DNA of 30,316 bases, taken from IMG/VR virus record IMGVR_UViG_3300020183_000326, positions 1-30,316 of that record; one strand, written 5' to 3'. Of this stretch, positions 1-30,316 are shown piece after piece. The position numbers were made by a program, and so were the translations under genes. The DNA comes from a virus. How positions within the stretch are numbered: position 1 is the stretch's first letter; each line of letters opens with the position of its first letter. Below the pieces are notes generated by a model. The model was not told the origin of the DNA. It did not search any database and saw only the letters and a program-made list of their open reading frames with translations.

Positions 1-210
1 ATACGGAACCTCCGGTAGAGGCGACAGAGGCTCGAGGCCGTCAATGTCGCGTTTGTTATGCGTTCACCACTTTAGGGCAAGAAAGTCATGTCATGTTGGG
101 CAACACACGAAATGACATTGTGAGCAGGAGTGTTACAGACCCTATTCGCTAACACTACGGGTTACTGGCGTTCCGCTTGGCACTACCCGCACCCAATGAG
201 TCTTGCCTCA
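1..210. other. Left-edge stretch without a gene
   Basis: No frame on either strand carries a convincing gene here. On the minus strand short starts hit stops within a few codons. A 7-bp inverted repeat (ATGTCAT at 88-94 and ATGACAT at 112-118) encloses a smaller GTTG/CAAC hairpin at 95-104. A GGAGG Shine-Dalgarno-like sequence on the minus strand lies at 9-13, six bases before an AT at positions 2-1, so the next leftward gene may begin right at the window edge. That last point depends on the base just outside the window. Confidence 0.45.
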
Positions 211-212
211 TT
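195..212 (-). terminator. Weak hairpin at end of leftward run
   Basis: AATGAG and CTCATT form a 6-bp stem with a 6-nt loop, overlapping the stop codon of the 46-aa gene at 211-351. It has no T-run and is AT-rich, so it is a weak terminator candidate at best. Its position at the end of a long co-directional run is the main reason to list it. Confidence 0.25.
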
Positions 213-351
213 ACCGGCTGTGCTTCGCCCTATCGGCTTCAGCCAATGCAATCGCCAACGCCTGCTTCGGACTCTTCACGACCGGCCCACCCTTACCAGA
301 ATGCAAGGTTCCCGACTTGTATTCGCGCATGACCTTACGAACCTTGTCCAT
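211..351 (-). CDS. Small basic phage protein, DUF6496-like (46 aa)
   Basis: The 46-aa product begins MDKVRKVMREYKSG and carries SGKGGPVVKSPKQALAIAL followed by a basic end. The pattern of a REYK-S-G-L segment, a glycine/lysine turn and a KQAxAIAL helix is what I know from small phage proteins annotated as DUF6496. Function in that family is unknown; the strongly basic composition suggests nucleic-acid binding, which is inference. The start codon overlaps the stop of the upstream 53-aa gene in a TGATG junction, which supports both the start and translational coupling. It is the last gene of the leftward run seen here. Confidence 0.75.
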   Translation of the reverse strand: MDKVRKVMREYKSGTLHSGKGGPVVKSPKQALAIALAEADRAKHSR

Positions 352-512
352 CATTTGCCTTTCAACTTTCGGGCGGCGGCAGCGTTGTCAACGAGGTTCG
401 GATACGGGCGACCGGCCTTCTGCGCCATGCTTTTGGCGAGTGCGATACCTTCGGCACCGAGTTTCGTCGACTTCTTGTTGGGGTTCTTCTGATCCCAGAA
501 TGCTTTCTTCAT
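351..512 (-). CDS. Small basic phage protein (53 aa)
   Basis: The 53-aa product starts MKKAFWDQKNPNKKSTKLG and has a KAGRPYPNLVDN segment, a motif I recognise from uncharacterised small proteins of environmental phages. It is rich in lysine and alanine and has no cysteines or membrane segment. The start overlaps the stop of the 111-aa gene in an ATGA junction, and its own stop overlaps the next start in TGATG, so it sits in the middle of a coupled trio of basic proteins. Role unknown; DNA binding or virion packaging is a guess from charge and context. Confidence 0.72.
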   Translation of the reverse strand: MKKAFWDQKNPNKKSTKLGAEGIALAKSMAQKAGRPYPNLVDNAAAARKLKGK

Positions 513-844
513 TTCTTGTCCTTGTCTGCTTTGGCTCGGGCGTACTGCTCGAGAAGACGTTTGCCCATAGAGCGGGCCTGCTCAGGGGACGATGCGCCCC
601 ACGCTTTGAGGGCGAGAGCTTTGCGGGTCGGGCGACCCTTCTCATCTCTCATGGGTCCGGGCGAGGCACCCATGCGGGACAGGAACGAGCCTTTGCGACG
701 CATCTGCTCGGGTGTCGACGGACGACCTTTCACAGGGGCTTTCAGGGTGCCACCAGTCTGCGCCTTGTACGACGCTCGACCTTTGGCGTTCAGCCCTCCT
801 GAAGGGTTCTGCCCTTCTTTGCGTTGCCAAGCCGGGGTAGCCAT
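509..844 (-). CDS. Basic phage protein with NPSGGLNAKGR motif (111 aa)
   Basis: The protein is very basic and dominated by Lys, Arg, Gly and Ala. Residues about 13-72 contain NPSGGLNAKGRASYK, a TGGTLKAPV segment, MRRKGSFLSRMG and KGRPTRKALALKAWGA. This module is familiar from short proteins in cyanophage and other environmental phage genomes, possibly the group annotated DUF6321 (label from memory, uncertain). No enzymatic motif is visible. It starts one base after the stop of the 89-aa gene and ends in an ATGA overlap with the 53-aa gene. Its length and charge suit a DNA- or RNA-binding role, but that is inferred only. Confidence 0.75.
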   Translation of the reverse strand: MATPAWQRKEGQNPSGGLNAKGRASYKAQTGGTLKAPVKGRPSTPEQMRRKGSFLSRMGASPGPMRDEKGRPTRKALALKAWGASSPEQARSMGKRLLEQYARAKADKDKK

Positions 845-845
845 G

Positions 846-1115
846 TCAGCTCATCGGGGGCATCGGTGCGCCACCCTGCATAGGTGCGCTCATCGGACCG
901 GCCATTCGTGCGCCCATCATCGGCTGTCGGGCGGCGAGACGGGCAGGCATGATCTGACCTGCGCCAGTCAGCATTTCTTCGGTCACCATGCCGGTGCCAC
1001 CGCACAGCGGACACGGGTACTGCATAGCCTCTTGGGCCACGCCTTCCCGCCCACCGCCCCCGCCAGCCATACCGGCTGCCAGACTGCCGAGCGCGTTACT
1101 GTACATTGGGTTCAT
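846..1115 (-). CDS. Small Gly/Met-rich protein with a CPLCGGTG motif (89 aa)
   Basis: Unrecognised 89-aa protein. The N-terminal third is Gly/Ala-rich, followed by YPCPLCGGTGMV, a single CxxC-GGTG knuckle of the kind found in DnaJ-type zinc domains, and a low-complexity Met/Pro/Ala/Gly tail. With only two cysteines, zinc binding would need a dimer or partner. The ATG at 1115 is preceded by AAGGAG six bases upstream, which fixes the start, and it overlaps the end of the RusA-like gene by 20 bases. The Met/Pro-rich tail resembles low-complexity tails of virion-associated proteins; function unknown. Confidence 0.7.
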   Translation of the reverse strand: MNPMYSNALGSLAAGMAGGGGGREGVAQEAMQYPCPLCGGTGMVTEEMLTGAGQIMPARLAARQPMMGARMAGPMSAPMQGGAPMPPMS

Positions 1116-1482
1116 CGTCTGCTCCTTGTACGACGAGCCGTAATCCGTCTACGCCGTCTATGACCGGTGCGTAGAAGTCTATCCGAACGAGGATGTCAGG
1201 GGTGTCGTCTTCGATGATGCCAGCATCTACCAGCCCGTCAATCCCGGCTTTGGCCGCCGGGAAACAGGCGGCGACATCTTGCGGGGAGCGACCGTTCTTG
1301 TGCAAAGGGTAGACGGAGACGTGTAACCGCCGGTGGGTAGGAACTCCGGCTTCGGTGGCGCACCGGCAGAACTGTTCACGCCACCATTTGGTGTCGGACG
1401 CCCGTTGGCCCCAACTGTTCGTTTTCCGCTCTTGGTTCAGGGTGGTGGGACGTTTGCCGACAACTTCCAAAGCCCAGATCAT
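1096..1482 (-). CDS. RusA-like fold protein, possibly nuclease (128 aa)
   Basis: Residues 53-100 read as the core of the RusA Holliday-junction resolvase family: a beta strand (LHVSVYPL), then D69, an AAKAGIDGLVDAG helix and the EDD acidic turn at 91-93. In authentic RusA the first segment is DxDN; here the second acidic position is an alanine (DVAAC), so one catalytic residue appears to be missing and activity is doubtful. Family members normally cut branched DNA, useful before packaging. The start forms an ATGA overlap with the end of the 1857-aa gene. Phage proteins with this DVAAC-PAAKAxIDGLVDAG-DD pattern recur, so the change may be characteristic of a subfamily rather than decay. Confidence 0.65.
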   Translation of the reverse strand: MIWALEVVGKRPTTLNQERKTNSWGQRASDTKWWREQFCRCATEAGVPTHRRLHVSVYPLHKNGRSPQDVAACFPAAKAGIDGLVDAGIIEDDTPDILVRIDFYAPVIDGVDGLRLVVQGADDEPNVQ

Positions 1483-4400
1483 TGTCCAATCCTAGACAGA
1501 ACCCGTTCCCGTTCCCGTCTTTGTCGCGCCTGAATGTCTTTGATGGATTGCAGTAACGCCTGCTGTTCGGCGACATCCTGTTCGATCATCGGTCTGGGGA
1601 TTCCAAACGTGCCGAGGAGCGCACCGGCAAGTTGGGCAGGGCGAGAAAGACGTTGGACGGCGTACCGGCCTTCGGTTCGTGCAGACCCTTGAGGGAACCG
1701 TTGGACGTTACCGAGGGCGATGTCCGTGCCAGGGAACCGTTCGCCGGTCGGACCGTAAGCAGGCAGGTTGCGGAAAGGGCCACCCATCGTGGTGAGTCCG
1801 AGGTAGCCAAGCTCGCCCAGCAGATCGCCGAACCCTCTGTCGGTGGACACGTTGCCGGTTAGCAGACTTCCTTGCCCCTCGAGATAACTGGGACGCTGGA
1901 TGTTGCCTCCCAGAATATCTAGTTGGTTTCCACCCGCATAGTAAGAAATGGCTGACGCGGCGCGAACTGGTGCTGTAATTGTCGGCGAAATGTTCTGGAA
2001 CTGTTCCATCAACGCTTTGACCGGGTTCGGTTGCACGATAATGGCATCCTGATACGGATTCAGGAACGACAGATCAAAGTAGTAGCCGAGCATCGGAACT
2101 TTTCCTTGCAGGAACGGAAACATCCCTTCTTGTTCAGGTAACGAGGCGATAGAGCCGACAGCAGCGGTGAACAGCACTCGGTCTGGATGGTCGATCGCCA
2201 TCTTGACCGCAGCCTTGTTGATGTAGCGAATCCACGACCAGAACGGGTAGATGTTGCGCACCACGTTCTTCTCGAACGGGTTGAGTTCGCTGAACGCCCC
2301 TAGCGCATCGTTGGTTTCGCGTACCGCCTGGTTGACGGCATCACGAATGTTCGGGTCATCCACATAGTTGAGCGGGGTGACGCTGTCAATCGTCAGGCCA
2401 CGCTGCTGGAGGATGCGTTCCAGTTTGATGGACGCTGTCGCAGCGCGGGCAACCGTGTTCTGGTATTCGTTGAACCGATACGACTTTTCACGGAAACCGG
2501 GGAACATTCGGAATCCGGGGGTGTCACGCAGGAACGGTATCGGCCCTCGTATCTGGTAGTCGGCGATCGCTGCTCGCGGGTTCAGACCGCGCATCTGCTG
2601 CAAGTCAAAGTCTCGAAGTCCGCGCGCCTGTAGTCCCGCACCGATCAGCACGCTAATCAGGTCGTTCTCAATGGTGCCGGTCAGCGATTGCAACCGTTTG
2701 CTACTGGATGTGAGCAGACTGTCAATCTCGATCATGCGTCGGAATATTTCGCTCGGTGCCACATCGGCTAACGCCCAGGCGTTGATGACGTTGGTGACAA
2801 AGTCGCCGATTTGCCAGCGCAACGAGAACGGAAGGACAGTCGACTTCCATTCGGAAGTAAACTTGCCGAGCGTGTTACCGACCGTTTGAACCGCGTCAGG
2901 CATATTGCCGGAGCCTCGCGGCTCGAACTGTTGGGTTAGTTTCTCTCGCATCCCGATACGCATCAGGATCGTGTTTGGGTCAATCTTTTCGGCGGGGACG
3001 GTGCGCAGAAGGTCACCTAACGCTTCGTGCGCCCCTGTTGTCGGGTCTACTTTCACCGGGCTGATCGCCTCGTATCCGTTGCGTTGAGCGATCTCATACA
3101 GGCGCAAACCGACCTGGGCTTGCACCGCAGACTCCACTTCGAATGGTGTGCGAACAAGGTTTTGGGCGGCGACTTGCCTTTGCGCGTTCTCGACGATCTG
3201 CTTCAACTGTTCGGGGGTGACAAGACTGCCCATGCGCACCGAGAAACGAGGGTTCATCACAACGTCTTCGAGAACTCGGTTGCGTCCCACCACGTTGAAG
3301 ATTTCGTCGAATCGTTTCACCATGTCATCCAAACGCAACGGCATGATGTCGGACGTTCTGAGCATCGAGGTCGGGGCTTTGACCTGCGGCGCAGCACCTT
3401 CCGTCCGCAGTTCGGTCATCACACGCGACGCATCACGGGCTGTAGTCGGCAAACCGCCAGGGAGGTATCCGAGTTGACTGTCCGTACCCAACAGTTGCGG
3501 GCCGAACGGTTGTGCCATCTGGGTGCTGACAGCGGTAGCAGACTGGCGTACACCACCAACATCGGTGACCATCCTTGATTGGACGGCGAATTGTTGACGT
3601 AACTCGTCGAGTTTTTTCTGCTTGTTCACATCCTTGTTGCGCAACTGTTCGATCTCGGCTTCCGCTCTTGTTTGCGGGCCTTTCAACATCTGCCCTTCGA
3701 CAGTCCCGTCGGGCCGCTCGATGATCTTGCCGACACCTTTCAGTTGCCCTTGGACAATGCGACGCTGTTCTGCGGTGCCTTCGGTGCGAAGCCGTCGCAC
3801 GTTGCGTTCCTGTTTGGTGACATCCCGGTCGGCTCGACGCAGGTTCTCGAGCAGTTCTTTCGGGATGGGAATCAGTCGGGGTGGTGCGCCTTCGTACGGC
3901 ACACCAGCTTCCATTTCGGTGGCGTACCGGTCACGCAACCGCAGGTCGGCGGCCAGCAGGTTCGGGTTGGTGGCGTAGGCGATTGCTCGCGCCAATACCG
4001 GGAGGCTGAAGCCAGAGGTTCGGAAGTCTAATGCTTCACGGTTCCGGTTCATCTCGTCGGCTATCTCATACAAACGTAATTTCTTGATGCGCTTGACTTC
4101 TTGGTCTGCTTTGTACAGGTCAGCCATCGCGCGGATGTAAACGGACCATTCGTCCGGTCGTTCTGTTGAGCCGTCAGCAGAGGTACTACGCTGTCGTCCT
4201 ATGTCTGGTTGAGCGTCGTCAAAATTGGTTGCCTTGAGTTGCACCCAGTCGTCTAACCCCTTTGGACCGACACCACGATCATTAGTGATACCAAACGGGT
4301 CGTACGAATAAACATTTCCTTCGTTGTCGAACTGACCACCAGCCCAACCGTCAGCGAGTTTTATGGCATCGTCTAGTGGAAGGTAGCGAGAGAGTTGGTT

Positions 4401-7052
4401 TATCATCTCCTCGCGCAACGGCACACCGAAAATGTTGTTGGAGTCAACCGCCCACGCATTCCAACTGATAGTCCCGTTGGTCTCAAATTGTTCCACTCGG
4501 CTAAACTCTGCCATTGCTGCGTCCTCTGCGACACGCAACATTTCGTCACGAAACGCCTTGACATCTTTGCTCCGGTTTGTGTACGGCTTCGGAACAACCT
4601 CTACCGGGTCAACTCCCCCTGCCTCAACGGCGCGTTGCCGAAACTCAAACTCGTCAATGTAGGCAGACAGGTACAGGTCCAGTTCGATTTCGGCAAGTCG
4701 GACAGCCTTGTCGATGTCGTCAATGATCGTTTGACGTTCGTCGGGGGTCAACGCCAGTTCGGCTTGGCGGGCGGTGCGCTCATACTCGGCGATCGCATTT
4801 TCGACGACACGTTTTTGTTCAACAGACAATTCCAGCTGCTCCAACGCGGCCCCCACACCGGGCAAATCCTCGTCACGAACCTGGTTCAGGTTGTCGACCA
4901 ACGCGCGGACGGTGGCTTGTACCGCACCCAACCGGGCTTCAGCCTCGATCAGGTCGTTGATCGTCTTCGCTTTCTCGGCGGTCACCGTTTCTTGCGTCTT
5001 CTCAATTTCGGCGATGCGTTCACGAATGCGCGACATCAGGTTGTCAATCTTTGCGACAATCCGATTGTATGAACCAGGCAAATAGGCTTCTGGTTTGTCG
5101 ACGAGCGTTTTCATGTCGTTGACAATGGATTCAACGAGTTTCTTGCCGAGCAGATCACCGTAAACGTCCGCAAGGTCTTGCAACCCTTGGACGATAGTGG
5201 TGATGTCTGCGCTGCGAGCCTGCCTCAGCAGACGTGCCTCAGCAAAAATGTTCGGCCTCATGTTCGCCGGGTAGATCATCGGGTCACGCATGATCGTCGG
5301 GAACAGTTGCAGGAACTGGTCGTACATCAGCTCAAAGATTCGTTGGGCGACACCGGCGAGCGGATGGTCGGGTGGGAGGTCGACCAGCGCACCGAACGCG
5401 CCTTGCGGGTCTTGTGCGGTTTGCTTGAACTGTTTGCGTTGTTCGGGTGGGAGGGTGTCCATGTATTGAACGGCGATGGCGTCGAGCGCGTTGATAATGC
5501 GCACCCGTTCGCTGCGCGGGAATCGTCCTTTGCCTAGTTCGGCGTACAGGAACTCGGCGAGCGGGAATGTACCTAAATAGGTTTCAGGCATCGGACCTTC
5601 CAACCGGTATCTGCCCGACAACTGTCCTCGAGTGAACTCGTCGCCGACCCGTCTGAGGAACTCCAACGCTGCGTCAATAGACCGGGTGGCGAACAGGTCT
5701 AGCTTGCCTTGCCGATAGTCAAGGGCTGCTTGGATGTCGGCGGGTGTGAACCGGTACCCAATGCGTTCAAGGTCGGGACCAACCTGTGTGGGTGTCATGC
5801 TGGTGGCAATCTGGTCAACAGGTTTGCCTTGAGCCGCTTCACGCAACACGATCTCAATGCGTCCAGTAAGGATCAGGTTGGCAACAGGGGCAGCGAACTC
5901 GGGCATCGGGCCTTCGGGTGCGTCAGGGTAGTACAGCGACGGGCCTCGCTGCTGGAGGCGTGATCCTTCGGTCTGAATGTTTGTGCGGACTGCCTCCTCA
6001 TAAAGCTGATCGGCGACAATCTGCGCACGGGCATCCGACACTCGACCAGATTGGCGCAACGCTTTCGCCAGCAGCGTCTTCTGATTGTTGATTTCGGCTT
6101 TGATGCGTCCCAAGTCAGCGTTCGGTACGAACAATTCTCTGTCCAACGCCTCAAGACGTTCTACGATTTTGATGACGTTGGCGTCGCCTCGAGCGCGACG
6201 AATGTCTTTTGCTTCGACAACGGTTTGGCGCAACGGACCGGGGGTGTCAACCAAACCTGCTTGAGAGATACGTCCTAGCCGGGAACTGAGGGTGGTCGCT
6301 CCTCGGGCTGCAGCACCGGCCTGTCCGACGCGCGCCGCCCCACGAACCGTTGTTCCGATTGGCTCCTCGATGAAGCGTCCTGTGGTGGAGATAACACGTC
6401 CGAGTCGGGGCGCACCGGCAGCAGCAACGCCCGTTCCTGCTTTAGACACGACGTTGCCTGCACCAGCACCACGCCCAAGCAGAATTACGTTTGCTAAATC
6501 TTCAACGAGGACCGCACCTAGTTGGTTTCTGTCGTAGGCATTTTTGTAATCGAACCCTGGTTCGCCAATGTCATAGAAACCATAAGTAACTGTTTCAGCC
6601 ACTCGAGGAATTGTTCTGGAATATGACGAAACAATGTCGGATGCCAACGGGTACTGGCGGTGACCAGCGTAAGCGTAAAGTTCTGCCCCGGTCAGTCCTT
6701 GCGCACGACCTCGAGCCAAGTCTGTTTCCAAGCGGGACGTGTACGGGTCTGTGCCGGTGATTGCTTCAACGCCTTCCGAGGCGAGATCGTACACGCCTTC
6801 CAGCACACCGCCACCGGTTTGGATTGCTTTGCCAGCGATAGTCGGCAGTTGTGCGACACCTGATATAACCGCCTTAGGCCCAGAAAGAAGGTTTGCGAGA
6901 AGACTACTGTCGCCGTCAGCACCCTTGTTCTTTTTACCTTCAGCAAGAATCGGCTTGGCAGGCGGGAGCAGTCGAGGGCCGGTGGTTCCCCCTGCGGACT
7001 CACGTCGGCGACGTTGCCTTTCGGCAATCAGTTCTTCTACGGTCATGCTCAT
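1479..7052 (-). CDS. Giant internal virion / DNA-ejection-type protein (1857 aa)
   Basis: The largest gene of the window. The N-terminal 230 residues hold several hydrophobic Gly/Ala-rich segments (about 50-100 and 178-220). A long charged coiled coil spans about 660-800, a second about 1065-1155. The C-terminal third contains amphipathic helices and the segment LNPFEKNVVRNIYPFWSWI starting near residue 1590, which I associate with very large internal virion proteins of podoviruses. No lytic transglycosylase, polymerase or MuF motif was recognised. Being last of three co-directional proteins after the lysis cassette, in a phage with no tape measure, it most likely enters the cell with the DNA and helps form the trans-envelope channel. 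Start: ATG at 7052, with a second in-frame ATG two codons later. Confidence 0.7.
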   Translation of the reverse strand: MSMTVEELIAERQRRRRESAGGTTGPRLLPPAKPILAEGKKNKGADGDSSLLANLLSGPKAVISGVAQLPTIAGKAIQTGGGVLEGVYDLASEGVEAITGTDPYTSRLETDLARGRAQGLTGAELYAYAGHRQYPLASDIVSSYSRTIPRVAETVTYGFYDIGEPGFDYKNAYDRNQLGAVLVEDLANVILLGRGAGAGNVVSKAGTGVAAAGAPRLGRVISTTGRFIEEPIGTTVRGAARVGQAGAAARGATTLSSRLGRISQAGLVDTPGPLRQTVVEAKDIRRARGDANVIKIVERLEALDRELFVPNADLGRIKAEINNQKTLLAKALRQSGRVSDARAQIVADQLYEEAVRTNIQTEGSRLQQRGPSLYYPDAPEGPMPEFAAPVANLILTGRIEIVLREAAQGKPVDQIATSMTPTQVGPDLERIGYRFTPADIQAALDYRQGKLDLFATRSIDAALEFLRRVGDEFTRGQLSGRYRLEGPMPETYLGTFPLAEFLYAELGKGRFPRSERVRIINALDAIAVQYMDTLPPEQRKQFKQTAQDPQGAFGALVDLPPDHPLAGVAQRIFELMYDQFLQLFPTIMRDPMIYPANMRPNIFAEARLLRQARSADITTIVQGLQDLADVYGDLLGKKLVESIVNDMKTLVDKPEAYLPGSYNRIVAKIDNLMSRIRERIAEIEKTQETVTAEKAKTINDLIEAEARLGAVQATVRALVDNLNQVRDEDLPGVGAALEQLELSVEQKRVVENAIAEYERTARQAELALTPDERQTIIDDIDKAVRLAEIELDLYLSAYIDEFEFRQRAVEAGGVDPVEVVPKPYTNRSKDVKAFRDEMLRVAEDAAMAEFSRVEQFETNGTISWNAWAVDSNNIFGVPLREEMINQLSRYLPLDDAIKLADGWAGGQFDNEGNVYSYDPFGITNDRGVGPKGLDDWVQLKATNFDDAQPDIGRQRSTSADGSTERPDEWSVYIRAMADLYKADQEVKRIKKLRLYEIADEMNRNREALDFRTSGFSLPVLARAIAYATNPNLLAADLRLRDRYATEMEAGVPYEGAPPRLIPIPKELLENLRRADRDVTKQERNVRRLRTEGTAEQRRIVQGQLKGVGKIIERPDGTVEGQMLKGPQTRAEAEIEQLRNKDVNKQKKLDELRQQFAVQSRMVTDVGGVRQSATAVSTQMAQPFGPQLLGTDSQLGYLPGGLPTTARDASRVMTELRTEGAAPQVKAPTSMLRTSDIMPLRLDDMVKRFDEIFNVVGRNRVLEDVVMNPRFSVRMGSLVTPEQLKQIVENAQRQVAAQNLVRTPFEVESAVQAQVGLRLYEIAQRNGYEAISPVKVDPTTGAHEALGDLLRTVPAEKIDPNTILMRIGMREKLTQQFEPRGSGNMPDAVQTVGNTLGKFTSEWKSTVLPFSLRWQIGDFVTNVINAWALADVAPSEIFRRMIEIDSLLTSSSKRLQSLTGTIENDLISVLIGAGLQARGLRDFDLQQMRGLNPRAAIADYQIRGPIPFLRDTPGFRMFPGFREKSYRFNEYQNTVARAATASIKLERILQQRGLTIDSVTPLNYVDDPNIRDAVNQAVRETNDALGAFSELNPFEKNVVRNIYPFWSWIRYINKAAVKMAIDHPDRVLFTAAVGSIASLPEQEGMFPFLQGKVPMLGYYFDLSFLNPYQDAIIVQPNPVKALMEQFQNISPTITAPVRAASAISYYAGGNQLDILGGNIQRPSYLEGQGSLLTGNVSTDRGFGDLLGELGYLGLTTMGGPFRNLPAYGPTGERFPGTDIALGNVQRFPQGSARTEGRYAVQRLSRPAQLAGALLGTFGIPRPMIEQDVAEQQALLQSIKDIQARQRRERERVLSRIGQ

Positions 7053-7058
7053 AAAGGT

Positions 7059-8180
7059 TTATGGCCCAATGAGGAATGAGTATTGGCGCAAAATGTCCAA
7101 CAAGATTTGCGCACGAACTGGGTCAGCAGACCTCTCCAAATATTCTTTGGCGTAAGCGTTGGCTGCTGCTTCGCCACTCACATATCTGTCTTCGTTCGTC
7201 GCCATCAAATCACGATACGAGTTGACACTCGCAAGGAACGTGTCGTCGCTCATGGCTTCTCGAGCAACGTCGGTATCTACGTTGACAATGGACGCTGGGT
7301 CAACGCCATAGCTCTGTTGTATGTTGCGGTCAATCTCGGTGTAGTCCGGCTCAAACACGTTTTGGTAGGCAGCATCAGCCTTAGCAAGTTGGTAATTAGC
7401 GAACTCTTCTGGCGTCATCCGTTGAGCGAGGATTTCGTCATTGGAAAGCGACGTGTCATAACCCATCGCTCGACGTTGTGCTTCCTCAAGGCTACGAACC
7501 TGCGTGTCATACTTCAAGTCGGTCGCCCCACCGAACAGGCCGGAGGCGAGCATCGGGTCGTACCCGTAGCGTGACACGGCAATCTGCTGTGCCAACTGGC
7601 TGGGTGAATAAGCCAACGATTCGAACACCTGCTGGTAGGGGGTCACCTGACTGGCAATATCTGCGTCAAGTTGGCGACTGAGAGTTGTTTGCAAATTGTC
7701 AAGTTGGGCTTTGCGACTTGCACTCTCACGGCCTATGGTTGCTTGCAATTTTGCGCGCGCTAACATTTTTTGCGCCGGATCGTCTGCTTCACCGACCGCC
7801 GCCGCAGCTTGCGACACTTGCTGTGAAGGTTGGGCGTAACGATATTTAGATGCGATGGCCCGCTGGTTATTTCTGTAATCTTGTTCAGCGGCGTTTTCTA
7901 GTTCTTGTTTGTTGATCGCAGCCTGTTGAAAGGCTTGCCGTGCGAGATCAGCGATAGCGAACGCTTGCCCCTCGACAGCAGCCTGACCGTATGTGGCAGT
8001 AGGAAACCCACCGTATTTTTGGCCGTAGCCAGGAGCTTGTGGGCCGAGCAGATATGACAGCAAAGCCGCTTGGTCGACAGGTGTTTGCGTTGACGGGCGT
8101 GACGCATCGAGAAAGGTGACGCCTGCACGGTTAGCAACATCCTGGTTGGTCACGCCTTGAGGGCCGGTACGCGGTGCCAT
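7059..8180 (-). CDS. Probable internal virion protein (373 aa)
   Basis: Alanine- and glutamine-rich, mostly helical protein without cysteines or membrane spans. It contains long Ala/Gln helices (about 65-150) and repeated QxxxQ patterns, a composition shared with podovirus internal core or ejection proteins. No catalytic motif is visible. The ATG overlaps the stop of the 167-aa gene in a TGATG junction, and the 1857-aa protein follows after six bases, so three genes form one coupled block. Unlike its two upstream neighbours it lacks the GSADTxERR tail. Assignment is by composition and context. Confidence 0.6.
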   Translation of the reverse strand: MAPRTGPQGVTNQDVANRAGVTFLDASRPSTQTPVDQAALLSYLLGPQAPGYGQKYGGFPTATYGQAAVEGQAFAIADLARQAFQQAAINKQELENAAEQDYRNNQRAIASKYRYAQPSQQVSQAAAAVGEADDPAQKMLARAKLQATIGRESASRKAQLDNLQTTLSRQLDADIASQVTPYQQVFESLAYSPSQLAQQIAVSRYGYDPMLASGLFGGATDLKYDTQVRSLEEAQRRAMGYDTSLSNDEILAQRMTPEEFANYQLAKADAAYQNVFEPDYTEIDRNIQQSYGVDPASIVNVDTDVAREAMSDDTFLASVNSYRDLMATNEDRYVSGEAAANAYAKEYLERSADPVRAQILLDILRQYSFLIGP

Positions 8181-8683
8181 CAGCGACCGAGCCTGCGTTC
8201 AATAGTGTCAGCCGATCCGTATCCGTATTTGGGGGAACGGGGTTGGGTGCCGGGGCGGGTTGGCGGGTATGCCGTAGGCGGGACAGCTAACCGTGGTAGG
8301 GCATCGCGTGTCGGGGTGGCGGGCGTCTGCCCAAACGTCACCATAGCGATCAGGTCGGCGAGGGTGGGGATACGGAACGAGTCGTACGGATTGAAATACT
8401 TTGAGCCGCCGCCGCCGCTACGCGCTTCACGGGCTTTGCGCACCAAAATGTCGCCGAGGCCGGTTGCATACTCGCGCATCGCATTGGCTTGGCCGACCGC
8501 TCGAGCGTTCGCCGGGTTGTACACCTCGTTGAACCGATCCTCATACATGGCAAGAGTGTCGCCGGTCGGGGCGAGACGAGCTGTGGCGGCTTCACGGGCG
8601 CGTCGATCAAGGTCAGCCATCATGGCGGCGGCTTGTGCGCTTCGGTCGGCGATCTGCTGGGCGAGTTCCTGTGGGGTGGCCAT
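8180..8683 (-). CDS. Virion-associated protein with GSADTxERR tail (167 aa)
   Basis: The first 90 residues are helical and Ala/Arg/Gln-rich (MATPQELAQQIADRSAQ onward), followed by a Gly-rich hinge (GGGGSKYFN, about 90-97), a short hydrophobic stretch, a Pro-rich linker and a C-terminal KYGYGSADTIERRLGR (about 152-167). The terminal motif recurs in the next gene upstream. Starts in a TGATG overlap with that gene and ends in a TGATG overlap with the 373-aa gene. The layout of helix, proline linker and short terminal tag suggests a virion component held by its tag; function not established. Confidence 0.6.
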   Translation of the reverse strand: MATPQELAQQIADRSAQAAAMMADLDRRAREAATARLAPTGDTLAMYEDRFNEVYNPANARAVGQANAMREYATGLGDILVRKAREARSGGGGSKYFNPYDSFRIPTLADLIAMVTFGQTPATPTRDALPRLAVPPTAYPPTRPGTQPRSPKYGYGSADTIERRLGR

Positions 8684-8782
8684 CAGCGTCCTCGTCGCTC
8701 CCGAGTGTCAGCCGATCCGTATTTGAAGGTCGCGGGACTGGTGGAGCGCATGATGCGACGTTCGTTTGTGTCAGCCGATCCG
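8204..8782 (+). repeat. Three dispersed copies of a GSADT-coding repeat
   Basis: A 15-base core GTGTCAGCCGATCCG occurs at 8205-8219, 8705-8719 and 8768-8782; the first two copies are identical over 19 bases (8204-8222 and 8704-8722). Read on the minus strand each encodes the GSADT part of the tail motifs in the 167-aa and 184-aa proteins. Strong DNA identity implies recent duplication or selection at the DNA level as well. Confidence 0.75.
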
Positions 8783-9237
8783 ATCATCCTGCGTGTCGGG
8801 GTGGCGGCACGAACAGGACGCATCATGCGTCCTAACGCCTCAAAGTCCACTTTGGAAAAGTCGTAGACGGGAGGGTTGGGCGGCTTGGAGGGGTTGGGCG
8901 GCAGGACAGCAGGAGGGGTTGATGTGCCTCCACCGCTGGAACCGAGCGCAGCCATCTGTTGGGCTAACGTCAGGTCAGCCTGGTTGTAGGCACCCAGTTT
9001 GGCCATCTCAGCAGCAGTTTTCTCAGCCTGCTCTTCGGCGGTCAGTTCGGTGCGGTAGGTGTTCGCTTCACCAGAACGCAAAATGCCTCGAGCCTCCAAG
9101 TTGGATTCCAACTGGCGGTTGGCGACCCCGTAGCGACGGGCAAGGTTAGCTAACGCCGTGTTGTAGGCGAGGTCAGCGTTCTTTTTAGTAAGAGCAGCCT
9201 GCTTGTCGTAATACTCGGCGGTTGCGTTTTGGGCCAT
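8683..9237 (-). CDS. Virion-associated protein with two GSADTxERR motifs (184 aa)
   Basis: Residues 1-100 are a charged alpha-helical region (AEYYDKQAALTKKNADLAY onward), resembling short ejection or internal-core proteins. A Gly/Pro linker follows (about 100-124), then a short module and two copies of the motif, GSADTNERR at 153-161 and GSADTRERR at 174-182, the second almost at the C-terminus. The ATG at 9237 has GGAG seven bases upstream, a good start. It follows the holin-like gene and begins the three- or four-gene block ending with the giant protein. No catalytic signature seen. Confidence 0.6.
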   Translation of the reverse strand: MAQNATAEYYDKQAALTKKNADLAYNTALANLARRYGVANRQLESNLEARGILRSGEANTYRTELTAEEQAEKTAAEMAKLGAYNQADLTLAQQMAALGSSGGGTSTPPAVLPPNPSKPPNPPVYDFSKVDFEALGRMMRPVRAATPTRRMIGSADTNERRIMRSTSPATFKYGSADTRERRGR

Positions 9238-9261
9238 AGAAGTCTCCGTCGAAACCTACGG

Positions 9262-9510
9262 CTATCCAGCCTTCGGGCGTTTCCGCACCACCTTAGCAGA
9301 TGCAGGTGTTCGACGGTGTGCAGGACCGTTCACATGGTCGGTGAGGTCGTAGCGCACCTGTCGGATGTCTTTACGGATTTCCGACGACACCAGGTCAATT
9401 TGGTCTATGACATTGTTGTGGTCACGCTGGTTTTCTTTGCGACCTTTCTCAACGAGAATGGCAAGAATGGTGAAAGAACCACCAATTAGGGCGACTAGCA
9501 CCGCTTCCAT
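9262..9510 (-). CDS. Holin-like one-TM protein (82 aa)
   Basis: One membrane segment (about residues 3-20, EAVLVALIGGSFTILAILV), then a charged helix of coiled-coil character (about 21-62) and a basic tail. This layout, an N-terminal TM with a long charged cytosolic helix next to an endolysin, is common among phage holin-like proteins. I chose the ATG at 9510 because it overlaps the endolysin stop as TAATG; an in-frame TTG at 9531 would add seven residues but is less plausible. Role in lysis is inferred from structure and position. Confidence 0.65.
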   Translation of the reverse strand: MEAVLVALIGGSFTILAILVEKGRKENQRDHNNVIDQIDLVSSEIRKDIRQVRYDLTDHVNGPAHRRTPASAKVVRKRPKAG

Positions 9511-10235
9511 TATCCGAACATGACCTTCCAAGTGACCGGTCCGACGATGCCGTCAGGGGCGATGTTTCGCGCCATCTGCCATTCTTTGACGCGATAATCG
9601 GTTTTAGGGCCGAAATCTCCGTCAGGTTTCGCTCCGATTGCAGCCTGTACGAGTGCAACAGCTGGACCTTTCGAGCCGAGTTTGAGGGGTTTACCGGGAT
9701 AGTCAAACTTGACGCTTTCGTCAATTTTAGGGTTGGGGGCGGGTGCAGGTGCGCCTGCAAGACCGGCGAAAGCCTGCTCGTAGTAAGCAGGATTGTCGGC
9801 GTGGGCAGGTGCTATTTCGACGTGGAACCAGTCGCCACCTGGGGCTGACCCGATGGACGGTTTCTTGTACACCGTCCAGACAGCCCTGTCGCAACGCCAG
9901 CCTCGCCCGTGTGGTTGGGGGAAATAGTCGTGGATTTCCTCGACTAGGAACAGTTCGGCGTTCGCCACCCAAAAGTCGACGACTTGGCAGGCGGTCTGAT
10001 AGTCACCGAACCCTTTGTTGCCGGTTTTGCGCCACGATAGGTCGGCGGCACGACCGGTGCCATGAACAGACGGCTTCGGAGTTTTCAACGCCGGGTTTTT
10101 CATGTTCCGAACGGACCAGGTTCCGTTGTTCCACACTCCCTTATTGAAATGTTTGATCGTCAACTGAACAAACTTTTCGAGGCCCGCACGTTTCCCTGCG
10201 GCGTTGCCGTCAAATCCTGTGTATGCACGTCCCAT
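9510..10235 (-). CDS. Endolysin: M15-type peptidase plus peptidoglycan-binding domain (241 aa)
   Basis: Residues about 1-160 carry the zinc site pattern of M15/VanY-like D,D-peptidases: SVHGTGRAADLSW with H58 and D65, then GGDWFHVEI with H138. An Ala/Pro linker (about 160-170) leads to a C-terminal PG_binding_1-type domain (about 181-241) with LKLGSKGPAVALVQ, DGDFGPKTDYRVKEWQ and DGIVGPVTW. The enzyme should cleave peptide bonds in peptidoglycan at the end of infection. No signal peptide, so a holin is expected to release it; several small membrane proteins flank it. The ATG at 10235 has no clear Shine-Dalgarno sequence and lies 27 bases after the preceding stop. The fold assignment is firm, the exact cleaved bond is not known. 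Confidence 0.88.
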   Translation of the reverse strand: MGRAYTGFDGNAAGKRAGLEKFVQLTIKHFNKGVWNNGTWSVRNMKNPALKTPKPSVHGTGRAADLSWRKTGNKGFGDYQTACQVVDFWVANAELFLVEEIHDYFPQPHGRGWRCDRAVWTVYKKPSIGSAPGGDWFHVEIAPAHADNPAYYEQAFAGLAGAPAPAPNPKIDESVKFDYPGKPLKLGSKGPAVALVQAAIGAKPDGDFGPKTDYRVKEWQMARNIAPDGIVGPVTWKVMFG

Positions 10236-10262
10236 TCTGCGAACGCTATCAGGTGAAGGTGG

Positions 10263-10466
10263 TCAGTTGTCTACAGTTGTGGCCCGAACGAACATATACG
10301 CGTTCTCGGGAAGGACTTCCTGCAAGGTTTTCATCACTTCATAGGCGACTTGTTCGCCTCCGTCAATCGGCGGTTCGTCACCGTCAGGCGACCTGTACCC
10401 AGGGATGTCGGGGGGCAGATGGTCAACGGTCACAGCTAGGATTAGGGTGGCTCGAACGGTAGGCAT
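10263..10466 (-). CDS. Small hypothetical protein (67 aa)
   Basis: Unrecognised 67-aa protein with a predicted beta strand (RATLILAVTVDHL), an acidic loop (SPDGDEPPIDGGE) and an amphipathic helix (VAYEVMKTLQEVL), ending in another strand. AAGGAG eight bases upstream of the ATG supports the start. It lies between the two-TM protein and the endolysin, in the lysis-like cassette; no lysis signature is visible in it. Confidence 0.65.
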   Translation of the reverse strand: MPTVRATLILAVTVDHLPPDIPGYRSPDGDEPPIDGGEQVAYEVMKTLQEVLPENAYMFVRATTVDN

Positions 10467-10483
10467 TGGCAGGCTCCTTTTGG

Positions 10484-10792
10484 TTAGTCGTCTTTACGGT
10501 TGCCCCTTGTAGCAACGATGCCGACTGCGGCACCGACCAAGGTGTAACAGATCGGCCCGAGGATTTCAAGCATCGCTTTGTCGTTTGGCGATTGGGAGTC
10601 CAAAGGCTGGACGACGAACAGAAGTCCCCACAGCATGGTGACGACGATCAGGCCGACGATCACGATTAGCCCAATACCGACGTAATACCGCAGGCGAGCG
10701 TCCAGCTCTTGGGCGGTCATCCGCTCTTTACGGGGTCGGGGTGTCACTCGTTCCCTGACATTCGGCTGTTCCTGTGTTGGCTGGGTTGTCAC
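10484..10792 (-). CDS. Two-TM protein, holin-like, SPND motif (102 aa, start uncertain)
   Basis: A basic cytosolic N-terminus leads to MTAQELDARLRYY, a first membrane segment (about 39-62), the linker QPLDSQSPNDKAMLE and a second segment (about 78-95). I recall similar proteins, with an ELDARLxYY entry helix and an SPND linker, in many environmental phages beside a small RYPC lipoprotein, as here. The GTG at 10792 gives 102 aa and overlaps the lipoprotein gene by 65 bases; the ATG at 10720, seven bases beyond that gene's stop, would give 78 aa. Neither has a strong Shine-Dalgarno. A holin or lysis-accessory role is inference from topology and the nearby endolysin. Confidence 0.65.
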   Translation of the reverse strand: MTTQPTQEQPNVRERVTPRPRKERMTAQELDARLRYYVGIGLIVIVGLIVVTMLWGLLFVVQPLDSQSPNDKAMLEILGPICYTLVGAAVGIVATRGNRKDD

Positions 10793-10883
10793 AAGGGTAC
10801 CTGTACCTGTCTGAACATTGGCTCAATACAGCACAAACTAGCACGACAATCGCGCTCGAAAGTGTCTTTTGGGTCAAAGTCAT
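10728..10883 (-). CDS. Small lipoprotein, spanin-like, YRYPC motif (51 aa)
   Basis: A short gene partly hidden under the two-TM gene. The product begins MTLTQKTLSSAIVVLVCAVL, a signal sequence, followed by a lipobox LSQC with the lipidated cysteine at 23, then SDRYRYPCDNPANTGTAECQ and a short Thr/Pro tail. The RYPC-x-P-x-x-x-EC pattern recurs in small phage lipoproteins I know from marine and freshwater phages. With two further cysteines (31, 42) a disulfide is likely. It begins 10 bases after the 53-aa gene stops. Resembles an outer-membrane spanin in size and layout; in an actinobacterial host the partner membrane would be different, so function is open. Confidence 0.72.
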   Translation of the reverse strand: MTLTQKTLSSAIVVLVCAVLSQCSDRYRYPCDNPANTGTAECQGTSDTPTP

Positions 10884-10892
10884 GGCATCAGT

Positions 10893-11054
10893 CTAGTCGT
10901 CGGGAAGCAGCTGGGAGACGACATAGAAGGCGATGCTTGCCAGCGAGATGATGAGAGCCTGTATGCGGGTTTGCCCTGACAAGGTGATGAGAACCAGGCT
11001 AAGTGATCCGGCCATAACACCGGTTTCGATCAGGATTTTCGGGTATTTCTTCAT
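10893..11054 (-). CDS. Two-TM small membrane protein, holin candidate (53 aa)
   Basis: The 53-aa product starts MKKYPKILIETG and has two hydrophobic segments (about 10-27 and 32-49) separated by a short SGQTR turn, ending in an acidic LPDD. Tiny two-span proteins with a basic N-terminus next to a lysin are typical holins or antiholins. The ATG forms an ATGA overlap with the stop of the secreted protein gene, supporting the call. No homologue recognised by sequence. Confidence 0.65.
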   Translation of the reverse strand: MKKYPKILIETGVMAGSLSLVLITLSGQTRIQALIISLASIAFYVVSQLLPDD

Positions 11055-12115
11055 GGTTTTCTCCTGCTAGTGGGGGTGGGGATAGCGACTAGGGTGGTGG
11101 CGGTGACAGCGACGAGGGTTCGCCGCGTTCCTACGTCCACGACTGAGCCGACCGGAACGTAGGTGTCAAACTGACCGGAAAATACGTTGACCTGCTGCTC
11201 AAACTCGGCTTTGACCTCATCGGGTGCCTCTGACAAGACGGCTGACAGTTGTTCGGATTCGGCGTCGGTCAGAGGGATATCGGCGAGCGTAGCAATCAGG
11301 TCTTCCACCTCGGTTTCTGACAAGTCGTCAAAAACGGCAGGGTCTGCAAAAACGCTGGTCAAAGCCTCATTCTCGAGTGGGAGGCTGCTTGTCGGTGGGG
11401 TGGTTGGCTCGAGAACGAAGATAGTTGTTGATGTCACCAACGAACTGGGTGGGGTCGTACTGCTCGAGGTCGTTGTACTGCTCGTCGTCGTCGGCAGAGT
11501 CGTAGGAGCCAAAAAGACGGTCGTAGTGATCGACGGCCCAACGGTAGAGGTCGTGGTCGTCGGAGCCGATGTAGTGGACGAAGATGATTCCGGGGGGGCT
11601 TCCGTGGCAGGGACAGTCGTTGACGGGGCAATGGTAGTACTCGTCGTCGCCAGGACTGTGGATGTTGTAGTGGCTTCCCATGTCGTTGTCGTCGCCTCCG
11701 GCACCGTTGTGGTGGTCACCACAGTAGTGGTTGTTTCAGGTGTGGTGGTGGATGTTTGGTTGGGTGTCGCGTTGATGTCCAGCCGGTAGGAGGTGCCGTA
11801 CCAACGGTTTGGGTCACCGCAGCAGACACCCGTGCGAAGCCGATAGGAGCCTGCCTGAACTGGGTACTCAATCCAAGAGTCCAACCCGAACCAGTCGTCG
11901 TTCGCGGTCAGCAGAGTCCCGTCAGCGTCGTACAGCCATAGCATCGAGTCAATCCCGTACTCCCATGCGTAAGTGCGCACGGTGAACACGGTCGGTTCTG
12001 TGAACGTGAACCACAAGTCGTTCGCCCCGGTGACCGTCACTTCTTGCGCTCGGGCAGGCTGAACCCACGCAAACAAGCAAACAAGCAGAGCTGTCAGACG
12101 CGGTAAATGTTTCAC
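11051..12115 (-). CDS. Secreted Thr-rich protein with beta-sandwich domain (354 aa)
   Basis: A signal peptide (residues about 1-23, ending ARA-QE) is followed by a domain (about 24-115) with the look of a bacterial pre-peptidase or secreted beta-sandwich module (DSMLWLYDADGTLLTANDD, then SYRLRTG). Residues about 117-250 are a Thr/Ser/Pro mucin-like linker of TTTT-V/P repeats. A helical acidic region (about 250-315) precedes a conserved-looking YVPVGSVVDVGTRRT and a hydrophobic C-terminal stretch with a basic end (SRRKP). Start is GTG 12115; an upstream ATG stops at once. Such linkers are common in secreted proteins of Acidimicrobiia. It may act at the cell surface, for example in wall attachment, superinfection exclusion or lysis; no function is shown. 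Confidence 0.75.
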   Translation of the reverse strand: MKHLPRLTALLVCLFAWVQPARAQEVTVTGANDLWFTFTEPTVFTVRTYAWEYGIDSMLWLYDADGTLLTANDDWFGLDSWIEYPVQAGSYRLRTGVCCGDPNRWYGTSYRLDINATPNQTSTTTPETTTTVVTTTTVPEATTTTWEATTTSTVLATTSTTIAPSTTVPATEAPPESSSSTTSAPTTTTSTVGPSITTTVFLAPTTLPTTTSSTTTSSSTTPPSSLVTSTTIFVLEPTTPPTSSLPLENEALTSVFADPAVFDDLSETEVEDLIATLADIPLTDAESEQLSAVLSEAPDEVKAEFEQQVNVFSGQFDTYVPVGSVVDVGTRRTLVAVTATTLVAIPTPTSRRKP

Positions 12116-12132
12116 CGCATCAGATTACACCG

Positions 12133-12273
12133 TCACTTTTTTCGGGTTGATTGCAACAGGTTGTCAAGCGTTTTGATTGCCCACGTCAGTTCTTGTTCCT
12201 CTTCTAATCCTCGAGGGGTGCATCTTGTGAGGTACTTGTAGATCACTTTCGCTAACCGCACCGGGATGTTCAT
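12133..12273 (-). CDS. Small helical protein nested in an overlap (46 aa)
   Basis: The product is MNIPVRLAKVIYKYLTRC followed by a charged amphipathic helix and a basic end. Its ATG is preceded by GAGG seven bases upstream. It overlaps the 3' third of the neighbouring gene (12164-12523) by about 110 bases in another frame. The composition looks natural and helical, whereas the overlapping C-terminal part of the neighbour looks like out-of-frame text, so this frame is probably the real coding one downstream of about 12273. Function unknown. Confidence 0.6.
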   Translation of the reverse strand: MNIPVRLAKVIYKYLTRCTPRGLEEEQELTWAIKTLDNLLQSTRKK

Positions 12274-12523
12274 CGGGAACCTCAATAAGGTAGATGACCT
12301 TTTGGACCATTTTGACAGGTATGTGGAGAACAGAGTCTACACACTCGTATTGAGTCCACGATTGGGTAATCGAAAGGTGTTTTGTTTTGCCACCAGATTG
12401 TTTATCTAGTAGGAATCCGATGCTGCGAACCTCATAGGGGCCGTCGTCGTCCATCTCATCTAGGCGCGTCCATTGGCTGGTGCCAGAGTGTGCGTCATGC
12501 CAGATGACAAGAACTGGTTTCAC
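12164..12523 (-). CDS. Small phage protein, IPVxMV family (119 aa, odd C-terminus)
   Basis: The first 85 residues match a group of small phage proteins I recall, with LVIWHDAHSG near the start, a VRSIGFLLD strand, and an LHIPVKMVQKVIYL end. Such proteins are usually about 80-90 aa and stop near that point; here about 30 unusual residues follow, overlapping the 46-aa gene in another frame. A frameshift or lost stop could explain the extension. Two GTG codons are possible starts (12526, 12523); I chose 12523, which gives a GTGA overlap with the phosphoesterase stop. Function unknown. Confidence 0.6.
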   Translation of the reverse strand: MKPVLVIWHDAHSGTSQWTRLDEMDDDGPYEVRSIGFLLDKQSGGKTKHLSITQSWTQYECVDSVLHIPVKMVQKVIYLIEVPDEHPGAVSESDLQVPHKMHPSRIRRGTRTDVGNQNA

Positions 12524-13578
12524 CACTTTTCTCGCTTCCTGTCCGTGCTGAACACCGGTGCCTGAATCGTAATGCCGTGTTCGGGGGTGACAATAGCAAG
12601 AGCCTGCTGGGGGGGTTCATGGCCGAAATTGGACACCCAAGCGTATTCGTCGGTGCCTTTTAGCGACCCGTTGACGATTAGGCCAGGAGTTTGGATGAGT
12701 TGATGCCAATGCCCCATCCACAGGGTGTTGAACGGGTTGCCGGTGTCGTTCGCCCGTTGGGCTTTGCGAGCGCGCATCCGCATGATCGGAGGCCAAATAC
12801 CTCCGATACCGCCACCGCCGGACACCTGATCGCCGTGGGTTAGCAGATGGTGAGTGCCGTAAATCGGGATAAGGCAGTCGGTGTTTTCGCCGACTTGGAA
12901 CGTAAATCGACGGTCGGAGGTGAGGTGACGTTCAATCATCTTGGCGAGTAACCAGTCAAAGTTGGTTCTAGCCCGCAATTTGGCTCGAGGTTTCCGGCTC
13001 ATACGCCCGTGGTTTCCCATGACTGCTGCAACATGGACTTTTCCAAACTCGTCGGCGAACATGGTGAGGGCCGCGCACAGTTGCTCCGACCAATGAAGCA
13101 GGGAGCCGAGCATCGTGTCCTCGTTTGTTTGGGCAAGTTCTTCGTGGATGTCGCCGGAAAAGATGTCGCCACCCAACATTATGACCACCCCGTCGTAGGT
13201 GACCCCAGCGAGATAGTGGCGCGCAATCTTGATTGAGTTCTCCGACCACGCTTGTAACCGGAGTTCGGCGATGCGCCGGTTGTAGGCGTTCAATCCACCC
13301 ACTTCTTCAGGAAGCACCACCTCGTCAAAGTGGGTGTCGGACAGCAGGAGGGTGAGGGTTGCGTGTTTCTTGCGTCCCGATGGGGGTGTAACCAGCCATT
13401 TTGGGGGTTGCAGAATGGCGGTAGTGGCCGCGTCAATAAGGTTGAGGGCGCGTTCTAATTCCTCGATCCGCTCGATCAGCTTCATGTTTTCGGCATTCGC
13501 CTGGTCGCGTTGACGGCGAATACGGTTGACTGAAGTCAGATCGTTGTTCTGTGCGTTGATGTCGTCAGCGAGACCCAC
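12520..13578 (-). CDS. Calcineurin-like metallophosphoesterase (352 aa)
   Basis: The motif set is complete: SDTHFDE with D81 and H83, GGDIFSGD with D138, GNH at 188-190, a THGD with H248, and GHWH with H290 and H292, the two-metal centre of calcineurin-like phosphoesterases. A coiled coil of about 30 residues (20-50) precedes the domain. Substrate cannot be read; relatives act on nucleic acids or nucleotides. GTG start at 13578 overlaps the end of the HTH gene by 14 bases, indicating coupling. Located inside the structural run between the fibre proteins and the lysis-like cassette, it may modify nucleic acid during late infection. Confidence 0.88.
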   Translation of the reverse strand: MGLADDINAQNNDLTSVNRIRRQRDQANAENMKLIERIEELERALNLIDAATTAILQPPKWLVTPPSGRKKHATLTLLLSDTHFDEVVLPEEVGGLNAYNRRIAELRLQAWSENSIKIARHYLAGVTYDGVVIMLGGDIFSGDIHEELAQTNEDTMLGSLLHWSEQLCAALTMFADEFGKVHVAAVMGNHGRMSRKPRAKLRARTNFDWLLAKMIERHLTSDRRFTFQVGENTDCLIPIYGTHHLLTHGDQVSGGGGIGGIWPPIMRMRARKAQRANDTGNPFNTLWMGHWHQLIQTPGLIVNGSLKGTDEYAWVSNFGHEPPQQALAIVTPEHGITIQAPVFSTDRKREKW

Positions 13579-13813
13579 AAGAACATTCTTTATTGCGGTG
13601 GCGGGGAATTGAAGACTGTTTTACTTCATAACCTCGGTTTCGGAGCGCACGGACAATCGCCGAATGCTGGATGTTGGGGTCGGCGAAAGCCGCCTCAAGG
13701 TCAATACGATCTTGGGGGTTCAGATTAGCGAGCAGCTGGCCGACCCAACAGTACGGGCCAGACCATCGGCCAGTCTCCCGGCGTATGTCGTCGAGCAGGC
13801 TCTTGTCGGTCAT
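13565..13813 (-). CDS. Helix-turn-helix protein with RHRxxxCxC end (82 aa)
   Basis: The protein has a HTH-like segment (about 45-72, NIQHSAIVRALRNRGYEVKQ then SSIPRHR) ending in NKECSCG, a short C-x-C motif. This layout (variable helix, RHR recognition helix, cysteines) is one I associate with small phage HTH proteins found beside calcineurin-like phosphoesterases. It overlaps that gene by 14 bases. I chose the ATG at 13813, preceded by AGGAGG four bases upstream; an in-frame GTG at 13837, two bases after the previous stop, is the alternative. DNA binding is likely, the target unknown. Confidence 0.65.
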   Translation of the reverse strand: MTDKSLLDDIRRETGRWSGPYCWVGQLLANLNPQDRIDLEAAFADPNIQHSAIVRALRNRGYEVKQSSIPRHRNKECSCGSR

Positions 13814-13839
13814 GTCCCCTCCTAATAGGTGTGCCACGG

Positions 13840-13992
13840 CTACCCCGTTGGCTCAGTCCACGGCTCAGGAATGTTGCCCTTTTGTATTACGGATTCCATT
13901 GTCCAACCGGTAGCGAGCAGGTTGGTGTATTCCTCGTCGGTCATGGGGCGAACGAGATCGTCAATTTGTATGTTGGGTCGTTCGGGTTCCAT
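13840..13992 (-). CDS. Small acidic protein after the fibre gene (50 aa)
   Basis: The 50-aa product begins MEPERPNIQIDDLVRPMTDEEY and continues as a short amphipathic helix with a Pro/Trp-rich end. The ATG overlaps the fibre-like gene's stop as TAATG, which supports the start over any longer in-frame reading upstream. Acidic small proteins immediately after fibre genes sometimes act as fibre-assembly chaperones; that is a guess from location only. Confidence 0.65.
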   Translation of the reverse strand: MEPERPNIQIDDLVRPMTDEEYTNLLATGWTMESVIQKGNIPEPWTEPTG

Positions 13993-14840
13993 TATGAGTT
14001 CCTGTATCCGTAGACGCGAATGGTGCCACCCGTCAGGGTTCCTGAACTGGGAAGAATTGTAAAGGCTGTGTATTGAGTTGTGTTGTTTAGGAAGCCTGCA
14101 TACACAGTCTGCCAAGACAACGAGGCGTTTTGCGCTGAAAAAAAGGTTGCTTGTGCAAGGTTCGGTGATCGAACGGTGCAATCAAACGAAAACCGGCCAT
14201 TCCCCGTTGTGCCGTTACCTGCGACACCTAACGGCCATGACGGGCCTACAGTACTAACGTCACCTGTCAGCGTGGTTGAACCAAATGACATATAGTGACC
14301 CGAATAGGCATAGTTCGTTGTGGTCGAACCAAGTCGCATACTGACGTTGGGCTGGTTGGCTGATGCAACGGAATTCGAGATTTGCACAAAGTAATTGTCG
14401 TATGTTGACGAAAATACATCCGAAATAACGACACTTGACACACCCGAACCAATCTCCTGTGTTTTGATTAGCACAAGCCCTGGATCGCTGGTAAGGGCTA
14501 CCGTCCCAGTCGCATCAGGCAACGTCAACGTGCGGTCAGCGGTCAAGGTTGTTGGGGTGAGCGTCACCTCGTAGGTGCTAGTACCACCAGCGCGACCAGC
14601 CAACGCAACGCCGTCTTGCGTTGAAGCGGCCCGTACCGTGGTGGTTCCAACGATGTCCAATGCGGTCGCCGGGGACTGGTTGTTGATGCCGACTCGACTG
14701 TTCGTGGAGTCCACTTTCAGCACGGTCGGGGACACGAAAGCACCGTACGCTTCCCAGACGGTTCCGTCCCAAATCCATGACTTGTCGCCTGACGTGAAAA
14801 TTTGTCCGACGCTAGGGCTGTTAGGGAAGTCGATAGCCAT
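13992..14840 (-). CDS. Fibre or tail-appendage protein (282 aa)
   Basis: The N-terminus MAIDFPNSPSVGQIF and GDKSWIWDGTVWEAYG form a short module common in phage fibre proteins. Residues about 48-62 carry DSTNSRVGINNQSPATALDI, the fibre motif also present in the 785-aa neighbour (NRVGVNTISPLETLHV). A beta-rich C-terminus of about 150 residues follows without recognisable hydrolase motifs; it may bind the receptor. Starts in a TGATG overlap with the 785-aa gene. No S74-type intramolecular chaperone is visible at the end. Confidence 0.72.
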   Translation of the reverse strand: MAIDFPNSPSVGQIFTSGDKSWIWDGTVWEAYGAFVSPTVLKVDSTNSRVGINNQSPATALDIVGTTTVRAASTQDGVALAGRAGGTSTYEVTLTPTTLTADRTLTLPDATGTVALTSDPGLVLIKTQEIGSGVSSVVISDVFSSTYDNYFVQISNSVASANQPNVSMRLGSTTTNYAYSGHYMSFGSTTLTGDVSTVGPSWPLGVAGNGTTGNGRFSFDCTVRSPNLAQATFFSAQNASLSWQTVYAGFLNNTTQYTAFTILPSSGTLTGGTIRVYGYRNS

Positions 14841-17197
14841 CAGGAAGGCCCAATATCTTCCACTACAAGATGCCCAATACTTGTTGACGAACACATTGAA
14901 GCATTTCCCGAAGCCATTTGCATCCGAATCTTTCGTGTAATAGAACCCGCACTTTCAGTACGAATTGTTACGAATTCTAACAAATCTAAAATGCCAGCAC
15001 CCCGTAGGGTTTGATTCGCCTCATTGAGCGCAACATTAGAACCATCCGTCAATGTCATCGTTAGGAGAATTACACCGCTGGCATCCGACCCCGGCACGTA
15101 CAACGAATACTTGTAATACCGTCCAGCAACAGCCGTAAACGTAACGCTCGCAAAATCGGAAATTGTAGATGTTGGCTGATAATTTGTATTTCGCGTTGAT
15201 AGAGCAACTACCCCGCGAGGCAAACTGGTTCCACCTCTTGTAATGTCGTTCGTTACCGCTAACGACGAAAGCGTCCCAACCGAAGTCAACGACGACGACA
15301 CAACATTCGAGGCAAGAGTCGTCCCCGACAAATCATTCGCGTTCACATTCGTCGTACCCGTCGAACCAATCTCGACCCACACGCTGTCGTAATAAATAAA
15401 CGTCCGACCCGTATCCGACTCAAACCATTGGTCACCGGCCTGTGGGGTTGGGCTAATAGGTGGAGTATCGGAAATCGTCACCGACGCACCCGTTGAAGGA
15501 GTGAACTTGGTGCCGTTGTACTTCAACACCTGATTCGAGGTGGCCCCAGTCGTGTCGATCTCGATGCCGTCAACGGTCAGCACCGAGGTTGCGGTCGTCC
15601 CGCTGATTGTCGCTGATGCTGCCCCGACACCGTTGGTGACCGACACAGCGTTCGCTGACACGGTTCCTGTGGCAGTCACACCTGCAAACTGGGGAGAGTC
15701 GGTTGTTGCGACAGCCTGCCCGATCGAGATCGTCGCCGTAGAACTTTCGCCGGTGCCACCCGAAACAGTCACCCCGGTGGACGCCGCAACAGTCGCCACA
15801 TAATCGCCGGTCGTCTTGGTGCCGAGAGCGACCGTGTCGTTGCCAATGTTGGAGGCTGCGACGGTGCCAGTCAGTTGACCTGCTGGGATAGAAGTCAGAC
15901 CTGCCCCTGACCCGGTGAACTGGCCTAAGGTGGTAGCGATGTTGCCGGACACGCTGATGCTGTTCGGAGTACGCACCTCGTCGTAGGCGTTGACGATCAG
16001 GACACCTGTGCTTGAGTTGATTCGGGCGGCGTAGGCGATGACCTGAACAGCATCAGATGCACCAGTCGGGCGTGTTGCGGTCAGACCCCCGGCCGAGCCG
16101 ACGTACAGAGGCTGATTCAGCGTGTACGAGCTGGTGTTCAAACCCTCCAACGACCCGATAATCATGGCATGACCGGTTTGGTTGGCGTTGAGGCTAGTTT
16201 CCAATATGCCGACAGCAGGCATGGTGGACGCGGTGTCGGCTCGAGATGCCTTCACCTCCGCTATGCCAGACGCGCCGACCGTGCCAGAAATGTAGACAGG
16301 CGTTCCAGCTGCCAACGTGCCACCCGACAGGTTCTTCACATCAAACTGGACTGCGCCGGACAGGTTCCCTGTAAAATCTGTGGCGGTGACACCGAGGGCG
16401 GTAATGAACCCTGCCGCGTGAATGGTGCCGTTTACGTGTAAAGTTTCTAACGGGCTGATTGTGTTGACACCAACCCGATTGTTGGCAGCGTCCACATACA
16501 GGGTGCCGGAGTCGACGTTCAGCCCGCCGAAAGCGACTGTGTCAACTGTGCCGACCGACTGTCCGATAGCGACCGACGGTGTCGCGCCTTCGGAGCCGGA
16601 GCCGGTCACAGTCACGCCGGTGCCACCCGTAATACCTGCGATGTAGTTGCCGGTCGTTTCGGTGCCAAGAACAATGTCAGGGCGACCCCACTTGAGGCCG
16701 GTCGCCTGTGTTGAGTCGGCGATCAACAGGTGGGTGTCTGTGCCAACACCGAGCCGTGCAGGAGTGTCGTTGGCGGTCGCGGCAATCAGGTCGCCTTTGG
16801 CGTCCACAATAGATTTGACGATGGCGTTCGGGTCTTGTTCCGATGACCAGCGGACACCGGACGCTTCGCCGGAGTCGGCGACAAGAACCTGATTGTTGGT
16901 GCCGACAGGGACTCTAACGTAGGCGTCAGGGCCGGTGCCGACCAGCAGGTCGCCTTTAGCGTCAAATGAGGTGGTAGTCGGGTCGACAGCCCATTTCAGG
17001 CCGGTGGACTGGGTGGAGTCTGCGACGAGAACCTGTCCGTCAGCACCGACAGCGAGCCTCGCAGGGGTGTCTGCACCGGTGGCTGAGATCAGGTCGCCTT
17101 TCGCGTCCATGATGGTCTTGGAGATCGCGTTCGGGTCGACTGTCTCGACGGGAGCTTGGACGATGGACGGCTGTGCGAGGGACGGCGGGATGGTCAT
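14840..17197 (-). CDS. Long fibre-like protein with DAKGDL repeats (785 aa)
   Basis: Three imperfect repeats of about 40 residues open the protein (about 31-70, 79-118, 132-170), each with DAKGDL, a xxxARLxVGxD core and VLVADSTQxTGLKW. A glycine/threonine-rich shaft with SVAIGQSVGTVDT and TISIGQAVATTDSP follows, a fibre motif NRVGVNTISPLETLHVNG at about 240-257, a domain of about 125 residues (286-410), and a C-terminal beta-rich part. No catalytic motif, no cysteine-rich region. Likely a trimeric virion fibre or capsid appendage. AAAGGAG six bases upstream of the ATG supports the start. It follows the 163-aa virion protein and precedes the 282-aa fibre. Confidence 0.75.
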   Translation of the reverse strand: MTIPPSLAQPSIVQAPVETVDPNAISKTIMDAKGDLISATGADTPARLAVGADGQVLVADSTQSTGLKWAVDPTTTSFDAKGDLLVGTGPDAYVRVPVGTNNQVLVADSGEASGVRWSSEQDPNAIVKSIVDAKGDLIAATANDTPARLGVGTDTHLLIADSTQATGLKWGRPDIVLGTETTGNYIAGITGGTGVTVTGSGSEGATPSVAIGQSVGTVDTVAFGGLNVDSGTLYVDAANNRVGVNTISPLETLHVNGTIHAAGFITALGVTATDFTGNLSGAVQFDVKNLSGGTLAAGTPVYISGTVGASGIAEVKASRADTASTMPAVGILETSLNANQTGHAMIIGSLEGLNTSSYTLNQPLYVGSAGGLTATRPTGASDAVQVIAYAARINSSTGVLIVNAYDEVRTPNSISVSGNIATTLGQFTGSGAGLTSIPAGQLTGTVAASNIGNDTVALGTKTTGDYVATVAASTGVTVSGGTGESSTATISIGQAVATTDSPQFAGVTATGTVSANAVSVTNGVGAASATISGTTATSVLTVDGIEIDTTGATSNQVLKYNGTKFTPSTGASVTISDTPPISPTPQAGDQWFESDTGRTFIYYDSVWVEIGSTGTTNVNANDLSGTTLASNVVSSSLTSVGTLSSLAVTNDITRGGTSLPRGVVALSTRNTNYQPTSTISDFASVTFTAVAGRYYKYSLYVPGSDASGVILLTMTLTDGSNVALNEANQTLRGAGILDLLEFVTIRTESAGSITRKIRMQMASGNASMCSSTSIGHLVVEDIGPS

Positions 17198-17218
17198 GTC
17201 AGGCTCCTTTCATCCCCA

Positions 17219-17710
17219 TTATGCCATTAGGCGGCTCATCATCAGGATTGCTGTCGCATTACGGGTCGCTGCAGCACTATTGGTGCAACTGAGGGTGACG
17301 ACATCGCCGGGGACGACCACAATGTTGGCGTGATAGATGATCTTCGTCCCAGCATCTGATGCTGACAGATACACGTTGTCGGCGTTTATGTACAGGTCTG
17401 CTGTTTTCGATGTTCCGGCAACATCCCATGTGACAGTCCAGGCGACCGCATACAGGCCACCGGCACCACCGGGAATGATGATGTCGGTTGAGGTGGGGGC
17501 GAACAGTCCGGCGGTGTCGGCGTATTCGGTGTCGAACGAGATCGCTGCGGTGGTTCCGGTTGCGTACGCTTGGGTGGCGACACGGGCGATTGAGAGCTGA
17601 GGCTGGTTCAGGTACAGTTCGAGTTCCCGATCCCGGTTCTCGAGCAGGTCTTTGTCCTGATTGGCGACCGTCTCGAGGTCGTCGGCGCGGAACGTGTATG
17701 CAAACGGCAT
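17219..17710 (-). CDS. Small virion protein, C1q-like beta domain (163 aa)
   Basis: After a short helical N-terminus (LETVANQDKDLLENRDRELELYL) the rest is beta-rich: a strand pattern with AISFDTEYADTAGLF, GLYAVAWTVTWD, DLYINADNVYL and GDVVTLSCTNSA. The alternating strands and C-terminal VxLSCTNSAA resemble C1q/TNF-type jelly-roll heads that occur in phage appendage proteins; I would not assign it more firmly. It begins one base after the nozzle stop and precedes the long fibre gene, consistent with a tail or fibre component. Confidence 0.6.
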   Translation of the reverse strand: MPFAYTFRADDLETVANQDKDLLENRDRELELYLNQPQLSIARVATQAYATGTTAAISFDTEYADTAGLFAPTSTDIIIPGGAGGLYAVAWTVTWDVAGTSKTADLYINADNVYLSASDAGTKIIYHANIVVVPGDVVTLSCTNSAAATRNATAILMMSRLMA

Positions 17711-17711
17711 C

Positions 17712-19241
17712 TCAGTCCTCGCACATCAAGATGACACGGTTGATGACAGCGTTTTGAAACGTCAAATTGGGTTTGACGCCGTACCCTCGAGGGCTGTCGT
17801 CTGCTCGGAGCCGCGACACCACAAGATTTCCTGTTGATGTTTCTTGCGCTGAGTAAGACTCGGACGTGGTGTAACTCGATTGGTTGACATCAACCAGCCC
17901 CGTTGGTTTGATGAGACCGCTTACAATCGGTGTGCCTGTCGGCCCTGCCGCCCATTCAACGAGCATTTCTTTGACGGTAAACGGTTTCTGATGCCAATAT
18001 TCGGACAACTCAACATTTCCTTCTGCAACTTGTGTTGAGGCAGCGGCCACACCATCGAAAACAAAATCGTTGTCCAAGTTTCTGGGTTCAGTCACATTAT
18101 GGGTGATGCGCCACGCCCTGATCGGATATTGGGTTTCGTCGTCAACATAAGAAACAATGGAATATTCGTTTTGCGATTCCGGTCCCGGTCGAGCGATACA
18201 CACTTGGTTTATGAGATTAGGGTCAACATTCCAAACATTCGGTTCGGTTAGACGCGCCCAACGACCGTGCGAACTTTGTGTGTAGATAACGCCACTTCGC
18301 AAAGTTACGAGCAGTCGACCGTCGGCAACAGATTGAATGCGCCCTTTCTCTTTGCCGTCGTTGGCGGCATTGACATCGGTGAGGATCATTGTTGCAACAA
18401 TTTCGGATTGTGAACCGAGAAGCCTGTAAATGTTTCCGTCTAGTGAACCGGACCTCATTTGATCCAAGAAGAAAAGGTTGCGACCCACGGTCGTCGCGTC
18501 ACGCATTCCTTCTGTCACATTCTGTTGTGGGACGATTTGTTGGATGGTAACCGACGATCCAAGAACACCGACGACGCTGAAAACACCGGTGGTGCAGATG
18601 ACGAGAAGGTCGTTCGCTCGAGGGACAGCATTTACGATTTCGCCATTGAACTCGTAATACTGGCTGGTTGACCAGCCGGTCAGAGCGGTGTCAGAGTAGT
18701 ACAGACGTTTGGTGGTTGGCCCCCATGCGATCAGACGGTAGCCGTACAGGGCAACATTGGTGATCCCGGTGCCGGAACCGAGAGCGGTTGAAACGCTTGC
18801 GTCGGTGCCGGTGGTGGTCACGCTGCGGATGTACCCAAACGTGCCGGAGTTGGTGTTGACATAATAGAACTTGCCTTCGGCGGGAACATAGGCGACTTTT
18901 CCCCCAAGAGTGCCAGTCAGGTTCGTGTTGGTTGCACCCAATGGAAACTGTGTTCCATCGTTGACATCCACGAACTTGGACATCTTCGATGTTGTGCTTG
19001 ACCAGATGACGAACGAATAATTGGCTTTGCCAACAGTCCACGAATCCATGATTTGTGCGCCTGTTGCACCAGAAACTCCATTATTGCTTCCCAATATGAT
19101 GGAACCAACAGGGCAAAGACGACCGTTCGCCAATGCGATTGCATTGTTCCCATGCCAAGCGTTCTTCGGCAAATTGTTCGATTTCGGCCCCATGTACTGG
19201 CCACCGGAGAAGTCGTCGTAAACGATCTGGAACGATCCCAT
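17712..19241 (-). CDS. Tail nozzle / stabilisation-type protein (509 aa)
   Basis: The N-terminus MGSFQIVYDDFSGGQYMG is a DFSGG opening typical of podovirus nozzle or tail-stabilisation proteins, followed by a long beta-rich body with repeated WxxxxKxLYYSDTAL and ARANDLLVICTTG-like blades. In P22-like phages such a protein (gp10 type) lies at the tip of the short tail. It follows the adaptor-like gene with a three-base gap, which matches the P22 order portal, coat, adaptor, nozzle. No enzyme motif found. Confidence 0.7.
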   Translation of the reverse strand: MGSFQIVYDDFSGGQYMGPKSNNLPKNAWHGNNAIALANGRLCPVGSIILGSNNGVSGATGAQIMDSWTVGKANYSFVIWSSTTSKMSKFVDVNDGTQFPLGATNTNLTGTLGGKVAYVPAEGKFYYVNTNSGTFGYIRSVTTTGTDASVSTALGSGTGITNVALYGYRLIAWGPTTKRLYYSDTALTGWSTSQYYEFNGEIVNAVPRANDLLVICTTGVFSVVGVLGSSVTIQQIVPQQNVTEGMRDATTVGRNLFFLDQMRSGSLDGNIYRLLGSQSEIVATMILTDVNAANDGKEKGRIQSVADGRLLVTLRSGVIYTQSSHGRWARLTEPNVWNVDPNLINQVCIARPGPESQNEYSIVSYVDDETQYPIRAWRITHNVTEPRNLDNDFVFDGVAAASTQVAEGNVELSEYWHQKPFTVKEMLVEWAAGPTGTPIVSGLIKPTGLVDVNQSSYTTSESYSAQETSTGNLVVSRLRADDSPRGYGVKPNLTFQNAVINRVILMCED

Positions 19242-19244
19242 CGT

Positions 19245-19880
19245 CTACTCCCAAGTTGCGTAGTCGCGCGCCCGAGTAAACTTGATGCGACGCTTCAACG
19301 TCGACCGGTTGTCGTCGTTCATTGACTTCAGGAACGTGCCGTACTCCTGTAGGTACAGCGACGCCCGCTGCTCGTCTTGACGGCGGGCTGCGCACAGATG
19401 AGAGGCGTAGGCGACAATCACCGAATGGTAGACGACCGGCATCAGAGGACTGTTGTTGTCGTTGGAAAGAGCTGGTTCGGATCGGAAGTAATACAAGGTT
19501 CCAGGGGTGGCGGTTGACGGAACCGGGACGATCTTTGCTTGGTTGCCGTAAATCGTCCAACCGTAAGTGCTGTTGTCGGAGGTCGGGTCGAGGAACGTCT
19601 CGAGGGGAACCCATTCGGCAGGAGACGAGTTGATGACAAGTTCTTGGGCGCGCATGAAGTCTGACGGCAGGGTTGCGGCACCGTACACCGTGTCGAACGA
19701 CACGTTTGCAGTTGAAGCAAGCCACCACCATTCGCGTTCCATGCTCACCCGGTTCAGAGCGTCGTTGAGGCTAGTGTTCACAAACGAGTTCGTGATGAGG
19801 CCGTCCAAGCTGTTGCCGGAACCATCCGATTTGATGGCCAGACGGTCTTTGACAGCGTTACGAAGTTCGAGTCTGTTCAT
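19245..19880 (-). CDS. Head-tail adaptor-like protein (211 aa)
   Basis: Residues about 1-50 form a helix-rich segment MNRLELRNAVKDRLAI with LNDALNRVSMEREWWWL, then a beta insertion (TVYGAATLPSDFMRAQELVI and GWTIYGNQAKIVPVP) and C-terminal helices (YHSVIVAYASHLCAARRQ). This alternation matches small podovirus connector proteins that sit between portal and nozzle (P22 gp4 or T7 gp11 type); the assignment relies on architecture and on its place next to the nozzle-like gene. Starts one base after the preceding stop. Confidence 0.68.
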   Translation of the reverse strand: MNRLELRNAVKDRLAIKSDGSGNSLDGLITNSFVNTSLNDALNRVSMEREWWWLASTANVSFDTVYGAATLPSDFMRAQELVINSSPAEWVPLETFLDPTSDNSTYGWTIYGNQAKIVPVPSTATPGTLYYFRSEPALSNDNNSPLMPVVYHSVIVAYASHLCAARRQDEQRASLYLQEYGTFLKSMNDDNRSTLKRRIKFTRARDYATWE

Positions 19881-19881
19881 G

Positions 19882-20181
19882 TCACACCACCATCACGCTG
19901 TACGCTTGCGCGCCGTTTGAGATAAGTTTCACGTCGGATGCGGTTCCGTCGCCCATCAGGCTGATCGTCATGCCGATAGCCACCACATAGCAGTCGTCGC
20001 CGTTCACCGTCGGAGTGGGGACACCTTTGCTGGGATCGCCGTAGGTGAAGAAAATCGGCGACCCGGAGGTAGTGCGGTTAGAGACAATGACGAAAGACAC
20101 CGAGTCGCCGAACGACACCGTGTCCACCGTATCCGGTGTCAACACAGCGTGTTTCGCTTTGTTCACGGTGTATGACGCCAC
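19882..20181 (-). CDS. Small beta-rich head protein (99 aa)
   Basis: The product starts at GTG 20181 (VASYTVNKAKHAVLT); AAAGG lies six bases upstream and the start shares a base with the previous stop (TAGTG), which rejects the longer reading upstream. It is mostly beta strands (DTVSFGDSVSFVIVSN, GSPIFFTYG, AYSVMVV). Small beta-rich proteins directly downstream of the capsid gene are often head-decoration or completion proteins; none can be named here. Confidence 0.65.
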   Translation of the reverse strand: MASYTVNKAKHAVLTPDTVDTVSFGDSVSFVIVSNRTTSGSPIFFTYGDPSKGVPTPTVNGDDCYVVAIGMTISLMGDGTASDVKLISNGAQAYSVMVV

Positions 20182-20636
20182 TATTTGCCTTTCTCGTTCA
20201 TGCTGTGGACCCGACGGTTGGAACCTTCCAAGTGTCCCACATCGCGCACCAACGCCCAATGCAGTTTGTCGGCCAACTCCAACCTTTTCTCTCTTTGCGC
20301 CGACTCATCAGCGTCACGGATTTTGGCGTTCCGTTTCATCAGGTCGTCGTGTAAGGCTTTGCCTTTCTGCCAGTCGCCCTCGATCAGCTTGACGATCAGG
20401 GTGTGGTCGCAGCGCGTGTGCGAACAAGCGACATATGGGGTTCCTGTCGCATCGACCATCCACACCTCGAACCGGCCGGCCAAAGGGTTGAACATGAGAG
20501 ACGCTGACGGGTCGCCACGCCACCCGGATTCGTCGCCACGTTGAATACGGGTCGCAATGTCGTACACGTCAAACGACACCTCAGCCATCTCGCCGCCACC
20601 GTCGACGTTGCCCATCAAGTCTGCTGCGCGAATCAT
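20181..20636 (-). CDS. Hypothetical protein downstream of the capsid gene (151 aa)
   Basis: Unrecognised. A central segment contains SLMFNPLAGRFEVWMVDATG and CSHTRCDHTLIVKLIEGDWQ with two cysteines and two histidines in a C-x4-C spacing that could hold a metal. The C-terminal 50 residues form a charged helix (LMKRNAKIRDADESAQREKRL). AGGA seven bases upstream of the ATG at 20636 supports this start. The gene lies beyond the hairpin that follows the capsid gene, so it depends on read-through or an unseen promoter. Confidence 0.6.
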   Translation of the reverse strand: MIRAADLMGNVDGGGEMAEVSFDVYDIATRIQRGDESGWRGDPSASLMFNPLAGRFEVWMVDATGTPYVACSHTRCDHTLIVKLIEGDWQKGKALHDDLMKRNAKIRDADESAQREKRLELADKLHWALVRDVGHLEGSNRRVHSMNEKGK

Positions 20637-20653
20637 GGTGTCATCCTAGACGA

Positions 20654-20685
20654 AGAAGCCAGTCACCTTGCGGTAACCGGCTTCT
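20654..20685 (-). terminator. 14-bp hairpin with GNRA loop after the capsid gene
   Basis: On the minus strand AGAAGCC-GGTTACC pairs with GGTGACT-GGCTTCT, 14 pairs including two G-T wobbles, closed by a GCAA tetraloop. It lies 47 bases past the capsid stop and 18 bases before the next start. There is no T-run, so it may be a factor-independent actinobacterial-type terminator or an mRNA 3'-end stabiliser. Confidence 0.7.
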
Positions 20686-20731
20686 ACGTTTGGGGGATTG
20701 AGTGCGTCAGGTGTCGATGCTACGAACCTAA

Positions 20732-22000
20732 TCAGATGCTGACCTCGGTGAGATCCTTGATGACGAAGTGGGCGTTGCGCTGTTTGCAAGCCAACTCTCC
20801 GTACATATACAGGGTCGCCTCGTAGGCATCCTGGTCGGGCTTACGGTTCATCACCGCACCGTCCAAGTCCATGAACTGGAAGCCGTCGCCCACCTGGTGG
20901 AAACACAGCACCTCAGGGTTGATGCCGTACAGACGGTTGTTCGGGCAGTCGAAGTCGGCGTACAGGGCCGTGGGAGCCTCGTCACCCTTGCCGGACACCG
21001 ACGGGCTGTAGAACTGGATGCCCGCATAGCCGCCCTTCAGCTGGGTTTGCTCCATGTTGCGCTTCAAGCTCAACAGCAGGTTGCTGATAGCCAGGTTCAC
21101 GCCTTCAGCCGACACCAACAGACTGGGCTTCTTGCCCGAGTTGGTGAGAACCTTCATGATGGAGCCGGTGATGAGCGATTCGGTGACCGAACGGTTCGTC
21201 CCACCGTTGCTGTTGACGTACGCCTTCCACTTCGGCTGGGTCGACGGGTTGATGGTGTGCAACACCGCGCTGTCGTCGACGATGGTCTGAAGACCGGTCA
21301 ACTCGATCTGACCGTCACCGGGCTGACCGCTGTTGCTTGACGCTCCACCGGCTCCTGCGCGGAACACGAAATGGCTTGAAGACGTGGTGACTGCGGCACC
21401 GGAGATGGCAATCGTCTTGTTCGTCTCGTCCACCGAGGTGACGGTACGAGCCGAAGCGACGGTCGTCGGTGCGGCGACGGTTCCGATGTCCACGACCATG
21501 CCACCGTCGAAGAACAACTGACGCAGAGCGGTCGCTCCGGTGGTGGTGGCCAGCACGACGGTGGTGGACGCCGATGTGGTGCCACATTGGGCGATCACAC
21601 CGTTTGACGTACCCCACAGCTGGCGGTTCACGTCCTTCATGGCGTCCTTCTTGATGCCTTCCATTTCGGCGTCGAGCGCGTCGATGAACGCACCACGGTC
21701 GGTGACCGCCTGCTTGATGGTCGGGCCGGACAGCTGGATGCGACCGTAGACGTAACGGACCGGCACCGGGACTGTGGCGTACGACTGGTTGGCGGCGGTG
21801 GGGAGGGTGCCGGACTCGGCGCGCGCTCCGACACCGGACGAACGACCCAAGTGGACTGCGTGGCGGGCGATACGACCCTGCACGGTGTCCTTGCGGGTTT
21901 CGACCTGCGAAAGAATGAAGTTCGCCTCGTTGAGGTTGTCGAGGTATTCCTTGTAGTCGTCCTTCAGGATGGCGTCGACTGTCGAGAGAGTTGCGGGCAT
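20732..22000 (-). CDS. Major capsid protein, HK97-like fold (422 aa)
   Basis: N-terminal arm with VDAILKDDYKEYLDNL, then SGVGARAESGTLPTAANQSY and the P-domain-like helix (ITGSIMKVLTNSG), an acidic middle domain with FVFRAGAGGAS and a C-terminus MDLDGAVMNRKPDQDAYEA followed by GELACKQRNAHFVI, a pattern shared by major capsid proteins in podovirus-like genomes. Its size (422 aa) and place after a scaffold and portal fit. GGAAAG about eight bases upstream of the ATG is the ribosome site. Unlike its neighbours it is not coupled by overlap and has its own promoter candidate and flanking hairpins, suggesting separate high-level expression. Confidence 0.85.
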   Translation of the reverse strand: MPATLSTVDAILKDDYKEYLDNLNEANFILSQVETRKDTVQGRIARHAVHLGRSSGVGARAESGTLPTAANQSYATVPVPVRYVYGRIQLSGPTIKQAVTDRGAFIDALDAEMEGIKKDAMKDVNRQLWGTSNGVIAQCGTTSASTTVVLATTTGATALRQLFFDGGMVVDIGTVAAPTTVASARTVTSVDETNKTIAISGAAVTTSSSHFVFRAGAGGASSNSGQPGDGQIELTGLQTIVDDSAVLHTINPSTQPKWKAYVNSNGGTNRSVTESLITGSIMKVLTNSGKKPSLLVSAEGVNLAISNLLLSLKRNMEQTQLKGGYAGIQFYSPSVSGKGDEAPTALYADFDCPNNRLYGINPEVLCFHQVGDGFQFMDLDGAVMNRKPDQDAYEATLYMYGELACKQRNAHFVIKDLTEVSI

Positions 22001-22128
22001 GATGGTCGCTTTCCGTTAGAGAGAATCTGATTGGGGGAATCGGAACCTGTCTGAGCGGTAGCCGTCCGGCTGTCTCAACCCATCATCCGATGGGGGTACC
22101 TATGGGTGAACCATCCGGTTCAAATACA

Positions 22129-22159
22129 AGCATACACGCAAGTGTGCGGATGATGTCAA
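22129..22159 (-). promoter_or_regulatory. Promoter candidate for the capsid gene
   Basis: On the minus strand a perfect -35 TTGACA (22159-22154) is followed 19 bases later by TATGCT (22134-22129), a 4-of-6 match to the -10 consensus. It lies just downstream of the hairpin at 22168-22200 and about 130 bases before the capsid ATG. The spacer is longer than the optimal 17, so the -10 choice is uncertain; a start inside this region is likely. Confidence 0.5.
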
Positions 22160-22167
22160 GGGAATCA

Positions 22168-22200
22168 CCCTGTCTGACGTTGAAATAACATCAGACAGGG
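22168..22200 (-). terminator. 14-bp hairpin between scaffold and capsid genes
   Basis: CCCTGTCTGATGTT and AACGTCAGACAGGG form a 14-pair stem with one G-T wobble and a 5-nt loop. It lies about 50 bases after the scaffold stop and immediately upstream of the capsid promoter candidate. There is no T-run on either strand. It likely ends or stabilises the upstream transcript. Confidence 0.7.
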
Positions 22201-22252
22201 ACATCAGCGGTCACCCGACTAAAAAGGTGCCTTCCCGTGTGCTGACGTTACG

Positions 22253-23005
22253 TCACAGCCCGTTCTGTGCGAGGCGAGCCATCGCACGTTCACGGGGTGT
22301 CATCTGCTGTCCGTTCGTCGAGACGACCGGCACTCCGTTGACGATTGGCGCACCCATGCTCGTACCGGCTTCAGCGCGTCTGTTTGCGATCTGTTGCGCT
22401 TGCGCCAAAACTTGTTCTTCCACCTCACGAATGGCTGCGGCGAGGTCAAGGTCGGATCGTTTTGACGCGGCCACAATGGCAGCCGTTGCGAGCGGGGTGT
22501 CCGGTACCAAACCATGCTGGGTCAACGTCTCCTCGATCTGCTGTTCGTATTGGGCTTGCACCTGAGCCTGCTGAATCTGCTGAAACGATTCCTGCAACCG
22601 GGTTTGGACGAGCTGTTCCACCTGCTCAGGGGTCATCCCAGCGTTGTTGCCGTCCGAGTACGCCTGCTGGGCGACCTGCGTGTTGATGGCCTGCTGTTGG
22701 GCGGGGGTGATGTAGGTGTCAAAGCGATCTCCGGCGAGGGTGCGGGCGTTGTCGACCATCCATCGGACAGCGGTTTCGGTGTCACCGGACGCGAAAGCGG
22801 TCGCAAACTCCTGTACGGCACGGGCGTCGTCGGGGTGCATCCGGCCGAACGTCTGAACGAAAGGCTTGTACCGTTCGCGCTCTTTGATGCGATCCTGCAC
22901 CTCAGCCTGATATTTCTCTTGCCAGTTGATGTCGGCAGGGGTTTCGGCAGGGGCTTCTCCTGTCGGGGTGGCATCCACCACTCCTTCGGGGGCAAAGTCG
23001 GTCAT
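22253..23005 (-). CDS. Scaffolding protein (250 aa)
   Basis: Acidic N-terminus rich in Ala, Pro and Thr (GVVDATPTGEAPAETPADI) leads to a long charged helix (QEKYQAEVQDRIKERERYK), a TPAQQQ segment and Gln-rich coiled coils (about 124-215), with a C-terminal NGQQMTPRERAMARLAQNGL, a basic helix that in scaffolds typically binds the coat. No cysteine or enzyme motif. The ATGA junction with the portal stop shows coupling; the capsid gene follows after a 252-base gap. Order and composition make this a scaffold rather than a protease. Confidence 0.8.
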   Translation of the reverse strand: MTDFAPEGVVDATPTGEAPAETPADINWQEKYQAEVQDRIKERERYKPFVQTFGRMHPDDARAVQEFATAFASGDTETAVRWMVDNARTLAGDRFDTYITPAQQQAINTQVAQQAYSDGNNAGMTPEQVEQLVQTRLQESFQQIQQAQVQAQYEQQIEETLTQHGLVPDTPLATAAIVAASKRSDLDLAAAIREVEEQVLAQAQQIANRRAEAGTSMGAPIVNGVPVVSTNGQQMTPRERAMARLAQNGL

Positions 23006-24951
23006 TGGGGTATCATCTCCTGTGGTAGTCCGGGGTTACCGGAAATAGCTTGGGGGACCATTGAGCCGGGGGCTTCGTTGGCTTGCGGCAGGGCTTCAGA
23101 CCCTGGCATCTGTTGCATTTGTGCGATTTGTTGCATCGCTTCCTCAGCCGCCATCGTCTGGTGCGCTTGGATGTGCAAGTCGATGGTTTGACGCACTTCA
23201 GGCTTCGCAAGTTCGTATGCAGGGGATTTGCGTTCCCGATTGTGTTGGGCGATGTGTTTGGCATGATCGTCAAAATCGGCGGGCATGACGGGAACGGCTT
23301 GCATGAGCAAACCGTTTTCCCATTCGGCTTTCGTGACATCAGGGTCGGTGGAACCGAGAAACCCTCGAGGGTCAGGTAGGTCCAGCATTCGTGCCAAAGC
23401 AATCCCGTCCACATTCTGAAAAGCCTGTGGAAATTGTTGTGCGAGGCTGGTGATAACCGACTGGGTGGCAATCTTAGAGCGGGGGGCGGTCGCATCCAAA
23501 GGTACTTTGACCTGCGGAAACTCTTCAATGTCTTCGGCTGTCCACTCGAATTGGAGTGTGTTGCCTTGCGGAGTGGTGAGAGTTTGGGTGCGAACCATGC
23601 CTGATTGGGAGGCGTACGACCGGTACATTTGCAACGTCATTTTGCCGATGCGCGCCCACATCGCCGACTGGTTGCGGGCCATCGGGCCGAGAGGGGTGTC
23701 GTCCTTCTCTGCGAGAACCGACAACGCTAAACCGGAGTTCCGGTCGCCAGGTGCTTGCCCTCGAGACACGGAGTGGGTGAAGAAAATGTCGTCCATTTCG
23801 GCTTCAAGTTGGGCGGCTTCCATGCTGATCCACCGTGGCACGTCGGGGGCGGTCTGCCAATGCGGTTCACCCAGTTCGGCGTTGTATTCCAGCACGTCGG
23901 CGGGGTCGGTGGTGATGACATCGGCGTCTTCGATAGACCCGGCTGGCACCATCAGACGGGCGTTCGCCGCTTTGCGCATATGTTCAAGGATGGTGGAGCG
24001 CGCCCGGTTGTAGGCGTACTGGATGTCACGGGCGGGAGTGAGCAGGGTGTGGCCGACCCATGTGCGCGGAATACGGCGTTGCGTAAACACCGCCAAGTTG
24101 AGGCTGGTGAACGGGAACGGCCAGCCTTGCCCGTCACCATACGAGTACACCTGTTTGTTGTTGACGACATGGACAACACAGCCGGGGGTGCGGTTAGTGG
24201 GACGCTCGTAGTAGCAGTAGACGAGGGTGAGGCGAGGCGGTTGGCCTTGCGGTCGGCGCGACAGAAGGGTGCGATGCCGTGCCGACAAGGCCGCTTCAGC
24301 ATCCGGCACCGGGTCAAAATCAAGGTTGTATCGTTCTTTCACCTGCTCAGGGGGTAAAGCGACACAGCGAATCCAGTAGCGGGCTGATTCCACGTCGGGG
24401 GAACCGGGTTCTAAACAGAACTCGGAAATACCTAGCGGAGTGAGACGCACCCCACCGGCAGGGATGTCAATGCCGGTCGCCAGGTCGGTGGCAACGACTT
24501 TACCCATACTCGGGTCCCAGTCAATGGAGATGGCGGCGGCACCACCGAACATGGTTTGCAGCAAAGACTCTTCCCTGATCTCAGCCCAATTCTGTTCGTA
24601 GGCTTCGGACAACAACAGTTGCTCTTGAAGATGTTGGCGACGCAGGTTGGAGTCGTCGATACCGGACGGTTCGACTTCCCAAATCAGCGGGGAGCGGGTC
24701 ATTCGGGCGATCAAGTTGGTGACACGCGGGCCAAACTTGTCGACGGTAATGCGGGTGAACCGTTCCGCTTCAGTCGCATAATCCAATTCTTGGACGATGT
24801 TACGGGTGTGATCCCACCAAACCCATTGGTGACCCCCAAAATAGGAGGCGTTCATCCAATAGTCGCGTCGTTCTTTCAACAGGTATTGGTCGGCTTTCGA
24901 CCACAAGTTGATGACTTCTTGCGGTTTGGGTGGTTCCCACGGCTTGTTCAC
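23002..24951 (-). CDS. Portal protein, P22-type (649 aa)
   Basis: A long protein with the segments of the large podovirus portal family: N-terminal helix LKERRDYWMNASYFGGHQW, ITVDKFGPRVTNLIARM, the core GWPFPFTSLNLAVFTQ, HTLLTPARDIQYAYNRAR (stem and loop helix), then SVSRGQAPGDRNSGLALSVL and PLGPMARNQSAMWARIGKM, and a Gln/Met-rich helical C-terminal barrel (about 590-649). Portal dodecamers form the DNA entry channel and dock terminase. GTG start at 24951, four bases overlapping the small TM gene (GTGA). Length of 649 aa suits this family. Confidence 0.85.
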   Translation of the reverse strand: MNKPWEPPKPQEVINLWSKADQYLLKERRDYWMNASYFGGHQWVWWDHTRNIVQELDYATEAERFTRITVDKFGPRVTNLIARMTRSPLIWEVEPSGIDDSNLRRQHLQEQLLLSEAYEQNWAEIREESLLQTMFGGAAAISIDWDPSMGKVVATDLATGIDIPAGGVRLTPLGISEFCLEPGSPDVESARYWIRCVALPPEQVKERYNLDFDPVPDAEAALSARHRTLLSRRPQGQPPRLTLVYCYYERPTNRTPGCVVHVVNNKQVYSYGDGQGWPFPFTSLNLAVFTQRRIPRTWVGHTLLTPARDIQYAYNRARSTILEHMRKAANARLMVPAGSIEDADVITTDPADVLEYNAELGEPHWQTAPDVPRWISMEAAQLEAEMDDIFFTHSVSRGQAPGDRNSGLALSVLAEKDDTPLGPMARNQSAMWARIGKMTLQMYRSYASQSGMVRTQTLTTPQGNTLQFEWTAEDIEEFPQVKVPLDATAPRSKIATQSVITSLAQQFPQAFQNVDGIALARMLDLPDPRGFLGSTDPDVTKAEWENGLLMQAVPVMPADFDDHAKHIAQHNRERKSPAYELAKPEVRQTIDLHIQAHQTMAAEEAMQQIAQMQQMPGSEALPQANEAPGSMVPQAISGNPGLPQEMIPQ

Positions 24952-25154
24952 GGTCCTACTGCCTCAACTGGTGTTTCCCACGCGGAGCGTGTTTTGGTGT
25001 CGTCACGATCTTTCTTGCGTGGCTTACGACTCTGCTCGGCCGCTATTGCGACAGCTGGACTCTTCGCCAACAATAGATTAGTCAGACGACGGTTCTCTCG
25101 TAGCAACATTCCGATGACGGCGGCCAAAACGACGATAGCGACGGTGGCAATCAC
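24948..25154 (-). CDS. Small one-TM protein upstream of the portal (68 aa)
   Basis: Starts at GTG 25154, overlapping the upstream stop (GTGA). A hydrophobic span (about residues 2-18, IATVAIVVLAAVIGMLL) is followed by a basic helix (RENRRLTNLLLAK) and a charged tail. It ends in a second GTGA overlap with the portal start, so it is firmly embedded in the packaging operon. A membrane protein in this position is unusual; it could tether packaging to the membrane or simply be coupled for expression. Function not recognised. Confidence 0.65.
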   Translation of the reverse strand: MIATVAIVVLAAVIGMLLRENRRLTNLLLAKSPAVAIAAEQSRKPRKKDRDDTKTRSAWETPVEAVGP

Positions 25155-25636
25155 AGGTCACCCACAAAGTCGGTGTTGACGGCCGATTCCTCCCGACGAG
25201 GGCGACCGCGCTTGCGGACGAGGGGTGCGTCCGCTTCCGATGGTGCGTCATCGTGCGACAGATCACCCCCGTCGGTCGGAGGCACGGAGCCTGCCTTCTC
25301 CGTAGAGGAAGACTGTACACCATGCACAGCCCCGGCAATCGCCGCTAAACGCTGTTCGGCATCTTCGGCACGGTTGATGAGTTTGGCGACCACACGGTTC
25401 AACGTGTCCACTTCACCGTTGTGGGCGAACGCCAACCCTCGAGACGGGGCGCACATCCGGCCGATCTCGACCGCACAATCAGCACAAATGTAGAGACGAG
25501 TGACAGCGGACGGGTTCAAGTCCTCTGGACTGTTGTGGCCGTCCAAATCCTGTTCCATGTCGATGATCGGTTTTGCTACACCACGGCAAATCCAACAGCA
25601 ACCAGGCAGATAGTTGTAGTTGTCAACCAGTCTCAT
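25151..25636 (-). CDS. Cys-rich, AT-hook-bearing protein beside terL (161 aa)
   Basis: N-terminal cysteines at 13, 14 and 17 and a second pair C51-x-x-C54 (YICADCAVEIG) suggest a zinc ribbon. A helical middle (about 75-105) leads to an acidic region and RKRGRPRR at 141-148, a typical AT-hook minor-groove binding motif. Such a protein could hold DNA during packaging. Its ATG directly abuts the stop of the terminase gene (TGAATG) and its own end overlaps the small TM gene. The combination of ribbon and AT-hook in this position is not one I recognise. Confidence 0.7.
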   Translation of the reverse strand: MRLVDNYNYLPGCCWICRGVAKPIIDMEQDLDGHNSPEDLNPSAVTRLYICADCAVEIGRMCAPSRGLAFAHNGEVDTLNRVVAKLINRAEDAEQRLAAIAGAVHGVQSSSTEKAGSVPPTDGGDLSHDDAPSEADAPLVRKRGRPRREESAVNTDFVGDL

Positions 25637-27211
25637 TCACAATCTCCGTTTCTTCGCGCTTTTGTCAAGACGCTCTATGAACTTTTGGACTTTGCCTTCT
25701 GCACCGGGCATTGTGACCTTGTTTTTGCGCGAAATGTCATTGTACGGGCGGCAGGCTAAAAGGTACCTTAGTGCGTCCACGGCATGATCTTCGTCATCTG
25801 TGTCAATGTCTTCTACCTGCACTTTGGCGTGACGCATAGCTGGGAGGGTGCGCAACAGGTTTTCGCAGGTGGAGAACACTTTCAGTTTCGGTTCCCCTGA
25901 AATCGGGGCCGGTTGCAGGTAGCGGCGCACGTTCTGCCAGCCGGACACACGCGCGTTCTTGGCGCGGGTGACATGAACACCGAGACTGTTGTACACACCT
26001 GCAACAGTTGTCCCCATTCCGGATGTGTTGCTGTAGGTGGACGGGTCGATAGCGGTGGCGGTGACATTCTCAAACCGGCCATTGGACATTTTGGACATTT
26101 CTTTGACTTGTGCCGCCTGTTGGGCGACCGTCAGGTTCCGTTGGTACGCCTCCCTGTACACATAGCAGATGCCTGTGGCAGGGTTCCACGCCCCCCACAG
26201 ACAGCAGTACGGGTTAGCGGTACCAAAGTCGATACCCCGATAGCGAGGCCATTCGGCTGGCACCTCGAACGGCTCCACAACGTGCAGATCACGGCGAAAC
26301 TCGGTGAAATACTGGCCGGTGAACGTGTCCCAGTCACCTAACAGTTTCTGTTTACGTTCCGTTTCAGGGAGCATTGACAGGTGTTTACGGTAGGTGGGGT
26401 CAATGTGCGGGTTGTCGTCGACGGTGGACGGCACGAATGCGACCACCAAATGGTTGTTCGGGTCGTGAGGAATGTCGAGTTGGGCGAGTTCGCTGTTGTT
26501 ATCAGGGAGTTCGACGCGCCGAACGATGTCAGGGTTCTCAAACCCGTCACGCACGTCGTAAACGACCGCAAACCGGCCGTGTTGGGTGGGTTGGACGAGC
26601 ATCCGATACAGGAACGTGTGGCCTCGATCACCGGGGTTGGTGGCGAACATGACGTGGGTGCGAACACCCTGGTTAGCCATATGACGGGATGTTCGCAGAC
26701 GGCCGGAGATCATCAGCATCTGATAGGGGGTGAACTGGGTTGCCTCATCAAACCCGATGAAGTCGTATTCGGCACTCATGTATTGGCCGACATCCTCGTC
26801 TCGGGCGCAAAACCCGTATTCGATGATGCTCGAGTTGTCATACCACCAGGCTTTCACGTTGTCGATGGACCGCAGTTGAGCTTTCACATCCAGTTGGGCG
26901 TACCGCACTTGTGAGCGGATGATAAGCGACCGGCGTAGTTCGGGGAGGGCGGTACGGATGAGGAGGGTGCGATGACCAGGATGTTTCGCGGACAGTTCGT
27001 GGGCGTGGAAGGCGAGCAGTTCGCTCTTACCACCACCGGCGGCACCGCCGTACAGCAGCCAGTCCGTTTTCCGTACCAGAATGTGGGCGCGTTCCTGCCG
27101 AAGGTTGCCGGTCAGCCTCCACGCCGACAGATCAGCCTCAAGTAGACGCAAATATTCGTCTTGTTCGGCGGTGGTGAGTTGAAGAAACTCGTCGTCGGAC
27201 AGCAAATTCAT
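25637..27211 (-). CDS. terL: Terminase large subunit (524 aa)
   Basis: ATPase motor and nuclease of DNA packaging. Walker A GGAAGGGKS is at 55-63, Walker B FIGFDEA at 151-157 with the catalytic DE pair, motif C ATNP at 190-193, and the nuclease acidic residues in RGIDFG (D328), AIDPS (D389) and DDEDHAVDALRY (D479). The N-terminal helix (about 5-30) likely binds the small subunit. Length is normal. ATGA overlap with the GP88-like gene upstream and direct abutment with the ribbon protein downstream place it in a coupled packaging operon. Assignment is secure from the paired motifs. Confidence 0.93.
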   Translation of the reverse strand: MNLLSDDEFLQLTTAEQDEYLRLLEADLSAWRLTGNLRQERAHILVRKTDWLLYGGAAGGGKSELLAFHAHELSAKHPGHRTLLIRTALPELRRSLIIRSQVRYAQLDVKAQLRSIDNVKAWWYDNSSIIEYGFCARDEDVGQYMSAEYDFIGFDEATQFTPYQMLMISGRLRTSRHMANQGVRTHVMFATNPGDRGHTFLYRMLVQPTQHGRFAVVYDVRDGFENPDIVRRVELPDNNSELAQLDIPHDPNNHLVVAFVPSTVDDNPHIDPTYRKHLSMLPETERKQKLLGDWDTFTGQYFTEFRRDLHVVEPFEVPAEWPRYRGIDFGTANPYCCLWGAWNPATGICYVYREAYQRNLTVAQQAAQVKEMSKMSNGRFENVTATAIDPSTYSNTSGMGTTVAGVYNSLGVHVTRAKNARVSGWQNVRRYLQPAPISGEPKLKVFSTCENLLRTLPAMRHAKVQVEDIDTDDEDHAVDALRYLLACRPYNDISRKNKVTMPGAEGKVQKFIERLDKSAKKRRL

Positions 27212-27936
27212 AGGTCGCTCATTGTTCTTCCGTCAAATCGTTTGTTAGCGACCGGCAGGTTGTTAGCAACAATGCCAATCTTGTTGCTTGGCGCACAGAC
27301 AGCCAGCAGGTCGTTGTCGGACTGGTCATAGTATCCAGCCTTGGTCAACGCTTCTAGCGTCGGGAACACGTCGGCGTGACGGTCGGTGTCCCGGTCAATC
27401 ATGTGATCTTGTTTCCCGCCATACGAGTAGATGACACGAAAGTTGGTTGGCAAAATAGCGTTCTTTAGCATGGCGACTTCTTTGGTGTACGCATAAAACA
27501 GCAGGTCTTCCCAGTCTTCGGCTAGGTCAATCCATAGTTGCAGGTAATCCTCGGAAAAGAAGTCTCCGGCATCGTGAATGCGAAGTGCTTTACCGCCGTT
27601 GGCGATCCAGCCTGCCAGCCATTCATCATTTGGGTCGTGGTCAATCTGTGCCGGTTGGCCGGTGGGACGCATTCGTTTGTGAGCAAGTTCGACAGCTATT
27701 GCAGTTTGCCATTTTTTTGGTGTTTCCAGCACCATTTTTAGGTTGGCGAGGTGTTTGCGCCGCACGTTGCTGAAGGTGTAGGTGCCAAACTTTGCGTAGC
27801 ACACTCGGCCGCAAGCTAGAGCGTTAGGACAGCAGTTGAACCTTGTTCCGTCGCCAAGATCAACAACATGCGCTGGGATCGTCCAATTCCACACACCGAC
27901 ACGGCGTAGTTCGCTGTTCTGTGTCAACAAACTCAT
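27208..27936 (-). CDS. GP88-like cysteine protein between the terminase genes (242 aa)
   Basis: The N-terminus has CCPNALACGRVCYAKFG (cysteines 35, 36, 42, 46) followed by GTYTFSNVRRKH, and the centre has ALRIHDAGDFFSEDYLQLW (118-135) and LLFYAYTK (145-152). These match the phage family Gene product 88 (GP88), whose proteins share a C...C...CYA cluster and an RIHDxGDFxS core; a radical-SAM-like barrel has seemed plausible to me but is not established. The gene overlaps its neighbours by ATGA at both ends, so it is made with both terminase subunits. Its place is striking: such genes are usually in early or accessory regions. Function unknown. Confidence 0.72.
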   Translation of the reverse strand: MSLLTQNSELRRVGVWNWTIPAHVVDLGDGTRFNCCPNALACGRVCYAKFGTYTFSNVRRKHLANLKMVLETPKKWQTAIAVELAHKRMRPTGQPAQIDHDPNDEWLAGWIANGGKALRIHDAGDFFSEDYLQLWIDLAEDWEDLLFYAYTKEVAMLKNAILPTNFRVIYSYGGKQDHMIDRDTDRHADVFPTLEALTKAGYYDQSDNDLLAVCAPSNKIGIVANNLPVANKRFDGRTMSDL

Positions 27937-28487
27937 GCAGTTCCGTCCCCAATCGCCCGTAGGCCAGCCTCGACACGCTGTTTAGCGGTGGCGCGCAACT
28001 CTTCGAGACGGGACTGACGGTCTTCCGGGTTGCCGGTGCGCTGCTCCTGAATAGAAGTCGCCTGCCCAGACTCCAAACGAAGGATGTCATACCAGATTTT
28101 TGCCACTTTCGTCGCTTCCTCAGCGGTTTTGATCTCCCATTCACCCCCGGCGAGCCGCAAACCCAAGTCGACGATGATCCCTTGAGCCAATTTGGGGAGG
28201 ATTTCCCTCGAGGCGACCCCCGAAGCCAACATTTCTTCCCCTAACACCCGTAACTGTTCAGCCCGTTTCTTCTGTTCGGCGCGCTCCAACTCCTTTTTGA
28301 CACGCATCTCATCCAAATCGGCGGCTCGACGCTGTTTCCGGCCTCGTTCCACCTCCCCATCAGACACCACCTCAAGCGACGACAGGTCGTCCACAACCCG
28401 GTGGGTGGGGATACCGTCATGCGGTTTACGGCCTTTGATGCCGTCGACGATCTGCTGTGCGGATTCGCTCACTTTACGAGGGGTCAC
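27933..28487 (-). CDS. Probable terminase small subunit (184 aa)
   Basis: GTG start at 28487, overlapping the upstream stop as GTGA, which rejects a longer upstream reading. Sequence: an N-terminal helix (KVSESAQQIVDGIKGRKP), a long charged coiled coil (about 44-85), and C-terminal helices (TAEEATKVAKIWYDILRL). Helical, oligomer-forming proteins of this size immediately before terL are usually small terminase subunits that recognise the packaging site. No canonical HTH is clear, so the assignment is positional. Confidence 0.6.
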   Translation of the reverse strand: MTPRKVSESAQQIVDGIKGRKPHDGIPTHRVVDDLSSLEVVSDGEVERGRKQRRAADLDEMRVKKELERAEQKKRAEQLRVLGEEMLASGVASREILPKLAQGIIVDLGLRLAGGEWEIKTAEEATKVAKIWYDILRLESGQATSIQEQRTGNPEDRQSRLEELRATAKQRVEAGLRAIGDGTA

Positions 28488-28768
28488 AAGATGATCTTCC
28501 CGTCCAAAATGTCGTGCAGGGTCGCCCAAATCTGCATAGACAGGCTGGCGACCGCCTGACACGCCACCATCTCCCCCGCCGTCAACGTCCCCACCTGATA
28601 GGAACGCTCCGCAAGCTCCAAAGTGTGCGCCGCCGCCAAAAAAGCGACCCGACATTCGGCTGGGGTCAGGAACACGCCTTGGGATTCGAGAGCGAACCGG
28701 GCTTGTGCGACCAACTGGTCGTTCCCCAGACGGGTGACAGTCCCCATCAGATCATCAACAACACTCAT
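28484..28768 (-). CDS. Small helical protein opening the packaging operon (94 aa)
   Basis: The product begins MSVVDDLMGTVTRLGNDQL, is wholly helical with a conserved-looking FLTPAECRVAFLAAAHTLELAER and a second helix (EMVACQAVASLSMQIWATL). A strong GGAGG (28782-28778) nine bases before the ATG at 28768 fixes the start and argues against longer readings into the noncoding region. It is the first gene of the leftward cluster. Function not recognised; a second small terminase-like or packaging-regulatory protein is possible. Confidence 0.7.
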   Translation of the reverse strand: MSVVDDLMGTVTRLGNDQLVAQARFALESQGVFLTPAECRVAFLAAAHTLELAERSYQVGTLTAGEMVACQAVASLSMQIWATLHDILDGKIIL

Positions 28769-28802
28769 ACCCCTGAACCTCCGTATCCGCAGAGAACCCC
28801 AC

Positions 28803-28820
28803 CGTAACACAACTGTTACG
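28803..28820. repeat. 18-bp palindrome CGTAACA-CAAC-TGTTACG
   Basis: A perfect 7-bp inverted repeat around a 4-nt spacer, 35 bases upstream of the first leftward start codon and inside the leader. Its symmetry and place suit an operator for a dimeric regulator, or part of a hairpin in the 5' leader. Confidence 0.5.
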
Positions 28821-28898
28821 CAACATGACGCAACTCTCCGACATCTCGATGCTACGATCCGACCGTCACCTTTATCACAGTCATGGTTTGGCGACACC

Positions 28899-28930
28899 GC
28901 CGGTGGGACAACTTGAGGTGTCCCACCGGC
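28899..28930. terminator. Perfect 12-bp stem hairpin
   Basis: GCCGGTGGGACA and TGTCCCACCGGC form a perfect 12-bp stem with an 8-nt loop (ACTTGAGG). It lies 131 bases upstream of the first leftward gene. Without a T-run on either side it could end transcription in both directions or form a leader structure. Confidence 0.65.
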
Positions 28931-29288
28931 ACACAACCCACAACAACAGCCTGTACAGAGACAGGCATCAGACCCAACCCGATTGCATGGGGGCCGGTGA
29001 CACACGGTGACGTGGGTAGACCTCGTTGCACCGACGACGAGGAGCAGCGTTTCCAAACGACACAAATGGCGAAGGTTGTCCACCGAACACGTCTAGACCG
29101 GCACCCTGAGGCTACCAGCCCGAATTGTGGGGGAAGAACAACCGCCAGCTCTACCCACAGAGGAAGAGGACGCGAGACGAGGAACGAAGTCGAAGCGTCG
29201 ACCCAACGAGCGAAGCGAGGCGGGAGCAACAACGCAACCAGCCGCCAACACAAACACCACCCGGAACGGCCAGCAACAAACCCTCGAC

Positions 29289-29360
29289 CTGCAAATCCCT
29301 GCAAATAACTGCAAAAACATACCGTCACACAACCGCAACAAACGCAACACAACCGCAACA
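29289..29360 (+). repeat. Helically phased short repeats
   Basis: Three perfect in-phase 10-bp units CTGCAAATCC, CTGCAAATAA and CTGCAAAAAC (29289-29318) are followed by two copies of ACAACCGCAACA (29329-29340 and 29349-29360) at a 20-bp period, with an AACGCAACAC variant between. Multiples of 10 bp put all units on one face of the helix, as for iterons or a binding array. Confidence 0.7.
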
Positions 29361-29423
29361 CACCAGTCGAGCCACAACACACACCCAAAAAACCAAAAAA
29401 TACGGGAACGGGCAGTAGTAGGA

Positions 29424-29441
29424 GGGGGGTGGGGTCCCCCC
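29424..29441. repeat. G6/C6 palindrome
   Basis: GGGGGG at 29424-29429 and CCCCCC at 29436-29441 surround TGGGGT, giving a GC-only stem. Such a dyad upstream of terminase genes is a possible cohesive-end or packaging recognition site; equally it may be only a hairpin. Confidence 0.45.
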
Positions 29442-29454
29442 ACGGGTGCGTACC

Positions 29455-29472
29455 GGGGTGGGGTGGGGTGGG
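29455..29472 (+). other. Perfect G-quadruplex motif
   Basis: Four G-runs of 4, 4, 4 and 3 bases separated by single T residues (GGGGTGGGGTGGGGTGGG). One-base loops predict a very stable parallel quadruplex on the + strand, or an i-motif on the other. It lies 14 bases past the G6/C6 palindrome. Confidence 0.7.
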
Positions 29473-29553
29473 CAACGGCATCGGGTGCCGGTGGGGCATC
29501 GCCTCGGGTGCCACGGCCACCGCCCGCCCACGGCACCCAAGGACACGGGAATG

Positions 29554-29591
29554 GGGCTACCGACCACCTCGAGGGCTGCCGACCACCTCGA
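29554..29591 (+). repeat. 19-bp tandem repeat, two copies
   Basis: GGGCTACCGACCACCTCGA (29554-29572) is followed directly by GGGCTGCCGACCACCTCGA (29573-29591), one mismatch in 19. Each copy ends in a CTCGA element. It precedes the GC hairpins and the rightward gene, so it may bind a regulator. Confidence 0.7.
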
Positions 29592-29597
29592 ACCCCG

Positions 29598-29639
29598 CCG
29601 ACCTTCGGTCGGTCACCCCGTCGGGCAAGCCCTCGGGGT
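29598..29639. terminator. Two adjacent GC-rich hairpins
   Basis: CCGACC-TTC-GGTCGG (29598-29612) and ACCCCG with CGGGGT around GGGC-AA-GCCC (29615-29639) are back-to-back stem-loops. They lie about 160 bases upstream of the rightward start. No T-run follows. They could insulate the rightward promoter from transcription coming from the spacer. Confidence 0.5.
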
Positions 29640-29692
29640 CTCGGCTCGTCGGCGTACATTCCGACAGGTGGCCCGCATGGTCATGCGCCTAG

Positions 29693-29721
29693 TTGCATGA
29701 TAAATCGTCACGATGTTGTAA
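29693..29721 (+). promoter_or_regulatory. Weak promoter candidate for the rightward gene
   Basis: TTGCAT (29693-29698) and TTGTAA (29716-29721) with a 17-bp spacer. Alternatively the TAAACT at 29746-29751 could be a -10 without a good -35. Both precede the ATG at 29798 with a leader of 40-75 bases. Confidence 0.3.
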
Positions 29722-29797
29722 CACACATTCCAGCGTGGGAAGGGGTAAACTCAGGCTAGCGGTCAATCCCGACCCGAACCCGAAAGGAACCCAACCC

Positions 29798-30316
29798 ATG
29801 AACACCCGACCCAAAGCACCCGAACCCGTGGGGATCTGGTACACGGACGAAACGATGCACACCGACCCGGACAACGTGACCGCTCCGGAGTGTCAGCTAC
29901 TCGCCGTCGTCCCCCAAACGATCGCCAACAAGTACGCCTCGAATCGGTACGACGAAGCCACCACCGAGGTGGACTGCTGGCAGTCGGTGCAAGTGTTCGC
30001 CCGCCCCGTGTCGGACGATTGGAACCCTGCCGAGCATTACGGTGACCAGCCGGACACCGAGCCGATGGCAACCGCCCTCGTCGAGTATCTGTCTGCCCGT
30101 TTCGGCGGGTACTGGGAGATCAGCCCGACAGGTGGCGGGTGCGACGCGATCACCTGCGAAGGGTTCACCCACGACCACAAACCCGCCACTCTGATGATGA
30201 CATCCGATGCGACCGCACCCGTCGTCGGAATGGATCGGTTCGCAGGGATCACCATCTCCGCAGCGGGTGGCTACTGGTCTGAGGAGTCGGAGAGTTTCGA
30301 TGTCGAGGCGAACCTT
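29798..30316 (+). CDS. Rightward hypothetical protein, runs off the window (173+ aa)
   Basis: The only clear plus-strand gene. It opens MNTRPKAPEPVGIWYTDETM, is acidic and hydrophilic, contains an LVEYLSARFGGYWEI helix-strand segment and a CDAITCEGFTHDHKP stretch with two cysteines and histidines that might bind metal, and remains open to the last base of the window. AAAGGA (29783-29788) nine bases upstream of the ATG supports the start. I recognise no family. Divergent orientation suggests it belongs to the early or replication side of the genome. Confidence 0.75.
   Translation, partial: MNTRPKAPEPVGIWYTDETMHTDPDNVTAPECQLLAVVPQTIANKYASNRYDEATTEVDCWQSVQVFARPVSDDWNPAEHYGDQPDTEPMATALVEYLSARFGGYWEISPTGGGCDAITCEGFTHDHKPATLMMTSDATAPVVGMDRFAGITISAAGGYWSEESESFDVEANL

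Follow-up and report, generated by a model that had tools for sequence, protein, structure and literature searches.

Enzymes of the radical-SAM superfamily, among them viperin-like proteins, NifB, SuiB and CteB, are built from a strand, a three-cysteine loop and an alternating barrel. Their canonical cysteine spacing is CX3CX2C, and accepted members with other spacings exist, for example QueE and ThiC. Two phage protein families come closest to the gene described here: GP88 (PF17338), the 'gene product 88' that mycobacteriophages encode in the right arm, and, on suggestive similarity, DUF5131, or phage Gp37/Gp68 (PF07505). Literature searches on PF17338 or GP88 (also in combination with radical SAM) and on DUF5131 yielded no function. 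DpdA, Dam, Mom/XF1762 and the C5- and N4/N6-methyltransferases have folds unrelated to that of GP88 and known chemistries, and are comparable with it in genomic role only: in relatives they sit in the same slot, between a TerS-like gene and the gene for the terminase large subunit TerL, in which we find the GP88 gene analysed below.

A GP88 gene within a packaging module

The window, that is, the whole 30,316-nt stretch of viral DNA analysed here (a 30.3-kb IMG/VR fragment), holds a single GP88 copy. A reading-frame check gave a minus-strand ORF of 242 aa at 27936..27208, exactly where the earlier note had placed a GP88-like protein; the plus strand of 27208-27936 contains many stops and is not open. 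The Pfam GP88 profile matched residues 13-218 of this protein (E = 4.1e-40, 138.5 bits, cut-off 24.4). The match to the family is full-length and includes the three cysteines and the R-H-GDF core, and relatives occur in phages, plasmids and chromosomes.

The minus-strand order in the window is a TerS-like ORF, GP88, TerL, a small gene (c8) and a P22-like portal. TerL (25637..27211, 524 aa) was recognized by Terminase_6C (2e-7) and PHROG 979, terminase large subunit (1.2e-35), and the portal (23002..24951, 649 aa) by P22_portal (1.7e-12) and PHROG 156 (6e-30). The conserved c8 (25151..25636) keeps its position after TerL in relatives and has no Pfam family match. The ORF upstream of GP88 (27933..28655) had no Pfam or PHROG match, and we infer that it is TerS-like from its position only, which is conserved directly upstream of TerL in relatives. 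The TerS-like proteins of these relatives are 165-208 aa long, so translation of this ORF probably begins at a GTG near 28487. Its predicted structure, all-helical and of low confidence (pLDDT 59), was too poor to serve as evidence and was set aside. In the earlier note's reading, the naming of this ORF as the second terminase subunit is the one detail that found no support in the family searches. At both junctions the genes share a 4-nt ATGA overlap (TCAT on the plus strand), as previously read: the TerS-like stop overlaps the GP88 start at 27933..27936, and the GP88 stop overlaps the TerL start at 27208..27211.

The cysteine cluster and the RIHDAGDFFS core singled out in the earlier note are both present in the protein, as residues 35-48 (CCPNALACGRVCYA) and 119-128. 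The cluster, C36-X5-C42-X3-C46 followed by YA (27799..27831, minus strand), lies in the loop that barrel strand 1 leads into and is the proposed [4Fe-4S] site. The RIHDAGDFF motif (residues 119-127; 27556..27582, minus strand) follows barrel strand 2, modelled at residues 117-120; it stands where radical-SAM enzymes have their SAM-binding GGE motif and may be the equivalent of that motif. A third motif, FYAYTKE (residues 147-153; 27478..27498, minus strand), forms barrel strand 3. C36, P37, C42, C46 and A48 are invariant in 56 diverse relatives, and 10 members of greater divergence keep them as well. Among the other residues that never vary in the 56 sequences are A39 and Y47 near the cysteines, R119, H121, D122, G124, D125 and F126 of the RIHDAGDFF motif, F147, Y148, Y150 and K152 of FYAYTKE, and Y131, W135, S171 and D177. 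The majority of the invariant residues are retained in the most divergent GP88 members. Invariance of this kind, in three cysteines and an RxHxxGDF core, is what active sites typically show.

An AlphaFold2 model of GP88 built from the 56 sequences (pLDDT 96.1, pTM 0.92) runs from strand 32-34 through the C36/C42/C46 loop, helix 56-71, strand 117-120 leading into DAGDFF and helix 129-141 to strands 146-151, 166-171 and 187-191, a helix, strand 219-223 and a final helix. The predicted topology fits the radical-SAM plan, with a putative cluster loop after strand 1 and a putative SAM-binding acidic loop after strand 2, and would share with that superfamily the strand, three-cysteine loop and alternating barrel. 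Foldseek alone found no significant match to the model in the PDB. After re-ranking with VIA-align, the eight best rows were all radical-SAM enzymes (Z 4.4-6.3), led by viperin-like 9dgw (6.3), NifB 6y1x (6.2), SuiB (5.6) and CteB (4.9), and the next rows were assorted barrels at 4.3 or less; Z stays below 8 throughout, and values of this size can reflect no more than a common arrangement. Because viperin and NifB score alike, we take the match as one at the level of the fold. A PDB sequence search returned no relative of GP88 or DUF5131. The profile search proposed in the earlier note returned GP88 well above its cut-off and no radical-SAM family: PF04055 did not match, and with E values up to 1 admitted, GP88 was the sole profile to do so. 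Given the non-canonical CX5CX3C spacing and the negative PF04055 result, we use the term radical-SAM-like for the protein and refrain from placing it in the superfamily, from which the low absolute Z also sets it apart.

DUF5131 proteins show the same order of motifs as GP88: their cysteine cluster ends in CYA, SDLF stands where GP88 has GDFF, and LTKR where it has YTKE. Their cysteines are spaced CX6CX2C. In hhalign comparisons, LTKR aligned with the FYAYTKE motif, and the two families gave a local P value of 0.004 and a global one of 0.003, at a probability of 4-8%, whereas a reversed control gave 0.62; these figures come from deeper alignments, shallow ones being uninformative. The PF07505 profile matched neither the GP88 protein nor anything else in the window's record. 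These alignments are suggestive of homology between GP88 and DUF5131, short of proof. A BFVD fold match annotated 'Gp37/Gp68-like' was not used as proof of this kinship; it may be GP88 under an older name, because an S-SRM01 protein so annotated matches GP88.

Exchange of genes in the terS-TerL slot

We fetched the closest relatives of the window TerL irrespective of GP88 and pooled them with the GP88-derived loci, giving 89 loci with TerL 67-100% identical to that of the window. In 43 of the 89, the slot is empty, with 0-42 nt between the TerS-like gene and TerL. GP88 occupies it in 26, a count inflated by loci first found via GP88 (the set of alternatives is not inflated); it stands alone in 19, with DpdA in 5 (DpdA-GP88 in 4, GP88-DpdA in 1) and with a 210-aa protein, k33, in 2. 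Slots without GP88 hold k33 alone (3 loci), Dam (3), a C5-methyltransferase (3), an N4/N6-methyltransferase (2), XF1762 (2), DpdA (2) or a short unidentified insert (2), and in 3 loci the slot was not visible. These are observed counts; the majority of accessory genes elsewhere in the loci, listed as background, are doubtful ORFs. The alternatives were recognized by profile matches for Dam (PF05869, 8e-10), the C5-methyltransferase (DNA_methylase, 5e-61), the N4/N6-methyltransferase (N6_N4_Mtase, 2e-32), DpdA (PF23859, 1e-73 and 6e-72) and XF1762 (NCBIfam, 3e-57, plus a weak Mom match at 5e-4). All five annotated families that take the place of GP88 modify DNA, XF1762 by virtue of its weak Mom match.

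Inserts are frequently joined to both neighbouring genes by 4-nt overlaps. In one locus (L193), TerL is 100% identical to the window TerL, yet XF1762 replaces GP88, and a single TerL set linked at 99% identity or more contains six identified slot states: empty, GP88, DpdA, DpdA-GP88, k33 and GP88-k33. Slot contents exchange fast, and the terS-TerL gap is a cargo slot in which GP88 is dispensable and exchangeable, not a packaging component. The earlier note had implied a tie between GP88 and the packaging motor; as such, this tie finds no support, given TerL genes at least 99% identical that lack GP88 or carry a replacement, and GP88 genes that lie far from TerL. The slot GP88s fall in two groups of the GP88 tree, so GP88 probably entered the slot more than once.

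The k33 protein, which had no Pfam or NCBIfam match, is a candidate DNA-modification enzyme. It fills the slot alone in L232 (1641-2273), L233 and L243 and follows GP88 in L029 and L030.

DpdA adjoins GP88 in two arrangements, DpdA-GP88-TerL (L012, L039, L229) and GP88-DpdA-TerL (L007). A general GP88-DpdA partnership was rejected, as DpdA occurs in just 4 of the 50 GP88-bearing records searched whole, three of which represent one clade; many of these records are fragments. With or without GP88, DpdA lies beside TerL in two terminase lineages (L007:714-1490, L012:357-1139, L039, L229, L214, L231, L286, L287). No preQ0 genes are visible in the DpdA-TerL contigs, which are short. That DpdA can occur where precursor genes are missing is a recognized puzzle. 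Mycobacteriophage Orion, which has DpdA only, showed no 7-deazaguanine (PMC6884629).

Downstream of a second TerL, unmatched by the window TerL and recognized by Terminase_6N (1e-23), come GP88 and, after it, a Mu-type portal. In relatives of this TerL, the same place, or that just upstream of TerS, holds DpdA (L286, L287), N4/N6- or ParB-linked methyltransferases, Mom (6e-40) or a C5-methyltransferase with CmoA-like and CmoY-like genes. The order in L048 is CmoY-ParB-C5MTase-CmoA-terS-TerL-GP88-portal; the C5-methyltransferase, CmoA-like and CmoY-like genes stand directly upstream of terS-TerL there (L048:3-7531) and in L301-L303. This set resembles the carboxymethylcytosine pathway of PMC12783734, for which ParB-domain neighbours are also given. 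One lineage (L077, L079-L083, L087, L088, L069, L070) has a WhiB-like Fe-S gene interposed between GP88 and the Mu-type portal.

Distribution and other contexts of GP88

With the GP88 alignment as query, 477 viral-contig stretches matched, and genome contigs yielded 125 GP88 stretches, actinobacteria making up the majority of those listed. The window GP88 matched 45 actinobacterial plasmids, mostly of Streptomyces, and a mycobacteriophage member matched 377 phage records; cyanophage and archaeal-virus proteins match as well. Among 60 non-redundant GP88s, a TerL or portal gene lies within 6 kb in 22, spanning at least two TerL lineages, and a conjugation gene in 12. The link to terminase genes, for which the earlier note had suggested a neighbourhood survey, is therefore real and recurrent, and terS-GP88-TerL is one of several orders. 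Recognized modification genes lie within 6 kb of 12 of the 60, and modification or ParB-like genes of 18. Strong in two phage lineages, the association with modification is patchy outside them, because the majority of loci have no recognized modification enzyme within that distance.

Two compact clusters look like thymine-hypermodification clusters. In L071 (5340-11236), GP88 is followed by ParB, Tet/JBP (1e-7), ADDT (4e-19), an FAD oxidoreductase and Ploopntkinase3 (2e-17); in L023 (2128-6735), ADDT (1e-17), a P-loop gene and Tet/JBP (6e-11) precede GP88. The clusters include ParB or GATase genes. A ParB-methyltransferase adjoins GP88 in L057 and L058, and FolE and QueE lie near it in L084, L086 and L114. 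Amidoligase, class II glutamine amidotransferase and ParB-like genes were seen near GP88 in L073-L076, L035 and L051.

In actinobacterial conjugative elements, GP88 lies between VirB4/TraC-like and VirD4-like ATPase genes, with PrgI and replication-relaxation genes adjoining (loci include L098, L099, L101, L110, L112, L116, L136 and L137). This VirB4-VirD4 junction is empty in nearly all sampled relatives, holding GP88 in the anchor element and, in one other, an NlpC/P60-like gene identified by eye. Since the junction is usually empty, GP88 is an insertion in conjugative elements too. No modification genes were seen to replace GP88 there in the sampled elements, and the junction was not taken as a second cargo slot, the exchange pattern of the phages being absent from it.

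Possible roles of GP88

On balance, with a little better than even confidence, we regard GP88 as a stand-alone radical-SAM-like enzyme that modifies phage DNA bases and travels as exchangeable slot cargo. In close relatives, the slot is empty or holds known DNA-modifying enzymes, and GP88 is therefore probably an exchangeable iron-sulfur, radical-type DNA-marking enzyme. Of the roles suggested in the earlier note (DNA modification, Fe-S enzyme or passenger), this reading keeps an exchangeable cargo with a radical-SAM-like three-cysteine site, probably DNA-modifying. The note's family assignment is correct, and its guess of a DNA-modification or Fe-S enzyme draws support from separate lines of evidence. 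C36, C42 and C46 would hold a [4Fe-4S] cluster, and the enzyme would cleave SAM to a 5'-deoxyadenosyl radical, its substrate being a base in DNA. These features are most simply read as radical chemistry directed at a base of DNA. GP88 would act late in infection on the DNA of its own phage, most likely to shield it from host restriction, and the ATGA overlaps would couple its translation to the packaging genes without membership in the motor. It probably acts by itself, because it is alone in 19 of the 26 GP88-bearing slots. The more specific proposal, that GP88 is a self-sufficient radical enzyme installing a so far undescribed base modification on both phage and conjugative-element DNA, is tentative, and we give it clearly less than even weight.

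The best structural match is a viperin-like enzyme, which acts on a nucleotide, and no single modification pathway co-occurs with GP88, as would suit a radical-SAM-like enzyme whose substrate is a small molecule or RNA, in a slot that collects moron genes. We think this unlikely: the five annotated replacing families all act on DNA, GP88 lies within thymine- and beside cytosine-hypermodification clusters, and viperin scores no better than NifB, a match of fold only. GP88 might instead tailor bases already modified by phage or host, such as DpdA-inserted 7-deazaguanine or 5-hydroxymethyluracil, which would account for its two arrangements with DpdA, its Tet/JBP and ADDT neighbours and the nearby FolE and QueE. 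The frequency with which it occupies the slot alone, the scarcity of DpdA in GP88-bearing records (many of them fragments) and the different bases on which the candidate partner pathways act make this a decidedly improbable role.

A neutral passenger, or an unrelated function such as an anti-defence binder or regulator on a degenerate, non-catalytic fold, would be consistent with the dispensability of GP88 in close relatives and with its non-canonical cysteine spacing. The three cysteines and the RxHxxGDF core are nonetheless invariant in the 56 relatives, which include chromosomal copies as distant as about 45% identity, and are kept in the more divergent cyanophage and archaeal-virus members, so that we hold this very unlikely. 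Least probable is a packaging or head accessory that works with TerS and TerL, for example by marking DNA for packaging. The recurrence of TerL or portal genes beside GP88 across terminase lineages and the translational coupling in the window speak for it. We reject it because near-identical TerL genes (99-100%) exist without GP88 or with another slot gene; moreover, a GP88 93% identical to that of the window lies among unrelated genes in L004, L005 and L021, and the family also occurs in conjugative elements, plasmids and mycobacteriophage right arms.

For GP88 as a DNA-modifying radical enzyme, the phages offer a natural swap experiment, with the same TerL beside GP88, Dam, DpdA, XF1762, a methyltransferase or nothing. 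It points to a concrete and testable class of function for this widespread family, and the GP88-DpdA pairs (L007; L012, L039, L229) are worth testing. If the proposal is true, radical chemistry on DNA would be a phage counter-restriction strategy, a family that hundreds of phages, plasmids and integrative elements of actinobacteria carry would, on the more specific proposal, gain its founding function, and the terS-terL gap would be a place to seek further modification enzymes, with k33 as a candidate.

Two further arrangements were observed around the packaging genes. In L011, L034, L036 and L219 (307-1293, minus strand), another GP88-like gene, longer at about 327 aa, precedes them by a few kb; the slot of L219 itself is without GP88. 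The GP88 of L004, L005 and L021 (near 6001-6860) stands outside any packaging module and is followed by a stretch that matches TerL over residues 1-43 and no further, which gives the impression that the gene moved together with a terL stub.
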